In this document: positions 1 to 64,000 of the stretch, piece by piece
Layout of the letters: the number at the start of each line of letters is the position of its first letter
Numbering within the stretch: position 1 is the first letter of the stretch
Source of the DNA: Caulobacteraceae bacterium
GTDB taxonomy: Bacteria > Pseudomonadota > Alphaproteobacteria > Caulobacterales > Aquidulcibacteraceae
DNA length: 64,000 bases
Direction: 5' to 3'
Assembly: GCA_009773335.1 (NCBI GenBank)
Contig: WRPF01000006.1
Coordinates: forward strand, 29,804 to 93,803
Notes under the pieces: model-generated
Told to the model about the DNA's origin: nothing
The model's database searches: none
Seen by the model: the letters and a program-made list of their open reading frames with translations, nothing else
Position numbers and translations under genes: made by a program

Positions 1-54
1 CCGATCCCGCACGCGCAGGTGGCCGACGAAGCGGGCGCTCTGCTGGCGGCTTGA
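1..54 (+). CDS. C-terminal fragment of a CDS truncated by the window start (…PIPHAQVADEAGALLAA*)
   Basis: Open frame 1 from base 1 to TGA at 52-54; too short to assign a family. Confidence 0.35.
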   Translation, partial: PIPHAQVADEAGALLAA

Positions 55-76
55 TCCCGCGGGGACCTTTGGCCGC

Positions 77-652
77 TCAGTCGCCCCGGACGCCCTGATC
101 GCGGACCTTGCGTAGCCATTCGGCGCGGTGTTTCTCATCATCGACGCCGCCGATCAGTGTTTCATGGATCGGGCCGATGCCAGCCATGCCGAGAATGCCG
201 GTCTCAAATCCCTTTACGCCATGGGCGCCGAACATCAGCCGGTAGGCCGCCGCCGGCATGCCCATCGTCACGATCACGCGGGCAGAGCGCCCCTTGAGCA
301 TCTGCCGCGGCCAGCCTTTGGCGTTTGCCTCTATGGCGAAGTTCGCGCGGGCGAAGTGCTCGAAGAATGCTTTCACCAGCGCAGGCATGGTTCCCAGCCA
401 AAGCGGATAGACAATCACGAGATGGTCGGCCTGCAAAACGGCCTGCTGCACCTGCCGGACGGCCTCCGGCGCGGGCGTGGCGAAGTCCTTCGGGTCGCGT
501 AGGAACGGAAGGTCCATGGCGCCGATGTCGAAGTACGAGACCGTGTGCCCGCCCTCGTCGGCGCCCTCTGCATAAGCGCCTGCGAGCGCGTGACAGAAGT
601 GCGCCGGATCGCTGTGGGGATGCCCCTGAAGGATGCAGATCGTATGAGTCAT
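77..652 (-). CDS. NAD(P)H dehydrogenase (quinone)/flavodoxin-like fold oxidoreductase
   Basis: 191 aa; ILQGHPHSD N-terminus, VIVYPLWLGTMPALVKAFFEHFAR motif typical of the NQO/flavodoxin-like family. Confidence 0.85.
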   Translation of the reverse strand: MTHTICILQGHPHSDPAHFCHALAGAYAEGADEGGHTVSYFDIGAMDLPFLRDPKDFATPAPEAVRQVQQAVLQADHLVIVYPLWLGTMPALVKAFFEHFARANFAIEANAKGWPRQMLKGRSARVIVTMGMPAAAYRLMFGAHGVKGFETGILGMAGIGPIHETLIGGVDDEKHRAEWLRKVRDQGVRGD

Positions 653-767
653 CGCGCACCTCGGATGCAGTCAGCCCCGTGGGGCCAACGATTGCATTGA
701 CGCTGGTCAATGGGACGGCGAGGTTGGCGCGCGGCGCCAAGCACCTTCCGCGTCCGGGCGCGGGAAC

Positions 768-2372
768 TTACATCCTGAAAACCCCGAACCGCGTCGGCTC
801 GATCGGCGCGTTCAGGCTCGCCGCCAGGCTCAGCGCCACCACGCGGCGCGTCTGCGCGGGGTCGATCACGCCGTCGTCCCACAGGCGAGCTGTGGCGAAG
901 TAGGGCGAGCCTTCCTCTTCGTACTTCTGGCGGATCGGCGCCTTGAAGGCTTCCTCGTCTTCCGCGCTCCACGACTGGCCGCGCAGTTCCATGCCGTCGC
1001 GCTTCACGGTGGCGAGCACGCTCGCGGCCTGTTCGCCGCCCATGACGGAAATGCGCGCATTCGGCCACATCCAGAGGAAGCGCGGCCCGTAGGCGCGTCC
1101 GCACATGCCGTAGTTGCCCGCGCCGTAGCTGCCGCCGATGACGACGGTGATCTTCGGCACCTTCGCACAAGATACTGCCGTCACGAGTTTCGCGCCGTCC
1201 TTGGCGATGCCCCCGGTTTCGTACTTCGACCCCACCATGAAGCCGGTGATGTTCTGCAGGAACAGCAGCGGAATGTTGCGCTGGCAGCAGAGCTGGACGA
1301 AGTGCGCGCCCTTGAGCGCGCTTTCGGAAAACAGCACGCCGTTGTTGGCGATGATCCCGACGGGAAAACCCTCGATCTTCGCAAAGCCCGTCACCAGCGT
1401 CTCGCCGTAGAGCTTCTTGAATTCGTCGAACTGCGAGCCGTCGACGATCCGCGCGATCACCTTGCGCACATCGTAGGGCTGGCGGATGTCATCGGGCACG
1501 ATGCCGTAGATGTCTTCGGCGTCGAACAGCGGCGCGCGGGCGGGATCGGGCTCGATCGCCAGCGTCTGCTTCGGCAAATGGCTGACGATCTGGCGCGCCA
1601 GATGCAGGGCGTGCTGGTCGTTCATGGCGTAGTGGTCGGCCACGCCCGAACGGCGCGCGTGCACATCGGCGCCGCCGAGGTCCTCCGCCGAAATCACTTC
1701 GCCGGTCGCGGCCTTTACCAGCGGCGGCCCGCCGAGGAATATCGTGCCTTGCTTCCGAACAATAATCGTCTCGTCGCTCATCGCCGGCACATAGGCGCCG
1801 CCGGCGGTACATGAGCCCATCACCACCGCGATCTGCGGAATGCCTTCCGCGCTCATGTTGGCCTGGTTGAAGAAAATGCGTCCGAAATGTTCGCGGTCCG
1901 GGAAGACGTCCGCCTGGAACGGCAGGTTCGCGCCGCCCGAGTCGACGAGATAGAGGCAGGGCAGGCGGTTCTCGCGCGCGATCTCATGGGCGCGCAGGTG
2001 CTTCTTCACGGTGATCGGGTAATAGGTGCCGCCCTTCACCGTGGCGTCGTTGCAGACGATCATCACGGTACGGCCTTCCACGCGGCCAATGCCGGTGATG
2101 AGCGAGGCCGCATGCACGTCGCCCTCGTACATGCCGTTGGCCGCGAGGCCGCTCAGTTCGAGAAACGGGGACGCCGGATCGATCAGCTGTTCGACGCGCT
2201 CGCGGGGCAGGAGCTTGCCGCGCGCCACGTGTTTCCCGCGGGCGTCCTGCGACCCGCCGAGGGCCGCCGTCGAGGTCCGCGTACGGAGGTCTTCCACCAG
2301 CGCCCGCATCCGCGTCGCATTGCGTACGAAGGCGGGCGAGGCTGGATCGATCTGGGTTTCGATGATGGACAT
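768..2372 (-). CDS. mccB: Acyl-CoA carboxylase carboxyltransferase (methylcrotonoyl-CoA carboxylase beta-type) subunit
   Basis: [80 protein letters not shown] motifs; start chosen at MSIIETQ. Confidence 0.9.
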
Positions 2373-2461
2373 GGCAGCCTTGATGGCGCGCGCCGGACGC
2401 GGCGTCAAAGCCCGACACGGTCCCGCTTGGCAAGTCGCCCGAAAGGCGTCACCTAGGCGCC

Positions 2462-4237
2462 ATGACGGGCCATCTTGAGGACATTCCGATCCTGCGCGGC
2501 GCGAGCGCTGCGACGCTGGCCGCTGCGGAGGCCGAGGCGGAGTGGTTTTCGCTGCCCGGCGGCTGGCCGCTTTTTCACGCTGGCGAGGCCTCGGAAGCGC
2601 TGTACTTCGTCGTCTCGGGATCGTTGGCGGCGTTTCGCGGCGAAGGGATGGACCAGCATCTCGTCGGCTACATCCGGGCGGGCGAACCCGTCGGCGAAAT
2701 GTCGCTCATCGTCGGCGATGGCCATTCTGGGTCGGTCTATGCCATCCGCGACACCGAGATGGTGCGCTTCTCGCGCGCGGCGTTCGAGCGGCTCGTGGAC
2801 ATGCACCCCCAGATGATGCGCGCGCTCGCCCGTCTCATGCTGATCCGCGCCAGGCAGGGCCCCAGCCGGAATGCGCGCGCCGAGCCGAAGGTCTACGCGC
2901 TGATCGCCACCTCGCCGACAATCGATCTGCGCCTGCGGGCGCAGACACTCGTGGAGGCGCTCGCGAGGCTGGGCAAGAATGCCTGCGTCGTCGGCGAGGA
3001 AGGCGACGACAAGCAGAGCGCCTGGTTCGACGCGCTTGAGCAGGAACATGACGCCGTCTTTCTCATCAGCCCGATCGCCGATACGTCGTGGTTCCGCACC
3101 TGCCTGCGCCAGGCCGATCGCATCTGGGTGCTGGCGCGCGCCGATGCTGCGCCCTCCACTCCATTGCTTCCGGAGGAAGACCCATCACCCGCACGGCGGT
3201 TCCGGCTTGTTGACGTGGTGCTTCTGCACCATGGCTCCGACCGGCAGTTCGCGTCGGCGGAACAGTGGCGACGCGCCTGTGACGCCTCGCGCATCATGCA
3301 CTGGCGCGGGCTGGCTGACGAAGACGCCGGCCGTCTCGCGCGGGTGATCGCGGGATGCGCGACCGGGCTTGTCTTGTCTGGCGGCGGTGCGCGTGCGTAT
3401 GCGCACATCGGCGTCATCCGCGCCCTGCGCGAGTTCGGAACGCCCATCGACGTGATCGGCGGCACCAGCATGGGCGCGATCGTCGCGGCCTGCTACGCCA
3501 TGGGCTGGGACGATGGTCAGATCGAGACGCGCATCCGCAAGGCGTTCGTGGAGTCAAATCCGCTCGGCGACTATGTCGTGCCGGTGGTTTCGCTGTCGCG
3601 CGGCAAGCGTGTGGAGACGCGCCTGCACGAACACTTCGGCGATTCGCTCATCGAAGACCTGCATGTGCCGTTCTATTGCGTGTCCACGAACCTTGTGAGC
3701 GCGAACGCCCACGTGCACCGGTCGGGCCTGCTGCGCGATGCGCTGCGCGCTTCCATTTCCCTGCCCGGAATCCTGCCGCCGGTGTCCAACGGCGGCGACA
3801 TGCTGCTGGTCGATGGCGCTGTGGTGAAGAACTTCCCCGTCGACGTGATGAAGGAAACGCACCGTGGGCCGATCATCGGCGTCGACGTGGCGCGCCGGAG
3901 CACGATCGACCCGATGGACTTCGTCGACGTGCCAGACTTCATCGGCTGGGTCACGCGCAAGGGTTTCCAGTCGGCGCCGCCCATCGCGTCGCTGCTGATG
4001 CATACGGCCACGCTCACGGTCGATCCGTGGATGGGGCGCGACGGGGCTGACCTGCTCATTATCCCTGAGATGCCGGATGTCGATCTTCGCGACTGGAAGG
4101 AGTTCGACTCCGCAGTCGCCGCCGGATACGAGGCGACGGTCGCGGCGCTCAAGCGGCGCGCCGAACACGAGTTCCTGCAGTGCGACGCTTCGGCGCCGGA
4201 GGTGGCCAGGGTGCTCGGCGCGGCGCGCGCGGGCTAG
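2462..4237 (+). CDS. Patatin-like phospholipase with N-terminal cyclic-nucleotide-binding domain (NTE-like)
   Basis: cNMP-binding-like N-terminus ([27 protein letters not shown]), [13 protein letters not shown] oxyanion region, GGTSMGAI nucleophile elbow, [14 protein letters not shown] Asp motif. Confidence 0.88.
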
Positions 4238-4339
4238 AGCATTTTCCGACGAAGTGGACGCCGGTTCGTCGTTAGAAAATGCGTTCAAACAACAAGCTAG
4301 AGCCCCGATCCGATTCAATCGGATCGGAAAAGGCTCTAG
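4234..4339. repeat. Palindromic intergenic repeat element (two nested hairpins)
   Basis: gcattttc/gaaaatgc (4239-4246/4275-4282) enclosing cgacgaa/ttcgtcg (4247-4253/4265-4271); then ctagagcc/ggctctag (4297-4304/4332-4339) enclosing ccgatccgatt/aatcggatcgg (4305-4315/4317-4327). Confidence 0.85.
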
Positions 4340-4359
4340 TGACATTCCAGGAAGTTCAG

Positions 4360-4905
4360 ATGCGTCTTCTCATTCTTGCCGTCGCCCTTCTTCTGGCCGC
4401 CTGCGAGCCCGGCGCGAACGGGCCACTTGCGGGCTCGAACGGATGCGCTCTGGTTGCGGAACGCACGGTCGCCTTCACCGGACCTGAGGCGCGCGACACG
4501 GTTGAAGCGCGCGCCATCGGTCGCGATTGCGCCGGCGCCGTGGTGGTCTGGACGGTGCGCAATGCCGCCGGCAAGCCGCTATTCGCGCACGCCGCGCCGT
4601 ACGAGTGGATCCACAAGCCCGTCGATCCCACGAGCGCTGCTCAGTTGCAGGCGTTTCTTGACAGCTGGGCCAGTGCGCCCGTGGACGACACGTCGGCCTC
4701 GCCGGAATGGAAAGCCGATGGCGTCACGGCTCCGGAAGCCTGGGGACCGGGCGGCGCCAGCATGTTCGTCCGCGAAACCTACGAGTCCATTCGCGCCGCG
4801 AAACTTCCGCGCATCTGCCTGCCCATCTCCAGCGACGCCTACCAGTGCATCTTCTATGACGCGGAGGCCGAAGCGGTGGATGTGCACTTCTCCGGCGGCG
4901 CCTGA
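4360..4905 (+). CDS. Hypothetical lipoprotein
   Basis: MRLLILAVALLLAAC lipobox start; the longer ORF start lies inside the repeat element. Confidence 0.7.
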   Translation: MRLLILAVALLLAACEPGANGPLAGSNGCALVAERTVAFTGPEARDTVEARAIGRDCAGAVVVWTVRNAAGKPLFAHAAPYEWIHKPVDPTSAAQLQAFLDSWASAPVDDTSASPEWKADGVTAPEAWGPGGASMFVRETYESIRAAKLPRICLPISSDAYQCIFYDAEAEAVDVHFSGGA

Positions 4906-4967
4906 CGCACGCGGGCGTCAGGCGCGATGACAAGGTTTGGTCCGCAGACGTTTTCCGGGACAGGCGG

Positions 4968-6719
4968 TCAAAGCGTCGCCACGTTCAGCGCGCGGCGATC
5001 GCCGGCGTAGGCATCGTTGAAGAACCGTCGCGCGGCTGCGGCGCCGCCGGAGTCCCCCTGCGCGCGGCGGGCTTCGGAGAGGCCCCAGAACGCATAGGCG
5101 TTGTTGGGGTGTTCCATGAGCGTGTGCAGGAACTCCCGTTCCGCGCGTGCGGGCTGGCCGGCCGCGAGAAGCGCCGCGCCGAGCGACTGCCGGACCGGAT
5201 AGTAGATGTAGGGCGGCTCCATGTAGGGGATTTTCGCCTGCAGGTCCGTTGCGGCCTCGAACTGCGTGATCGCGGCCTCGAACTTCCGTTCGCGCATGAG
5301 TGCGCGGCCTTCGACCACGTGTCCCATGATGGCGAGCAGGTCCTTTGTCGGGATGCCGCCCGCGTTCATCGCCGAAAAATCGCCGGTGCTGGCCAGTGCG
5401 GCGATCCTTGATGCTTCCGCGCGCGCCTCCGCGGGGCGGTCCGCACGCACAAGGGCGATGGCGCGCGCAAAGAGCCAGGCGGCCTTTACATAGTCCACGC
5501 CGTCGGCCGGCGCGGGCTCGGCAAGGATCGACGCAGGCGTGGCGAACTGCGCCTTCGCGAACCACGGTGCGGCCTTCACGGGCTGTGCGATCGGCACCGC
5601 GCGCGCCATCTCTATCGGCAGCGCCTGGTCGAGCCGCGGCGCGACGGCAAGCGCCGTGCGCGCGTCGCCCGACATCTGGGCGCTCGTCATGATGAAGTGC
5701 AGATTGTGGGTGTAATAACCATACTGGTACATCGCGCTTGGGTTCGCGGCGCTGAAGTAGGCCTCGTCGGCGCGCGCCGCGCGCTGGTTGGCGCGGATGG
5801 AATCCCGGAAGCGTCCGACGCGATAATAGATGTGCGCCGGCATGTGTACGAGGTGCCCAGCACTCGGCGTAAGAGACTGAAGCGCGTCAGCATACCGTTC
5901 CGCGCGCCACGGATCGGAAGAGGCTTCCACCACGTGGATGTAAAGGTGGATCGCGCCGACATGTCTGGGGTCGCGCGCAAGCACTTTCTCAAGGCGTTGC
6001 ACCATGTCGCCGGTGTAGCCGGACGGCTCACGCCCGCCAGCCTGCCAGTAGTTCCACGGCTGGGTGTCCATCATCGCCTCGACGGCGAAGGTCTGGATGT
6101 TGTCGTCGTCCGGGTACTGGTTGGCCACGCCGCGCATGGCTTCGGCGAAGGCGCGGTCGAGATGGCTGCGATCGGCGGGCGCGCGGCGACCATAGCGATG
6201 CAGCAGCGCATCGATGAGCGCTTGCTCTTTCTCGTTTGCGGCATCGGCCTTCGCCAGCGCCGCGCGTGTGGCGGCGTAGGCTGCGGCGTTGTCGGCAGCC
6301 GCCATCGGTGCGTTGATGTTGGGACCGAGGGCAAAGGCCTCGCCCCAGAAGCACATCGCGCAGTCCGGATCGAGGCGCTGCGCTTCCCGGAACGCGCGCG
6401 CGGCCTCGGCGTGGTTGAACCCGTGCAGCAGGCGCAGACCCTGATCGAAATACGCCTGGGCGCGAGGGTTTGCGGTGGTGATTGTCATGTGTGTGGCGCC
6501 AAGCCCTTCCATCAGCGGTGGAACGGCGGGGAGCGCGGGTTGTGCGGCGGCGTAGGCATTCGCCGCAGCGAGGAAGGATCGCAGCGACAGCGCCGGCGGC
6601 GCGCAGCGCGCCTGTCCGACGGCTGCTGCGAGCAAGGGGTCGACAGGTGGCGCGACGGGGGCGAATGCGGCGGCGGTGAGGGCGATTGTGGCGGCGGCGA
6701 CGAGATACGCACGGTTCAT
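4968..6719 (-). CDS. Tetratricopeptide-repeat-containing exported protein
   Basis: Signal-like MNRAYLVAAATIALTAAAFA; YFDQGLRLLHGFNHAEAARAFREAQRLDPDCAMCFWGEAFALGPNIN TPR-like sequence. Confidence 0.82.
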   Translation of the reverse strand: MNRAYLVAAATIALTAAAFAPVAPPVDPLLAAAVGQARCAPPALSLRSFLAAANAYAAAQPALPAVPPLMEGLGATHMTITTANPRAQAYFDQGLRLLHGFNHAEAARAFREAQRLDPDCAMCFWGEAFALGPNINAPMAAADNAAAYAATRAALAKADAANEKEQALIDALLHRYGRRAPADRSHLDRAFAEAMRGVANQYPDDDNIQTFAVEAMMDTQPWNYWQAGGREPSGYTGDMVQRLEKVLARDPRHVGAIHLYIHVVEASSDPWRAERYADALQSLTPSAGHLVHMPAHIYYRVGRFRDSIRANQRAARADEAYFSAANPSAMYQYGYYTHNLHFIMTSAQMSGDARTALAVAPRLDQALPIEMARAVPIAQPVKAAPWFAKAQFATPASILAEPAPADGVDYVKAAWLFARAIALVRADRPAEARAEASRIAALASTGDFSAMNAGGIPTKDLLAIMGHVVEGRALMRERKFEAAITQFEAATDLQAKIPYMEPPYIYYPVRQSLGAALLAAGQPARAEREFLHTLMEHPNNAYAFWGLSEARRAQGDSGGAAAARRFFNDAYAGDRRALNVATL

Positions 6720-6995
6720 GGGTGTCCTCCCTCCAAGAGTCGCCGCGGTCTTGCTCCGGGCCGGATATCTCGCGGGCAGGCAGCAGCGGCGCGAGCGGGC
6801 GCGGAGAGCGGCGTGACAGAAAAGCATGGCACAAACCCGCATGCGGGTCTCTGAAAAACGTGATTGCGCATCTTACGGCGCTGGGGAGGCGGTGGCTCTC
6901 GATGCCGCCGCCCCATCCGGCGACCGATCGTCATCGTGAGGAGGGGCGCGGCGGTAGCGCGCCCGACGATGCGTATCGACGAGATTTTCCAGGGG

Positions 6996-7415
6996 CTATT
7001 TCTTCCTCGACGTTGCAATGGCGCGCGCGGGCGCCAGCGGCTTGCAGATCTGGTTCACCGTCGCGCGGTTGGCCCGGATGGTGTCGTAAGCCGACTGCAA
7101 CTGTTGCACTGAAAGCCCGCTGCGGCTGGCTAGTGTGAGAAGACCCGTCAGCTGTTTGCCCTGATCTGGCTCGTCGATCAGCGGGTCAATCTGTGGGATG
7201 AGCGCGAAGGCGCGCGGCTCGAGCTTGGAATAGGCGATGCCGACGCCGCATGCGCACACGCGCGCGTCTTCGCCCCGACGCACGCAGCCGTCCTGCACCG
7301 CGCGCGCGGTCTGCGCCGGCGGGGTAGTGCCCGCGCCCTGAGCCAGAAGCGGCGAAGCGGCGAGCGCCGTGGCGGCGACTGCGCCAGCGGAAAGAGCGAG
7401 GAGGCGGCGCATCAT
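6996..7415 (-). CDS. Hypothetical exported protein
   Basis: Signal peptide MMRRLLALSAGAVAATALAASPLLAQ; Cys-containing mature part. Confidence 0.65.
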   Translation of the reverse strand: MMRRLLALSAGAVAATALAASPLLAQGAGTTPPAQTARAVQDGCVRRGEDARVCACGVGIAYSKLEPRAFALIPQIDPLIDEPDQGKQLTGLLTLASRSGLSVQQLQSAYDTIRANRATVNQICKPLAPARAIATSRKK

Positions 7416-7550
7416 GTCGGTTCCTTCATCTGGGTGCGCGGCACGGCGCGCCTGCGCGCCTGAACCGCACCCGAACGCCGTCGTCAAGCATATGGCCCCG
7501 GCGCCCGCGAGGCCCTATGTTGATCAGGAGCGAGCAAGCGCGGCAGGAGT

Positions 7551-8087
7551 ATGCTCATGATACGGATTTTCGTGGCCCTTTCGGCGCTGGCTCTCGCGGC
7601 CTGCGCCACGGTCACCCCATACCAGCCCGCGGCCCAGCCCGGCGCTTACGGGTATGCGGAGCGGCGGGTGGAGGACAATCGCTACACCCTCACCTTCAAT
7701 GGCAATTCGCTGACCGAGCGGGAGATTGTGGAGAGCTATGTTCTCTACCGCGCGGCGGAGCTGACCCTGCAGCAGGGGTTTGATTACTTCGTCGTCACCC
7801 AGCGCGCGACGGACGGGCGTTCCAGCCTTGTCCCCCTCGGCGGCCCCTACGCCGGTTTCCGGCCGGACTACGACTGGTATTCCCCGCGTTACGGTTGGCG
7901 TTCCTTCCACGATCCCTTCTGGGACGACACGACCTACCGGGAAGTGACACGCTACCGGGCGAACGCCGAGATCGTGCTGTTCAAGGGCGCGAAGCCTGCG
8001 AACGATCCGCAGGCCTTCGACGCCCGGCAGGTGAAGCAGAATCTCGAGGGCCAGATTCAGCGACCCTCCGTGGCGCCGGCAGGCTGA
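7551..8087 (+). CDS. CC0125/CC1285-family lipoprotein
   Basis: Lipobox LALAAC; YTLTFNGNSLTEREIVESYVLYRAAELTLQQGFDYFVV pattern. Confidence 0.8.
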   Translation: MLMIRIFVALSALALAACATVTPYQPAAQPGAYGYAERRVEDNRYTLTFNGNSLTEREIVESYVLYRAAELTLQQGFDYFVVTQRATDGRSSLVPLGGPYAGFRPDYDWYSPRYGWRSFHDPFWDDTTYREVTRYRANAEIVLFKGAKPANDPQAFDARQVKQNLEGQIQRPSVAPAG

Positions 8088-8148
8088 AGTCCGATTTCGC
8101 CGCGCGGGCGTCTTGCGCGCGCGGCGAAGGCGGGCCACGTCTTCGCCC

Positions 8149-9000
8149 ATGTCATACCGCCGCCGCGTCCGCGACGACCTTGTCGATGTCGTCTTCGATG
8201 TGATCCGCAGCGCCTCCGCGACGGGCGCCGCACCCGTGGGCGACGAGGCCTCCCTCAAGGCGCAGGCCGAGCGTGAGGCCGCCCGTCAGGCCGCGCGGCT
8301 GGAGAAGCAGAAATTGCGCGAGCAACACGCGGTCCGCCAGTACGCAGCCGCCGGCGCCGGCCTGCTGGCGGGCGGTCTCGCCTCGATCATGCTGCCGACA
8401 GTGGCGGCGGTCGGCATCGGCCTCCTCACGGGCGGCGCGATCAGCATGATCGTGAAGGCGATCCAGACCGGCGCGCTGGCGCCGCGCGATCTGCCCTTCC
8501 GCCTGCCGCAGAAGCCGCGCGCGATCGATCCTCCGGAAGTGGATGGCCGCGACATTCCGAAATCCCAGCGCGACGTGGTGCAGGGCGTGCTCGACGAGAC
8601 TGCGGTTTCGCTGCGCAAGCTCGATGCGTCGGGCCGCGCGCTGTCCGGCAAGGACGAGGAGGCCGCCGCGCTTTGCCGGCGTCTGGTCGCTGCAGGCGAG
8701 AGGCTCTCCGACGCCGTCGCCGACGAGCCGATGAAGTTCCCGGTCGCGCAGCGTGTGCTGACCTACCACCTGCCGAAAGCGGTGTTCGTCGCAGATACAT
8801 TCCAGGGCCTTGAGGCCGAGCACTACGAGAAGCGCGCTGCTGAAGCGCGCCATCTGCTCACACGCATGGAGATGGTGTTCGAGAAGGCCATCCTCGACAT
8901 GAGCAGCGTGGACGCCGCCGAGATGGATCTTGAGATGCGTCTCATCAATCAGGCGCTCGACGAGGATCTCAACGCCGAACCGTCGAAGAGGGCGCCGTGA
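8149..9000 (+). CDS. 5-bromo-4-chloroindolyl phosphate hydrolysis (XpaC-like) family protein
   Basis: Double hydrophobic hairpin plus LPKAVFVADTFQGLE C-terminal region. Confidence 0.55.
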   Translation: MSYRRRVRDDLVDVVFDVIRSASATGAAPVGDEASLKAQAEREAARQAARLEKQKLREQHAVRQYAAAGAGLLAGGLASIMLPTVAAVGIGLLTGGAISMIVKAIQTGALAPRDLPFRLPQKPRAIDPPEVDGRDIPKSQRDVVQGVLDETAVSLRKLDASGRALSGKDEEAAALCRRLVAAGERLSDAVADEPMKFPVAQRVLTYHLPKAVFVADTFQGLEAEHYEKRAAEARHLLTRMEMVFEKAILDMSSVDAAEMDLEMRLINQALDEDLNAEPSKRAP

Positions 9001-9878
9001 GCCGCCGTTACACGGTCCTCGATGTGTTTACGCAGACGCCGCTGGCCGGAAATCCGCTGGCGGTGGTGAGCGACGCCGAAGGCCTCGACAACGCGCGCAT
9101 GCAAGCGATCGCCAAGGAGTTCAATCTCTCCGAGACGGTGTTCATCCTGCCGCCGGACGACCCGCACCGGCGCGCGAAGCTGCGCATCTTCACGCCCGGC
9201 TCCGAACTGCCGTTCGCGGGCCATCCAACGGTCGGGACGGCGGTGCTGCTCTCGCTCATGCATGGCGACGAGGGCGCTGCGGCGTTCGGCCTTGAGGAAC
9301 AGGTCGGCGTCGTCTCCTGTGTCACGGAGCGGCGCGGCGAACGGTCGGGCTATGCGCGTTTCCGCGTGCCGAAACTGCCGGCGATCGTGGGGCGGGGGCT
9401 TAGCGCCGCGGCCGCCGCCGACGCCCTCGGGCTCGGGGTCGCCGACATCGGCTTCGGTCATCACACGCCTTCAAAGCGCGCGGTCGGCGGGCAGTTCGAT
9501 CTGGTGCCGCTCGCCTCGCTCGATGCGCTGAAACGGGCGTGGCCGACAGCATCCTTCGCAAGCCACGTCACGGGCGATCACCCGGCGGTGTTTCTCTATG
9601 CGCCCTCGCCCGGGGGCCTGCGCGCGCGCATGTACGGCCCCGGCCTCGGCATCGTGGAGGATCCGGCGACGGGATCGGCGGTCGCCTGCCTCGCAGGCGC
9701 CTTGGCCGACCACGAGGGCCTCGCCGACGGAACGCATGATTTCGTCATCGACCAGGGCGTCGAGATGGGCCGCGCGAGCCGCATCGAACTCCAGATCGTC
9801 ATGGAAGGTGGGACGCTTGTCGCTGCGGAAATCGGCGGCGCGGCGGTAGTCGTCGCCGAGGGCGTCCTGCACGACTGA
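8997..9878 (+). CDS. PhzF-family isomerase-like protein
   Basis: YTVLDVFTQTPLAGNPLAVV, FNLSETVFILPP, FTPGSELPFAGHPTVGTA, GIVEDPATGSAVACLAG; GTG start overlapping upstream TGA. Confidence 0.9.
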   Translation: MSRRYTVLDVFTQTPLAGNPLAVVSDAEGLDNARMQAIAKEFNLSETVFILPPDDPHRRAKLRIFTPGSELPFAGHPTVGTAVLLSLMHGDEGAAAFGLEEQVGVVSCVTERRGERSGYARFRVPKLPAIVGRGLSAAAAADALGLGVADIGFGHHTPSKRAVGGQFDLVPLASLDALKRAWPTASFASHVTGDHPAVFLYAPSPGGLRARMYGPGLGIVEDPATGSAVACLAGALADHEGLADGTHDFVIDQGVEMGRASRIELQIVMEGGTLVAAEIGGAAVVVAEGVLHD

Positions 9879-9958
9879 GGGTGCAGGGTCTTTCCCTGCC
9901 GCGCGCGCCATGCTGAAAACGCTTCAGCGGCCCGATCACGAGGCCGGGAGGAAATCGC

Positions 9959-11701
9959 ATGACGTCCGACGGGCATCTCCCGCCGAATTTTCCCGCCATG
10001 TCCGTGGCGCAGGCTCACGCCCTGATCACCCAGCCGGGCACGATGTTCGAGGTCGGCGAGATCGACATCTGCGGCGTGCGCACAAAGATCTGGAAGAACG
10101 CGCCGCCGACGCTCGCGGACGTCTTCGCGCTCGGCGCGCCCCACGCGGCGAAAACCTACATCGTCCACGAAGGCGAGCGCGTGACGTTCGATGCGCACCG
10201 GCGTGCTGTGGCCGCGTTCGCGGAGCGCCTGCGCGCCGAAGGCGTCGTGAAGGGCGATCGCGTGGCGATCATCATGCGCAACCTGCCGGAATGGTCGGTG
10301 GCGTTCTGGGCGGCCGCGCTCACGGGCGCCATAGTCACGCCGCTCAACGCATGGTGGACAGGGCCTGAACTCGAATACGGGCTGACGGACTCCGGCGCCA
10401 AGATCGCGATCCTTGATCACGAACGCTGGGAGCGCATGCGCGAACATGTCGACGCGTGCCCGGCGCTCAAGCGCTGCTTCGTGTCGCGCGCGGGCGAGGA
10501 GATCGCCGATCCGCGCGTAACGAGCCTCGAAGGCGTGATCGGCGCCCCCGACGCATGGGCGAACCTGCCGGACGCGCAGCCCGAGATCGCGCCGCTCGCG
10601 CCCGATGACGACGCCACGATCTTCTACACCTCGGGCACCACGGGCAAACCCAAGGGCGCGATCATCACCCACCGCAACATCATCTCCAACTTCTTCAATG
10701 GCGCGAGCGCAGGCGCGCGCGCCTTCCTGCGTCGCGGCGAACAACCGCCGGCGCCCGATCCGGACGCGCCGCAGCGCTGCGTGCTGCTGAGCGTGCCGTT
10801 CTTCCACGCCACGGGTTGCTTTGCGGTGATGATCCCGGCGATGTACGCCGGTCTGAAAATCGTGCTGCAACGCAAGTGGGACGCCGAAGCCGCACTCGGC
10901 CTCATCGAACGCGAGAAGGTCAACCAGATCGGCGGCGTGCCGACGATCGCCTGGCAGGTCATCGAGCATCCGCGCGCGGGCGAATTCGATCTTTCTTCGA
11001 TCGAAAGCGTCTCCTATGGCGGCGCACCGTCGGCGCCGGAACTCGTCAAGCGCATCAAGGAGCGCTTTCCGAATGCGCAGCCGGGACAGGGCTGGGGCAT
11101 GACGGAAACGTCGGCGACCGCGACGACCAATTCCGCGGAAGACTACATCCTGCGCCCGTCGAGCTGCGGCGTGCCGAGCGCGACCGGCGAGGTCCGCATC
11201 GTCGGCGACGGCGGCAAGGATCTGCCGGTCGGCGAGGTCGGAGAGCTCTGGTACAAGGGGCCGATTGTCGTGCGCGGCTATTGGCAGAAGCCCGAGGCCA
11301 CCGCCGAGACCTTCGTCGACGGCTGGGTGAAGACCGGCGATCTTGCGCGCGTGGATGAGGAAGGCTTCGTCTTCATCGTCGACCGCGCCAAGGACATGCT
11401 CATCCGTGGCGGCGAGAACATCTACTGCGTGGAAGTGGAGAATGCGCTCTACGATCACCCGGCGGTGATGGACGCGGCCGTTGTCGGCATCGAACACATG
11501 ACGCTCGGCGAGGAGCCGGGCGCGGTCGTCCACCTGAAGCCGGGCGCGGAAGCGAGCGAGGCGGAACTGCGCCACCACGTTGCGCAGAAGATCGCCGCCT
11601 TCAAGGTGCCGGTGAAGATCGTGTTCTGGCCGGAAACGCTGCCGCGCAACGCCAACGGCAAGATCATCAAGCGCGACCTCAAGGGCGTGTTCGCAAAGTG
11701 A
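9959..11701 (+). CDS. Class I adenylate-forming enzyme / AMP-dependent acyl-CoA synthetase
   Basis: YTSGTTGKPKGAIITH, GWGMTETSA, GWVKTGDLARVDEEGFVFIVDRAKDMLIRGGENIYCVEVEN. Confidence 0.92.
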   Translation: MTSDGHLPPNFPAMSVAQAHALITQPGTMFEVGEIDICGVRTKIWKNAPPTLADVFALGAPHAAKTYIVHEGERVTFDAHRRAVAAFAERLRAEGVVKGDRVAIIMRNLPEWSVAFWAAALTGAIVTPLNAWWTGPELEYGLTDSGAKIAILDHERWERMREHVDACPALKRCFVSRAGEEIADPRVTSLEGVIGAPDAWANLPDAQPEIAPLAPDDDATIFYTSGTTGKPKGAIITHRNIISNFFNGASAGARAFLRRGEQPPAPDPDAPQRCVLLSVPFFHATGCFAVMIPAMYAGLKIVLQRKWDAEAALGLIEREKVNQIGGVPTIAWQVIEHPRAGEFDLSSIESVSYGGAPSAPELVKRIKERFPNAQPGQGWGMTETSATATTNSAEDYILRPSSCGVPSATGEVRIVGDGGKDLPVGEVGELWYKGPIVVRGYWQKPEATAETFVDGWVKTGDLARVDEEGFVFIVDRAKDMLIRGGENIYCVEVENALYDHPAVMDAAVVGIEHMTLGEEPGAVVHLKPGAEASEAELRHHVAQKIAAFKVPVKIVFWPETLPRNANGKIIKRDLKGVFAK

Positions 11702-11712
11702 AAGGCGCTTCC

Positions 11713-12060
11713 ATGATTCGCACCATTCTCGCCGTCGGTCTGATCGCGCTTGCCGCCTCGTGCTCGCCCAAGCCCGCTGAGAAGGCGGAAGCGACCGCGC
11801 CGGCGCCCGGTGAGGCCGGCGATGTCTCCAACTGGACCTGCGAGAACGGCGACAGCTTCCGCATGACGCTGATCGATGACCGCGCCGACTTCCTGTTCAA
11901 GGACGGCATCACGGCGACGATGGCGCCGGCGATGGCGGCCTCTGGCAATCTCTTCAAGGCTGCGAACGGGACCGACATCTTCCACACCAAGGGCAATGAA
12001 GGCTTCCTGCAGTTCGGCGGCAAGGAAACCAACTGCACCACGCCGGATATCGGGGAATGA
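11713..12060 (+). CDS. Hypothetical lipoprotein
   Basis: MIRTILAVGLIALAASCSPKP signal/lipobox; ATGA-type overlap with next gene. Confidence 0.65.
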   Translation: MIRTILAVGLIALAASCSPKPAEKAEATAPAPGEAGDVSNWTCENGDSFRMTLIDDRADFLFKDGITATMAPAMAASGNLFKAANGTDIFHTKGNEGFLQFGGKETNCTTPDIGE

Positions 12061-12845
12061 ACATGCTGGTCGCTGTCGACAAACGCGCCAACGGCGTCGC
12101 CCTCGTCACGCTCAATCGCCCCGAGGCGATGAATGCGCTCTCCAAGGCCATGCGTCAGGAAATCGCCGCGACGTTCGCGGCGCTCAACAACGACCCTGAC
12201 GTGCGCGCCATCGTGCTCACCGGCGCCGGCAAGGCCTTCACCGCCGGGCTCGATCTCAAGGAACTCGGCGCGGATGCTTCCGCAATGGGCGCCGCGAACG
12301 CCTCGGACGCCGAACGCAATCCCGTCGTCGCCATCGAGAAGTGCGCCAAGCCCGTCATCGGCGCGATCAATGGCGCGGCGATTACCGGCGGCTTCGAGGT
12401 GGCGCTCGCGTGCGACATCCTCATCGCCTCGACGAACGCGAAGTTCGCCGACACGCACGCGCGCGTCGGCATCATGCCGGGCTGGGGTCTGTCGCAGAAG
12501 CTCTCACGCATGCTCGGCATTTCGCGGGCGAAGGAGCTGTCGCTCAGCGGCAACTTCCTCGACGCCGAGACCGCCGAGGCGTGGGGGCTCGTGAACCGCG
12601 TGGTGGCGCCGGAACTTCTCGTCGAAGTCGCGCTCAAGCTCGCCGGCGACATCGCCACCGCCGCGCCGGAAAAGGTGCAGTTCTACAAGCGCCTCATCGA
12701 CGACGGCTTCGCGATCCCGTTCGGCGACGCGCTTCAGCTTGAGCGCGCCCGCTCCAGCGCCGAGAATGCGAAGGTCACGCCCGACGTCGTAGCGAAGAAC
12801 CGCGAAGGCGTGATGGCGCGCGGACGCGAGCAGAAAAAAGAATGA
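12057..12845 (+). CDS. Enoyl-CoA hydratase
   Basis: LNRPEAMNALSKAM, AIVLTGAGKAFTAGLDLKEL, GAINGAAITGGFEVALACDILIAS crotonase motifs. Confidence 0.9.
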   Translation: MNMLVAVDKRANGVALVTLNRPEAMNALSKAMRQEIAATFAALNNDPDVRAIVLTGAGKAFTAGLDLKELGADASAMGAANASDAERNPVVAIEKCAKPVIGAINGAAITGGFEVALACDILIASTNAKFADTHARVGIMPGWGLSQKLSRMLGISRAKELSLSGNFLDAETAEAWGLVNRVVAPELLVEVALKLAGDIATAAPEKVQFYKRLIDDGFAIPFGDALQLERARSSAENAKVTPDVVAKNREGVMARGREQKKE

Positions 12846-12860
12846 AGTGTCGTCACCGTG

Positions 12861-12984
12861 CTTCCCCGTGAGGGGAAGCTGTCGCGCCGGAGGCGTGACT
12901 GAAGGGGCGGTAAGCTCGCTTTCGACAGGCCGCCGCCGCCCCATCCGTCTCGCTTCGCGAGCCACCTTCCCCTCGCGGGGAAGG
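12861..12984. repeat. Intergenic palindromic repeat with paired cttcccc/ggggaag arms
   Basis: cttccccgtgaggggaag at the left end and cttcccctcgcggggaag at the right end, with GC-rich inner sequence. Confidence 0.75.
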
Positions 12985-13004
12985 ACGGAAATTGGCTGCA
13001 TCGT

Positions 13005-13859
13005 TCAGGCCGCTCGGTAGAACGGCCTGTCGCCGGCGATCGTCACGCGCTCCATGATGCGCACCGCCGGGAAGTAGTCCGACGCCGCGTAGTGCTGGCA
13101 GGCGCGGTTGTCCCAGAAGGCCAGCGACCCCGGCGCCCAGCGGAAGCGGCACTGGTATTCGGGGATCGCCGCCTGCGCGTAGAGATGGGCGAGCAGATCG
13201 TCGCTTTCCTTCCGCGACAGGCCCTTGATGTGACTCGTGAAGCCGGTGTTGACGAAGATCAGCGGCCGGCCGGTCTCGGGGTGCGTGCGCACCACGGGAT
13301 GTTCCATCGGCGGAAACTTCGCGTGCAGGTCTTCCGCGCTCTTCTTCAGTCGCCCAGCGAACACGCGTGCGATGTCGTGGACGGCGGTGAGGCCGGTCAC
13401 GAAGCGCTTCATCTCCGGGCTCAGGTTCTCGAACGCCGCGTACATGTCGCTGAACAGCGTGTCGCCGCCTACGTCCGGGAGCTCGATAGCGCGCAGGATG
13501 GACCCGAGTGAAGGCGTCTCGCGCCACGTGACATCGGAGTGCCAGTTGTTCTCCACGCCGCGACTGTTTGGTCCGTGCGCAATGCGCAGGACTTCGCGGT
13601 CCTCCTGATCGGCGGGCGTGGCGGGGTGGATTTCCAGTTCACCGAAGCGACGCGCGAAATCGATGTGCTGGCGGCGCGTGATGGTCTGGTCGCGGAAGAA
13701 CACGACCTTGAACTCGAGCAGCGCGCGTCGCACCTCGCCGATCTGCGCCTCGCTCAGCGGCCCGCCGAGATCGACGCCGACGAGTTCGGCGCCGATCGTC
13801 GGCGAGAGCGGGTGTGGCTCGAACGCGGTGTAGCCTCCGGTCTTTACAGCGATGTTCAC
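13005..13859 (-). CDS. TauD/TfdA-family alpha-ketoglutarate-dependent dioxygenase
   Basis: NNWHSDVTWRETPSLGSILRAIELPDVGGDTLFSDMYAAF (HxD), HPVVRTHPETGRPLIFVN, FWDNRACQHYAASDY; GTG start inferred. Confidence 0.88.
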   Translation of the reverse strand: MNIAVKTGGYTAFEPHPLSPTIGAELVGVDLGGPLSEAQIGEVRRALLEFKVVFFRDQTITRRQHIDFARRFGELEIHPATPADQEDREVLRIAHGPNSRGVENNWHSDVTWRETPSLGSILRAIELPDVGGDTLFSDMYAAFENLSPEMKRFVTGLTAVHDIARVFAGRLKKSAEDLHAKFPPMEHPVVRTHPETGRPLIFVNTGFTSHIKGLSRKESDDLLAHLYAQAAIPEYQCRFRWAPGSLAFWDNRACQHYAASDYFPAVRIMERVTIAGDRPFYRAA

Positions 13860-13873
13860 GACGTTCTCCGGGC

Positions 13874-15370
13874 CTACGCGTGCACGCCCGGCTTGCGGCC
13901 GCTCCACGGCAGGGCCTGTTCGAGCTGGTAGGCGAGTTCGATGAGCGTCTGCTCGTCGCCGCCTTTGGCCGCGAAGTGCGCGCCGAGGGGCAGGCCCGTC
14001 GACGACATGCCGAGCGGGAGGGAGATGGCCGGCGCGCCGACCGCGTTGATGAGCGGCGTGTAGGCCACATAGTCCTGGATGGTCAGGAACTTCTCGAACG
14101 GCAGCGTCGGCGCGTATTCGCCGATGAGCGCCGGGGGCTTGGCCAGCACAGGCGTCAGCAGCACGTCGATGCCGGGGAACATGCCTTCGTACTTGCGCTG
14201 CGTGCGTTGCAGCGTCGCGACAGCGCGCGCCATGCCGGCGGGGCCCGCCTTTTCCGCGAGATCGGCAAGACCCAGCGACAACGGCTCAAGCAACTCTTCG
14301 AGGGCGACACCTGGCGCTTTGGCCTTCACCTGCTCGCGGATGTCCAGCGCCATGCCCGCCCAGTAGAGCGTGAACGCATCGGAGAACGCAGCGCCGTCGA
14401 TCGGCGCCTTGAATTCGCGCACGTCGTGCCCGAGCTGCTTCAGGGTCGCGGCGACTTTTGCGATCTCGCCGGCTACTTCCGTGTCCGGATCCTTGCCGAG
14501 GAAGGTCTTGATCTGCACGCCGATCCTGAGTTTGCGCGCCGACGCGCCGGCGATCATCCCGACCGGCTCGAACACCTTGTCGTCGCCGGTGCGTTGCGTG
14601 CTGTAGAGCCACGCGACGGTATCGCGCACGGAGTGGGAGACGCAGCCGTTCACCGAAATCGGCACCGGGCCCTGATCGCGCTCGTCGGTGATGTGGCGAC
14701 CACGGGAGGGTTTCAGTCCCACAAGGCCGCAGCAGGACGCGGGAATGCGGATCGATCCGCCGCCGTCGCTCGCGTGCGCGATCGGCACAACGCCCGCCGC
14801 GACCGCCGCCGCCGAACCGCCGGACGAGCCGCCGGAGGAGTGCTTGGTGTTCCACGGGTTGAGCGTCGCGCCGGTGAGCAGCGGCTCGGTCGTCGCGGTG
14901 AAGCCGAACTCCGGCGTGGTCGACTTGCCGATAGGCACGACGCCGGAGGCCATGATGGAATTGGTGTAGGGCGTCTGCGCCGTGGCGGGCGGCGCGCCCG
15001 CGAAGGCGCGTGAGCCGAACTTCGTCGGGAAGCCGGTGACGTCGTTCAGGTCCTTGATGAGCGTCGGCACGCCCGCGAACATACCGGTCTGCGGTTTGGC
15101 GGCCGCCTCGCGCGCGTGCGCGAACATGTCGGTGACCATGAAGTTGAGCTGCGGCTGGATCTTCTCCGCGCGCGCGATGGCGGATTCGACCGCCTCCAGC
15201 GGGGTGAACTCCTTGTTGCGGATCTTCTCGGCGACGCCGACCGCATCGAGATTGCCGAGCACGTCCCCGCGCGGCGCGGGCTTCTCCGGCGCGCAGGCGG
15301 CAAGCGCAGCGGTCATGCCGACGGCTGCGGCGCCTTCCATCAGGCGGCGCCGGGAAATGTCCATGCTCAT
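13874..15370 (-). CDS. Amidase (amidase signature family), exported
   Basis: [20 protein letters not shown] Tat/lipobox-like start; [49 protein letters not shown] signature. Confidence 0.92.
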
Positions 15371-15452
15371 CTCTTCATCCTCCCCGGCCCATATGCTTGG
15401 GCTCAGGCGCACAGCCTTGCGCTCCTGCCGCCGCCGCGCAAGAGGAATGCGG

Positions 15453-16178
15453 ATGGGCCGGATGCGAGCGGATCAATTGCTGGTGGCCAGGGGCCTCGCC
15501 GAGAGCCGCGCGCGGGCGCAGGCCGCCATCGAGGCGGGTGGGGTGACCGCGAACGGGTCTCCGGTCCTGAAAGCCTCCCAGGCGATCGAGGAGGATGCCG
15601 TCCTCACCTGCGAGGCGCCGCACCCCTGGGTCTCGCGCGCAGGGGTGAAGCTCGATGCGGCGCTGACGGTGTTCGGCGTCTCGGTCGAGGGCTGCGACTG
15701 CCTCGATGTGGGCGCCTCGACGGGCGGGTTCACGCAGGTGCTGCTGGTGCGCGGCGCGGCGCGGGTGGCGGCTGTGGACGTGGGGCGCGAGCAGCTGCAC
15801 CGCACGCTGCGCGACGACGCGCGGGTGCGCGTCATGGAAGGCGTCGATGCACGCACGCTGACCGCCGAAACGCTAGGTTTCGCGCCGTCGCGTATCGTCT
15901 GCGACGCGAGTTTCATCGGGCTGGGCAAGGTGTTGCCCGCGCCGCTGTCTCTCGCAGCGCCTGAAGCGGTACTCATCGCGCTGGTGAAGCCGCAGTACGA
16001 GATCGGTCCCGGTCGCGGCGGCGCGCTGCTGAAGCACGAAGCCGCGCGGCTGGTGGCGGAGGAGACGGTCCGCGCGCTCGACGGCGTTGCGGGATTCAAG
16101 GTGCGCAGCCTGATCGACAGCGACATCCGCGGTGGCGACGGCGCGCCGGAGTTTGTGCTGTACGCCGTGCGCTCATGA
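15453..16178 (+). CDS. tlyA: TlyA-family RNA methyltransferase / haemolysin-like protein
   Basis: S4-like RADQLLVARGLAESRARAQAAIEAGGVTANG, DVGASTGGFTQVLL, VKPQYEIGPG. Confidence 0.9.
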   Translation: MGRMRADQLLVARGLAESRARAQAAIEAGGVTANGSPVLKASQAIEEDAVLTCEAPHPWVSRAGVKLDAALTVFGVSVEGCDCLDVGASTGGFTQVLLVRGAARVAAVDVGREQLHRTLRDDARVRVMEGVDARTLTAETLGFAPSRIVCDASFIGLGKVLPAPLSLAAPEAVLIALVKPQYEIGPGRGGALLKHEAARLVAEETVRALDGVAGFKVRSLIDSDIRGGDGAPEFVLYAVRS

Positions 16179-16181
16179 AAA

Positions 16182-16207
16182 CGGGCCCCAGCTTTCGCCG
16201 GGGCCCG
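16182..16207. terminator. Candidate bidirectional terminator hairpin between convergent genes
   Basis: cgggcccc-agctttcgcc-ggggcccg between two convergent CDSs. Confidence 0.6.
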
Positions 16208-16241
16208 ATAAGTCATTCCGGGGAGGGGTAGGTCATCGCAG

Positions 16242-16841
16242 TTATTGCGGGCGCCAGACGCCGTCGCGGCCACGGCACATGTAGACGCTCTCGCGGATCT
16301 CACGGCCTTCCGGGTCGCGCGTCGTCACCGAGCCCCAGCGGCACGAGTCGGCGGACTGGTAGCCGCCGCCCGAGGTCTGGTAGCCGCGTCCGCTGTCCGG
16401 GCCGCCGGCCAGCGGGTAGTCGCCGCGGCGGGGCTCGTAAGCGGGTTCGTAGGCGGGGGCTGCGCCGTAGGATTGCGGGTAGGGCTGGCCGTAGGCCTGC
16501 TGCTGCTGGCGCTGGGCGGCCGGAGAGCACCGGCCGGTGCTGCGGCCGATCATGGCGCCGGTGGCCGCACCGGCGACGCCGCCAAGGGCCGAACCCTCGG
16601 TCTGGGCGTTCCGGGCCGCCAGGTTGTTGCCCAGCACCGCACCGACCGCAGCCCCGATGGCGCCGCCGATCATCATGCGGTTCTGGCGCACCTGTGCGCA
16701 GTAGGCGTCCGGGTGTACGTTGTTCTGCCCGCCATTATAGACCGGGCCGGAATTGGGGTAGGACTGCGCAGAAGCGGGGACGGCCGTCGCGGCCAGAGCC
16801 GCCGACATCGCCGAAAGAGCGACAAGAGCTCGAACGCGCAT
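16242..16841 (-). CDS. Glycine-zipper (2TM) domain exported protein
   Basis: Signal peptide; MMIGGAIGAAVGAVLGNNLA…GSALGGVAGAATGAMIG. Confidence 0.78.
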   Translation of the reverse strand: MRVRALVALSAMSAALAATAVPASAQSYPNSGPVYNGGQNNVHPDAYCAQVRQNRMMIGGAIGAAVGAVLGNNLAARNAQTEGSALGGVAGAATGAMIGRSTGRCSPAAQRQQQQAYGQPYPQSYGAAPAYEPAYEPRRGDYPLAGGPDSGRGYQTSGGGYQSADSCRWGSVTTRDPEGREIRESVYMCRGRDGVWRPQ

Positions 16842-16923
16842 GGTGAAATCTCCTCAGGGGCCCGCCGGAACCGTCTCCGCCAGCCTTCGAGCGACAAGAA
16901 AGCAAAGTCTGCCTGAACGCCGC

Positions 16924-18234
16924 ATGAAGCGCATCGACCGATCCGTCCGCACCCGCCCGGCCAGCCGGGGGGCAGTCCAGACCGTCGCCGCCGGCGGCGT
17001 CGAAGCCGTGCTCGACATCGTGGAGATGGGCGCGCGCGGCGATGCGCTGGCCGCCGGCGAGGACGGCCCCATCTACGTGCCCTACGCCCTGCCGGGCGAG
17101 CGCGTGCGCGCGAAGGTGACCGGCGGGCGCGGCCTGCCGCTGGTGATCGAGACGCCGAGCGCAGATCGCGTCGCCCCACCGTGCGCGCACTTCACCCGCT
17201 GCGGCGGTTGCCAGCTCCAGCACTGGGCGGACGAGCCGTACCTCGCCTGGAAGCGCGACGAGGTCGTGCGCGCGCTCGCGCGGCGCGGCCTCGATACCGA
17301 CGTTGATCCGATTGTCGTCGCGTGGGGCGAGGGACGTCGTCGCGCGGCGTTCCATGCGCAGCGCGTCGGACGCACCGTACGCTTCGGCTTCATCGAACGC
17401 GGCGGCGCGCGCATCGAACCGATCAATGCATGCCCTGTGCTTGCGCCTGCGCTGGCGGATGCGTTGCCGCGCCTGCGTGAACTGTCGGAAGCCTTCGCGC
17501 CGGCGCGCGGGGAAATCACCGTGCAGTGCCTCGCGACCGAAACCGGCCTCGACGTGGCGATCAAGGGCGCGGGTCGCCCCTCGGGTTTCGATCGCGGACG
17601 TCTGGAATCCGCAGCGCGCATCGCCGAACAGCTCGATCTCGCGCGGCTTGCATTCGATGGCGAGACGCTGGTGGCGCGGCGTGCGCCGATGGTGACGATC
17701 GGGCCCGCGCGGGTGTTTCCGCCACCGGGTGCGTTCCTGCAGGCGACGCTCGAAGGCGAGCGGGTGCTGGGCGATCTGGTGCGCGCGGCGCTGATCGGCT
17801 CGGAGCGCGTCGCCGATCTCTTCTCGGGGGTTGGCACGTTTGCGCTGCGCGTGTGCGACTTCGCGGAGACCCACGCGGTGGAAGGCGACGCTGAAATGCT
17901 TGCGGCGCTGAAGAAGGCCGCGGATGCGGTTGGCGGCCTGCGCGGCGTGTCCATCGAGAAGCGCGATCTGCTCCGCACGCCGCTCGCGGCGCTGGAGCTG
18001 AAGCGGTATGAGTCCGTCGTGTTCGATCCGCCCCGGTCCGGCGCGAAGCTGCAGGCTGAGCAGATCGGCGCATCGAGGGCGCGGCGCGTGGCGGCGGTGT
18101 CGTGCGACCCCGCCACCTTCGCGCGCGACGTGAAGGTGCTCGTGGACGCGGGGTTTGTGTTGAAGCGCGTGACGCCGGTGGACCAGTTCCGCTGGACGCC
18201 GCATGTGGAGGTCGTCGGGGTGCTGGAGCGATGA
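16924..18234 (+). CDS. Class I SAM-dependent RNA methyltransferase (TrmA/RumA-like uracil-C5)
   Basis: [15 protein letters not shown] Fe-S cluster motif; [35 protein letters not shown]. Confidence 0.92.
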
Positions 18235-18791
18235 CGGCTGCGAAAGGCGGGGCGGCGAAACGCGCGAAGGCCGAGCCTGAGCTTCCATTCTGGAAAACCA
18301 AGACGCTTGCGGAGATGAACCCGCAGGAGTGGGAATCGCTTTGCGACGGTTGCGGCAAGTGCTGCCTCATCGGCCTTGAGGACGCCGACACCGGCGAGAT
18401 CTATCTCACCGACGTCGCCTGCAAGCAGCTCGATAGCGCCAGCTGCCAGTGCAAGGACTACGCGAACCGCAAGCAGATCGTGCCCGACTGCGTGCGCCTC
18501 ACGCCCAAGAACGTGCCGCGTTACAAGTGGATCCCGAAGACCTGCGCCTATCGCCTCGTGTCGGAAGGCAAGGAGCTCTTCTGGTGGCACCCGCTAGTGA
18601 GCGGCGACCGCAGCACCGTGCATCAGGCCAACGTCTCCGTGCGCGGCAAGACGCGGCCGGAAGGGCGCCTCAAGGTGCAGGGCCTGATGAAGCGCATCAC
18701 GAAATGGCCCCAACCTCTTGAAAAACAGCCGGCTGAGAAGCCTCCGGCCAAGGTTAAGCGCAAGGTCACGACGAGGAAGGTCGCCAAATGA
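18231..18791 (+). CDS. YcgN-family cysteine cluster protein
   Basis: [49 protein letters not shown] overlap with upstream gene. Confidence 0.88.
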
Positions 18792-19852
18792 GTCTTGTGG
18801 GGGACGTCGGACGCATCGCCGGTCGCGCAGGCTACACGTTCACGCAAAGCGCGCGGGTGGCGTGGTACGCCTCGCACTATCTGGCGGCGCGACGCATGTC
18901 GAAGCCGTTCGACCGCCCCGGCGAACCGAAGTTCCGGCCCGTCGCGCCGGAAGGCGACAAGAGGCGCATCCGGCAGGCCTTCATCGATCTCTTCGCCACC
19001 GACCGCGCCAACATCGATGCGGGCCTCTACCCCGCGCCAGGTGATCTGAGCGTCGCCAAGATACTGCGCGCCTTCGAGGACAGCCTGCGCTTCTTCCGCG
19101 ACGTGCCGCGCGTGGACGAACGGCGCGTCGAGCGGCGCGGCGCCGAAGTGCGCTCGAACGCGGATCGTTCGCGCTATCCGGCATATTACCTGCAGAATTT
19201 CCACTACCAGACCGGCGGCTGGCTAACAGAAGAAAGCGCCGAACTCTACGACACGCAGGTCGAGGTGCTGTTCGCGGGCGCTGCGGACGCCATGCGCCGG
19301 ATCGCGCTCGGATCGCTCGCGCGGGGGCTGAAGGGCAAAGACCAGCGCGGCGTGAAGCTGCTCGATCTCGCCTGCGGCAACGGGCGGTTTCTCACCCAGA
19401 TCCTCGACGCGTTTCCGCGCATGCCCGTCACCGGGCTCGATCTTTCGCCTGCCTATGCCGATGCGGCGCGTGCGCGGGTGAAGTCGTGGCGTCAGGCGGA
19501 AGTCGTGGTCGGGCAGGCCGAGGCGCTGCCGTTCGCGGACGCGAGTCTCGACGCGCTGACGTGTGTCTATCTTTTCCACGAGCTGCCGCCGCGCGTGCGC
19601 CGCGACACGGCGAAGGAGATCGCACGGGTGCTGAAGCCGGGCGGCGTGTTCGTCTTCGCGGATTCACTGCAGACGGGCGATGCGCCCGATCTCGACCGGA
19701 TGATCGAGTATTTCCCTGTCGGCTTCCACGAGCCGTTCTATGGCTCATACCAGCAGGAAGATTTCGTCGCGCTCTTCGGCGAGGCGGGGTTCAGGGTTGA
19801 GGAAGCGGAGCTGGCGTTTCTGACGAAGATCGTGCGGTTCAGGCGCGCCTGA
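18788..19852 (+). CDS. Class I SAM-dependent methyltransferase
   Basis: [61 protein letters not shown] overlap with upstream gene. Confidence 0.9.
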
Positions 19853-19916
19853 AGTCCGCCGCCATTGCCAAGCCGCGTCGGCGCTTCCAGCATGACGCGT
19901 CATCGGGGAGATATTC

Positions 19917-21326
19917 ATGTTCGTCCGCAGACTTGCGCGCATCGTCGGCGCGTTCGCAGTTCTCGCCCTCGCAACCGACGCGCTTGCGCAGGGGCCGGGC
20001 GTGGCCGAACGCGCCCAGGCGCGCGAGATCTACAGCCGCATCGTCGGCATGGACACGTCCGTCGAAGGCAAGCGCACGCCGGAGATGGCGGCGTATCTCG
20101 CCGGGCGCTTCCGTGTGGCGGGCTTTCCCGAGAGCGACATACACGTGCTGCCGCATGGCGACACTGCCTCGCTTGTCGTGCGCTATCGCGGTGACGGCTC
20201 GGGCGGGCGTCCGATCCTGCTGATGGCGCACATGGATGTGGTCACCGCGCACCGCAGCGACTGGCAGCGCGACCCGTTCACGCTCGTGGAGGAGAACGGT
20301 TATTTCTTCGGGCGCGGCGCGTCCGACAACAAGTCCGGCGTGGCGATGCTGACGTCGACCTTCCTCACGCTGCGCGGCGAGGGCTTCGCGCCCACGCGCG
20401 ACCTCATCATCGCGTTCACGGGCGACGAGGAGACAGTGGGCCTCACGGCGACGTCCCTCGTGCGTGAGCACCGCGATCTCGTCGACGCGGAATTTGCGCT
20501 GAACACCGACGCCGGCGGCGGTGGGCTCGATGAAGCGACCGGCGCGCCGGTGGGCTATTTCCTGCAGACGTCCGAGAAGACGTTCGCGAGCTTTTCGCTC
20601 ACGGCGCGCAATCCGGGCGGTCATTCCTCGCAGCCGCGCCCCGACAACGCGATCTACGACGTGATGGATGCGCTCTCGCGCGTGCGCGCCTACCGGTTTC
20701 CGGTGATGTGGAACGACACCACGATTGCCAGCTTCCGTGCGACCGGCCCGTCCATCGAGGGCGCCATCGGCGCGGCGATGGTGCGGTTCGCGGCGCATCC
20801 GGGGGATCGCCGCGCGGCGGCGACCCTGACGGCGAGCCCGTTTCATGTGGGCCAGCTGCGCACGACGTGCATCCCGACGCTGCTCGCGGGCGGCCACGCC
20901 GACAACGCGCTGCCACAGAGCGCCGTGGCGACGGTGAACTGCCGCATCTTTCCGGGCGTGGCGATTTCCACGGTGCAGGCGAAGCTGCAGGAACTCGCCG
21001 GCGCGAAAATCGAGCTGGAGCCGCTGGAGAGCAACTACATCTCCAGCGACGCCTCGCCCTTGCGGCCGGACGTGCTTGCGGCGGCGACGGCGGCGGTGCA
21101 CGCAACCTATCCGGGCGTGATGGTGACGCCAGCCATGTCGGCGGGCGCGACGGACGGCGTCTTCTACCGCGCCGCAGGCATTCCCACGTACGGCGTCGGT
21201 GAGATCTTCAGCAAGGACAGCGACGATCTCGCACACGGTCTCGACGAACGTGTGTCGGTGGAGAGTTTCTACAACGGCCTTACGCACTGGCGCGTGTTGC
21301 TGACGACGCTGGCGGGGAGGGAATAG
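19917..21326 (+). CDS. M20-family metallopeptidase, exported
   Basis: Signal peptide; LLMAHMDVV, GRGASDNKSGVAMLT, AFTGDEET, GGHSSQPRPDNAIY. Confidence 0.92.
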   Translation: MFVRRLARIVGAFAVLALATDALAQGPGVAERAQAREIYSRIVGMDTSVEGKRTPEMAAYLAGRFRVAGFPESDIHVLPHGDTASLVVRYRGDGSGGRPILLMAHMDVVTAHRSDWQRDPFTLVEENGYFFGRGASDNKSGVAMLTSTFLTLRGEGFAPTRDLIIAFTGDEETVGLTATSLVREHRDLVDAEFALNTDAGGGGLDEATGAPVGYFLQTSEKTFASFSLTARNPGGHSSQPRPDNAIYDVMDALSRVRAYRFPVMWNDTTIASFRATGPSIEGAIGAAMVRFAAHPGDRRAAATLTASPFHVGQLRTTCIPTLLAGGHADNALPQSAVATVNCRIFPGVAISTVQAKLQELAGAKIELEPLESNYISSDASPLRPDVLAAATAAVHATYPGVMVTPAMSAGATDGVFYRAAGIPTYGVGEIFSKDSDDLAHGLDERVSVESFYNGLTHWRVLLTTLAGRE

Positions 21327-21379
21327 GCGCCCCCTGTTCGTCGAGGAATGTCAACCGCCGCCTTTGCGTGAGGACGTCC

Positions 21380-23989
<2,610 letters not shown>

Positions 23990-24094
23990 CGAGAAACAAA
24001 ATCTTCCGATCCCCGATCGTCGCCGATGCACTCACGCGGCTGCGTGCTGCTCGGGACGCTGGCGGGGAGAGGTGGTCGCTGAGCGCGCCGGCGC

Positions 24095-25111
24095 TCAGAT
24101 GCCGGCGGATCGCGCCTCGGACGGCGTCTTGCCGGTCCAGCGTTTGAAGGCGCGCGAAAATGCGGCAGGGTCGGAGAAACCGACGAGGTAGGCCGTGTCG
24201 TTGACCGAGGCCTTTCTGCCGCCGAGGTAGTGCACCGCCATGCGATGACGCAGCCTGTCCAGTACGTCCTCGAAGGTCGTGTTTTCCGTCTTGAGCCTGC
24301 GGAAGAGCGTCTGGCGGCTGAATCCCAGCGCGTGCGCGACTGCATCGGCGCCCACATCGCCTGTGTGCAGCAAGGGCAGCAGCACGCCTTCCACTCGCCC
24401 GCGCGTTGTCTTTGATGCCTCCAGGTCCCGGGTCAACGCGTCGGCGCGCCCGGTAAGCACCCCGAAAACATAGCGCGGTTGCAGCGCAACGCGCCATGTA
24501 GCGGTGCGCGGATCCACCCGCATGGCGTTCCACGCGCTGTCGAAGGTCACCGGGCACTGGAAAATGCGGTCGTACTCCGCGCGATAGGCCGGCGCTGCGT
24601 GTGTCACATGGACTTCCAGCACGTGCGGTTGCGACAGGAATCGGCGCGGGCCGCACACGAGGCGCGCGAAGGCGCCTTCCGTGAGTTCGGGAAACTCATC
24701 CGGATTTGCGCGCGTGTCGACCATCCAGAGATGGCCATCGCGCTGGGCAAGCTCGAAGCGCGGGTTCGCGCCCACACCTTCCACTTCGAGCGCAAGGCGA
24801 CCGTAGCGCTGCATCTGGAGGAAGGCGTCAGCCATGGTCTCGGATGCATTCATGATGAGGCCGACGATCGAAACCTCGGACATGTCCACCGATTCGCCGT
24901 AGTGCAGCGCGAGCGCGGGATCCGCACACATCGCCTGCGCCGCACGCAGGAGTGCGATGTAACGCGCGAACGGAATACGGTTGTCGGGGTTTTCGAGCAT
25001 CACGGGCTCGATGCCCGCGTGCGCGAACAGGGCCGGCTGGTCGGCGCCTTTCGACGCGGCGAATGCTGCAAGGCCGCTCGTGACGCCGGCTGAGACGGTG
25101 AGTTCGTGCAT
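24095..25111 (-). CDS. AraC-family transcriptional regulator
   Basis: N-terminal arabinose-binding-like region; C-terminal HTH LGFSRQTLFRRLKTENTTFEDVLDRLRHRMAVHYLGGRKASVNDTAYLVGFSDPAAFSRAFKRWTGKTPSEAR. Confidence 0.9.
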   Translation of the reverse strand: MHELTVSAGVTSGLAAFAASKGADQPALFAHAGIEPVMLENPDNRIPFARYIALLRAAQAMCADPALALHYGESVDMSEVSIVGLIMNASETMADAFLQMQRYGRLALEVEGVGANPRFELAQRDGHLWMVDTRANPDEFPELTEGAFARLVCGPRRFLSQPHVLEVHVTHAAPAYRAEYDRIFQCPVTFDSAWNAMRVDPRTATWRVALQPRYVFGVLTGRADALTRDLEASKTTRGRVEGVLLPLLHTGDVGADAVAHALGFSRQTLFRRLKTENTTFEDVLDRLRHRMAVHYLGGRKASVNDTAYLVGFSDPAAFSRAFKRWTGKTPSEARSAGI

Positions 25112-25225
25112 CGACCTGAAGTTCCTTGTTACCGACGATCATGCAGATGCAACGCACCGTCATGGCGTCTTTATCGATTATCGACGATGCTGGGCCATCG
25201 AGCAACACGGTCTTGAGGAGATCAA

Positions 25226-25684
25226 ATGCTGCGCCTCCTGTTTCCGGGCGTCATCGACAACACGTTTCGCGGCCAGTGGCCGGGCTTCTGGCTGCTCGCG
25301 CCGGTCCTGTTGGCGAAGCTCGCGATCGCCATCGTGTCGATCGCCGCGCCGCGACAGGCAAACGCCGCCGATGCGATCGACCTGTCCACCTATTCGGAAG
25401 CCGCGCTTCGCGAGGCGTCCACGTCAAGCGCGCTGCTGGGTCTGCTTCACCTGTGCATCGGCCTGGTAGGCGTGCTGGCGATGATCCGCTACCGCGCGAT
25501 GGTCCCCTTCATCTACTTCTGGTTGCTGGCCGAGTTCCTGGGGCGGCGCGTCGTCCTCACGCTCTATCCGATTGATCGCGTCGACGGCGCCGCGAGCGGC
25601 TCGGTCATCAACCTCGTTCTGATTTCCCTGATGGTGTCGGGCTTTGTGCTCTCGATGTGGCCGCGTCGCGCGGCGCCACACTGA
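25226..25684 (+). CDS. Hypothetical membrane protein
   Basis: 152 aa with several hydrophobic segments; divergent to the AraC regulator. Confidence 0.7.
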   Translation: MLRLLFPGVIDNTFRGQWPGFWLLAPVLLAKLAIAIVSIAAPRQANAADAIDLSTYSEAALREASTSSALLGLLHLCIGLVGVLAMIRYRAMVPFIYFWLLAEFLGRRVVLTLYPIDRVDGAASGSVINLVLISLMVSGFVLSMWPRRAAPH

Positions 25685-25721
25685 TCCGACCCCCTCGACC
25701 CGACATCACGGAGCCCTTCTC

Positions 25722-26525
25722 ATGAATCGCCACGTCTTCTCGTGGGCGTTGATCGCCGCCGCGATCGTGTTCGGCGCCGACGCCGCGCGCGCAGTGAATC
25801 TGGAGGCTGCACCCGACGCGCCGCTGTGGGCGCACTTCGGCGCCGACGCCCTCCTGTTTCTGCACATTGGCGGGGGCGCGGTCGGCATGCTTTCCGGCGT
25901 TGCTTCCCTGTCGACGCGGAAGGGCGGGCGCCTGCACCGGATCGCCGGAACGGTGTTCTTCGCGTCGATGCTCATCGCCTATGCCATAGGCGCCGGCGTC
26001 GCGCCGTTTCTGACGGAGGGGCAGAGACCCAACTTCGTCGCCGGCATGATGGCGCTCTACCTGCTCCTCAGCGGATGGATGACCGTGCGCCGGCCGGCGA
26101 AGACGGCGGGCGTGTTCGAGATGGCCGGCCTCGTGATCGCAGTGGCGGTCGCCGGCGCCGGAGTGCTCTTCATGTACATGGGCGCACAGAGCCCGACCGG
26201 AACCATCGATGGTTCGCCGCCGCAGGCGTTCATTCTCTTTGCGTTCGCCGGAACGGTCGCGGCCCTCGGCGAGATCAACCTGCTCGTGCGCGGCGGAATA
26301 GACGGCGCCGCACGCGTGGCGCGCCACCTCTGGCGCATGTGTTTCTCGCTGTTCATCGCCTCGGGTTCGTTCTTCCTCGGGCAGATGCAGGTGCAGCCGA
26401 AGTGGATGCGTGAATCGGCGTTGCCGTTCGTGCTCGCGCTGGCGCCGCTGGCGGCGCTCGTCTTCTGGCTCGTGTGGGTCCGGCTCGCCGGCGGGCGACG
26501 GATCGCGGCGCGGCCTGCGCAGTAG
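25722..26525 (+). CDS. Multi-pass membrane protein (DUF2306-like)
   Basis: Repeated hydrophobic helices; FLHIGGGAVGMLSGVASLSTRKGGRLHRIAGTVFFASM. Confidence 0.72.
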   Translation: MNRHVFSWALIAAAIVFGADAARAVNLEAAPDAPLWAHFGADALLFLHIGGGAVGMLSGVASLSTRKGGRLHRIAGTVFFASMLIAYAIGAGVAPFLTEGQRPNFVAGMMALYLLLSGWMTVRRPAKTAGVFEMAGLVIAVAVAGAGVLFMYMGAQSPTGTIDGSPPQAFILFAFAGTVAALGEINLLVRGGIDGAARVARHLWRMCFSLFIASGSFFLGQMQVQPKWMRESALPFVLALAPLAALVFWLVWVRLAGGRRIAARPAQ

Positions 26526-26531
26526 GGACGG

Positions 26532-27647
26532 TCAGCCCACCTGTCCCCGATGGCGCAAGGCGTGATCGGCCAGCACGCACGCCAGCATCGCTTCCGCCAC
26601 GGGCGCCGCGCGGATGCCCACGCACGGATCGTGGCGGCCTTTGGTGGACACTTCCGTGTCGCGGCCGTCGCTGGTGATGGTCTTGCGCGGTTTGAGGATC
26701 GAGGAGGTGGGCTTCACGGCGAAGCGCGCGATGATATCCTGTCCCGTCGAGATGCCGCCGAGGATGCCGCCCGCGTTGTTGGAGTGGAAGACGGGCTTGC
26801 CGTCGGCGCCTGCGGTCATTTCATCGGCGTTGAGTTCGCCCGAGAGCATGGCCGCTGAAAAGCCCGCGCCTATCTCCACGCCCTTCACGGCGTTGATGCT
26901 CATCAGCGCGGCCGCAATGTCGGCGTCGAGCTTGCCGTAGACCGGGGCGCCGAGGCCTGCGGGCAGGCCGCTCGCGATCACTTCCACCACCGCGCCGCGC
27001 GAGGAGCCCGCCTTGCGCGCGGCGTCGAGGTCGATCTCCCAGCGTGCGGCCGCGTCCGCGTCGGGGCACCAGAAGTCGTTGCGCTCGGTCTCGTCCCAGT
27101 CCCAGGCGCTGCGATCGATGGCGTCGGGCCCGATCTGGATGAGCGCGGCGCGGATCGTGACTGCCTCGCCGTAGAGGTGCGCGAGCACCTTGCGCGCGAC
27201 GCCGCCCGCCGCCACCCGCGCCGCCGTCTCACGCGCCGAAGAGCGTCCGCCGCCGCGATAGTCGCGCACGCCGTACTTGGCGTCGTAGGTGAAGTCGGCG
27301 TGGCCGGGACGATAGGCGTCACGGATCTCGGAATAGTCCTTCGAGCGCTGGTCGACGTTCTCGATCAGCAGTGAGATCGGCGTGCCGGTGGTGACCGGGC
27401 CCCCAAATTTCTCGGCGGTCTGTTCGTCCTCGAACACGCCGGAGAGGATTTTCACCGCGTCCGGTTCCTGGCGCTGGGTGACGAAGCGGCTCGTGCCCGG
27501 CCGGCGGCGGTCGAGCCAGTGCTGGAGGTCTTCGGCCGTCAGGCGCACGCCGGGCGGACACCCGTCGACGACGCAACCGAGGGCCGGCCCGTGGCTTTCA
27601 CCCCAGGTGGTGACGCGGAAAAGGTGACCAAAGGTATTGTGGGACAT
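26532..27647 (-). CDS. aroC: Chorismate synthase
   Basis: [72 protein letters not shown]. Confidence 0.96.
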
Positions 27648-27697
27648 GGCGCCGCCATAGCTGGCCTATATGAAGAGAGAGTGCAAACGAGCGATCC

Positions 27698-28369
27698 ATG
27701 ACACGCAACGACCTGATCCCGCCGTCGCCGTCCTCCGAGGAGTACGCGAAGTCAGGGCCCCCGCCAGATGACGCCCAGCTTTTCGCCACCGACGAGCCGC
27801 TGGCGCTCTTCACCGCCTGGTACAGGGAGGCCCGCGAGAAGGAGCCCAACGATTCCAACGCCATGGCGCTGGCCACGGCGGACGCCGACGGCTTTCCCGA
27901 CGTGCGCATGGTGCTCCTGAAGGATTTCGACGCCCGCGGCTTCACCTTTTACTCCAACGCCGAGAGCGCGAAGGGCAGGCAGCTCGCCGCCAATCCTCAG
28001 GCCGCGCTCTGCTTCCACTGGAAGTCCCTGCGCCGGTCGGTGCGGATCCGGGGGGCCGTCTCCACCGTCGAGCCCGAGACCGCCGACGCTTATTTCGCCT
28101 CCCGCGACCGGGGCGCGCGGATCGGGGCGTGGGCGTCCGAGCAGTCGCGGCCGCTGGAAAGCCGTTTCGCGCTGGAAAAGCGCATCGCCGAGAACGCCGC
28201 GCGCTTCGGCCTCGGCGAGGTGCCGCGCCCGCCGCAGTGGATCGGCTGGCGCCTCGCGCCGCTGCGCATCGAGTTCTGGCGCGATCGCCCGTTCCGGCTG
28301 CATGACAGGCTGGCGTTCACGCGCCCCGCCGCCGACGCGCCGTGGGCGAAAGAACGCCTCTATCCCTGA
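27698..28369 (+). CDS. pdxH: Pyridoxamine 5'-phosphate oxidase
   Basis: [45 protein letters not shown]-terminal ..[17 protein letters not shown]…W…RLYP. Confidence 0.94.
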
Positions 28370-28452
28370 GTCGTGACCCAAAATTGGCGATTTGTTAACC
28401 GCGTCGCTGGAAGGCTCGATCACGGAATGATCCGCGAGGAGCTTCGAGTCGA

Positions 28453-28956
28453 ATGGGTGTGCGCAGGACGGTTCTGTCGGGTTTCGGACTTGTCGCGGTG
28501 ATCGTCATGTCGACGCTGTTCACCCGCAATCCCACCCGCCACGGCGACCCCGCGCCCACGCTCACGCCGCGTGCGGCCCGCGCCGAGGATCTCGCCCGCG
28601 ACGCCGTCGCGCCGGTCCGCCTTGCGCGCGTGTCCTCGCTCTGGGGCGATTACGCCGTTTCTTCGTGTCTGGTCGCGACGGTCTGGGCCGGCAACACCAC
28701 CGGCGCGTCCTTCTCGCCGACGCTGCGCCTGTCGATGAAATCGCCGCTGCGCGCGCCCGCCGCCGCCGCCCGCGCGACGACGTGGATCGCCCGCGACAGG
28801 CTCGACCTCATCGCCGCCAACGATGCTGACGCCGGCGCGCGCGAGGTCAGCGTCGAACCCGGCGCGGAGCCCGTCGTGCGCATCTTCCGGGCCCGGAAGT
28901 TCAAGGCGAACCGCGTCCCGTTCCGGCTGGGCTCTGGCCTGCGCCTCGCGGCGTAG
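28453..28956 (+). CDS. Hypothetical protein with N-terminal hydrophobic segment
   Basis: 167-aa ORF with signal/TM-like N-terminus; overlapping antisense ORF makes this uncertain. Confidence 0.5.
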   Translation: MGVRRTVLSGFGLVAVIVMSTLFTRNPTRHGDPAPTLTPRAARAEDLARDAVAPVRLARVSSLWGDYAVSSCLVATVWAGNTTGASFSPTLRLSMKSPLRAPAAAARATTWIARDRLDLIAANDADAGAREVSVEPGAEPVVRIFRARKFKANRVPFRLGSGLRLAA

Positions 28957-28970
28957 GCGCCCGCCTGCCG

Positions 28971-28988
28971 TTTCCCCATTGGGGGAAA
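28971..28988. terminator. Small hairpin tttcccc-attg-ggggaaa, possible terminator
   Basis: Short inverted repeat just after the hypothetical CDS stop. Confidence 0.4.
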
Positions 28989-29065
28989 TTGCCGCCTCCG
29001 TTCCTTGCATCTAAGGTCCCGTCCAACGCGTACGCGCGATTGAACAAGACGACGGGAGAAGACGC

Positions 29066-30712
29066 ATGCAGGGGTTGATGCAGGACTGGCCGATGACGCT
29101 CGACCGCGTGCTGACGCATGCGAGGGCGACGTCACCCGCCCGCGAGATCGTCACCCGCTCCGTCGAGGGGCCGGTGGTGCGCACCACCTACGACCAGATG
29201 TGGACCCGCGCGCGCCAGGTCAGCCGCGCGCTGCTGGAAGGGGGCGTCGAACTCGGCGACCGGATCGCCACGCTCGCGTGGAACTCCGCGCGGCACATGG
29301 AGGTCTGGTACGGCGCGATGGGCATCGGCGCAGTGCTGCACACGGTCAATCCGCGGCTTCTCCCGGAGCAGATCGCCTGGATCATCAATCACGCCGGCGA
29401 CCGGATGCTCGCCTTCGACATCACCTTCCTGCCGATCGTGGAGAAGATCGCGCCGCTGCTGGAGACGGTGACGTTCTACGTCATCCTCACCGACGACGCG
29501 CACATGCCGCAGACGGCGCTGAAGAACGTGATGAGCTACGAGACGTGGATCGCCGGCCGCTCGACGGACGTGACGTGGGGCGGCTTTGACGAGAACACGG
29601 CGGCCGGGCTCTGCTACACGTCGGGCACGACCGGGAATCCAAAAGGCGTGCTCTACTCGCACCGCTCCAACATGCTGCACGCGTTCGCGGCCAGCATGGG
29701 CGATGCGTTCGGCCTGCGCGCGAAGGACGTGGTGCTGCCGGTGGTGCCGATGTTCCACGCCAACGCGTGGGCGATCACGTTCATGGCGCCGATGGCGGGT
29801 TGCAAGCTGGTGATGCCGGGCGCGAAGCTCGACGGGCAGTCGATCTACGAACTGCTGGAAACGGAAAAGGTGACGTTCACCGCCGCCGTGCCGACCGTGT
29901 GGCTGATGCTCCTGCAGCACATGCGCGACAACAACCTGAAACTCTCCACGCTGAAGCGCGTGGTCATCGGCGGCTCGGCGGTGCCGGAAGCCATCCTGCG
30001 CGCGTTCGAGGAAGACTACGGCGTGGAGGTCATCCACGCGTGGGGCATGACGGAAATGAGCCCGATGGGCACGCTGTGCACGATGGGGCCGACGGAAGAG
30101 GCGCTCCCGCATGAAGATCGCATCAAGCTGAAGCTGAAGCAGGGCAAGACGCCGTATACGGTGGAAATGAAGATCGTCGACGACGCCGGCAAGGACATGC
30201 CGCGTGATGGCAAGGCGTTCGGGCGTCTGCTGGTGCGCGGGCCGTCGGTGGCGAAGGCGTACTACAAGAACGACGGCGCGAAAAATCCCGACGGCACGGT
30301 GACCGACGCCGACGGCTGGTTCGACACCGGCGACGTCGCCACCATCGATCCGCTGGGCTTCATGACCATCACCGACCGCGCGAAGGACGTGATCAAGTCC
30401 GGCGGCGAATGGATCAGCTCCATCGACATCGAGAACATCGCCGTGGGCGCGCCGGGCGTGGCGAACGCCGCTGTCATCGGCGTCTACCACCCGAAATGGG
30501 ATGAGCGCCCGCTGCTGATCATCCAGAAGAAGCCGGGCGAGGAGCCGACGAAGGACGCGGTGCTGAAATTCCTCGAAGGCAAGATCGCCAAGTGGTGGAC
30601 GCCCGATGATGTGGCCTTCGTCGATGCGATCCCGCTCGGCGCGACGGGCAAGATCAACAAGATGGCGCTGCGCGAGACGTTCAAGGATTACACGCTGCCC
30701 ACGGCGGGGTGA
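29066..30712 (+). CDS. Long/medium-chain fatty acid--CoA ligase
   Basis: [74 protein letters not shown]. Confidence 0.93.
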
Positions 30713-30743
30713 GGGGGGGGCTCTGGCCCGTTCTTGCCGTACC

Positions 30744-31352
30744 TCACCTACCAGAATAGTCGCTGACAAGTTCGGCCAATGGCTGAGTTCCGTTCCACAA
30801 CAGTGCATGCCAACCTGCGGCTCTGGCACCATCTACATTGCGTTGAGCGTCATCGACCAACATTAACTCGCCTGGCCTGTAACCCGTTCGCGCGCAAACT
30901 GCTTGGAAGAAGTCTACTTCTGGCTTCGTGCTGCCATAATCTGCGGAATAGTGAATGGCGTCGAATAGTTCTTTTAACGCCATTGTCTCCCACAAATAGG
31001 ATGCACGCCGATGCTCCTGCACAGTGCAGAGATGCAGAGGAATTCCGTTTGCTCGCAAATCGGACAGTTCGGAAATCAGCGTCTGATCGAGCGTGCTGTC
31101 GCGTTCAAACCAATAGCGCAGGAGCGTCTCGACGCCGAGCTGCGGCAAGACATCCGTCAGGATCGGTGTGAGTGCATCGACGATTTCTAATCTGCCGCGG
31201 AAGATGTCGTCCCAATGAGGCTTGAAGAACCGCTCTTGAAGGCTCTCTTTGCTGAGCCCGAGGTCTGTCTCCATCGAACTCGCCCAGCCTCCAGGTAAAG
31301 GGCGCACGATGACACCGTCCACGTCCACCATTAGGCATTTGTAGCTCAGCAC
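30744..31352 (-). CDS. HAD-family hydrolase
   Basis: CLMVDVDGVIVRP (motif I), STKPEVDFFQAVCARTGYRPGELMLVDDAQRNVDGARAAGWHALLW (motifs III/IV). Confidence 0.87.
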   Translation of the reverse strand: MLSYKCLMVDVDGVIVRPLPGGWASSMETDLGLSKESLQERFFKPHWDDIFRGRLEIVDALTPILTDVLPQLGVETLLRYWFERDSTLDQTLISELSDLRANGIPLHLCTVQEHRRASYLWETMALKELFDAIHYSADYGSTKPEVDFFQAVCARTGYRPGELMLVDDAQRNVDGARAAGWHALLWNGTQPLAELVSDYSGR

Positions 31353-31507
31353 TTGCGACCTCGCGCCTCAAAGCAAGCCGAACGTCTGTAGTGCCAGCCT
31401 CGACCCGGACATTCCAGCATTCGTTGGCGCTTGTGAACGGCAATCTTCGGCGAAATGCTGACTCTCACTCCATCTGCCAAATGATGTCGGATAGCTAAGC
31501 GCAGACG

Positions 31508-31698
31508 CTCTCCCTCCCCTCCATGGGGAGGGTGGCCGGAGCGGAGCGAAGGACGGGTGGGGCGCGCGCGGGATGATGGGGGGATGCGCGCGGACGGCGC
31601 CGGGCGGTCATCGCCTCATGAATCTTGCTTTCAGGATCGAGCCCGCGCCCCACCCGTCGCGCTGCGCGCGACACCCTCCCCATTGAGGGGAGGGAGAG
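31508..31698. repeat. Long intergenic inverted repeat
   Basis: ctctccctcccct…ggggagggtg…acgggtggggcgcg versus cgcgccccacccgt…acaccctcccc…aggggagggagag. Confidence 0.8.
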
Positions 31699-31860
31699 AC
31701 GAACTCTTCTGAAAATGCGGGGATAGATTCATCCCATCACCGCACCTTTCGCCGCTCCAGCCCATGCGCGCCAACAAACGCATGTGAATCTATCCGACCG
31801 GAAGAGCGCCCGTGGGACAATCGATCCGTTTTCCACAGACGGAGCCAACGGACAGACCCC

Positions 31861-32361
31861 ATGCAGATCCTCAACCCCCTCCACCATCACAGAGCGAGCA
31901 TCGAAGCCTTCGCCCAGAGTCTGAAGCTCTGGCTGCTCGAACTCGCCCTTTGGCTGGTGGCGTTGACGGAGAGCAGGACGGGACGAATTCAGCTTCAACA
32001 TCTGATCATCGAGGCGCGGCAGGACATACGTGTTCTGATCGCGCTGAAAATGGGATTGCGGTTGCGTATCCATACCGGGCGTCGTCTTGCGAGCGGGCAT
32101 GGATACAGGTCTGCGCCGCCGGGTTTTGCGGTGCAGACGCGCACTGGCAGACGTTTGCGCCTGTTCACGCGCAGTATCGCCTTGAAAAATCTCCGCGACA
32201 TGCAACGTGCGCTGACCGATCTCGATGGCGTGGTGACGCGCGCTCTGGCGCGGTTGCCGGTTCGCATCACGCGGACGTCGATCGTGATGGTTGTGGCGGT
32301 GACTGATCAGCTCGGCGTCACCGCACTCGCACCTGCTACTGAAGGCGCGGACACATCATGA
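31861..32361 (+). CDS. Hypothetical protein
   Basis: 166-aa ORF with a hydrophobic LKLWLLELALWLVALTE segment; competing antisense ORF, no recognised family. Confidence 0.45.
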   Translation: MQILNPLHHHRASIEAFAQSLKLWLLELALWLVALTESRTGRIQLQHLIIEARQDIRVLIALKMGLRLRIHTGRRLASGHGYRSAPPGFAVQTRTGRRLRLFTRSIALKNLRDMQRALTDLDGVVTRALARLPVRITRTSIVMVVAVTDQLGVTALAPATEGADTS

Positions 32362-32371
32362 CTGCGGAAAC

Positions 32372-32473
32372 AGGACCGCGCACCTCCCGGTGCGCATCTC
32401 AGTATTCAAACCACGCGAGATTCCCCGGAGTCTGGCTTCGCGGGCGTATGCGCACCGGGAGGTGCGCGGTCCT
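32372..32473. repeat. 26-bp perfect inverted repeat with 50-bp spacer
   Basis: aggaccgcgcacctcccggtgcgcat (32372-32397) and atgcgcaccgggaggtgcgcggtcct (32448-32473) are exact reverse complements. Confidence 0.92.
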
Positions 32474-32698
32474 ACTCGCCGACATCGCGCGAACAAAACC
32501 TGTCGACGCCACAACACGCTTCTGCTACGCACCCGTCGTCGTCGCGCTTCTGTGGCGGCGAAACGAGGCAATAAATGTCGACCAAAATGTATCAACGCAC
32601 CGCTTGCGGTCTGCCATCACGGCAGGTCGGCGCGCGCGCGCGTGGAGGAACGGTCGGCTAGACGCTTCGCATTTCGAAGGTCGGCCGGATTGGCCGTC

Positions 32699-32732
32699 AC
32701 CCTCCCGGGCAAATGCTCGCGGAGGGTTTTTT
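32699..32732 (+). terminator. Intrinsic terminator located just upstream of rtcB
   Basis: accctcc/ggagggt outer stem plus cgggc/gctcg inner stem (one bulged C), loop aaat, followed by a T6 tract. Confidence 0.8.
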
Positions 32733-32755
32733 AATTTGGGGTTCAGAGTGATGTT

Positions 32756-33976
32756 ATGAGTTACGAAGTGATCCGCGCGCACGGACGCGAGGTGAAGGCC
32801 TGGATTTCCGGCGTGCCGATCGAGCACGCAGCGATCGAGCAGCTGCGCAACACCGCAGCCCTCGACATCGTCTGGCCGCACGTGGCCGTGATGCCTGATG
32901 TGCATTTCGGTCGTGGCGCCACCGTGGGCTCCGTCATTCCGACCAAGGGCGCGATCATTCCCGCCGCCGTCGGCGTCGACATCGGCTGCGGGATGATGGC
33001 GCAGGAAACCTCGCTCACCGCCAAGGATTTGCCCGATACGCTTGCGCCGCTGCGCTCGGAACTCGAACGGAAAATTCCGGTCGGCAACGGGCCGGGCGGG
33101 GACTGGAAGAGCGAACGGCGTCCGGGCCGTGCGGAGCAACGTCTGCGCGCGGCCGGCAAGAGCGGCGCGCTCGCCGACCGTCTCGACCGCATCCTCGCGA
33201 AGCACCCGAAGATCCGCGGCGACAAGCTCGCGAACCAGATGGGCACGCTCGGCGGCGGCAACCACTTCGTCGAGATCTGTCTCGACGAACGCGATGTCGT
33301 GTGGGTGATGCTGCACTCAGGCTCACGCGGCACCGGCAACATGATGGGCAACTACTTCATCGAGCGGGCGCGTGAGTCCGTCCTGAAGAAGGGGGTCAGC
33401 CTGCCGGATCGCGATCTCGCCTACTTCGTGGAAGGCGAGGACGGCGACTTCGCCGATTACGTCGAAGCGGTGATGTGGGCGCAGGACTACGCGCGCGCCA
33501 ACCGCGAGACGATGATGGCGTCGGCGCTCGAGGCGATGCACGGCGTCCTGCCGGCGTTCAAGCTCGGCAAGACGGCGGTGAACTGTCACCACAACTACGT
33601 CGAGCCGGAGGAGCACTTCGGCGAGCGTGTGTGGGTGACGCGCAAGGGCGCGGTGCGGGCCCGCGTCGGCGATCTCGGGATCATTCCGGGGTCGATGGGC
33701 GCGAAGTCGTTCATCGTTCGGGGCCTCGGCAATGTGGATGCGCTCTGCTCGTGCTCGCACGGCGCGGGGCGGGCCATGTCGCGCAGCGAGGCCAAGCGCC
33801 GCTTCACCGTCGAGGATCACCTCGCGGCGACGCAAGGCGTGGAGTGCCGCAAGGACGTGGGCGTGCTCGACGAGACGCCGATGGCCTACAAGGACATCGA
33901 CGCCGTCATGGCCGCGCAGGCGGACCTTGTGTCCATCGTGCACACGCTGAAGCAGGTGGTGTGCGTGAAGGGGTGA
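32756..33976 (+). CDS. rtcB: RtcB-family RNA ligase
   Basis: VMPDVHFGRGATVGSVIPTKGAIIPAAVGVDIGCGM, LGGGNHFVEI, LHSGSRGTGN, CHHNYVEPE, IPGSMGAKSFIVRGLGN, CSHGAGRAMSRSEAK. Confidence 0.94.
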   Translation: MSYEVIRAHGREVKAWISGVPIEHAAIEQLRNTAALDIVWPHVAVMPDVHFGRGATVGSVIPTKGAIIPAAVGVDIGCGMMAQETSLTAKDLPDTLAPLRSELERKIPVGNGPGGDWKSERRPGRAEQRLRAAGKSGALADRLDRILAKHPKIRGDKLANQMGTLGGGNHFVEICLDERDVVWVMLHSGSRGTGNMMGNYFIERARESVLKKGVSLPDRDLAYFVEGEDGDFADYVEAVMWAQDYARANRETMMASALEAMHGVLPAFKLGKTAVNCHHNYVEPEEHFGERVWVTRKGAVRARVGDLGIIPGSMGAKSFIVRGLGNVDALCSCSHGAGRAMSRSEAKRRFTVEDHLAATQGVECRKDVGVLDETPMAYKDIDAVMAAQADLVSIVHTLKQVVCVKG

Positions 33977-33996
33977 GGCGTGTTCGGCACAGCCGA

Positions 33997-34021
33997 CGCA
34001 ACGGTCCAGTGGACCGTTGCG
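33997..34021. repeat. Perfect short palindrome downstream of rtcB
   Basis: cgcaacggtcca-g-tggaccgttgcg. Confidence 0.8.
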
Positions 34022-34072
34022 AACGCCGAACGCCCTGAGCGCAAGCGAAGGGCCGGAAAGGCGGCGAACGAT

Positions 34073-34104
34073 GACCCGGCTCGCCTCAACGGGTGAGCCG
34101 GGTC
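34073..34104. terminator. Strong hairpin (possible terminator) between rtcB and the next CDS
   Basis: gacccggctc…gagccgggtc perfect 10-bp stem extendable by 3 pairs; no T-tract. Confidence 0.5.
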
Positions 34105-34165
34105 GCATCGTATCTGTCCGCGTGGTAACGACGCTGCGGGCAGTTTTGAGCAAGAGGGGGCCGCC

Positions 34166-34984
34166 ATGGCCGGAGTTCGTGGTTTCTGGGTGCGCGCGGC
34201 GCTCGTCCTGTCGCTCCTCGTGCCGGTGTGGTTCGCGGCGGCGGCGCTCGGGACGAAGTACGGCGTGATCGACTGGCGCTTCGGTCTGGGCGTGATGACC
34301 TTGAAGTTCGGCCCGCTGCTGTTGGTGGGCGCGCTGGGCTTTGCGGTGATCGGCCTGCTGCTGGCGCTGGTCGTGGCGCCGCGGCGGGGACGCCTGATCG
34401 CGATGATGGCCGTGCTCATTCCTGCGGCGGGCCTCGGCTATGCGCTCTACTTGAAGAAATCCGTCGCCGACATTCCTCCGATCCACGACGTGTCGACCGA
34501 TCTCGTCGATCCGCCGGGATTTTCGCAAGCGGTGGTCGATGCGCGCGGCAAGGTCTCTGGCGGCAACGCGCTCGACCTGCTCACTGCGACGATCCCGCCA
34601 TCGCCGAATTTCCCCGCCTACGGCGGCAAGGCGGTGCGTGAAGTGCATGCGGAGGCCTACAGCGACCTGAAGTCGACGGTGTCGGACGTCTCGCCGAACG
34701 ACATCTTCCAGATCGTGCTCGACGCCGCGAAAGCGCAAGGGTGGGCGATCACGAAGAGCGACGCCGCGGCCGGTGTCATCGAGGCGCAGTCGCAGAGCTT
34801 CTGGTTCGGCTTCATCGACGACATCGCCATCCGCATCCGCCCGCTCTCGGACGGCACGGGCTCGGTGATCGACGTGCGATCGGTCTCACGCGTGGGCCTG
34901 AGCGATCTCGGGATGAACGCCAGGCGTGTGCGGGCGTTCCAGACCGATCTCAACACGCGCCTCAACGAGGCCGCGACCGGATGA
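34166..34984 (+). CDS. DUF1499-domain membrane-associated protein
   Basis: N-terminal TM segments; C-terminal GWAITKSDAAAGVIEAQSQSFWFGFIDDIAIRIRPLSDGTGSVIDVRSVSRVGLSDLGMNARRVRAF. Confidence 0.85.
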   Translation: MAGVRGFWVRAALVLSLLVPVWFAAAALGTKYGVIDWRFGLGVMTLKFGPLLLVGALGFAVIGLLLALVVAPRRGRLIAMMAVLIPAAGLGYALYLKKSVADIPPIHDVSTDLVDPPGFSQAVVDARGKVSGGNALDLLTATIPPSPNFPAYGGKAVREVHAEAYSDLKSTVSDVSPNDIFQIVLDAAKAQGWAITKSDAAAGVIEAQSQSFWFGFIDDIAIRIRPLSDGTGSVIDVRSVSRVGLSDLGMNARRVRAFQTDLNTRLNEAATG

Positions 34985-35035
34985 TTTTCTTGCACGCTTC
35001 CTAAGGAAAACCGCACACCCTTTTCCGGGAAGCGC

Positions 35036-35947
35036 TTACCGCTCCTTCGGGTCCAGCGCGTCGCGCAGGCCGTCGCCGACGAAGTTGAAGCAGATCAGCG
35101 TCGCAAACATCATCACCGCCGGCCACACGATCATCCACGGCGCGGTGTCCATGTTGTTCGAACCGTCCGCGATCAGCTTTCCCAGCGACGTGAGCGGCTC
35201 CTGCACGCCGAGGCCGAGGAAGGACAGAAAGCTCTCCAGCAGGATCACCCGCGCCACGTTGAGCGTGGCGAACACCACCACCGGCCCCATCAGGTTCGGC
35301 ACGATGTGGCGGAAGATGATCGCCGCACCCGATGCGCCGCCGGCTTTCGCCGCCTCGACGAACTCCTTCTGCCGCAGCGAGATCGTCTGGCCCCGCACGA
35401 TGCGCGACATCGTCAGCCACTCGACCGCGCCAATGGCGATGAAGATGAGCCAGATGTTCGAGCCGAACACGACCATCAGAAGGATGACGAAAAATATGAA
35501 CGGGATCGAGTAGAGGACATCGACGATCCGCATCATGAAGCTGTCGACGCCGCCGCCCACATAGCCCGCCGTCGCGCCCCAGACGACGCCGATCACGAGC
35601 GAAACGGTTGTGGCGACAAAGCCGACCGCCATCGAGATGCCGAGGCCGAACAGGATGCGTGCGAGCAGATCGCGGCCTTCGGTGTCGGTGCCGAGAAGAT
35701 GGCCGGCCGCGAGCGACGGCGCGAGGTTGACCTTGTCGCGAAAGAGCATGTCGACCGGGTGCAATCCGAACAGTCCCGGGTACGCGTAATTCAACAGGCC
35801 GACGATCCCCAGCACCGTGAAGAGCGCAAGCGCCGCCATGCCGACGACGGCCGCCGGGTTGCGCATGAGACGTCGGCGTGCATCGTCCCAGAGCGAACGG
35901 CCCCTGGCGGGCGTTGACGCAAAAGCGTTGGCGGCGAGGTCCGTCAT
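35036..35947 (-). CDS. oppC: Peptide ABC transporter permease (OppC-like)
   Basis: HLLGTDTEGRDLLARILFGLGISMAVGF; EFVEAAKAGGASGAAIIFRHIVPN EAA loop. Confidence 0.88.
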   Translation of the reverse strand: MTDLAANAFASTPARGRSLWDDARRRLMRNPAAVVGMAALALFTVLGIVGLLNYAYPGLFGLHPVDMLFRDKVNLAPSLAAGHLLGTDTEGRDLLARILFGLGISMAVGFVATTVSLVIGVVWGATAGYVGGGVDSFMMRIVDVLYSIPFIFFVILLMVVFGSNIWLIFIAIGAVEWLTMSRIVRGQTISLRQKEFVEAAKAGGASGAAIIFRHIVPNLMGPVVVFATLNVARVILLESFLSFLGLGVQEPLTSLGKLIADGSNNMDTAPWMIVWPAVMMFATLICFNFVGDGLRDALDPKER

Positions 35948-35950
35948 GGC

Positions 35951-36880
35951 TCAGCTCCGCCGCGCGCGTGGATCGAGGACGCTGTAGAGAACATCCGACA
36001 TCATGTTGAAGAACATGATCATGCCCGCGTAGAGAATGACCACGCCCATCACGAGCGTATAGTCGCGCTGCAGGGCCCCGTCCGTGAACAGCTTGCCGAT
36101 GCCGGGCAGCTGGAAGACCTTCTCGATGACGAAGCTGCCGAGAAGCACCGCCGAGATCGCGGGACCCAGATAGCTCACCACCGGCAGCATCGCGACCGGC
36201 AGGGCGTGACGCCAGACCACTTGCGACTCCGGCAATCCCTTCGCCCGCGCGGTGCGTATGGCGTTCGATCGCATCGCCTCGATCATGCTCGCACGGATCA
36301 GCCGCGAGATGATTGCGACCTGCGGCAGCGCCAGCGCGATGACCGGGAGAACGAGGTGGCTGACGGTGTAATGGTCGCGGTAGAGCCCGGACGTCGGCAG
36401 CCACTCAAGCTGCACGCCGAAGACGAGCGAAAACAGCGGCGCAAGCACAAGCGGCGGCAGGCACACCCCTGCAACCGCAAAGCTCATCGCGACGTAGTCC
36501 TCAGGCCGGTTCTGTCGAAGCGCCGCCCAGACGCCGAGACCGGATCCAACGGCGAGCGCGAGCAGCATGGCCGCGCCGCCAATGATGAGACTGGTAGGGA
36601 GCCCCTCCGCGATGATGTCAGCGACGTCCTTGTCCTTGTACTTCATCGACGGCCCGAGGTCGCTTTGAAGCAGGCGCACGACGTAGAGCCGGAACTGTTC
36701 GCCCACCGGCTTGTCGAGGTCGTAGGCCGCCAGCATGCGCTGTTCGATTTCAGCGGAGACCTGGCGTTCCGAACTGAAGGGCGATCCGGGCGCGGCCCGC
36801 ATCAGGAAGAACGCGGCCGCGATGATCACGAACATAGTCGGGATCGCGATCAGCAGCCGTCGGACGATCTGAACGAACAT
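35951..36880 (-). CDS. oppB: Peptide ABC transporter permease (OppB-like)
   Basis: MFVQIVRRLLIAIPTMFVIIAAAFFLMRAAPGSPF; NAIRTARAKGLPESQVVWRHALP. Confidence 0.9.
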   Translation of the reverse strand: MFVQIVRRLLIAIPTMFVIIAAAFFLMRAAPGSPFSSERQVSAEIEQRMLAAYDLDKPVGEQFRLYVVRLLQSDLGPSMKYKDKDVADIIAEGLPTSLIIGGAAMLLALAVGSGLGVWAALRQNRPEDYVAMSFAVAGVCLPPLVLAPLFSLVFGVQLEWLPTSGLYRDHYTVSHLVLPVIALALPQVAIISRLIRASMIEAMRSNAIRTARAKGLPESQVVWRHALPVAMLPVVSYLGPAISAVLLGSFVIEKVFQLPGIGKLFTDGALQRDYTLVMGVVILYAGMIMFFNMMSDVLYSVLDPRARRS

Positions 36881-36989
36881 GCGGTCCTTCCGGTCGTGGA
36901 CGGAGCCGGTCAAGATCGGTCCGGCCGGCCGTTCGACCTTTTCCGGCGGAGCGATCCGTGTCAACGACGCCGGCTCATTGGAGGAACCG

Positions 36990-37421
36990 ATGCCCGACTT
37001 TCGGCGCGTGACGGACGATTTCTATGTCGCCCCCCAGATCGAGGAGGCGGATGTGCGCGCCGCGGCGGCGGCCGGCTTCCGGACCCTCGTGAACAACCGG
37101 CCCGACGGCGAACAGCCGGGACAGTTGCCGAGCATCGCTTCGGAGCGCGCATCGGTGGAGGCCGGTCTCGACTTCCGCGCCATCCCGGTTTCGGGCGATT
37201 CCACGCCTCAGGCGGTGGCGGCCATGCAAGCCGTGCTGCAGGATGCGCCCAGGCCCGTTCTCGCCTATTGCCGGTCCGGCACACGGTCGGTGAAGCTGTG
37301 GGCGATGGCGAGCGTCAAGTCGGGCGCGGTGTCGCCGGAGGCCGCGATCGAGGCCGCGCGCGGTGCGGGATACGACCTGGGGCCGATGGCGGCGACGCTA
37401 CGCGCGCTTCGGAACGCCTGA
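36990..37421 (+). CDS. TIGR01244-family sulfur transferase/phosphatase-like protein
   Basis: FRTLVNNRPDGEQPGQ, VLAYCRSGTRSVKLW. Confidence 0.87.
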   Translation: MPDFRRVTDDFYVAPQIEEADVRAAAAAGFRTLVNNRPDGEQPGQLPSIASERASVEAGLDFRAIPVSGDSTPQAVAAMQAVLQDAPRPVLAYCRSGTRSVKLWAMASVKSGAVSPEAAIEAARGAGYDLGPMAATLRALRNA

Positions 37422-37424
37422 GGG

Positions 37425-37547
37425 TCAGACGCGTACGCCGACGAGCGCCAGCCCAAGGCGGCCAACGGCGATCGCGACCACGGCCAGCACCGCAGTGCGG
37501 CACCGGTCGGTCACGAAAAGCAGCAGGTCAAGGGCCAATGCGATCAT
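37425..37547 (-). CDS. Candidate 40-aa single-TM small protein
   Basis: MIALALDLLLFVTDRCRTAVLAVVAIAVGRLGLALVGVRV; hydrophobic, in an otherwise non-coding gap; weak ribosome-binding site. Confidence 0.3.
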   Translation of the reverse strand: MIALALDLLLFVTDRCRTAVLAVVAIAVGRLGLALVGVRV

Positions 37548-37623
37548 TCTTCCAGGGGATGCAATCCTCACGCCGCTGCGGTGGACGAAGCGGGCCGGCC
37601 CGCGTATGCCGCGCACGTCGTTA

Positions 37624-38583
37624 ATGGCGCGGAACTTCATGGCAGGCATCAACTGGATCAGCGATTTCGATTGGGAGTGGGGGCGCCTCCGGGTCAAGAA
37701 GACCGGAGCGGTTGTGCCGTTCTCGAAAGCCATCCGCAGCGAAGTGCTGACGTGGTTTGAGTTTTACTTCGCGGTCAGACGCGCGCCGCGGGAGCCGGGC
37801 GCACGCTTCACCATCGCCTTTGCGCCGGATCGGCCGCGGCCCTGGTACCTGATCTGGCCCGTCCTCCGGCTCGCCGGCGCACGGTTCACCGATGACGCTG
37901 CGCGCGCGGACGTCGTGATGCAGTTCGAGGATGTGACGCGGCCGGGGCCGGTCGCGCCGCCGGCGCATGCGCGCGGAAGGCTGCTCAACTTCGCGTGCAA
38001 CGACGTGTCCAAGAGCCGGGTGACCGCCGCATTCGAGAAAGCGTTCGGCTATTCGCTCGCCGTCGATCCGGCGACCCACATCGGCGAAGCTGTCGAGAAG
38101 TCGGAGGAGAACGGCGCCCATGATGGTCGCATTGTCATGTGTCCGACATCCGCCAGGGCCGGCTGCGTGTATCAGCGGGTGGTCGACAATCGGGTGGCCG
38201 GGCGTCCCGAACTCGTCGAGGACATCCGCACGCCCACCGTCGGCGGGCGTCCTCCGGTGGTGTTCCTGAAGCGCCGTCGCGTTTCGGAACGCTTCGCCAA
38301 CGCGAACGTCGAGGTTGTGGCGGCCCGGCCGGAAGACGTCTATTCACAGCCTGAACTGGATTCCATCGCTGAGTTCACGCGGCTCCTCGGTCTTGACTGG
38401 GGCGGTCTCGACGTGCTCCGGGACGCCAAAGAGGGGCGACTGTACATCGTCGACGCCAACAAAACGGACATGGGACCGCCGATCGCGTTGCCCCTGGCCG
38501 ACAAGCTTGACGCCACCCGGATCATGGCGCGCGCTTTCCGCGCGTTTGTGACCGGTGCGGCGCAAACCGACCGAGGACACTGA
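37624..38583 (+). CDS. Hypothetical protein with ATP-grasp-like C-terminus
   Basis: LLGLDWGGLDVLRDAKEGRLYIVDANKTDMGPPIALPLADKLDATRIMARAF resembles the metal-binding end of ATP-grasp enzymes. Confidence 0.7.
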   Translation: MARNFMAGINWISDFDWEWGRLRVKKTGAVVPFSKAIRSEVLTWFEFYFAVRRAPREPGARFTIAFAPDRPRPWYLIWPVLRLAGARFTDDAARADVVMQFEDVTRPGPVAPPAHARGRLLNFACNDVSKSRVTAAFEKAFGYSLAVDPATHIGEAVEKSEENGAHDGRIVMCPTSARAGCVYQRVVDNRVAGRPELVEDIRTPTVGGRPPVVFLKRRRVSERFANANVEVVAARPEDVYSQPELDSIAEFTRLLGLDWGGLDVLRDAKEGRLYIVDANKTDMGPPIALPLADKLDATRIMARAFRAFVTGAAQTDRGH

Positions 38584-39495
38584 ATGGCCGTGAAGATCCC
38601 CTTCGTACGCGAAATGGCGTTCGAGTATGGCGTGCCCCAGCAGGTCAGCCCGCTCATTCGCCGCATCGTCGCGAACAATCCCGGCTCGTTCACCTACATG
38701 GGCACCGGCGTCTACATCGTCGGCCACGGCGAGGTCGCTGTTATCGATCCAGGCCCCAACGACAAGGCGCACGTGGACGGCCTCATTGCGGCGCTCGCGG
38801 GCGAAACCGTCACGCACATTTTCGTCACGCACGGCCACATGGACCATTCTCCGGCGGCGCGCCCGCTGGCGGCGGCGACAGGCGCAAAGATATACGCCTG
38901 CGGCGAACCGGTGATCCCGACGGACTCCGAGGTCCGCATGGAAGCGGGAGACGATCTCTCGTTCCGCCCGGATGTCGAGATCGAGGACGGACAGGCATTC
39001 AAGGGCGAGGGCTGGACCATTGAAGCGGTCTCCACGCCTGGCCACACGTCGCATCACACGGCCTACGCTCTGAAGGAAGAAAACGCGCTCTTCCCGGGCG
39101 ACCACATCATGGGCTGGTCGACAACGGTCATCAGTCCGCCGGACGGCGACATGAACGATTATTTCGACAGTCTCGTGAAAGTTCGCGACCGCGACTACGA
39201 CGCGCTCTGGCCGACGCACGGCCCGCCGATCAAGGACAATGTGCGTGAATTCGTGCAGGCTTACATTGATCATCGCATCGCGCGCGAAGAGCAGATTCTT
39301 GAGCAGTTGCGCCAGGGCCGCAAGACGATCCGCGACATGGTTCCGGTAATGTATGCCGACGTCGACAAGAAGCTGCATCCCGCAGCTTGCCACTCCGTGC
39401 TCGCGCACATGATGCGGCTGGTGAAGATCGATCGCGTCGACTGCATCGGCGCGCCATGCATCGACTCGATCTACGCACTGGCGAAGAGCGCGTAG
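38584..39495 (+). CDS. MBL-fold metallo-hydrolase
   Basis: HIFVTHGHMDHSPAARPLA, TPGHTSHHTAYAL, FPGDHIMGWS. Confidence 0.92.
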   Translation: MAVKIPFVREMAFEYGVPQQVSPLIRRIVANNPGSFTYMGTGVYIVGHGEVAVIDPGPNDKAHVDGLIAALAGETVTHIFVTHGHMDHSPAARPLAAATGAKIYACGEPVIPTDSEVRMEAGDDLSFRPDVEIEDGQAFKGEGWTIEAVSTPGHTSHHTAYALKEENALFPGDHIMGWSTTVISPPDGDMNDYFDSLVKVRDRDYDALWPTHGPPIKDNVREFVQAYIDHRIAREEQILEQLRQGRKTIRDMVPVMYADVDKKLHPAACHSVLAHMMRLVKIDRVDCIGAPCIDSIYALAKSA

Positions 39496-39502
39496 CGCGT
39501 GG

Positions 39503-40057
39503 CTATTGCGCCCGTCTGACGCGCAGGGCGCGGCCGCCGGCCTCCACCGACATCAGGAAGCTGCCGAGCGCCGCCTTGCGGATCGTGACGTCCACGCCGG
39601 GTCTGGCCAGGCGGTTGTCGCTGGTGTCGACAAGAACCCAGACCTGCCCGTTTTCCATCACGAAGGATGAGCGTCCGTCGAAGCGGCCGAGTCTGGCGAT
39701 CTTCATCGACTGGGAGTCGAAGCCGTCATCCGATCCCGGCTCTTCGGACGAGCGCCGGAATGTCGGTAGACCCAGTTGCGGCAAGCTCGGCAGGGAAAAG
39801 CCGAAAGATTCCCGCTGGATCTGGCGAGCGCGGGTGGCGTCGACGGCGGCGAACTGCCCCTCGGATTCCGCCGATTTCAGGCTGGCCACTTCGGCGTCGA
39901 AGCAGGCAAGGCGCGCCTGCGGCTCGGTCAGGGCGGTGCAGGCGTAGACCTTGGCCAGCACCTCAGGCGATGACCTGGGGGCCGGCGCCGCCTGCTGGGC
40001 GGCGGCCGTTCCGGCGCAGGCCAGAACCGCGACAAGCGACATGAATAGCGAACGCAT
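39503..40057 (-). CDS. Hypothetical exported protein
   Basis: Signal peptide MRSLFMSLVAVLACAGTAAAQ; ACTALTEPQARLACFDAEVA motif. Confidence 0.75.
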   Translation of the reverse strand: MRSLFMSLVAVLACAGTAAAQQAAPAPRSSPEVLAKVYACTALTEPQARLACFDAEVASLKSAESEGQFAAVDATRARQIQRESFGFSLPSLPQLGLPTFRRSSEEPGSDDGFDSQSMKIARLGRFDGRSSFVMENGQVWVLVDTSDNRLARPGVDVTIRKAALGSFLMSVEAGGRALRVRRAQ

Positions 40058-40135
40058 GAGCCTCTCCCCGAAATCGACGGCGCACTCTAGTGTCTTCCAG
40101 CTGGATGTCAGCCTACGCTTTCAGCGGCCGGTGGA

Positions 40136-41758
40136 GTGCATGCGATGACCTGGACGACGAACCGGCGAACCCTGATCGGCGCGGGGGGCGCGGCGGCGCT
40201 GACCGCGGGCTGTGGCGGATCGGTGATCGGCCTGGATGTCGAGCGGCGCATCCTCGACATCGGCAACCAGGCCGAGCCGCTGTCCCTCGACCCCCACAAG
40301 GCCTCGGGCCAGTGGGAGAACCGCATCATTGGCGAGATGTTCACGGGGCTGACCACCGAGGACGCCGACGCGAAGCCGGTCCCCGGCATGGCCGAGCGAT
40401 GGGAGGTGAGCGAGGACGGGCTGACCTGGACGTTCTACTTGCGCCGCGCGCAGTGGTCGGACGGCATGCCGTGCACGGCCTACGACTTCGAGTACGCCTT
40501 CCGCCGGATTCTCAGTCCCAGGACCATCGCCGAGTACGCCCAGGTCACTTATGCGATCAGGAACGCCCAGAAGGCCAAGGAGGGCGCGGTCCCCGTGGAG
40601 GAGATCGGCGTGCGCGCGCTCGACGAACGGACGCTGGAGATGACGCTTGAGCATCCAGCGCCATATTTGCCCGGCCTCCTCAAGCACTACACACACTTTC
40701 CCGTGCCCAAGCACGTGGTGGAGAAATACGGCGACGACTGGATCAAGCCCGCGAACATCCAGGTCAACGGGCCGTTCAGGCTGGAGAAGTGGTGGTCGAA
40801 CTACGTCGTTCACCTGGTCAAGAATCCGCGCTTCTTCGACGCCCGCAACGTCGCCTTCAACGAACTCTACTTCTATCCGACGTACAACGACGACGCCGCC
40901 GTCCGGCGCGTCATGCGCCGGGAACTCGGCTGGAGCAGCAATTTCTCAGGCAAGAAGCAGGCGCTCTACGAGAAGGAGCTGCCCGGCTTCGTCCGCGTCG
41001 CCCCGTTCATGTTGCTGCAGTATTTCTCGCTCAACAACACCAAGCCGCCCTTCAACGACCCCCGCGTGCGCAAGGCCATGTCGATGGCCATCGACCGCAG
41101 GTTCATGGCCGAGCAGATATGGCAGGCGGGGCACCAGCCGGCCTGGTCCTTCGTGCCGCCGGGCATCTTCGGCTACCCGCAGGGCGGGCGCATCCAGTTC
41201 GCGGACATGGATATGGACCTGCGCCGCGCGGCGGCGAAGGCGCTCCTGGAGGACGCTGGCTATGGTCCGAACAACCCGCTGCGCTTCACCTTCGAGCACC
41301 GCAACACGGCCGACAACCCGCGGATCGCGGTCGTCGCCCAGGCCGATTGGCGCTCCATCGCCCCATGGGTGGAGGTGAAGCTGTTGGGCGTGGAGGGGCA
41401 GATCCACTACGCCAACCTGCGCTCGAAGAACTACGAGGCGGGAGACGGCGGCTGGATCGCCGACTACAACGACGCCTACACCTACCTCTTCCTGTTCGAG
41501 ACCCGGACCGGGCCGCAGAACTACACCGGCTATTCGAACCCGTCCTATGACCGCCTCATGGAGGCCTCGGTCCAGGAGCGCGACATCGACGCCAGGGCGG
41601 GCCTCATGCGGCAGGCCGAGCAGCTCATGCTGGACGAATCGGCCTGCATCCCGGTGGCCTTCGGCACCTCCAAGAACCTCGTCGACCCCCGGATTCGCGG
41701 TTTTGTGAACAATCTGGAGGACATCCACCGCACCCGCTGGATGTCGATCGAGGCCTGA
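40136..41758 (+). CDS. oppA: Peptide ABC transporter substrate-binding protein (OppA-like)
   Basis: Tat/lipobox-like N-terminus; AEPLSLDPHKASGQWENRIIGEMFTGLTTEDADAKPVPGMAERWEVSEDGLTWTFYLR (SBP family 5). Confidence 0.9.
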   Translation: MHAMTWTTNRRTLIGAGGAAALTAGCGGSVIGLDVERRILDIGNQAEPLSLDPHKASGQWENRIIGEMFTGLTTEDADAKPVPGMAERWEVSEDGLTWTFYLRRAQWSDGMPCTAYDFEYAFRRILSPRTIAEYAQVTYAIRNAQKAKEGAVPVEEIGVRALDERTLEMTLEHPAPYLPGLLKHYTHFPVPKHVVEKYGDDWIKPANIQVNGPFRLEKWWSNYVVHLVKNPRFFDARNVAFNELYFYPTYNDDAAVRRVMRRELGWSSNFSGKKQALYEKELPGFVRVAPFMLLQYFSLNNTKPPFNDPRVRKAMSMAIDRRFMAEQIWQAGHQPAWSFVPPGIFGYPQGGRIQFADMDMDLRRAAAKALLEDAGYGPNNPLRFTFEHRNTADNPRIAVVAQADWRSIAPWVEVKLLGVEGQIHYANLRSKNYEAGDGGWIADYNDAYTYLFLFETRTGPQNYTGYSNPSYDRLMEASVQERDIDARAGLMRQAEQLMLDESACIPVAFGTSKNLVDPRIRGFVNNLEDIHRTRWMSIEA

Positions 41759-42073
41759 AGGCCAGGACACAGCGAAGCTGGGGGCGAATTTCGCCCGCGC
41801 AGGGCCCCGAAGAGGGCAGATTGGGGCGTCTGCGGGAAGCGATGTTCCTTTTTCGCCACAGTTGGCCCTATTCGGGTAAGTTTCTGTCCACCTTTGTTGA
41901 CTGCGATGTGACGGGTTTGCGATTAATGGATCAAGAACGGGAATGGTAAATTCCTGGTTCGCTCGTGTCTTGTCCTTTCGGGGGGGCAGGATGGGGCCGG
42001 GTTTCGGGGGCGAAATATGTCTCCAATCTGGCGTCCAAGCGAGCGAGGACTGATTCGGATTTGGAGGTTCACA

Positions 42074-45070
42074 GTGAAGCAAGACACAAAACGCGATCGT
42101 CTGTTCGCGACGACGTTCTTCGCGGGCTTGGCGCTTGCCATGCCGGCGGTGGCTCAGCAGGCCACGACCCCGGCGGCGCCGGAGGAAGAGACCGACGCGA
42201 TCATCGTTACGGGCTCGCGCATTCCGCAACGCAACCTTGAGACAACCAACCCGATCACCCAGTTGACCGCCGAGGATCTTTCGATCCAGGGCGCGACTCG
42301 CGTCGAGGATCTGACGAACCAGCTGCCGCAGGTGTTCGCCACGCAAGGCTCGGCGGTCGCCAACGGCGCGTCCGGCACGGCGGAAGTCTCGCTGCGCGGC
42401 CTCGGCGCCGGTCGTACGCTGGTCCTGATCGACGGCGTCCGCATGCCGTACGGCTCCGACACCAGCTCGGCGGCTGACTTGAACACGATCCCGGGCGCGA
42501 TGATCGAACGGGTCGAAGTGCTGACCGGCGGCGCGTCTGCGGTCTACGGTTCGGACGCCGTGTCCGGCGTCGTGAACTTCATCATGCGCGACAACTACGA
42601 AGGTCTGCGCGTTGACGCCCAGTATGGCTTCTATCAGCACGAGAACGACACGGACCAGGGCGATCTGCGCAACACGATCCAGCGGCGCGGGACCACCAAC
42701 GCGGCCCAGTTCCGCCTCCCCGACGACAGCGTCGTGGACGGCTACGGCAAGGAAGTCTCGCTGATCTTCGGCGCGTCCTCGCCGGACGGTCGCGGCAACG
42801 TGACGGCCTACGCGACCTACCGGACCAACGATGCGGTTCTGCAGAAAGACCGCGATTATTCGGCGTGCTCGCTCGGCGCGGGCCTGAACGGCGTCAACCG
42901 CGACGGCACGAACATCGCCAACAGCCGTCCCGGACAACCGGCCAACACGCTCTACACTTGCGGCGGTTCAGGCACGAGCTATCCGGGTCTGTTCCTGACG
43001 CAAACGGGCAACTTCACGATCGACACGACGACCGGCAACACGTTCCGGCCGTTCGCCAACGCGACCGATCAATATAACTTCGGCCCGCTCAACTACTACC
43101 AGCGCCCGGATGAGCGCTATGCGTTGGGCGCCTTCGCGCACTACGAAATCAGCGACAACATCGAAGCCTACGCCCAGTTGATGTTCTCGAACTACAAGTC
43201 GACCGCGCAGATCGCGCCGTCGGGGAACTTCTTCAGCACGGCGACGCTCAATTGCGGAAACCCGCTGTTCGGACCGGGCATGGCCACGGCGTTCGGCTGC
43301 TCCGCCGCAGACATCGCGGCTGACACCCCGGTCTCGGCCTACATCGCGCGCCGGAACGTCGAAGGCGGCGGTCGTCAGGACACGTTCGACAACACCTCGT
43401 ATCGTATGGTCACCGGTCTTCGTGGCGATCTCGGCGAGTCTGGTTGGAGCTACGATGTCACGGCGATGTACGCCAAGACCGACAGCTCGCGGGCGTATCT
43501 CAACGAGTTTTCGGTCACCCGCCTGACGCGTGCCCTCGATGTGGTCGACACGGACCCGGGCGCGGGCGTGACGGCTGCATGCCGTTCGGCCGTGAACGGA
43601 ACGGATACCGCTTGCGTGCCGTGGAACGTCTTCCAGATCGGCGGCGTGACACAGGCGGCGCTGGACTATCTGCAAGTGCCGCTCCTGCGCACTGGCGAGA
43701 CGGAGCAGCAGATCCTCACGGCGTCGGTCGCTGGCGCCCTCCCGATCACCTCGCCGTTCGCCGAAACGCCGATCTCGTTGGCGTTGGGCATCGAGTATCG
43801 TCGCGACTACATGGAACGGATCACTGACGTGTCCTTCCAGACCGGAGACGGCGCTGGTCAGGGCGGTCCGACGCTCGGGTTCAAGGGCGCGGCGAACGAC
43901 GTGACCGACCTGTTCGCGGAAACCCAGATCATGGTCGCCGAGAACCAGCCGTTCGCACATCAGATCTCGATCGATGCGTCGTACCGGCACTCGTCCTATG
44001 GAACGGGCACCAAGACAGAGACCTACGGCTTCGGCGCCGACTGGGCGCCGGTCGAGGACATCCGGTTCCGCGGAAGTTATGCGCAAGCGGTGCGGGCGCC
44101 GAACATCATCGAACTGTTCTCGGCGCAAGGTCCGGGTCTGTTCGACATGGCCGACGACCCGTGCGACCAGAACGACCCTGCCAGCGACGGCATTGCGCCG
44201 GCCGCCGCGTGCATCGGCGCCAATCCCTGGCAAACGACGCTCGCGAACGCCTCGTCGGCGACGTTCAGCAGCCCTGCCGGCCAGTACAACGGCCTGTTCG
44301 GCGGCAACCCGAATGTCGGCGCCGAAGAAGGCAAGACGAAAACCTATGGCTTCGTCTTCCAGCCGAGCATGATCGAGGGGCTGAGCCTTTCGGTGGACTA
44401 CTTCGACATCGAAGTGACCAACCTGATCAGCAACGTCGGCGCCGCGACGACGGTTTCACGTTGCTTCTCGGCGACGCCGAACCTCGCATCCTGCGCCCTG
44501 ATCACTCGTAACCCGAACAACGGCACGCTGTGGCTCGGGGCGGGCATCGTGTCCGACCTGCAGCAAAACACGACCGGCGCGCTGACCACGTCAGGCTATG
44601 ACTTCAACGCCGCCTACAACTTCGATATCGGCAGCCTCGGCGGGATGAGCGTCTCGCTGCTGGCGACCAAGCTCGAAGAATACAACGGCGGATGCGAAGG
44701 CCTCTATGGCGCGGGTCTCTGCGGCACGCCGAACCCGGAATGGCGCGGTCGTTTCCGCGCCACCTGGACGACGCCGTGGGATCTCGAGCTGAACGGCACG
44801 ATCCGGTACTTTGGTTCAGTCGACTACGCGGGCACGACGGCGACTACTGCGCCGGACTACTCGCTCGACTCTCAGACGTACCTGGATATCGCCGGCAACT
44901 ACCAGATGTTCGACAACACGCGGTTCCGGGCAGGCATCAACAACGTCCTCGACCGGGAGCCGCCGCTGTCGCGCTTCACGGGCGCGGGCTTCGGCAACGG
45001 CAACACCTACCCGCAAGTCTACGACGCGCTGGGTCGTTGGGTGTTCATGGGCATCACGGTCGACTTCTAG
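42074..45070 (+). CDS. TonB-dependent receptor
   Basis: IIVTGSRIPQRNLETTNPI, plug domain LRGLGAGRTLVLIDGVRM…VEVLTGGASAVYGSDAVSGVVNFIMRDN, terminal aromatic residue …VFMGITVDF; GTG start inferred. Confidence 0.93.
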   Translation: MKQDTKRDRLFATTFFAGLALAMPAVAQQATTPAAPEEETDAIIVTGSRIPQRNLETTNPITQLTAEDLSIQGATRVEDLTNQLPQVFATQGSAVANGASGTAEVSLRGLGAGRTLVLIDGVRMPYGSDTSSAADLNTIPGAMIERVEVLTGGASAVYGSDAVSGVVNFIMRDNYEGLRVDAQYGFYQHENDTDQGDLRNTIQRRGTTNAAQFRLPDDSVVDGYGKEVSLIFGASSPDGRGNVTAYATYRTNDAVLQKDRDYSACSLGAGLNGVNRDGTNIANSRPGQPANTLYTCGGSGTSYPGLFLTQTGNFTIDTTTGNTFRPFANATDQYNFGPLNYYQRPDERYALGAFAHYEISDNIEAYAQLMFSNYKSTAQIAPSGNFFSTATLNCGNPLFGPGMATAFGCSAADIAADTPVSAYIARRNVEGGGRQDTFDNTSYRMVTGLRGDLGESGWSYDVTAMYAKTDSSRAYLNEFSVTRLTRALDVVDTDPGAGVTAACRSAVNGTDTACVPWNVFQIGGVTQAALDYLQVPLLRTGETEQQILTASVAGALPITSPFAETPISLALGIEYRRDYMERITDVSFQTGDGAGQGGPTLGFKGAANDVTDLFAETQIMVAENQPFAHQISIDASYRHSSYGTGTKTETYGFGADWAPVEDIRFRGSYAQAVRAPNIIELFSAQGPGLFDMADDPCDQNDPASDGIAPAAACIGANPWQTTLANASSATFSSPAGQYNGLFGGNPNVGAEEGKTKTYGFVFQPSMIEGLSLSVDYFDIEVTNLISNVGAATTVSRCFSATPNLASCALITRNPNNGTLWLGAGIVSDLQQNTTGALTTSGYDFNAAYNFDIGSLGGMSVSLLATKLEEYNGGCEGLYGAGLCGTPNPEWRGRFRATWTTPWDLELNGTIRYFGSVDYAGTTATTAPDYSLDSQTYLDIAGNYQMFDNTRFRAGINNVLDREPPLSRFTGAGFGNGNTYPQVYDALGRWVFMGITVDF

Positions 45071-45095
45071 TCGAACGGATCACCAGAAACTGGAG

Positions 45096-45125
45096 AGCGG
45101 CGGGCCACTGGTCCGCCGCTTTTCT
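45096..45125 (+). terminator. Intrinsic terminator after the TonB-dependent receptor
   Basis: agcggcgg-gccactggt-ccgccgct followed by tttt. Confidence 0.8.
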
Positions 45126-45170
45126 TTTGTCGCGGTCGTCGGCAGCGGCCTTCGATGGCAAGACGTCCGC

Positions 45171-45226
45171 CCGTGGCGTTTGGCCCGTGGCGTTCCGCCC
45201 GCGACGTTCGGCCCGTGGCGTTCGGC
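45171..45226. repeat. Four-copy 14-bp tandem repeat
   Basis: ccgtggcgtttggc / ccgtggcgttccgc / ccgcgacgttcggc / ccgtggcgttcggc at 45171, 45185, 45199, 45213. Confidence 0.85.
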
Positions 45227-45345
45227 CACGTTGGCGGAACCGGCGCAGACCGGTTTGCTGTGCACCGCCATGGCGATCGCAGCGGAAGCGGCTCAGATGG
45301 TTTCACGCGGGCCGCACTTGAGCCGACAAGGCGGGAGAGGAAACG

Positions 45346-46014
45346 ATGATTCTCGAAATCAAGGACCTTTTGACACCCGAAGAGTTGATCCGGTTGCAGG
45401 GGCTCGCCAAATCCGTGCGGTTTGTCGACGGGCGGGCGACCAACCCAGGGTTCGGCCAGAAGGTGAATCTGCAAGCGGACCCGAACGATGCCGCGACCGC
45501 GGAGGTTTCAAAGCTGGTCAACGCCGCGCTGGCCCGCTCGCGGGAATTCGTGGATTTCGCGTTGCCGAAGAAGATCGCTCCGCCATTGCTCGCGCGCTAC
45601 ACCCCGGGAATGCAGTACGGGCCGCACGCCGATGCCGCGCTGTTGCCGATGCCGAAGGGCCCGCTGCGTTCCGACGTCTCCGCCACCGTGTTCCTGAACG
45701 ACCCTGCGACGTACGAGGGCGGTGAACTGGTCCTGCATTTCGGCGCACGCTCTATCGCGATGAAGGCGCCGGCCGGCGGCGCGATCGTCTACCCTTCAAC
45801 AACCCTCCATGAAGTGGCGCCTGTGCGCTCCGGCGAACGGCTCGTTGTGATCACATTCATCGAGAGCTTCGTTGTCGATGAGCATCATCGCTCCATCTTG
45901 TTCGAGCTTGGCGAAGTGAGCGCGCTTGAGGGCGAAAAAATGCACTGGGCAAGCCGCATGCGGCTTGAGGTTGTACGTCAGAACCTCACGCGGCGGTGGT
46001 CGTCAGGCCAGTAG
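45346..46014 (+). CDS. PKHD-type Fe(II)/2-oxoglutarate hydroxylase (PiuC/YbiX-like)
   Basis: MQYGPHADAALLPMPKGPLRSDVSATVFLNDPATYEGGEL; VYPSTTLHEVAPVRSGERLVVITFIES (HxD…H…R). Confidence 0.92.
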   Translation: MILEIKDLLTPEELIRLQGLAKSVRFVDGRATNPGFGQKVNLQADPNDAATAEVSKLVNAALARSREFVDFALPKKIAPPLLARYTPGMQYGPHADAALLPMPKGPLRSDVSATVFLNDPATYEGGELVLHFGARSIAMKAPAGGAIVYPSTTLHEVAPVRSGERLVVITFIESFVVDEHHRSILFELGEVSALEGEKMHWASRMRLEVVRQNLTRRWSSGQ

Positions 46015-47061
46015 CAATCTCCCGACGACTGGCGATCTTTGCGCAACCGCGTCGATCCACCGAAGCCCTCGTTGGATTTCCTCGGCATTCCGCCTTCTGG
46101 AATCTTCCAGTATCTGTGAGCGAATTTGTGGCGAATATGGCTCTGCGGTCGCTTTGGCATAGCGGGTGAAGACCTCATGTTGCGTGATGCGCTCCACATG
46201 ACCCGGCGGCGCCACAACATCGAAATGTTCAAGAACTGCGCGGAGGCATTCCGCCGGGCTCATCAGCAGCTTTTCAAAATCGATAGCCAGTACGCGCCCC
46301 GCCAAAGTCTGGACGCTCTCATGCTGGGAGAGAGTCTCTACTGTCCAGGTGAGTGCGGCGAGCTCGCCAAGGGTCAAGGTGTGAAGAGGTGCAATCGGGA
46401 CTCCAGCCAGAGTTTGCAGTCTGCCGATGCGCTCGGGGCCGTGTCCGCGCAAGTCCGTGGGAGAATTGGCTCCGGCCAGCAGTGTCGAGAGAAATGGCTC
46501 TGCAGCTAGGTTGAGATAGACTGCTTTCGCCGTCGGTCGCAGCTGCATCAGCCAAGGCGCCAACCGCCCAGTTGCACTGGTGGCTTTGACGATTACCGCG
46601 CGGGTGTCTTCGTACCCTCTGCTCCAGAGCACCATCTGGTCCAGCGCCAGCTGGTCGAGAGTGGAAGGCGCAATGAGGGCTTGCGCCCGATCCCGAACAT
46701 CGTGGGCCTCCGCCAGCGTTCGCAACGGCATCGGCTCCCGAACGGCGACCGTCGCCCCGGCGCTTTCGATCATGCGGCTGAGCAGTGTCGATCCGACATG
46801 ACCGGTGTGGAAGATGAAGTGCAGGGGCAGGGCCGGGCTGGCCGGCGCCAAAATGCGACGCAGAGATGACAATTGAACCCATTTGCCGCGTGTCCCGGTC
46901 GCCAGGACCCTGTCGTCCAGAAAGCTCGCCTCGCGAATGAGGGCGCGGCTTAGCTCGACAATCAACACCCGCTCAATGTTGAGGTCGAGTTTGTGGGCGA
47001 ACAAGTCCGGCCGGAGCAACAGATTCTCGAGGGGATTGAACGCGATGTCGGGATCGGTCAT
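46003..47061 (-). CDS. P-loop sulfotransferase-like protein
   Basis: LHFIFHTGHVGSTLLSRMIESAG (5'-phosphosulfate loop-like); C-terminal region resembling PAPS sulfotransferases. Confidence 0.7.
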   Translation of the reverse strand: MTDPDIAFNPLENLLLRPDLFAHKLDLNIERVLIVELSRALIREASFLDDRVLATGTRGKWVQLSSLRRILAPASPALPLHFIFHTGHVGSTLLSRMIESAGATVAVREPMPLRTLAEAHDVRDRAQALIAPSTLDQLALDQMVLWSRGYEDTRAVIVKATSATGRLAPWLMQLRPTAKAVYLNLAAEPFLSTLLAGANSPTDLRGHGPERIGRLQTLAGVPIAPLHTLTLGELAALTWTVETLSQHESVQTLAGRVLAIDFEKLLMSPAECLRAVLEHFDVVAPPGHVERITQHEVFTRYAKATAEPYSPQIRSQILEDSRRRNAEEIQRGLRWIDAVAQRSPVVGRLLLA

Positions 47062-47187
47062 GTCCGCTGAAGTCCCCAATAGCGACTGGGTCTGCCGGAG
47101 GTCGCGGTGGTCAAGTGCTCCGGCGCGGACCATGAATTCCTTGGTGCATCCCGGTGGCATCCTCGAATATGGCGGGCTCGCAGCCTG

Positions 47188-48306
47188 TCAATCATTCCAG
47201 GCTTGCCGACCATTGAATTCGTCAATTGCTTCACACAAGGCGATGAACCCGAGTCTTTCGTCCTCCGGGATGTCTGGGCGCCAGATATCGAATATGAGGA
47301 TAGTTCGGTCTTCGTCAGACTTGTTCCATGCCTCGTGGTCGATCGTGTCGTCGAAAACCCACGCCTTTCCCTGTTCCCACACGCGTGTCTCGTTTCCAAC
47401 CCTGAAGGCGCAATGCTGGTTGGTTTTGACAGCCAGATGACAGATGAGGCGGGTGTTGATCATTCCCGTGTGTGCTGGAATGTGTGCGCCGGGCGTCAAA
47501 CGCGAGAAGAGGACCGCCGGAGTTCGGTTCGGAATCGCGGCCAACGGAGCGTTGCTCAGGGCGGCCATGGTGTTGGGGCACCGATCCGCGCCAACTGTTC
47601 GGGCGCCTTCCTTCATGAGAAAGAAGGCGGTCCAGGCGCTATTGTCGACAAGCCCGCGCTGGGATGACGGGGGACGTTTCTGATCGTGCACAACGTACGG
47701 CGCGAAGTCAGCACCTTCAGCGATCAAGGCATCCAGTTCTGCACGAATGTCCGGATACGCAGCTTCGACAGCGTCAAGGAATGGAAAGTCCTTGCGGTCA
47801 AAGAACTGGATCGGAGCCAGTTCAGGGTAGTAGAAGTAGCGAGGTTCTTGTGCGTAGGCTCGGGCCTTGCCCACGAGCACCTCGATTGCGCGCGAAAAGC
47901 GAGGCGGCGCTTGCTTCGGGCCGAACCCGCGCAGTTCCATCGCCGTGCGAACGTATTCCTCGAATGCCTGTGAATACCTGCGCACCATTTCCCGCGCCCG
48001 AACGACTTCGCTGTTCCACTCAGGCCTGACGGATGCGGCCGGCAACCGTGCGACGGCAGCGTAGAACGCAGTAGCGGCGCGTGGGTCCCCTTGTTTGAGC
48101 AAATGATCGGCCTTCATCATGAGGGCGGTCACGTTTCGCGGTTCCAGCGACAAGGCGTGGTCAATTGCGGCAAGGGCGCCCAAAATGTCTCCGTTGTCGG
48201 CTCGTGCACGCGCCTGGCTCAAGGATTCCTGAACATAAACCGGTGCTAAGTTCGCCACGCTGCCGTGTGTTCCGGCTGAATCATTTTGGGAAGGGTCGGA
48301 CATCAT
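47188..48306 (-). CDS. TPR-containing aspartyl/asparaginyl beta-hydroxylase domain protein (copy 1)
   Basis: TPR-like N-terminus; HIPAHTGMINTRLICHLAVK…CAFRVGNETRVWEQGKAWVFDDTIDHEAWNKSDEDRTILIFDIWRPD. Confidence 0.9.
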   Translation of the reverse strand: MMSDPSQNDSAGTHGSVANLAPVYVQESLSQARARADNGDILGALAAIDHALSLEPRNVTALMMKADHLLKQGDPRAATAFYAAVARLPAASVRPEWNSEVVRAREMVRRYSQAFEEYVRTAMELRGFGPKQAPPRFSRAIEVLVGKARAYAQEPRYFYYPELAPIQFFDRKDFPFLDAVEAAYPDIRAELDALIAEGADFAPYVVHDQKRPPSSQRGLVDNSAWTAFFLMKEGARTVGADRCPNTMAALSNAPLAAIPNRTPAVLFSRLTPGAHIPAHTGMINTRLICHLAVKTNQHCAFRVGNETRVWEQGKAWVFDDTIDHEAWNKSDEDRTILIFDIWRPDIPEDERLGFIALCEAIDEFNGRQAWND

Positions 48307-48459
48307 GGTGGCCTTCTGAAGCAGTCAGTCTGTGGCCTTGAAGACTATATAGAAACGCGGGCTAGTCTTGGAACAGCGAACGGTTGGCCTTTCGTCGCTG
48401 TGACAGTATTCTAGCGTTCGCCAGGGGCACAATGCAGCTAGGGGCTGCAGGGACGGATA

Positions 48460-49953
48460 TTGGGATTCGCAGTGGTTTCTGACCAGGAACTTGGCGCGAT
48501 GCTCCGCGCCGCAGGCGCCCTTCGGCAAGCCGGGCGTTTGGCCGAAGCGGAGAGCCTCTATCGGCGGATACTCTCGTTCCGTCCCGATCTCCCCGATTGC
48601 TGGTACAATTTGGCTTGGACGCTCCGCCGACTGGGTCGGTTCGAGGAGGCGCTCGCGGCCTATCAGCAGGCGCTGGACCACAGCGTCGCCAGCCCGGAAG
48701 AGGTGTTCCTCAACCGGAGCGTCATCCTCATGGACGAACTCCACCGTTACGACGATGCGGAGCGCGATCTGCGTGCAGCGCTTGCCCTCAATCCGCGCTA
48801 TTCGCCGGCATTGCTCAACTTGGCCAACCTTCACGAGGATCGGGGCGCGCGTGGCAAGGCGCTTCAAGTCTATGAGAAGTTGCTTGAGGTCGATCCACTG
48901 TGTTGGGATGGGCTGGCGCGATACGCGACACTGAAGGGAGCCGAGGCGCCAGACGCGCCGCTACTCATCGACAGACTCAATGATGCGCTTTCGCGAACCG
49001 ACATCGCCACGGCTGATAGAGCGAGCATCGCCTTTGCGCTTGGCGGCGTGCTCGACAAGTGCGGCGCTCATGAAGCGGCGTTTGACGCGTTCGCGCAGGC
49101 AAATCGGTTTAGCCGGCGTAGCGCGTCGTCTGCCGTGGCTCTGTATGATCGCAAAGCGCACGAGGCGCGCACAGAAGCCTTGATGTCGGCCTTTCAGGAT
49201 CGTTTCTCATCGGCCACGCCGGAACCTGCCGTATCCGCACCAATCTTCATTTGTGGCATGTTTCGGTCTGGATCGACGCTTGTCGAACAGGTGCTGGCGA
49301 GCCACCCGCGCGTTACCGCCGGCGGCGAAATCAACGTCTTGCCTGCATTGGTTGGAGCGCACCTTTCGCCTTTCCCGGCGAGAATGACCAGCCTTGACGA
49401 TGGCCAGCGTCACGATCTTGCGAGAAACTATCTGGAAGCCGTTAAGGCCAAATATCCCGAAGCCGACATCCTCACTGACAAACGGCCGGACAACTTTCTC
49501 TACGTGGGCCTCATCAAGACCTTGTTCCCTGACGCAAAGATCATCCACACGGCAAGAAACCCACTCGACAATTGCTTGTCCGTGTTCTTTCTCCACCTCG
49601 ATCCAGGCATGAGCTATGCGCTGGATATCTTGGATACCGCGCACTATCTGCGCGAGTGCCGTCGTCTCATGACGCACTGGAAAAGCCTCTACGGCGACGA
49701 CATCATCGATTTCGACTATGATGAATTCGTGCGGGAGCCGCGGCCCGCACTTGAGCGGTTGCTCGCGTTTTGCGGTTTGGACTGGGACGAGCGATGCATG
49801 TCGTTTCACGATCGTCCCGCGATCGTGAAGACGGCGAGCGTCTGGCAGGTGCGCGAGCCGCTGTATCAGCGTTCCTCAGGCCGGTGGCGAAGATATTCCA
49901 GTCGTCTGGGGCCGCTTCGCGAATATTTTTCTGACATCGCGCCAGAGGATTAG
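48460..49953 (+). CDS. Tetratricopeptide repeat-containing sulfotransferase
   Basis: N-terminal TPRs (AEAESLYRRILSFRPDLPDCWYNLAWTLRRLGRFEEALAAYQQAL); APIFICGMFRSGSTLVEQVLASHP (5'-PSB); IIHTARNPLDNCLSVFF (3'-PB); TTG or downstream GTG start. Confidence 0.92.
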   Translation: MGFAVVSDQELGAMLRAAGALRQAGRLAEAESLYRRILSFRPDLPDCWYNLAWTLRRLGRFEEALAAYQQALDHSVASPEEVFLNRSVILMDELHRYDDAERDLRAALALNPRYSPALLNLANLHEDRGARGKALQVYEKLLEVDPLCWDGLARYATLKGAEAPDAPLLIDRLNDALSRTDIATADRASIAFALGGVLDKCGAHEAAFDAFAQANRFSRRSASSAVALYDRKAHEARTEALMSAFQDRFSSATPEPAVSAPIFICGMFRSGSTLVEQVLASHPRVTAGGEINVLPALVGAHLSPFPARMTSLDDGQRHDLARNYLEAVKAKYPEADILTDKRPDNFLYVGLIKTLFPDAKIIHTARNPLDNCLSVFFLHLDPGMSYALDILDTAHYLRECRRLMTHWKSLYGDDIIDFDYDEFVREPRPALERLLAFCGLDWDERCMSFHDRPAIVKTASVWQVREPLYQRSSGRWRRYSSRLGPLREYFSDIAPED

Positions 49954-49965
49954 TCGATCGGGCTG

Positions 49966-51132
49966 TCACGCGCCCATGTTGTACTCGTTCAGCGCGAGCG
50001 TCATCTCCGCCACCATGGCGCGCTCGGCTTCGGTGATCAACGGATTCCACACATCGAAGATCAGCACGGCGCGCAACTGGTCGCTGTCGTTCCAAGCCTC
50101 GTGTTCGACAGTGTCGTCGAACACAAAGCTCTCGCCCATGATCCACGGCCGCGTGTCGTTGCCGACGCGGAATCCGCAGTTGTCGGGGATGATGAGCGGC
50201 AGATGTGCGATCAGGCGTGTATTCGACGAGCCCGTGTGCGGCGGAATGCGCGTGTGCGGCTGCAGCACCGATATCATGGCTGTCGGCGCGAAACCCGGCT
50301 GGTCCGCCATCGGGATGGTGTCGAGGATCGCGGTCGTTCTCGGGAACGCCACGCAGTTTTCCAGATTCTTCCTGCCGTCGCGCCACAGGTGCAGCGTCGA
50401 CCAGTCGGGTGAGTGGTTCAGCGCCTTCCACTGGGCCAGGGGCGCACCCGCAGGATGCTGCACATAGGGATGGAACTTGTCCCAGTACGCCTTCAGCTTT
50501 GCGACCACCTCATCGCGGATCACGTCGGTCTGTGCCTCGATCGCGGCCATCCACGGGAAGTGACAGCGATCGTAGAACGTCAGCGGCGGCAGCTTCGGGA
50601 ACGTCAGGAAGAGCGGTTCCTGCACGTAGGCCTTCTTCGCGCCGGACAAGATGTCGAGACATTCGTCAAAGCGCGACAGGTCCGTTCCGGCGAACGTGGC
50701 GCGGGCGGATGCAGTGCGTGCGCGCAGGAACGCGTTCAGGGCGAGCGTGTTCTTCTCGACCACATCACGCGCGTGGGCGACGACCGCACGCAATTGCGCG
50801 GGCAGCGCTTCGTCGGGCGGCGCGATTTTCAACACGTTGCGATAGATTTTCGCGGCCTCGCGCGGCAGGTCGGTCTGCTCCAGGAGCGCGCCCTTCGAGA
50901 GAAGGCCGAGCAGCGAATACGGGTCCAGCGTCAGGGCCGCATCGAGCGCCTTCATCGCGCCGACAAGGTCGCCGCCCATGCGCAGGGCGAGCGCCCGGTT
51001 CAGGGGGATTTCGATATAAACCGGGTCGAGCGCAGCCGCCTCGTCGAGGAGCTGCAGCGCGCGCGCGGCATCGCCAGCGCGCAATGCAACCATGGCGTCG
51101 CCCAGAAGCGCCTTGGATCGCGGATCTGACAT
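49966..51132 (-). CDS. TPR-containing aspartyl/asparaginyl beta-hydroxylase domain protein (copy 2)
   Basis: HTRIPPHTGSSNTRLIAHLPLIIPDNCGFRVGNDTRPWIMGESFVFDDTVEHEAWNDSDQLRAVLIFDVWNP; TPR-like N-terminus. Confidence 0.91.
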   Translation of the reverse strand: MSDPRSKALLGDAMVALRAGDAARALQLLDEAAALDPVYIEIPLNRALALRMGGDLVGAMKALDAALTLDPYSLLGLLSKGALLEQTDLPREAAKIYRNVLKIAPPDEALPAQLRAVVAHARDVVEKNTLALNAFLRARTASARATFAGTDLSRFDECLDILSGAKKAYVQEPLFLTFPKLPPLTFYDRCHFPWMAAIEAQTDVIRDEVVAKLKAYWDKFHPYVQHPAGAPLAQWKALNHSPDWSTLHLWRDGRKNLENCVAFPRTTAILDTIPMADQPGFAPTAMISVLQPHTRIPPHTGSSNTRLIAHLPLIIPDNCGFRVGNDTRPWIMGESFVFDDTVEHEAWNDSDQLRAVLIFDVWNPLITEAERAMVAEMTLALNEYNMGA

Positions 51133-51204
51133 GATGGAATGGTTAGACGAAGCGGCCCGAAAGAAAAGGGACGCGCATGTCGCAGGGGATCGGGACGGCC
51201 AGTC

Positions 51205-51390
51205 CTACTTGATCTTGCCTTCGACGAATTCGACGTGCTTGCGCACCACCGGGTCGTACTTGTTGAACTTCAGCTTCTCGGTCTTTGTGCGCGGGTTCTT
51301 CTTGGCCACGTAGAAGAAGCCGGTCGGTTCGCCGTTTTCCTTCTTCGCCGTCGAGTTCAGGCGGATCTTGATGGTTGCCGGCTTGGCCAT
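51205..51390 (-). CDS. rpmG: 50S ribosomal protein L33
   Basis: [61 protein letters not shown]. Confidence 0.96.
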
Positions 51391-51505
51391 GACGAGTGTC
51401 CCGAACGCATAGGGGCCCGCGCCGATCTGGTCGGAGGCGAGCGGAAAAGGAAGGGCCGGAAAATAGCCGGGGACGTCCCCGTGTCAAGCGAAGAGAGGAG
51501 TTACC

Positions 51506-52237
51506 TCAGAGACGGTCCATCCGGTGGCCGGAGCGGGTCCAGCGCAGGAACGGGGGGCCGCCGTCCGCATTGCCCGCCAGCCGCGCTTCGACCTCGCCGA
51601 GCACGAACCGGGTCACGTTGGGCAGGTCGAGCTCGAGGGCATCCGGCATGGTGAACCACTTGGTGTGCAGGAGTTCGTCGCCCGAAAGGTGGGGGCGATC
51701 GTCCAGCAACACGGCGTCGGCTTCGGCGAAGAAGAAGCGGGCGTCGAAGCGGCGCGGGCGGTAGGGCGGCGTGATGGCGCGGCAAATGAAGTCGAGCTTG
51801 TCGAGTTCGGGGGCGGCGTCGCAGGCGGCGAAATCTTCCCAACCGGGCGCGGGCTTCCCGCCCAGCGCGCCGGCCCGGCCGACCACCAGCCCTGTCTCCT
51901 CGAAGGTTTCCCGGACGGCCGCCAGCGCAAAGGCGCGGGGCGTCCGGCGGGTCTTCTCAAGGATGAGTTTGGCCTCCACGTCCGGCCGCAGTTCGGAGGC
52001 GGCCGCCGCCACGGCATCCGATCGTTCGACCCGCCCGCCCGGAAACACCCACTTGTCGGGCATGAAGACATGCCCTTTCGCCCTCTGGCCCATGAGCACG
52101 GTCCATTCCCCGCGCACCTTGCGGACGAGAATGAGGGTAGCGGCGTCCTTGGGCTTCGGCGCCTTCGGGGGGCGCGTGGGGTCGGCCGCATCGAACGGCG
52201 CGTCGTCGAGGTCCCTGGTTCTGATTGGGGCTGTCAT
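51506..52237 (-). CDS. NUDIX hydrolase
   Basis: WVFPGGRVERSDAVAAAAS…AALAAVRETFEETGLVVG Nudix box. Confidence 0.88.
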   Translation of the reverse strand: MTAPIRTRDLDDAPFDAADPTRPPKAPKPKDAATLILVRKVRGEWTVLMGQRAKGHVFMPDKWVFPGGRVERSDAVAAAASELRPDVEAKLILEKTRRTPRAFALAAVRETFEETGLVVGRAGALGGKPAPGWEDFAACDAAPELDKLDFICRAITPPYRPRRFDARFFFAEADAVLLDDRPHLSGDELLHTKWFTMPDALELDLPNVTRFVLGEVEARLAGNADGGPPFLRWTRSGHRMDRL

Positions 52238-52258
52238 CGTGGCATTGTATGCGGCTGT

Positions 52259-53518
52259 TCAGAGCCTGTGCAGCACCCGGGTGTAGAAGCCGTCCATGCC
52301 GCCTTCCGCCGCACGGGTCGCGGGCGTGGTGCGCAGGATGCGGTCGGTCCCCTCGATTTCGTAGGGACGCCGGCCGAGCGCGGCGTCGACGACGGCGGGG
52401 CCTTCCTCCGGTTCGAGCGAGCACACTGCGTAAAGCACCTTGCCGCCGGGGCGCGTCATCTCGATGGCGCAGTCGAGCAGTTCGCCCTGCAATTCCGAAA
52501 GGCTTGGGATGTCGGTCGGGCGCCGTAGCCAAGCGACGTCGGGATGGCGACGCAGCGTGCCCGTGGCGGAACACGGCGCGTCGAGCACGACGACATCGTA
52601 CATATGCTTCGGTCGCCACGTGCGTGCGTCGGCGCAGACGATGTCCGCTTCCAGATGCGTGCGCGCGAGGTTTTCGCGCACCCGCACGAGGCGGTCCTCC
52701 GAGAGATCGAGCGCTGTCACGCGCGCGCCGGCGGCGGCGAGTTGCATCGTCTTGCCGCCCGGCGCCGCGCAGAGGTCGAGCACGTCGAGACCGCGTACAT
52801 CGCCGAGGAGCCGCACCGGCATCGCGGCGGCGGCGTCCTGCACCCACCATGCGCCGTCATCAAAGCCGGGCATCGCTGTGATGTCGCCGTGTTCGGCGAG
52901 CCTCACGGTGTTGGCTTCAAACACCACGCCCCCGAGACGTTCGGCCCACGTTTCGGGATTGTCCTTCACCGTGATGTCGAGCGGCGCTTCGTTGCGCAAC
53001 GCGGCGGCGATGGCGCGCGCGGAGTCCCCGCCATAGCTCGCGCGCCAGCGGGTGAAGAGCCAGTCAGGAAGATCGGCGCCGGGGGGCAGCGCGGCGAAGG
53101 CGGCCATGCCGTCCGTCGCGACCTTTCGCAGTACAGCATTCATCAGGCGCGCGAAGGGCTGCGCGCTCTGGGCCGACCGCGCCAGGCCGACGGTTTCGGA
53201 TACGACTGCATGTGGAGGCAGGCCGAGGACGAGGAGTTGCGCGGCGCCCGTGCGCAGGATGGCGCGAGCGAGTGCGGCCCCTTTCGGCAACGGTTGCTGC
53301 ATGTAGCGGCTGAGCACCACGTCAATTCCGCCCAGTCGGCGCAGCGTCGCGCTGGCGATGGCGCGGGCGAAGGCGCGGTCGCGGCCCTCCAGCGCGTTGA
53401 AGCTCTTGGTGTCGATGAGGGCCTCGTCGAGCGTGCGCCCGTGCTCGGTGACTTCAGCGACGAGGACGGCGGCGGCCTGACGGGGTGAGCCCTTGGCCGT
53501 TGGCAATGTGCGTGACAT
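52259..53518 (-). CDS. RsmB/NOP-family RNA (cytosine-C5) methyltransferase
   Basis: NusB-like N-terminus; VLDLCAAPGGKTMQLAAAGARVTALDLS; VLDAPCSATGTLRRHPDVAWLR; AVCSLEPEEG. Confidence 0.92.
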   Translation of the reverse strand: MSRTLPTAKGSPRQAAAVLVAEVTEHGRTLDEALIDTKSFNALEGRDRAFARAIASATLRRLGGIDVVLSRYMQQPLPKGAALARAILRTGAAQLLVLGLPPHAVVSETVGLARSAQSAQPFARLMNAVLRKVATDGMAAFAALPPGADLPDWLFTRWRASYGGDSARAIAAALRNEAPLDITVKDNPETWAERLGGVVFEANTVRLAEHGDITAMPGFDDGAWWVQDAAAAMPVRLLGDVRGLDVLDLCAAPGGKTMQLAAAGARVTALDLSEDRLVRVRENLARTHLEADIVCADARTWRPKHMYDVVVLDAPCSATGTLRRHPDVAWLRRPTDIPSLSELQGELLDCAIEMTRPGGKVLYAVCSLEPEEGPAVVDAALGRRPYEIEGTDRILRTTPATRAAEGGMDGFYTRVLHRL

Positions 53519-53571
53519 GGCGCGTCATGGGCGCAACGGTCGCCAAGCGCAACGAGGAACTTCTCTCGCGC

Positions 53572-54519
53572 TCAGCCCCACGGCCCCCGCTGGCGTTCGC
53601 CCCAGGGGCCGGTCGTGCCGGGTGCGCCTTCGGTCGCGACGATCGGCGCGCGGGTTTCTGCGTCGGGAATCCCGCCGGCCATCGCGTAGAGCTTGGCGAT
53701 GCGGTTGCGGGTGCTGGGGTGGGTGGAGAAGAGATTGTCCGCGCCCTTCCCCGCGAGGGGGTTGATGATGAACATGTGCGCGGTGGCGGGATTGCGCTCG
53801 GCCGCGATGTTCAGTTCGCCGCGCGCGAAGCGCTCCATCTTCTCCAGCGCCCGCGCGAGCGCGCGGGGATCGCCGCTGATGGCGGCGCCCATGCGATCAG
53901 CCTCGTACTCGCGTGACCGGCTGATCGCCATCTGGACCACCGAGGCCGCGATCGGTGCGAGCAGCATGATCAGCAGGCCGGCGATCGGGTTGGAGTTCCC
54001 GTTCTCGTCGCGCGGCCCGAGGAAGAAGGCGAAGTTCGCGAGCATGGCCACTGCGCCGGCGATGGTGGCCGTGACCGTCATCGTCAGCGTGTCGCGGTGC
54101 TGCACGTGTGCGAGCTCGTGAGCCATAACCCCGCGGATTTCATCGCGATCGAGCATGCGCAGCAGGCCAGTGGTGGCGGCGACCGCCGCATGATGGGGAT
54201 CGCGTCCCGTCGCGAAGGCGTTCGGCTGCGCGGAGTCGATGATATGGACGCGCGGCGCCGGCAGGCCCGCGCGCGCGGCGAGCGCGAGCGTGTCGGTCAC
54301 GAACGCATGGACCTGCGGGTTGGGGTGATCGGCGTCAACCGGTTGCGCGCCGTAGTGCGTGAGCACCAGCTTGTCGGCGTTCCAGTAGGCGAAGGCGTTC
54401 ATCGCCACGGCCACCCCCAGGGCGATCGCCGTCCCCACCGGGCCGCCGACGAGATAGCCCACCCCGCCGAACAGGGCCGTGAGCGCTGCGAGGAGTACGA
54501 ATGTCTTCAGGTGGTTCAT
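53572..54519 (-). CDS. htpX: Zinc metalloprotease HtpX
   Basis: [55 protein letters not shown] (HExxH); [11 protein letters not shown]. Confidence 0.95.
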
Positions 54520-54572
54520 CGGGTTCCCGTCGGGTGAGGCCGAGATATATGGATGCTTGAACGAGGCGCCAG

Positions 54573-54797
54573 ATGACCGATGAGAAGACCAACGCGGGGT
54601 CGCGGGAAAGTGATCCCGCGGCGCCGGCCGCTGCAAAGCCGCTGACGCCAGCCGCCCAACGGGCTCTGGCGGAAGCCGCCGAGCGCCGCAAGGTGGCTGC
54701 GGACGCAGCGCTTGCCGAGGAAAAGGGCGGCCCCGCCGGCGCCGAACCGACCCGTTTCGGGGACTGGGAACGCAGGGGCCTCGCGGTCGATTTCTGA
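54573..54797 (+). CDS. DUF1674 (SdhAF4-like) protein
   Basis: C-terminus [23 protein letters not shown] matches the succinate dehydrogenase assembly factor 4-like signature. Confidence 0.85.
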
Positions 54798-54956
54798 AAC
54801 GACGCCTTGCCGGCGCGGAGGATGAACGAGGTTCGCTCGACTGGCGAAACCGGCCGCGCGCCCCCTGTCTCCCGCATTGCAGCATGGCGCAAATGGGAGT
54901 AATCGCGCGCTCCACGAAGACGGTCGACGTGCGACCGCGCACCAGGATGACACAGC

Positions 54957-56999
54957 ATGGCGCAGGGGGAATCCGAGGCGCCGCCCCACGATCCGTCCAA
55001 TCAGAGCCAGCCGCACGCCGCCTCCTCACAGGGGCCTGGCGCGCGCGACAACAATGGCTCCGGCATCGCGCATGGCGGCTTCTGGACTTTGGTCGTCGGC
55101 TGTATCGGCGTCGTCTACGGCGACATCGGGACGAGCCCGCTCTACGCGTTCCGTGAATCCATCGCTCACATCGCCAAGGACGGCGCGGACCGCGGCGAGG
55201 TGTACGGCATCGTCTCGCTGGTCTTCTGGGCGCTGATGATCGTGGTGGCGCTCAAATACGTCATCATCATCATGCAGATGGACAACAAGGGTGAAGGCGG
55301 GACGCTTTCTCTGATGGCGCTGGCGCAGCGCGCGCTGGGACGACGAACGCCGTGGCTGTTCGTGATCGGCGTTGTCGGCGCTTCGCTCTTCTACGGCGAT
55401 GCGATCATCACGCCGGCGATGTCGGTGCTGTCGGCGGTGGAGGGCTTGAAGCAGGTGCCGTCGCTTGAAGGCGCGGGTATCGACAGGTTCGTCCTGCCCA
55501 TCGGGATCGGCGTTCTGGTCGGTCTTTTCCTGATCCAGAGCCGCGGCACCGGCCATATCGGGCGCTTCTTTGGCCCGATCACTATCGTGTGGTTCCTGGT
55601 ACTCGGCGCGCTCGGCGCGTGGCACATCAAGGACGACCCCACGATCGTCGCGTCGCTCAATCCCTGGTACGCACTGTCGTTCGCGATCGAGCACCGTTTC
55701 CTCACCTTCGTCGTGCTCGGCTCGATCTTCCTCGCCGTCACCGGCGCCGAGGCGCTCTACGCGGACATGGGCCATTTCGGTCGCCGCCCGATTCGCGCCG
55801 CCTGGTGGGGGTTGATCCTGCCGGCGCTCACGCTGAACTATCTTGGGCAGGGCGCCTACACTCTCGCGCACCTCGACGAGGTCAATCTGCTCTTCGCGGC
55901 GGACATGGCCGATGCGCGCGCCAACGGTCTTGAGAACCCCACCGAGTGGACCTTCAGCCCGTTCTTCGCATTGGCGCCGGACGCCTTGCGGCTGCCTCTC
56001 GTCGTGCTGGCGACCATAGCGGCGATCATCGCCAGCCAGGCAGTCATTTCGGGCGCCTATTCGCTGACGCAGCAGGCGATCCAGCTCGGCCTCCTGCCGC
56101 GCATGGAGATCCGGCGGACGAGCGAGACCCAGTACGGCCAGATCTACATGCCGCAGGTGAACTGGATCCTGCTCGCGGGCGTGCTGATCCTCGCGGTGAG
56201 CTTCGGCAGCTCCACGGCGCTCGCCTCGGCCTACGGCATCTCCATCACCGGTGAGATGATGATGAGCACGCTGATGATGCTGATCGTCGTCTGGAAGATG
56301 TGGAAGCGACCGCTGTGGATGGCGGTGGCGCTCGCGGTGCCGTTCCTCGTGATCGAGGCGATCTTCTTCTCGTCCAACATGCTGAAGCTGCTGCACGGCG
56401 GCTATGTCCCGCTGCTGCTGGCGTTCGCGCTCGTCACCGTGATCTGGACATGGGTGCGCGGCACCCGGTTGCTCGCCGAGCAGACCCGTCGCGACGAGCC
56501 CCTCGGCACGTTGTTTGAAACCCTGTCCCATCACCCGCCGCACCGGGTGCGCGGCACGGCGATCTTCCTCACCGGCGATCCGGACGTCGCGCCCGCTGCG
56601 CTCATGCACAACCTGAAACACAATCAGGTGCTGCACGAGCAGATCATCATCCTCACCGTGAAAACGCTGCAGACGCCACGCGCGCCGGATAGCGAACGCC
56701 TCCGGATCGAGGAGTTCATGCCCGACGTGAAACGCGTCACTCTTACTTTCGGCTTCATGGAGACGCCGAACGTCGTGAAGGCGCTGACGGCGTCGCGCAA
56801 GCAGGGCCTGAAGTTCGACATCATGAAGACGTCCTTCTTCCTGTCGCGCCGCACCGTGATCCCCTCTGAAAAGAGTGGCATGCCGCTCTGGCAGGATCAC
56901 CTGTTCATCTTCCTCGCCCGCAACGCCACGAACGCCACGGACTTCTTCCACATCCCGAGCGGGCGCGCGGTGGAGCTGGGCAACCAGGTGATGGTGTGA
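54957..56999 (+). CDS. kup: Kup-family potassium transporter
   Basis: [74 protein letters not shown]. Confidence 0.96.
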
Positions 57000-57433
57000 T
57001 CTGGCGATCGGTCTTCGCGCTTGCGGCCGCCATACTTATTGCAGTCGGGGTAAGCGAACTTTGGGACGCGGTAGCTAGCGGGCAAGAAGAGGCGCTTTCG
57101 GATCGTGCGTTTCGTGCTGCTTGGCAGACGCTACTGATTGCACCGCTCGCGACACCGCCCAGCGCGTGGGCCATTCTGCGTTGGAGGCATTTAAGACTAC
57201 ACAGGCCGCTTGGCGATGTGGTGATAGGTTTGGCTGTGGCCGTTGCGCTCGACGGAGTGTTTCACCTGGTCGAGGGCTCATCTGCCCTCTGGGTCGTCGA
57301 TGGCCAATTCGTTGACTCGCCCTTGTATGCGTCTTCTGCTCTAGCGCTGGCTACCTTGGGCGCTGCTGCCGGAGCATGTTACTGGCTTTTGGTCGGCCGG
57401 CCGGGAGTGGTTTCCCGGACGACGACCCCATGA
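56996..57433 (+). CDS. Hypothetical small membrane protein
   Basis: 145 aa, hydrophobic, ends …GAAAGACYWLLVGRPGVVSRTTTP; overlaps kup stop. Confidence 0.6.
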   Translation: MIWRSVFALAAAILIAVGVSELWDAVASGQEEALSDRAFRAAWQTLLIAPLATPPSAWAILRWRHLRLHRPLGDVVIGLAVAVALDGVFHLVEGSSALWVVDGQFVDSPLYASSALALATLGAAAGACYWLLVGRPGVVSRTTTP

Positions 57434-57801
57434 AGTCGTTTCGGCCCGGTCGATGGCCGCGCGGGGTGCTCGCGTGGATCGCCGCCGCTATCGCTGCCGC
57501 GCTCCTCGGCGCGACACTCACCATAGCCTACTTGATGGCGCGCGAAGCGATCGTGGCGCCGCCGTTCCCGCCGTCCGAGTGGTGGCTCTTCATCAACATG
57601 TGGCGGCCGCTGCTGATCGCGGGCGCGATCCTGGTGCCGCTGTTCGGCGCGCTGCCGGCGCTGGGGGTCGTGCTGGTCATCCGTCGCGCGCGCTGGCCGA
57701 GGCCTGCGGCGGACATGATCGGCGGGGCAGTCTGCGGGCTGCTCTCGCTGGGGCTCGTGGTCACGGTCGCGCGTATCATGAGCACGCTGGGGCAAAGCTG
57801 A
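57430..57801 (+). CDS. Hypothetical small membrane protein
   Basis: MKSFRPGRWPRGVLAWIAAAIAAALLGATLTIAYLMAREA…; several hydrophobic segments. Confidence 0.65.
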   Translation: MKSFRPGRWPRGVLAWIAAAIAAALLGATLTIAYLMAREAIVAPPFPPSEWWLFINMWRPLLIAGAILVPLFGALPALGVVLVIRRARWPRPAADMIGGAVCGLLSLGLVVTVARIMSTLGQS

Positions 57802-57905
57802 TGGATCTCGGCCCGCTCTTCGGACTGTTCCTTATCCCAGCGGCCGTCGGGGCCGTGGCAGGGCTCATCTATTGGCTGGCCGCGGGACGGCCCGGCCGGT
57901 CGTAG
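57801..57905 (+). CDS. 34-aa single-TM protein overlapping the previous stop
   Basis: MDLGPLFGLFLIPAAVGAVAGLIYWLAAGRPGRS; TGATG stop/start overlap with upstream ORF. Confidence 0.5.
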   Translation: MDLGPLFGLFLIPAAVGAVAGLIYWLAAGRPGRS

Positions 57906-57959
57906 CGCGCGCGTCCGGGGTGCGCTAGGAACCGCGCCGACGAACGGAGTGACGGCGAC

Positions 57960-59207
57960 ATGGCGAAGGGCGACGTGAAGAAGGTGGTGCTGGCCTATTC
58001 GGGCGGGCTCGACACCTCGATCATCCTGAAGTGGCTGCAGGAGACGTACGGCTGCGAGATCGTAACGTTCACCGCCGATCTCGGCCAGGGCGAGGAACTC
58101 GGGCCGGCGCGCGAAAAGGCGATCCAGTTCGGCGTGAAGCCGGAGAACATCTTCATCGACGACCTGCGCGAAGAATTCGTGAAGGACTTCGTCTTCCCGA
58201 TGTTCCGCGCGAACACGCTCTATGAGGGGCAGTATCTCCTCGGCACCTCCATCGCGCGCCCGCTCATCGCCAAGCGCCAGATCGAGATCGCCAACATGGT
58301 CGGCGCGGACGCGGTGTGTCACGGCGCCACAGGCAAGGGCAACGACCAGGTGCGCTTCGAGGTCTCGTACTACGCGCTGAAGCCCGACGTGCGCGTGATC
58401 GCGCCGTGGCGCGAGTGGGAGTTCCAGGGCCGACCCGATCTCATCGCCTACGCCAAGAAGCACGGCATCCCGATCGCCACCGGCAAGGAGCAGGACGCGC
58501 CGTTCTCCATCGACGCCAACCTGCTGCACACCTCATCCGAAGGCATGGTGCTGGAAGATCCCGACGTCGAGGTGCCTGACATCGTGAAGAAGCGCGCCGA
58601 CCGCCGCACGATCACGCCCGAAGAAGCGCCGGACAAGGCCACCTACATCACCGTCGGCTTCGAGCGCGGCGACGCCATCTCCATCGATGGCAAGAAGCTC
58701 TCGCCTGCGACACTGCTCACGGAGCTGAACCGCATCGGCGGCGCCAACGGCGTCGGCGGTCTCGATCTCGTGGAAAACCGCTATGTCGGCATGAAGTCGC
58801 GCGGCTTCTACGAAACGCCCGGAGGCACGATCCTGTGGCACGCGCACCGCGCCATCGAGTCGATCACGCTCGACCGCGGCGCCATGCATCTGAAGGACGA
58901 GCTGATGCCGCGCTATGCGAGCATCGTCTACAACGGCTTCTGGTGGACACCGGAGCGCAAGATGCTGCAGGCGGCAATCGACGCTTCGCAGGAGAGCGTC
59001 GCGGGCGAGGTGCGCCTGAAGATCTACAAGGGCGGCGTCTACGTGGCGGGGCGTTCCTCGCCCATGTCGCTCTACTCCAAGGCGCTCGTCGGCTTCGACG
59101 AGGCGGGCGGCTACAATCAGGCGGACGCCGAAGGCTTCATCAAGCTCAACGCCCTGCGTCTGCGCATCGCCGCCGAGCGGGATCGCCGGACGGGGAAGAA
59201 CGAGTAG
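57960..59207 (+). CDS. argG: Argininosuccinate synthase
   Basis: [56 protein letters not shown]. Confidence 0.97.
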
Positions 59208-59208
59208 C

Positions 59209-60537
59209 ATGACGGCGGCGGATCAAAGGCCGAAGCGAACGCTCTGGGCGCGTCTGCGATTTTTCGGCGGCGTTGCGCTGATCTTCTCCGTCGTCGGCGT
59301 GGTTGGGTGCGTGAGCACGTTCCTGCCGGCGGTAGATACGAAGGCGGTCGGTGTTGCGGCGATCCCGCCCATCCTCGGCCCGTATGAAAATCAGCCTGCG
59401 GTGACGACCGCCGAAGCGTGGCGCACTGAGCGCGCGCCGCAGATCCGCGAAGCGCTGCAGAAACACGTCTACGGCCGGATGCCCGCGCCGGTCATGCCGA
59501 CTGTGGAGGCGCGCACGCCGATTGCGTCGACGCTGACGCGGGACGGCGCAGCCATCGAGCAATGGGCGGTGAGTCTCGGCGATCTCGGCCGGTTCAACAT
59601 GATCGTCATCACGGCGGCAGGAGATACGCGCCCGCGTCCCCTGATCATCATGCAGAACTTCTGCGGCGATCGCACGGCGTTCCCGGATGCGCCCGAAAGC
59701 GTTGCGCCGCCGCTCACGCCGGTCATGGACGTGTGCCACAACGCCTATGCGCAGCCGGTCATCGAGGCGATCCTCGGCAGATATATCAACAAGCCGCCGG
59801 TGAAGACCATTCTTGCGCGCGGCTATGCGCTGGCGTTCTTCTATGCCGGCGACGTCGTCGCTGATGAGCCGACGATGGCTCCCGCAACGCTCGCGCGCTT
59901 CGCCGGCGCCGCGCCGGAGGGTGAACAACCCGGCGCCATAGCCGTCTGGGCCTGGCTCTATTCGCGCGCGATCGACGTGCTCGCCGCAGACCCGCGGATC
60001 GACGCCTCGCGCATCGCGATCTGGGGCCACTCGCGCAACGGGAAATCGGCGCTGCTGGCGGCGGCGTTCGATGACCGGATCGCCGCCGTCATATCCCACC
60101 AGTCCGGCAAGGGCGGCGCCACGCTAACGCGCAGCGGCGACGGCGAAACCGTGGCGCAGATGACAGAGGCCTATCCGCACTGGTTCGCGAAGAACTACGC
60201 GAGCTACGCTGGCCGCGAGGCGGAGATTCCCGTCGATCAGCACCAGTTGCTTGCGCTCCTCGCGCCGCGCCCGGTCCTGCTCGGCAATGGCGCGCGGGAC
60301 AAGTGGTCGGATCCGCCGGCGGCGTTCCGTGCGGCGCAAGGCGCGGACGCCGTCTACGAACTGCTCGGCGCGGGCGGTCTCGACCAGCCTTCCATGCAGC
60401 GCCCCAATCTCGATGCGCGCCTCTCCTATTTCATGCGGGGCGGCCTGCATGGCGTCACCACGCAGGACTGGCGCTATTTTCTCGACTTCCTCGACGCGCA
60501 GTTCCGGCCACCGACAGAGGGCGTGGAGACGCGTTAG
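59209..60537 (+). CDS. Alpha/beta hydrolase resembling CE15 glucuronoyl esterases
   Basis: KHVYGRMP, PLIIMQNFCGDRTAF, IDASRIAIWGHSRNGKSALLAAAFDDRIAAVISHQSGKGG. Confidence 0.75.
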   Translation: MTAADQRPKRTLWARLRFFGGVALIFSVVGVVGCVSTFLPAVDTKAVGVAAIPPILGPYENQPAVTTAEAWRTERAPQIREALQKHVYGRMPAPVMPTVEARTPIASTLTRDGAAIEQWAVSLGDLGRFNMIVITAAGDTRPRPLIIMQNFCGDRTAFPDAPESVAPPLTPVMDVCHNAYAQPVIEAILGRYINKPPVKTILARGYALAFFYAGDVVADEPTMAPATLARFAGAAPEGEQPGAIAVWAWLYSRAIDVLAADPRIDASRIAIWGHSRNGKSALLAAAFDDRIAAVISHQSGKGGATLTRSGDGETVAQMTEAYPHWFAKNYASYAGREAEIPVDQHQLLALLAPRPVLLGNGARDKWSDPPAAFRAAQGADAVYELLGAGGLDQPSMQRPNLDARLSYFMRGGLHGVTTQDWRYFLDFLDAQFRPPTEGVETR

Positions 60538-60600
60538 GGGCGGCCCTGACAGCGGCAAGGGGCGCTGGCCCCGAATCCTTGCCCGGTTTATGACGCGGGC

Positions 60601-62010
60601 ATGAAATTCTATTTCCTGGGCATCGCGGGCGCTGGCGTCTCGGCGCTGGCGTCGATCCTCGTGAGCGAAGGCCACACCGTCACCGGCTCCGACGAGGCGG
60701 TGTTTCCGCCCGTCAGCACCTATCTCGACCGCCTTGGCGTGAAATACGCCACGTCCTTCAGCGCGGCCAACATTCCCGCCGACGTGGATGTCGCCATCAT
60801 CGGCACCAGCGCCAAGCTCCACGGGGCCGAGAATCCGGAGCTCGTGGAAATTCGCCGACGCGGCATCCCGCACTACCCGTTCGCGGAATATCTCGGCCTG
60901 CACACCCGCGCGCGCGAGAACATCGTCGTCGCCGGCAGCTTCGGAAAGTCCACCCTCGCCGCGATGCTCGCGCACATGCTGGTGACGGCGGGGCGCCATC
61001 CGGGCTGGTTCATCGGCGCCATTCCGCTCGATCTCGATCGCACAGGCGAGGCCGGGACCGACCCGCAGATGATCATCGAGGGCGACGAGTACGTTGTCTC
61101 GATGGAGGATCATCGCTCGAAGTTCGTGCTCTACGAGACCAGGCACACGCTGCTGAGCTCCATCGTCCACGACCACGTGAACATGTTCCCGACGTTCGAG
61201 AGCTATGTCGCGCCGTTTCGTCAGCTTGTGGCGAACACGCCGAAAGATGGCCTCCTGGTGTGTGCGCGCCAGTACGAAACCGTGCGCGAGATCACGGCGG
61301 GGCGCGATGTCGTCTGGTACGGGCTCGGCGCGGGCGATGGCTACTGCGCGGAAGACATTGTCATCGGCGAGATCACCACGTTCACGCTTGTCACACCGAA
61401 GGGTGAGCGCATCGCCCTCGAAACGCAACTGCTCGGTCACCACAACATCGAGAACATCGTCGGCGCTTCGGCGTTGCTGCTCGAGCGGGGGCTCGTCACA
61501 GGCGCCGATCTCCAGCGGTCCGTGCCGAATTTCCGCGGCGTCGCGCGTCGTCTCGACAGGAAGACCGTGCGTTCCAGCGTGCCGGCCTACGAAGGCTTCG
61601 GCTCATCCTACGAAAAGGCCCGCTCGGCGATCGAGGCGATCCGCCTGCATTTCCCGACGCGCCCGCTCGTGGTCGTGTTCGAGCCGCACACCTTCAGCTG
61701 GCGCAACGCCGATGCGCTCGCCTGGTACGATGCGGTGTTTGAAGGCGTCACGCGCGTGCTCATGCTGCCGCCGCCGGAGCATGGCGCGGGCGCCCACCGG
61801 CAGCTGAGTTTCGCGGAAATCATCGACCGCGTGCTGGCGGCGGGCGTCGATGCGGCGCCCATGGCGAATGCGGCGGCGGTTCTTTCCGAACTCGAGGCGA
61901 CGCTGAAGGGCGACGAGGTAGTGCTGTTGCTGTCGTCGGGCCCGCTCGACGGCCTTGTCGAACTGCTGCCGCTGCAGCTTGAGGCGCGTTTCGGAAAACT
62001 GACGCGGTAG
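60601..62010 (+). CDS. mpl: UDP-N-acetylmuramate:L-alanyl-gamma-D-glutamyl-meso-diaminopimelate ligase
   Basis: Mur ligase N-domain FLGIAGAGVSALASILVSEGHTVTGSDEAVFPPVSTYLD; VAGSFGKSTLAAMLAHML; FEPHTFSWRN. Confidence 0.9.
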   Translation: MKFYFLGIAGAGVSALASILVSEGHTVTGSDEAVFPPVSTYLDRLGVKYATSFSAANIPADVDVAIIGTSAKLHGAENPELVEIRRRGIPHYPFAEYLGLHTRARENIVVAGSFGKSTLAAMLAHMLVTAGRHPGWFIGAIPLDLDRTGEAGTDPQMIIEGDEYVVSMEDHRSKFVLYETRHTLLSSIVHDHVNMFPTFESYVAPFRQLVANTPKDGLLVCARQYETVREITAGRDVVWYGLGAGDGYCAEDIVIGEITTFTLVTPKGERIALETQLLGHHNIENIVGASALLLERGLVTGADLQRSVPNFRGVARRLDRKTVRSSVPAYEGFGSSYEKARSAIEAIRLHFPTRPLVVVFEPHTFSWRNADALAWYDAVFEGVTRVLMLPPPEHGAGAHRQLSFAEIIDRVLAAGVDAAPMANAAAVLSELEATLKGDEVVLLLSSGPLDGLVELLPLQLEARFGKLTR

Positions 62011-62185
62011 GGTCGCGCTGTCACAGACCGTCACGAATCGCTACTTGCCCGCTTCGGCGCCGCTCTGTAGCAAAAAGCCCATGACCTGCATGTCCCGACA
62101 GAATTCCTGGCGACAATGACCGACGGGCGCTGCCGCGCCGTCGACGACACGTCCCGTTTTTGTCCCGTACGTCCGCAGGCTCCGC

Positions 62186-62815
62186 ATGACCTTTCCCGTC
62201 GATCCGCATCTCTTCGCGCTGTTTCTCGGCGTCATGGCCGTGATGGCGATCACGCCCGGCCCCGCCAACGTCTTCGCCATCGCCACCGGCGTGCAGAAGG
62301 GTCCACGCGCGGCTCTTGAAGGCGTCGCTGGCATGAACACGGCGACGCTCGTGTGGTTCGGCGCGGCTGCACTCGGTCTCGCGGCGCTCGTGCGCGCCTA
62401 TCCGCAGGCGTTCCGCATGCTGGCGGTCGTTGGCGGCCTTTATGTCGCCTGGCTCGGGTTGAAATCGCTGTGGGCGGGGCTGTCGAGCGAGGGCAAGGCG
62501 TTGCACGTGGATGCGCGCATGAGCGCCTCCGCCTTCCGCGATGGTTTCGCTGTGCAGATCGCCAACCCGAAGGCGATCCTCTTCTTCACGGCGGTGCTGC
62601 CGCCGTTCCTCGATCCCGATCGCGCAGCGGGTGTGCAACTCGCGGCATTCGCCGTCGCGACCATCGGCATGGATGTGCTGGCGATGTCGGCCTACGGGCT
62701 CGCGGGCGCGTCGCTGGCGCGCGGATTTGAGCGGGCGTCGTTCCGGCGCGGTTTTGCGATCATCGTCGGCGTGCTGTTGCTGATCGCCGCTGCGCTCATC
62801 CTCACCCGCCATTAA
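62186..62815 (+). CDS. LysE-family translocator
   Basis: ITPGPANVFAIATGVQKGPRAALEGVAGMNTATLVWFGAAALGLAALV; NPKAILFFTAVLPPFLDP. Confidence 0.9.
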   Translation: MTFPVDPHLFALFLGVMAVMAITPGPANVFAIATGVQKGPRAALEGVAGMNTATLVWFGAAALGLAALVRAYPQAFRMLAVVGGLYVAWLGLKSLWAGLSSEGKALHVDARMSASAFRDGFAVQIANPKAILFFTAVLPPFLDPDRAAGVQLAAFAVATIGMDVLAMSAYGLAGASLARGFERASFRRGFAIIVGVLLLIAAALILTRH

Positions 62816-63312
62816 TCGATGGTGAGAAGATCCCTGCAGATCGCCTCAAGGCCTGCCTGATCGGTTTCGTCGAACGCGGCGAGGTCCACGGAGTCCACAT
62901 CGAGCACCGCGGCGATCCGCCCGGCGCGGTCGCGCACAGGCACGACGATCTCGCTCTTCGAGCGGCTGTCGCAGGGGATGTGGCCGGGGAATGCGTCCAC
63001 GTCCGGAACGATGAGCGTCTCGCCTGACGCCGCCACCGCCCCGCACACGCCCTTGCCGAACGGGATGCGCAGGCAGCCCAGCGTTCCCTGATACGGTCCG
63101 ACCACAAGCTCGCGCGGCTTGTCGGCATCGACGACGTAGAATCCGCACCAGAAGAAGCGCGGCGCAAAGGCGTGCGACAGGAGGCTCGCGGCGGTTGCGT
63201 AGCGCGCGGTGACATTGGCTTCGCCCGCAATCACAGCGGCGATCTCGCGGCGCAGCACGCCGTAGCGTGCGTCCTTTTCGGTGGGCAGGTCCGTGAGGGC
63301 GGCTTCGGCCAT
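62812..63312 (-). CDS. GAF-domain free methionine-(R)-sulfoxide reductase-like protein
   Basis: FFWCGFYVVD, LVVGPYQGTLGCLRIPFGKGVCGAVAASGETLIVPDVDAFPGHIPCDSRSKSEIVVPV. Confidence 0.9.
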   Translation of the reverse strand: MAEAALTDLPTEKDARYGVLRREIAAVIAGEANVTARYATAASLLSHAFAPRFFWCGFYVVDADKPRELVVGPYQGTLGCLRIPFGKGVCGAVAASGETLIVPDVDAFPGHIPCDSRSKSEIVVPVRDRAGRIAAVLDVDSVDLAAFDETDQAGLEAICRDLLTID

Positions 63313-63376
63313 GGTCTTGCTCTTGTACACGCAATCGCCGCGAAGCGCAGCGGGCGAAGCGGAGTAGCTGCGGAAC

Positions 63377-63616
63377 CTAGAGACGTTTCTTCGCGAAGGC
63401 ACGCCCTGATGCGGTCTTGAGGTACCGTTCGAAAGCCAACGCCTGAGCTTGGTCGGAAAAAGCGACGAAGGTCTTGATTCGCCAAGGCCCGAACTTTGAA
63501 GTGTGGGTGACGGAGCCAGCGTTGTGGCGACCCAAGCGCTCGTTGAGGTCATCGGTCTGACCGACGTAGAAGCGATCCTCGTCGGTCAGGCTTTGCAGGA
63601 TGTACACATACTTCAT
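63377..63616 (-). CDS. GIY-YIG nuclease family protein
   Basis: MKYVYILQSLTDEDRFYVGQTDDLNERLGRHNAGSVTHTSKFGPWRIKTFVAF. Confidence 0.9.
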   Translation of the reverse strand: MKYVYILQSLTDEDRFYVGQTDDLNERLGRHNAGSVTHTSKFGPWRIKTFVAFSDQAQALAFERYLKTASGRAFAKKRL

Positions 63617-63653
63617 CGGTCGGTCCGTGGCTTCGTGGAGCAGGTCGGGTGCG

Positions 63654-63765
63654 GCCCGCCTTCACCCTTCGGGCTACGGCGCGGCGGCCTTCGACCGCTG
63701 CGCGGCGATTTTTGCGCCAAGGCCCGCCGGGCCGTAGCCCGCGCAGCGGGCGAAGGCCGGTGGGC
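63654..63765. repeat. Imperfect inverted repeat between the GIY-YIG gene and the tRNA
   Basis: gcccgccttcacccttcgggctacggcgcggc versus gccgggccgtagcccgcgcagcgggcgaaggccggtgggc. Confidence 0.65.
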
Positions 63766-63833
63766 CCGGTCGGATTTGAACCGACGACCAGACCGTTATG
63801 AGCGGCCGGCTCTAACCACTGAGCTACAGGCCC
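63761..63833 (-). tRNA. tRNA with CAT anticodon, most likely tRNA-Ile2 (CAT)
   Basis: GGGCCTGTAGCTCAGTGGTTAGAGCCGGCCGCTCATAACGGTCTGGTCGTCGGTTCAAATCCGACCGGGCCCA: full cloverleaf, anticodon loop CTCATAA; CCA not encoded. Confidence 0.9.
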
Positions 63834-63906
63834 CACTGGAGTCCCTTCGGGGCGCTTCTGTTAGCGGCGCCCGCGCGGGCGGTCCAGCCTCGGCGCCTTC
63901 CTAGGC

Positions 63907-64000
63907 TTAGTGCGTCGAAGGCGCGCCCGGGATCAGGCCGCGACGGGCGAGGATGGCTTGCGCCTCCGCGCTGATGGCGGCGGGCGCGACGCCGTTGGCG
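63907..64000 (-). CDS. C-terminal fragment of a CDS truncated by the window end (…ANGVAPAAISAEAQAILARRGLIPGAPSTH*)
   Basis: Open reading frame on minus strand reaching the window edge, TAA at 63907-63909. Confidence 0.4.
   Translation of the reverse strand, partial: ANGVAPAAISAEAQAILARRGLIPGAPSTH

Follow-up and report, generated by a model that had tools for sequence, protein, structure and literature searches.

Six neighbouring genes had been predicted at positions 42074-51132 of the 64,000-nucleotide stretch of DNA analysed here (the window), and all six open reading frames are present there. The span originally chosen left out the gene for SPP, a small exported protein that accompanies these receptors. 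The features are as follows.

39503..40057, minus strand: SPP, small Sec-exported protein of 184 aa with a C-x11-C-F-D motif, without a Pfam family
40136..41758, plus strand: oligopeptide-type solute-binding protein (SBP_bac_5; PF00496, 251 bits), a context gene
42074..45070, plus strand: TonB-dependent receptor (TBDR), with PF07715 plug, PF00593 barrel and signal peptide
45346..46014, plus strand: PKHD/YbiX/PiuC-type Fe(II)/2OG oxygenase (NF003974 above cut-off; PF13640)
46003..47160, minus strand: ST1, probable divergent sulfotransferase (sub-threshold PF13469; predicted fold nearest TPST1/TPST2)
47188..48306, minus strand: AH1, TPR-AspH oxygenase (PF05118, 152 bits)
48460..49953, plus strand: TST, TPR-sulfotransferase (PF13469, 141 bits, plus TPRs)
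49966..51132, minus strand: AH2, TPR-AspH oxygenase (PF05118, 142 bits; model matches human AspH)

The receptor reading frame spans 42017-45070 on the plus strand, and its conserved signal peptide begins at the GTG codon at 42074, the start chosen in the original prediction. The PKHD gene follows on the same strand after a gap of 275 bp and overlaps the ST1 gene tail-to-tail by 12 bp. AH1 lies 27 bp upstream of ST1 and shares its strand, TST and AH1 are divergent with 153 bp between them, and AH2 is tail-to-tail with TST. This grouping of six genes is not a product of chance, because the whole 4.0-Mb genome has no PF05118 match besides AH1 and AH2, and further genera carry the set as well.

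The receptor scores far under every NCBIfam cut-off (for TIGR01783, for example, 62 versus 223.5 bits) and thus is not of the Fiu/PiuA siderophore type. Its conserved cysteine pairs fall at residues 522-533, 716-732, 816-826 and 893-902, numbered from the reading-frame start at 42017. Because a transporter of the oligopeptide type (PF00496, PF00528) adjoins the receptor, the ligand may be a peptide. Orthologues of the SBP_bac_5 gene occur in two genomes, G001 and the congeneric G002, and the gene stays beside a TBDR even in G002, which lacks the enzymes. A candidate promoter element shared by the receptors was seen in a Phenylobacterium-like subset only and was discarded.

Oxygenases and sulfotransferases of the locus

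The proposal of two paralogous AspH-type proteins holds, with both AH1 and AH2 matching PF05118 at the scores listed. Of the TPRs attributed to three of the enzymes, those of AH2 pass Pfam cut-offs and those of AH1 score beneath them; TST also has TPR matches. A structure model of AH2 (pLDDT 92.9), in which TPR helices are visible, has human AspH structures comprising TPRs and oxygenase as its top Foldseek matches, which span most of the protein (∼375 columns, E 6e-19, TM-score 0.49), and its catalytic domain aligns to 5apa with a TM-score of 0.84 by target length. In human AspH, H679 and H725 are the Fe(II) ligands, R735, S668 and H690 are the 2OG residues, and R688 and Q627 contact the substrate (PMC12816917). 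The metal ligands correspond to H299 and H344 of AH2, and the 2OG residues to R354, S288 and H310, respectively; all five are invariant in 12 of 12 aligned proteins. The same 12 TPR-AspH proteins carry Ile, Leu or Val in place of R688 and Ala, Ser or Thr in place of Q627, and therefore they need not act on an EGF-type Asp/Asn substrate. When AH2 was compared with a plasmid collection, 2 of 41 records matched over most of its length.

TST carries both elements that had been assigned to it, the sulfotransferase domain and the TPRs. Its catalytic domain aligns to tyrosylprotein sulfotransferases, with RSGST (P-loop), GGE and DKRP matched, and we take its conserved Glu and Lys to be equivalent to the TPST catalytic residues. 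For ST1, originally called a P-loop sulfotransferase-like protein, the Pfam match to Sulfotransfer_3 (PF13469) is sub-threshold (20.4 versus 27 bits). The top fold matches of an AlphaFold2 model (pLDDT 83) are sulfotransferases, TPST1/TPST2 first, with TM-scores of about 0.4-0.57, and the protein has GHVGSTL, which resembles a P-loop, as well as two invariant residues, E142 and K192. Since this model best matches tyrosylprotein sulfotransferases, ST1 is probably a sulfotransferase, though a divergent one. The AspH proteins and both sulfotransferases are, in sequence or predicted fold, similar to protein-modifying enzymes.

The PKHD protein scores 199 bits against NF003974 (PRK05467 group; cut-off 143) and also matches PF13640. 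A YbiX/PiuC-group oxygenase beside a TBDR is a feature of the CciT-CciO/PiuA-PiuC pair that is found at this locus. A separate PKHD-TBDR pair (L155), located elsewhere in the genome, may be the counterpart of CciT-CciO. As judged by eye, the enzymes are without a signal peptide; the receptor has one.

Recurrence beside TonB-dependent receptors

The original prediction had raised the possibility that the combination recurs in related genomes. Examination of the neighbourhoods of AspH-like and TPR-sulfotransferase genes reveals such co-localisation in relatives, with a TBDR at most four genes from TPR-AspH in 42 of 76 loci. These neighbourhoods are distributed among Caulobacterales, Sphingomonadales and several gammaproteobacterial groups, and the initial focus on Alphaproteobacteria was therefore too narrow. 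A TBDR of this group is absent beside 34 of the 76 related TPR-AspH genes. For TPR-sulfotransferases sampled within the order, a TBDR is the immediate neighbour in 33 of 40 cases; 27 of the 33 pairs share a strand, and the spacing is usually 20-130 bp. A third TPR-fused enzyme, the TPR-PF13759 oxygenase, has a TBDR within three genes in 13 of 20 cases, and part of these genes lie in a housekeeping locus without one. TBDRs make up 3 of 372 genes in random windows, and adjacency is far above this background for three separate classes of TPR enzyme.

Which receptor subfamily stands with which sulfotransferase subfamily is not random: the Mantel r is 0.51, and the highest value among 999 permutations was 0.12. 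At the corresponding site, G002 carries another TBDR type with 23% identity over the barrel, where same-family receptors that have retained the set reach 50-56%. Neither PF05118 nor PF13469 has a match anywhere in the G002 genome. Thus, the enzymes follow the receptor barrel type rather than the genomic site. That they travel with such receptors suggests that some receptors, or their cargo, need chemical modification to work.

Candidate substrates and competing explanations

No precursor peptide had been noticed at the locus, and among the small open reading frames (22-140 aa) that surround the set in 63 loci, likewise none is conserved across genera. Small-frame matches considered as precursors were rejected, as they occur only among close relatives and resemble non-coding DNA. 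The recurring neighbour genes include no biosynthetic or export families. Receptor columns that track the presence of TPR-sulfotransferase or TPR-PF13759 are weak and confounded by descent; the leading Tyr column (p 0.0002, with 79 tested) is no exception and lies in a probable barrel strand. Enrichment of Tyr, acidic-Tyr and Asp/Asn in paired receptors is significant but clade-confounded, and was set aside as a sign of substrate.

We tentatively favour, with a probability of roughly 0.4, a locus in which a dedicated cytoplasmic maturation kit modifies the receptor, or a small exported partner, before export. TPRs are typical peptide-binding repeats, and those of the AspH-type oxygenases and the sulfotransferase would form arms that hold an extended polypeptide while the catalytic domains hydroxylate and O-sulfate its side chains. 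The substrate would most likely be the newly made receptor (or a small exported partner), acted on before Sec export, and the finished receptor might need the added groups, or be tuned by them, for ligand binding or gating. Receptor maturation is favoured because of the TBDR adjacency, the subfamily pairing, the absence of both enzyme families from G002, the protein-modifying relatives of the enzymes, their lack of signal peptides and the failure to find a conserved precursor. It also has a precedent in the Caulobacter receptor CciT, which depends strictly on the cytoplasmic PiuC/YbiX-type oxygenase CciO (PMC12004947). However, CciT protein is still produced without CciO, and the models put forward by the authors are ligand synthesis, inhibitor removal or ligand oxidation (PMC12004947). 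Also counting against receptor maturation are the replaced AspH substrate residues, the AspH and TPR-PF13759 genes that lie apart from such receptors, and the weak or clade-confounded residue signals.

Modification of the ligand is the main rival. The enzymes could make or process a peptide or siderophore-like ligand of the receptor, through cytoplasmic hydroxylation and sulfation before release or through a change after import, and we regard this as possible but rather unlikely. Models of this kind have been put forward for both CciT-CciO and PiuA-PiuC, the PKHD gene falls within the YbiX/PiuC group, and the adjoining oligopeptide-type transporter fits a peptide ligand. Nonetheless, that transporter is kept beside the TBDR in G002, neither a precursor nor recurring biosynthetic or export genes accompany the set, and sulfating an imported nutrient would make little catabolic sense.

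It is improbable that the true substrate is SPP or another secreted protein, with the receptor merely its partner or exporter. SPP occurs in 24 of the loci examined, in Alpha- and Gammaproteobacteria and mostly beside a TBDR or AspH gene, but in none of 20 random and none of 40 TPR-sulfotransferase control loci; it is missing from G002 along with the AspH and sulfotransferase families, and it has an invariant Cys loop with an invariant Asp shortly after it. However, 86 of 101 genomes encode SPP, a good number of them having no AspH, so that it goes with the receptor more closely than with the enzymes. Most genomes of the order carry one copy. Its Cys motif is similar to that of VasI proteins and thus is unlikely to be specific to hydroxylation. 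SPP, which has no Pfam match and no PDB relatives, is probably a receptor partner. Least probable is that genome organisation alone makes these genes neighbours and that they act in unrelated pathways. Gene order is not strictly conserved, both strands are used and almost half of the TPR-AspH genes are located elsewhere, but the adjacency statistics, the recurrence across classes and the joint absence in G002 oppose this explanation.

Maturation of the receptor might also be one case of a general modification of outer-membrane proteins, an extension that we hold more loosely. Dedicated cytosolic TPR enzymes would hydroxylate and sulfate TonB receptors before export, with interchangeable AspH, sulfotransferase and PF13759 modules on a common TPR arm. 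Three enzyme classes beyond CciO, all TPR-fused, show a link to TBDRs, which for the AspH set extends over two proteobacterial classes. Two of the three are related to protein hydroxylases and tyrosine sulfotransferases of eukaryotes. The literature searched, mostly without subscription papers and preprints, holds no description of a TBDR with a TPR-sulfotransferase or TPR-AspH. If receptors are the substrate, some TBDRs would have to be matured covalently for uptake to take place, a step of which we likewise found no description.

Comparison with known systems

Human AspH (ASPH) shares with the proteins described here an N-terminal TPR region and a C-terminal PF05118 oxygenase in one chain. 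It differs in its substrate-contacting residues R688 and Q627; in the proteins here, moreover, no signal or membrane anchor is seen and no EGF-like substrate is known. By sequence, TPST1/2 rank among the solved structures nearest to TST, and by fold they are the nearest to ST1; their P-loop and putative catalytic Glu and Lys are conserved in TST. Unlike TPST1/2 and bacterial RaxST, TST is fused to TPRs and predicted to be cytosolic. RaxST/RaxX, a sulfotransferase system with a precursor peptide, is taken here as a comparison for TST, and differs in that no RaxX-like precursor gene lies near our locus.

A parallel in gene arrangement exists with CciT-CciO (and PiuA-PiuC, Fiu-YbiX), where a TBDR gene is likewise followed by one for a cytoplasmic YbiX/PiuC-group Fe(II)/2OG oxygenase. 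The genetic dependence of receptor on oxygenase was demonstrated in that system (PMC12004947). The receptor here is of another type, ∼1000 aa in length, and its locus adds TPR-AspH proteins and two sulfotransferases to the shared receptor-oxygenase pair.

Layout of the locus and its predicted enzymes

The six genes originally predicted between 42074 and 51132 are real, and open reading frames and family matches confirm their placement and order:

TBDR, GTG start at 42074, + strand: TonB-dependent receptor with a signal peptide
PKHD, beginning 275 bp after TBDR, + strand: oxygenase
ST1, tail-to-tail with PKHD (12-bp overlap), − strand: divergent sulfotransferase
AH1, 27 bp upstream of ST1, − strand: TPR-AspH oxygenase (PF05118)
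TST, divergent from AH1 with 153 bp between, + strand: TPR-sulfotransferase
AH2, tail-to-tail with TST, − strand: TPR-AspH oxygenase (PF05118)

No signal peptide was seen by eye in the five enzymes. The ten best solved matches to the AH2 structure model (pLDDT 92.9) are human AspH TPR+oxygenase structures, spanning most of the chain. The TM-score by target length is 0.84 against the isolated human catalytic domain; the global score against the two-domain structures is only 0.49, which suggests that the modeled TPR and oxygenase domains are arranged differently from those of human AspH. The iron ligands of the human enzyme are conserved in AH2, as are its 2OG-binding positions R735, S668 and H690 (human numbering), and all are invariant across 12 relatives. 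R688 and Q627, which adjoin the substrate in the human enzyme, are replaced by aliphatic or small residues in AH2 and its relatives. With the cofactor residues kept and these two replaced, an AH2-type protein probably works like AspH, but on a different substrate.

The catalytic domain of TST aligns with tyrosylprotein sulfotransferases (TPSTs), including a matching P-loop, and we take a Glu and a Lys of TST to be equivalent to the TPST catalytic residues. ST1 scores under the Pfam cut-off, and the first structural matches of its model are TPST1/2.

The host genome encodes about 28 TBDRs, no PF05118 proteins besides AH1 and AH2, and three PF13469 proteins including TST. A second PF13469 protein, also a TPR-sulfotransferase, lies immediately upstream of another TBDR (L185, C77:20001-40000). 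Near 52368 on contig C265 (L155), a further YbiX/PiuC-type oxygenase adjoins a TBDR (784-aa frame), perhaps a counterpart of the Caulobacter CciT-CciO receptor-oxygenase pair. Oligopeptide-type ABC permeases and a binding protein (35036-41758) adjoin the receptor and are also retained in the congeneric genome G002; given these genes, the receptor may bind a peptide ligand.

Enzymes and receptors in relatives

The anticipated co-localisation in relatives is strongly supported: it is seen in two proteobacterial classes and also for a third kind of TPR-fused enzyme, the PF13759 oxygenase. The set in G001 is larger (TBDR, PKHD, ST1, a Sulfotransfer_2 protein, TPR-ST, TPR-PF13759 oxygenase, a TPR-less AspH, AH1, TST and AH2), and five genomes (G012, G021, G017, G011 and G077) carry subsets around related receptors. 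An AspH alignment found 80 loci, with the AspH gene called in 76. A TBDR of the same group lies within four genes in 42 of these 76, and 25 have both the receptor and another enzyme of the set; the genera represented include Phenylobacterium, Brevundimonas, Sphingomonas, Haliea, Chromatocurvus, Peristeroidobacter and Luteimonas. Many AspH genes of Brevundimonas and Caulobacter stand alone. Strong AspH matches occur in 24 of 27 genomes with a close receptor relative (≥490 bits), versus 26 of the remaining 74 (p = 1e-6 by Fisher test, without phylogenetic correction).

Among 40 high-scoring PF13469 loci sampled in the order, a TBDR is the immediate neighbor at 33 (36 within two genes), although the 40 loci are non-independent, 16 falling in one receptor cluster. 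Of the immediate neighbors, 27 are co-stranded, mostly 20-130 bp away. Twenty arbitrarily placed 20-kb windows from the same relatives contain 3 TBDRs among 372 genes. Combined with the AspH loci, receptor-enzyme pairs cover 14 receptor clusters, and their distances are correlated (Mantel test: r = 0.51, against at most 0.12 in the permutations), a correlation that shared descent explains in part. TPR-fused PF13759 genes have a TBDR within three genes at 13 of 20 loci; five of the seven exceptions (L273, L274, L275, L278 and L279) share one conserved housekeeping neighborhood (RarA-like, RluC-like, ATP12-like, carboxylase subunit).

In G002, rated complete, the gene for the peptide-binding protein is retained (80% identity at the protein level), and the next gene encodes a TBDR. 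Its N-terminal region is similar to that of the receptor described here (about 39% identity over the first 200 residues), but the barrel reaches only 23%; receptors of five enzyme-keeping genomes of the same family are 50-56% identical. The whole G002 genome yields no match to PF05118, PF13469 or SPP, a small Sec-exported protein. G002 has another barrel and lacks the enzymes: the set follows the kind of receptor.

Two other features accompany such loci. An SppA-like signal peptide peptidase (PF01343) occurs at 21 of the loci retrieved, often adjoining TPR-AspH (L045, L041, L066, L077, L110, L129 and others). In Phenylobacterium and relatives (L066, L112, L122, L125, L133 and L138), the untranslated leader upstream of the receptor is conserved and carries the block TTTTTGTGGGGAGCGGCCG or a near variant; this block was not seen in the window.

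Candidate substrates and relation to known systems

As originally noted, no obvious precursor peptide was found in the locus, and comparison across genera gave no conserved precursor ORF. Three unrelated catalytic domains carry TPR arms, and the nearest relatives are protein-modifying enzymes; both facts point to a polypeptide substrate. The constant polypeptide of these neighborhoods is the receptor. A second candidate is SPP, since it also follows these receptors:

SPP, 39503-40057, − strand: C-x11-C-[FY]-D motif, followed by invariant Gly, Trp and Arg residues in the C-terminal region

SPP matches no Pfam family. Of 101 genomes in the order, 86 encode it, mostly as a single copy, and a TBDR is often adjacent.

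Our best guess, at a probability of roughly 0.4, is that the enzymes modify the receptor or its partner. No direct traces of modification sites were found in the receptors; residue associations are weak and confounded. Modification of the ligand is the next reading, somewhat less probable but a serious rival: CciT strictly requires CciO, a PKHD-type cytoplasmic oxygenase, the receptor is still made without it, and the models proposed by the authors are ligand-based (PMC12004947).

The literature searched, whose coverage is far from full, holds no prior description of this enzyme-receptor set. Only a demonstration that the receptor is modified would make the locus new in category; compared with the known TBDR-oxygenase partnership, we class it as a variation on the same kind.
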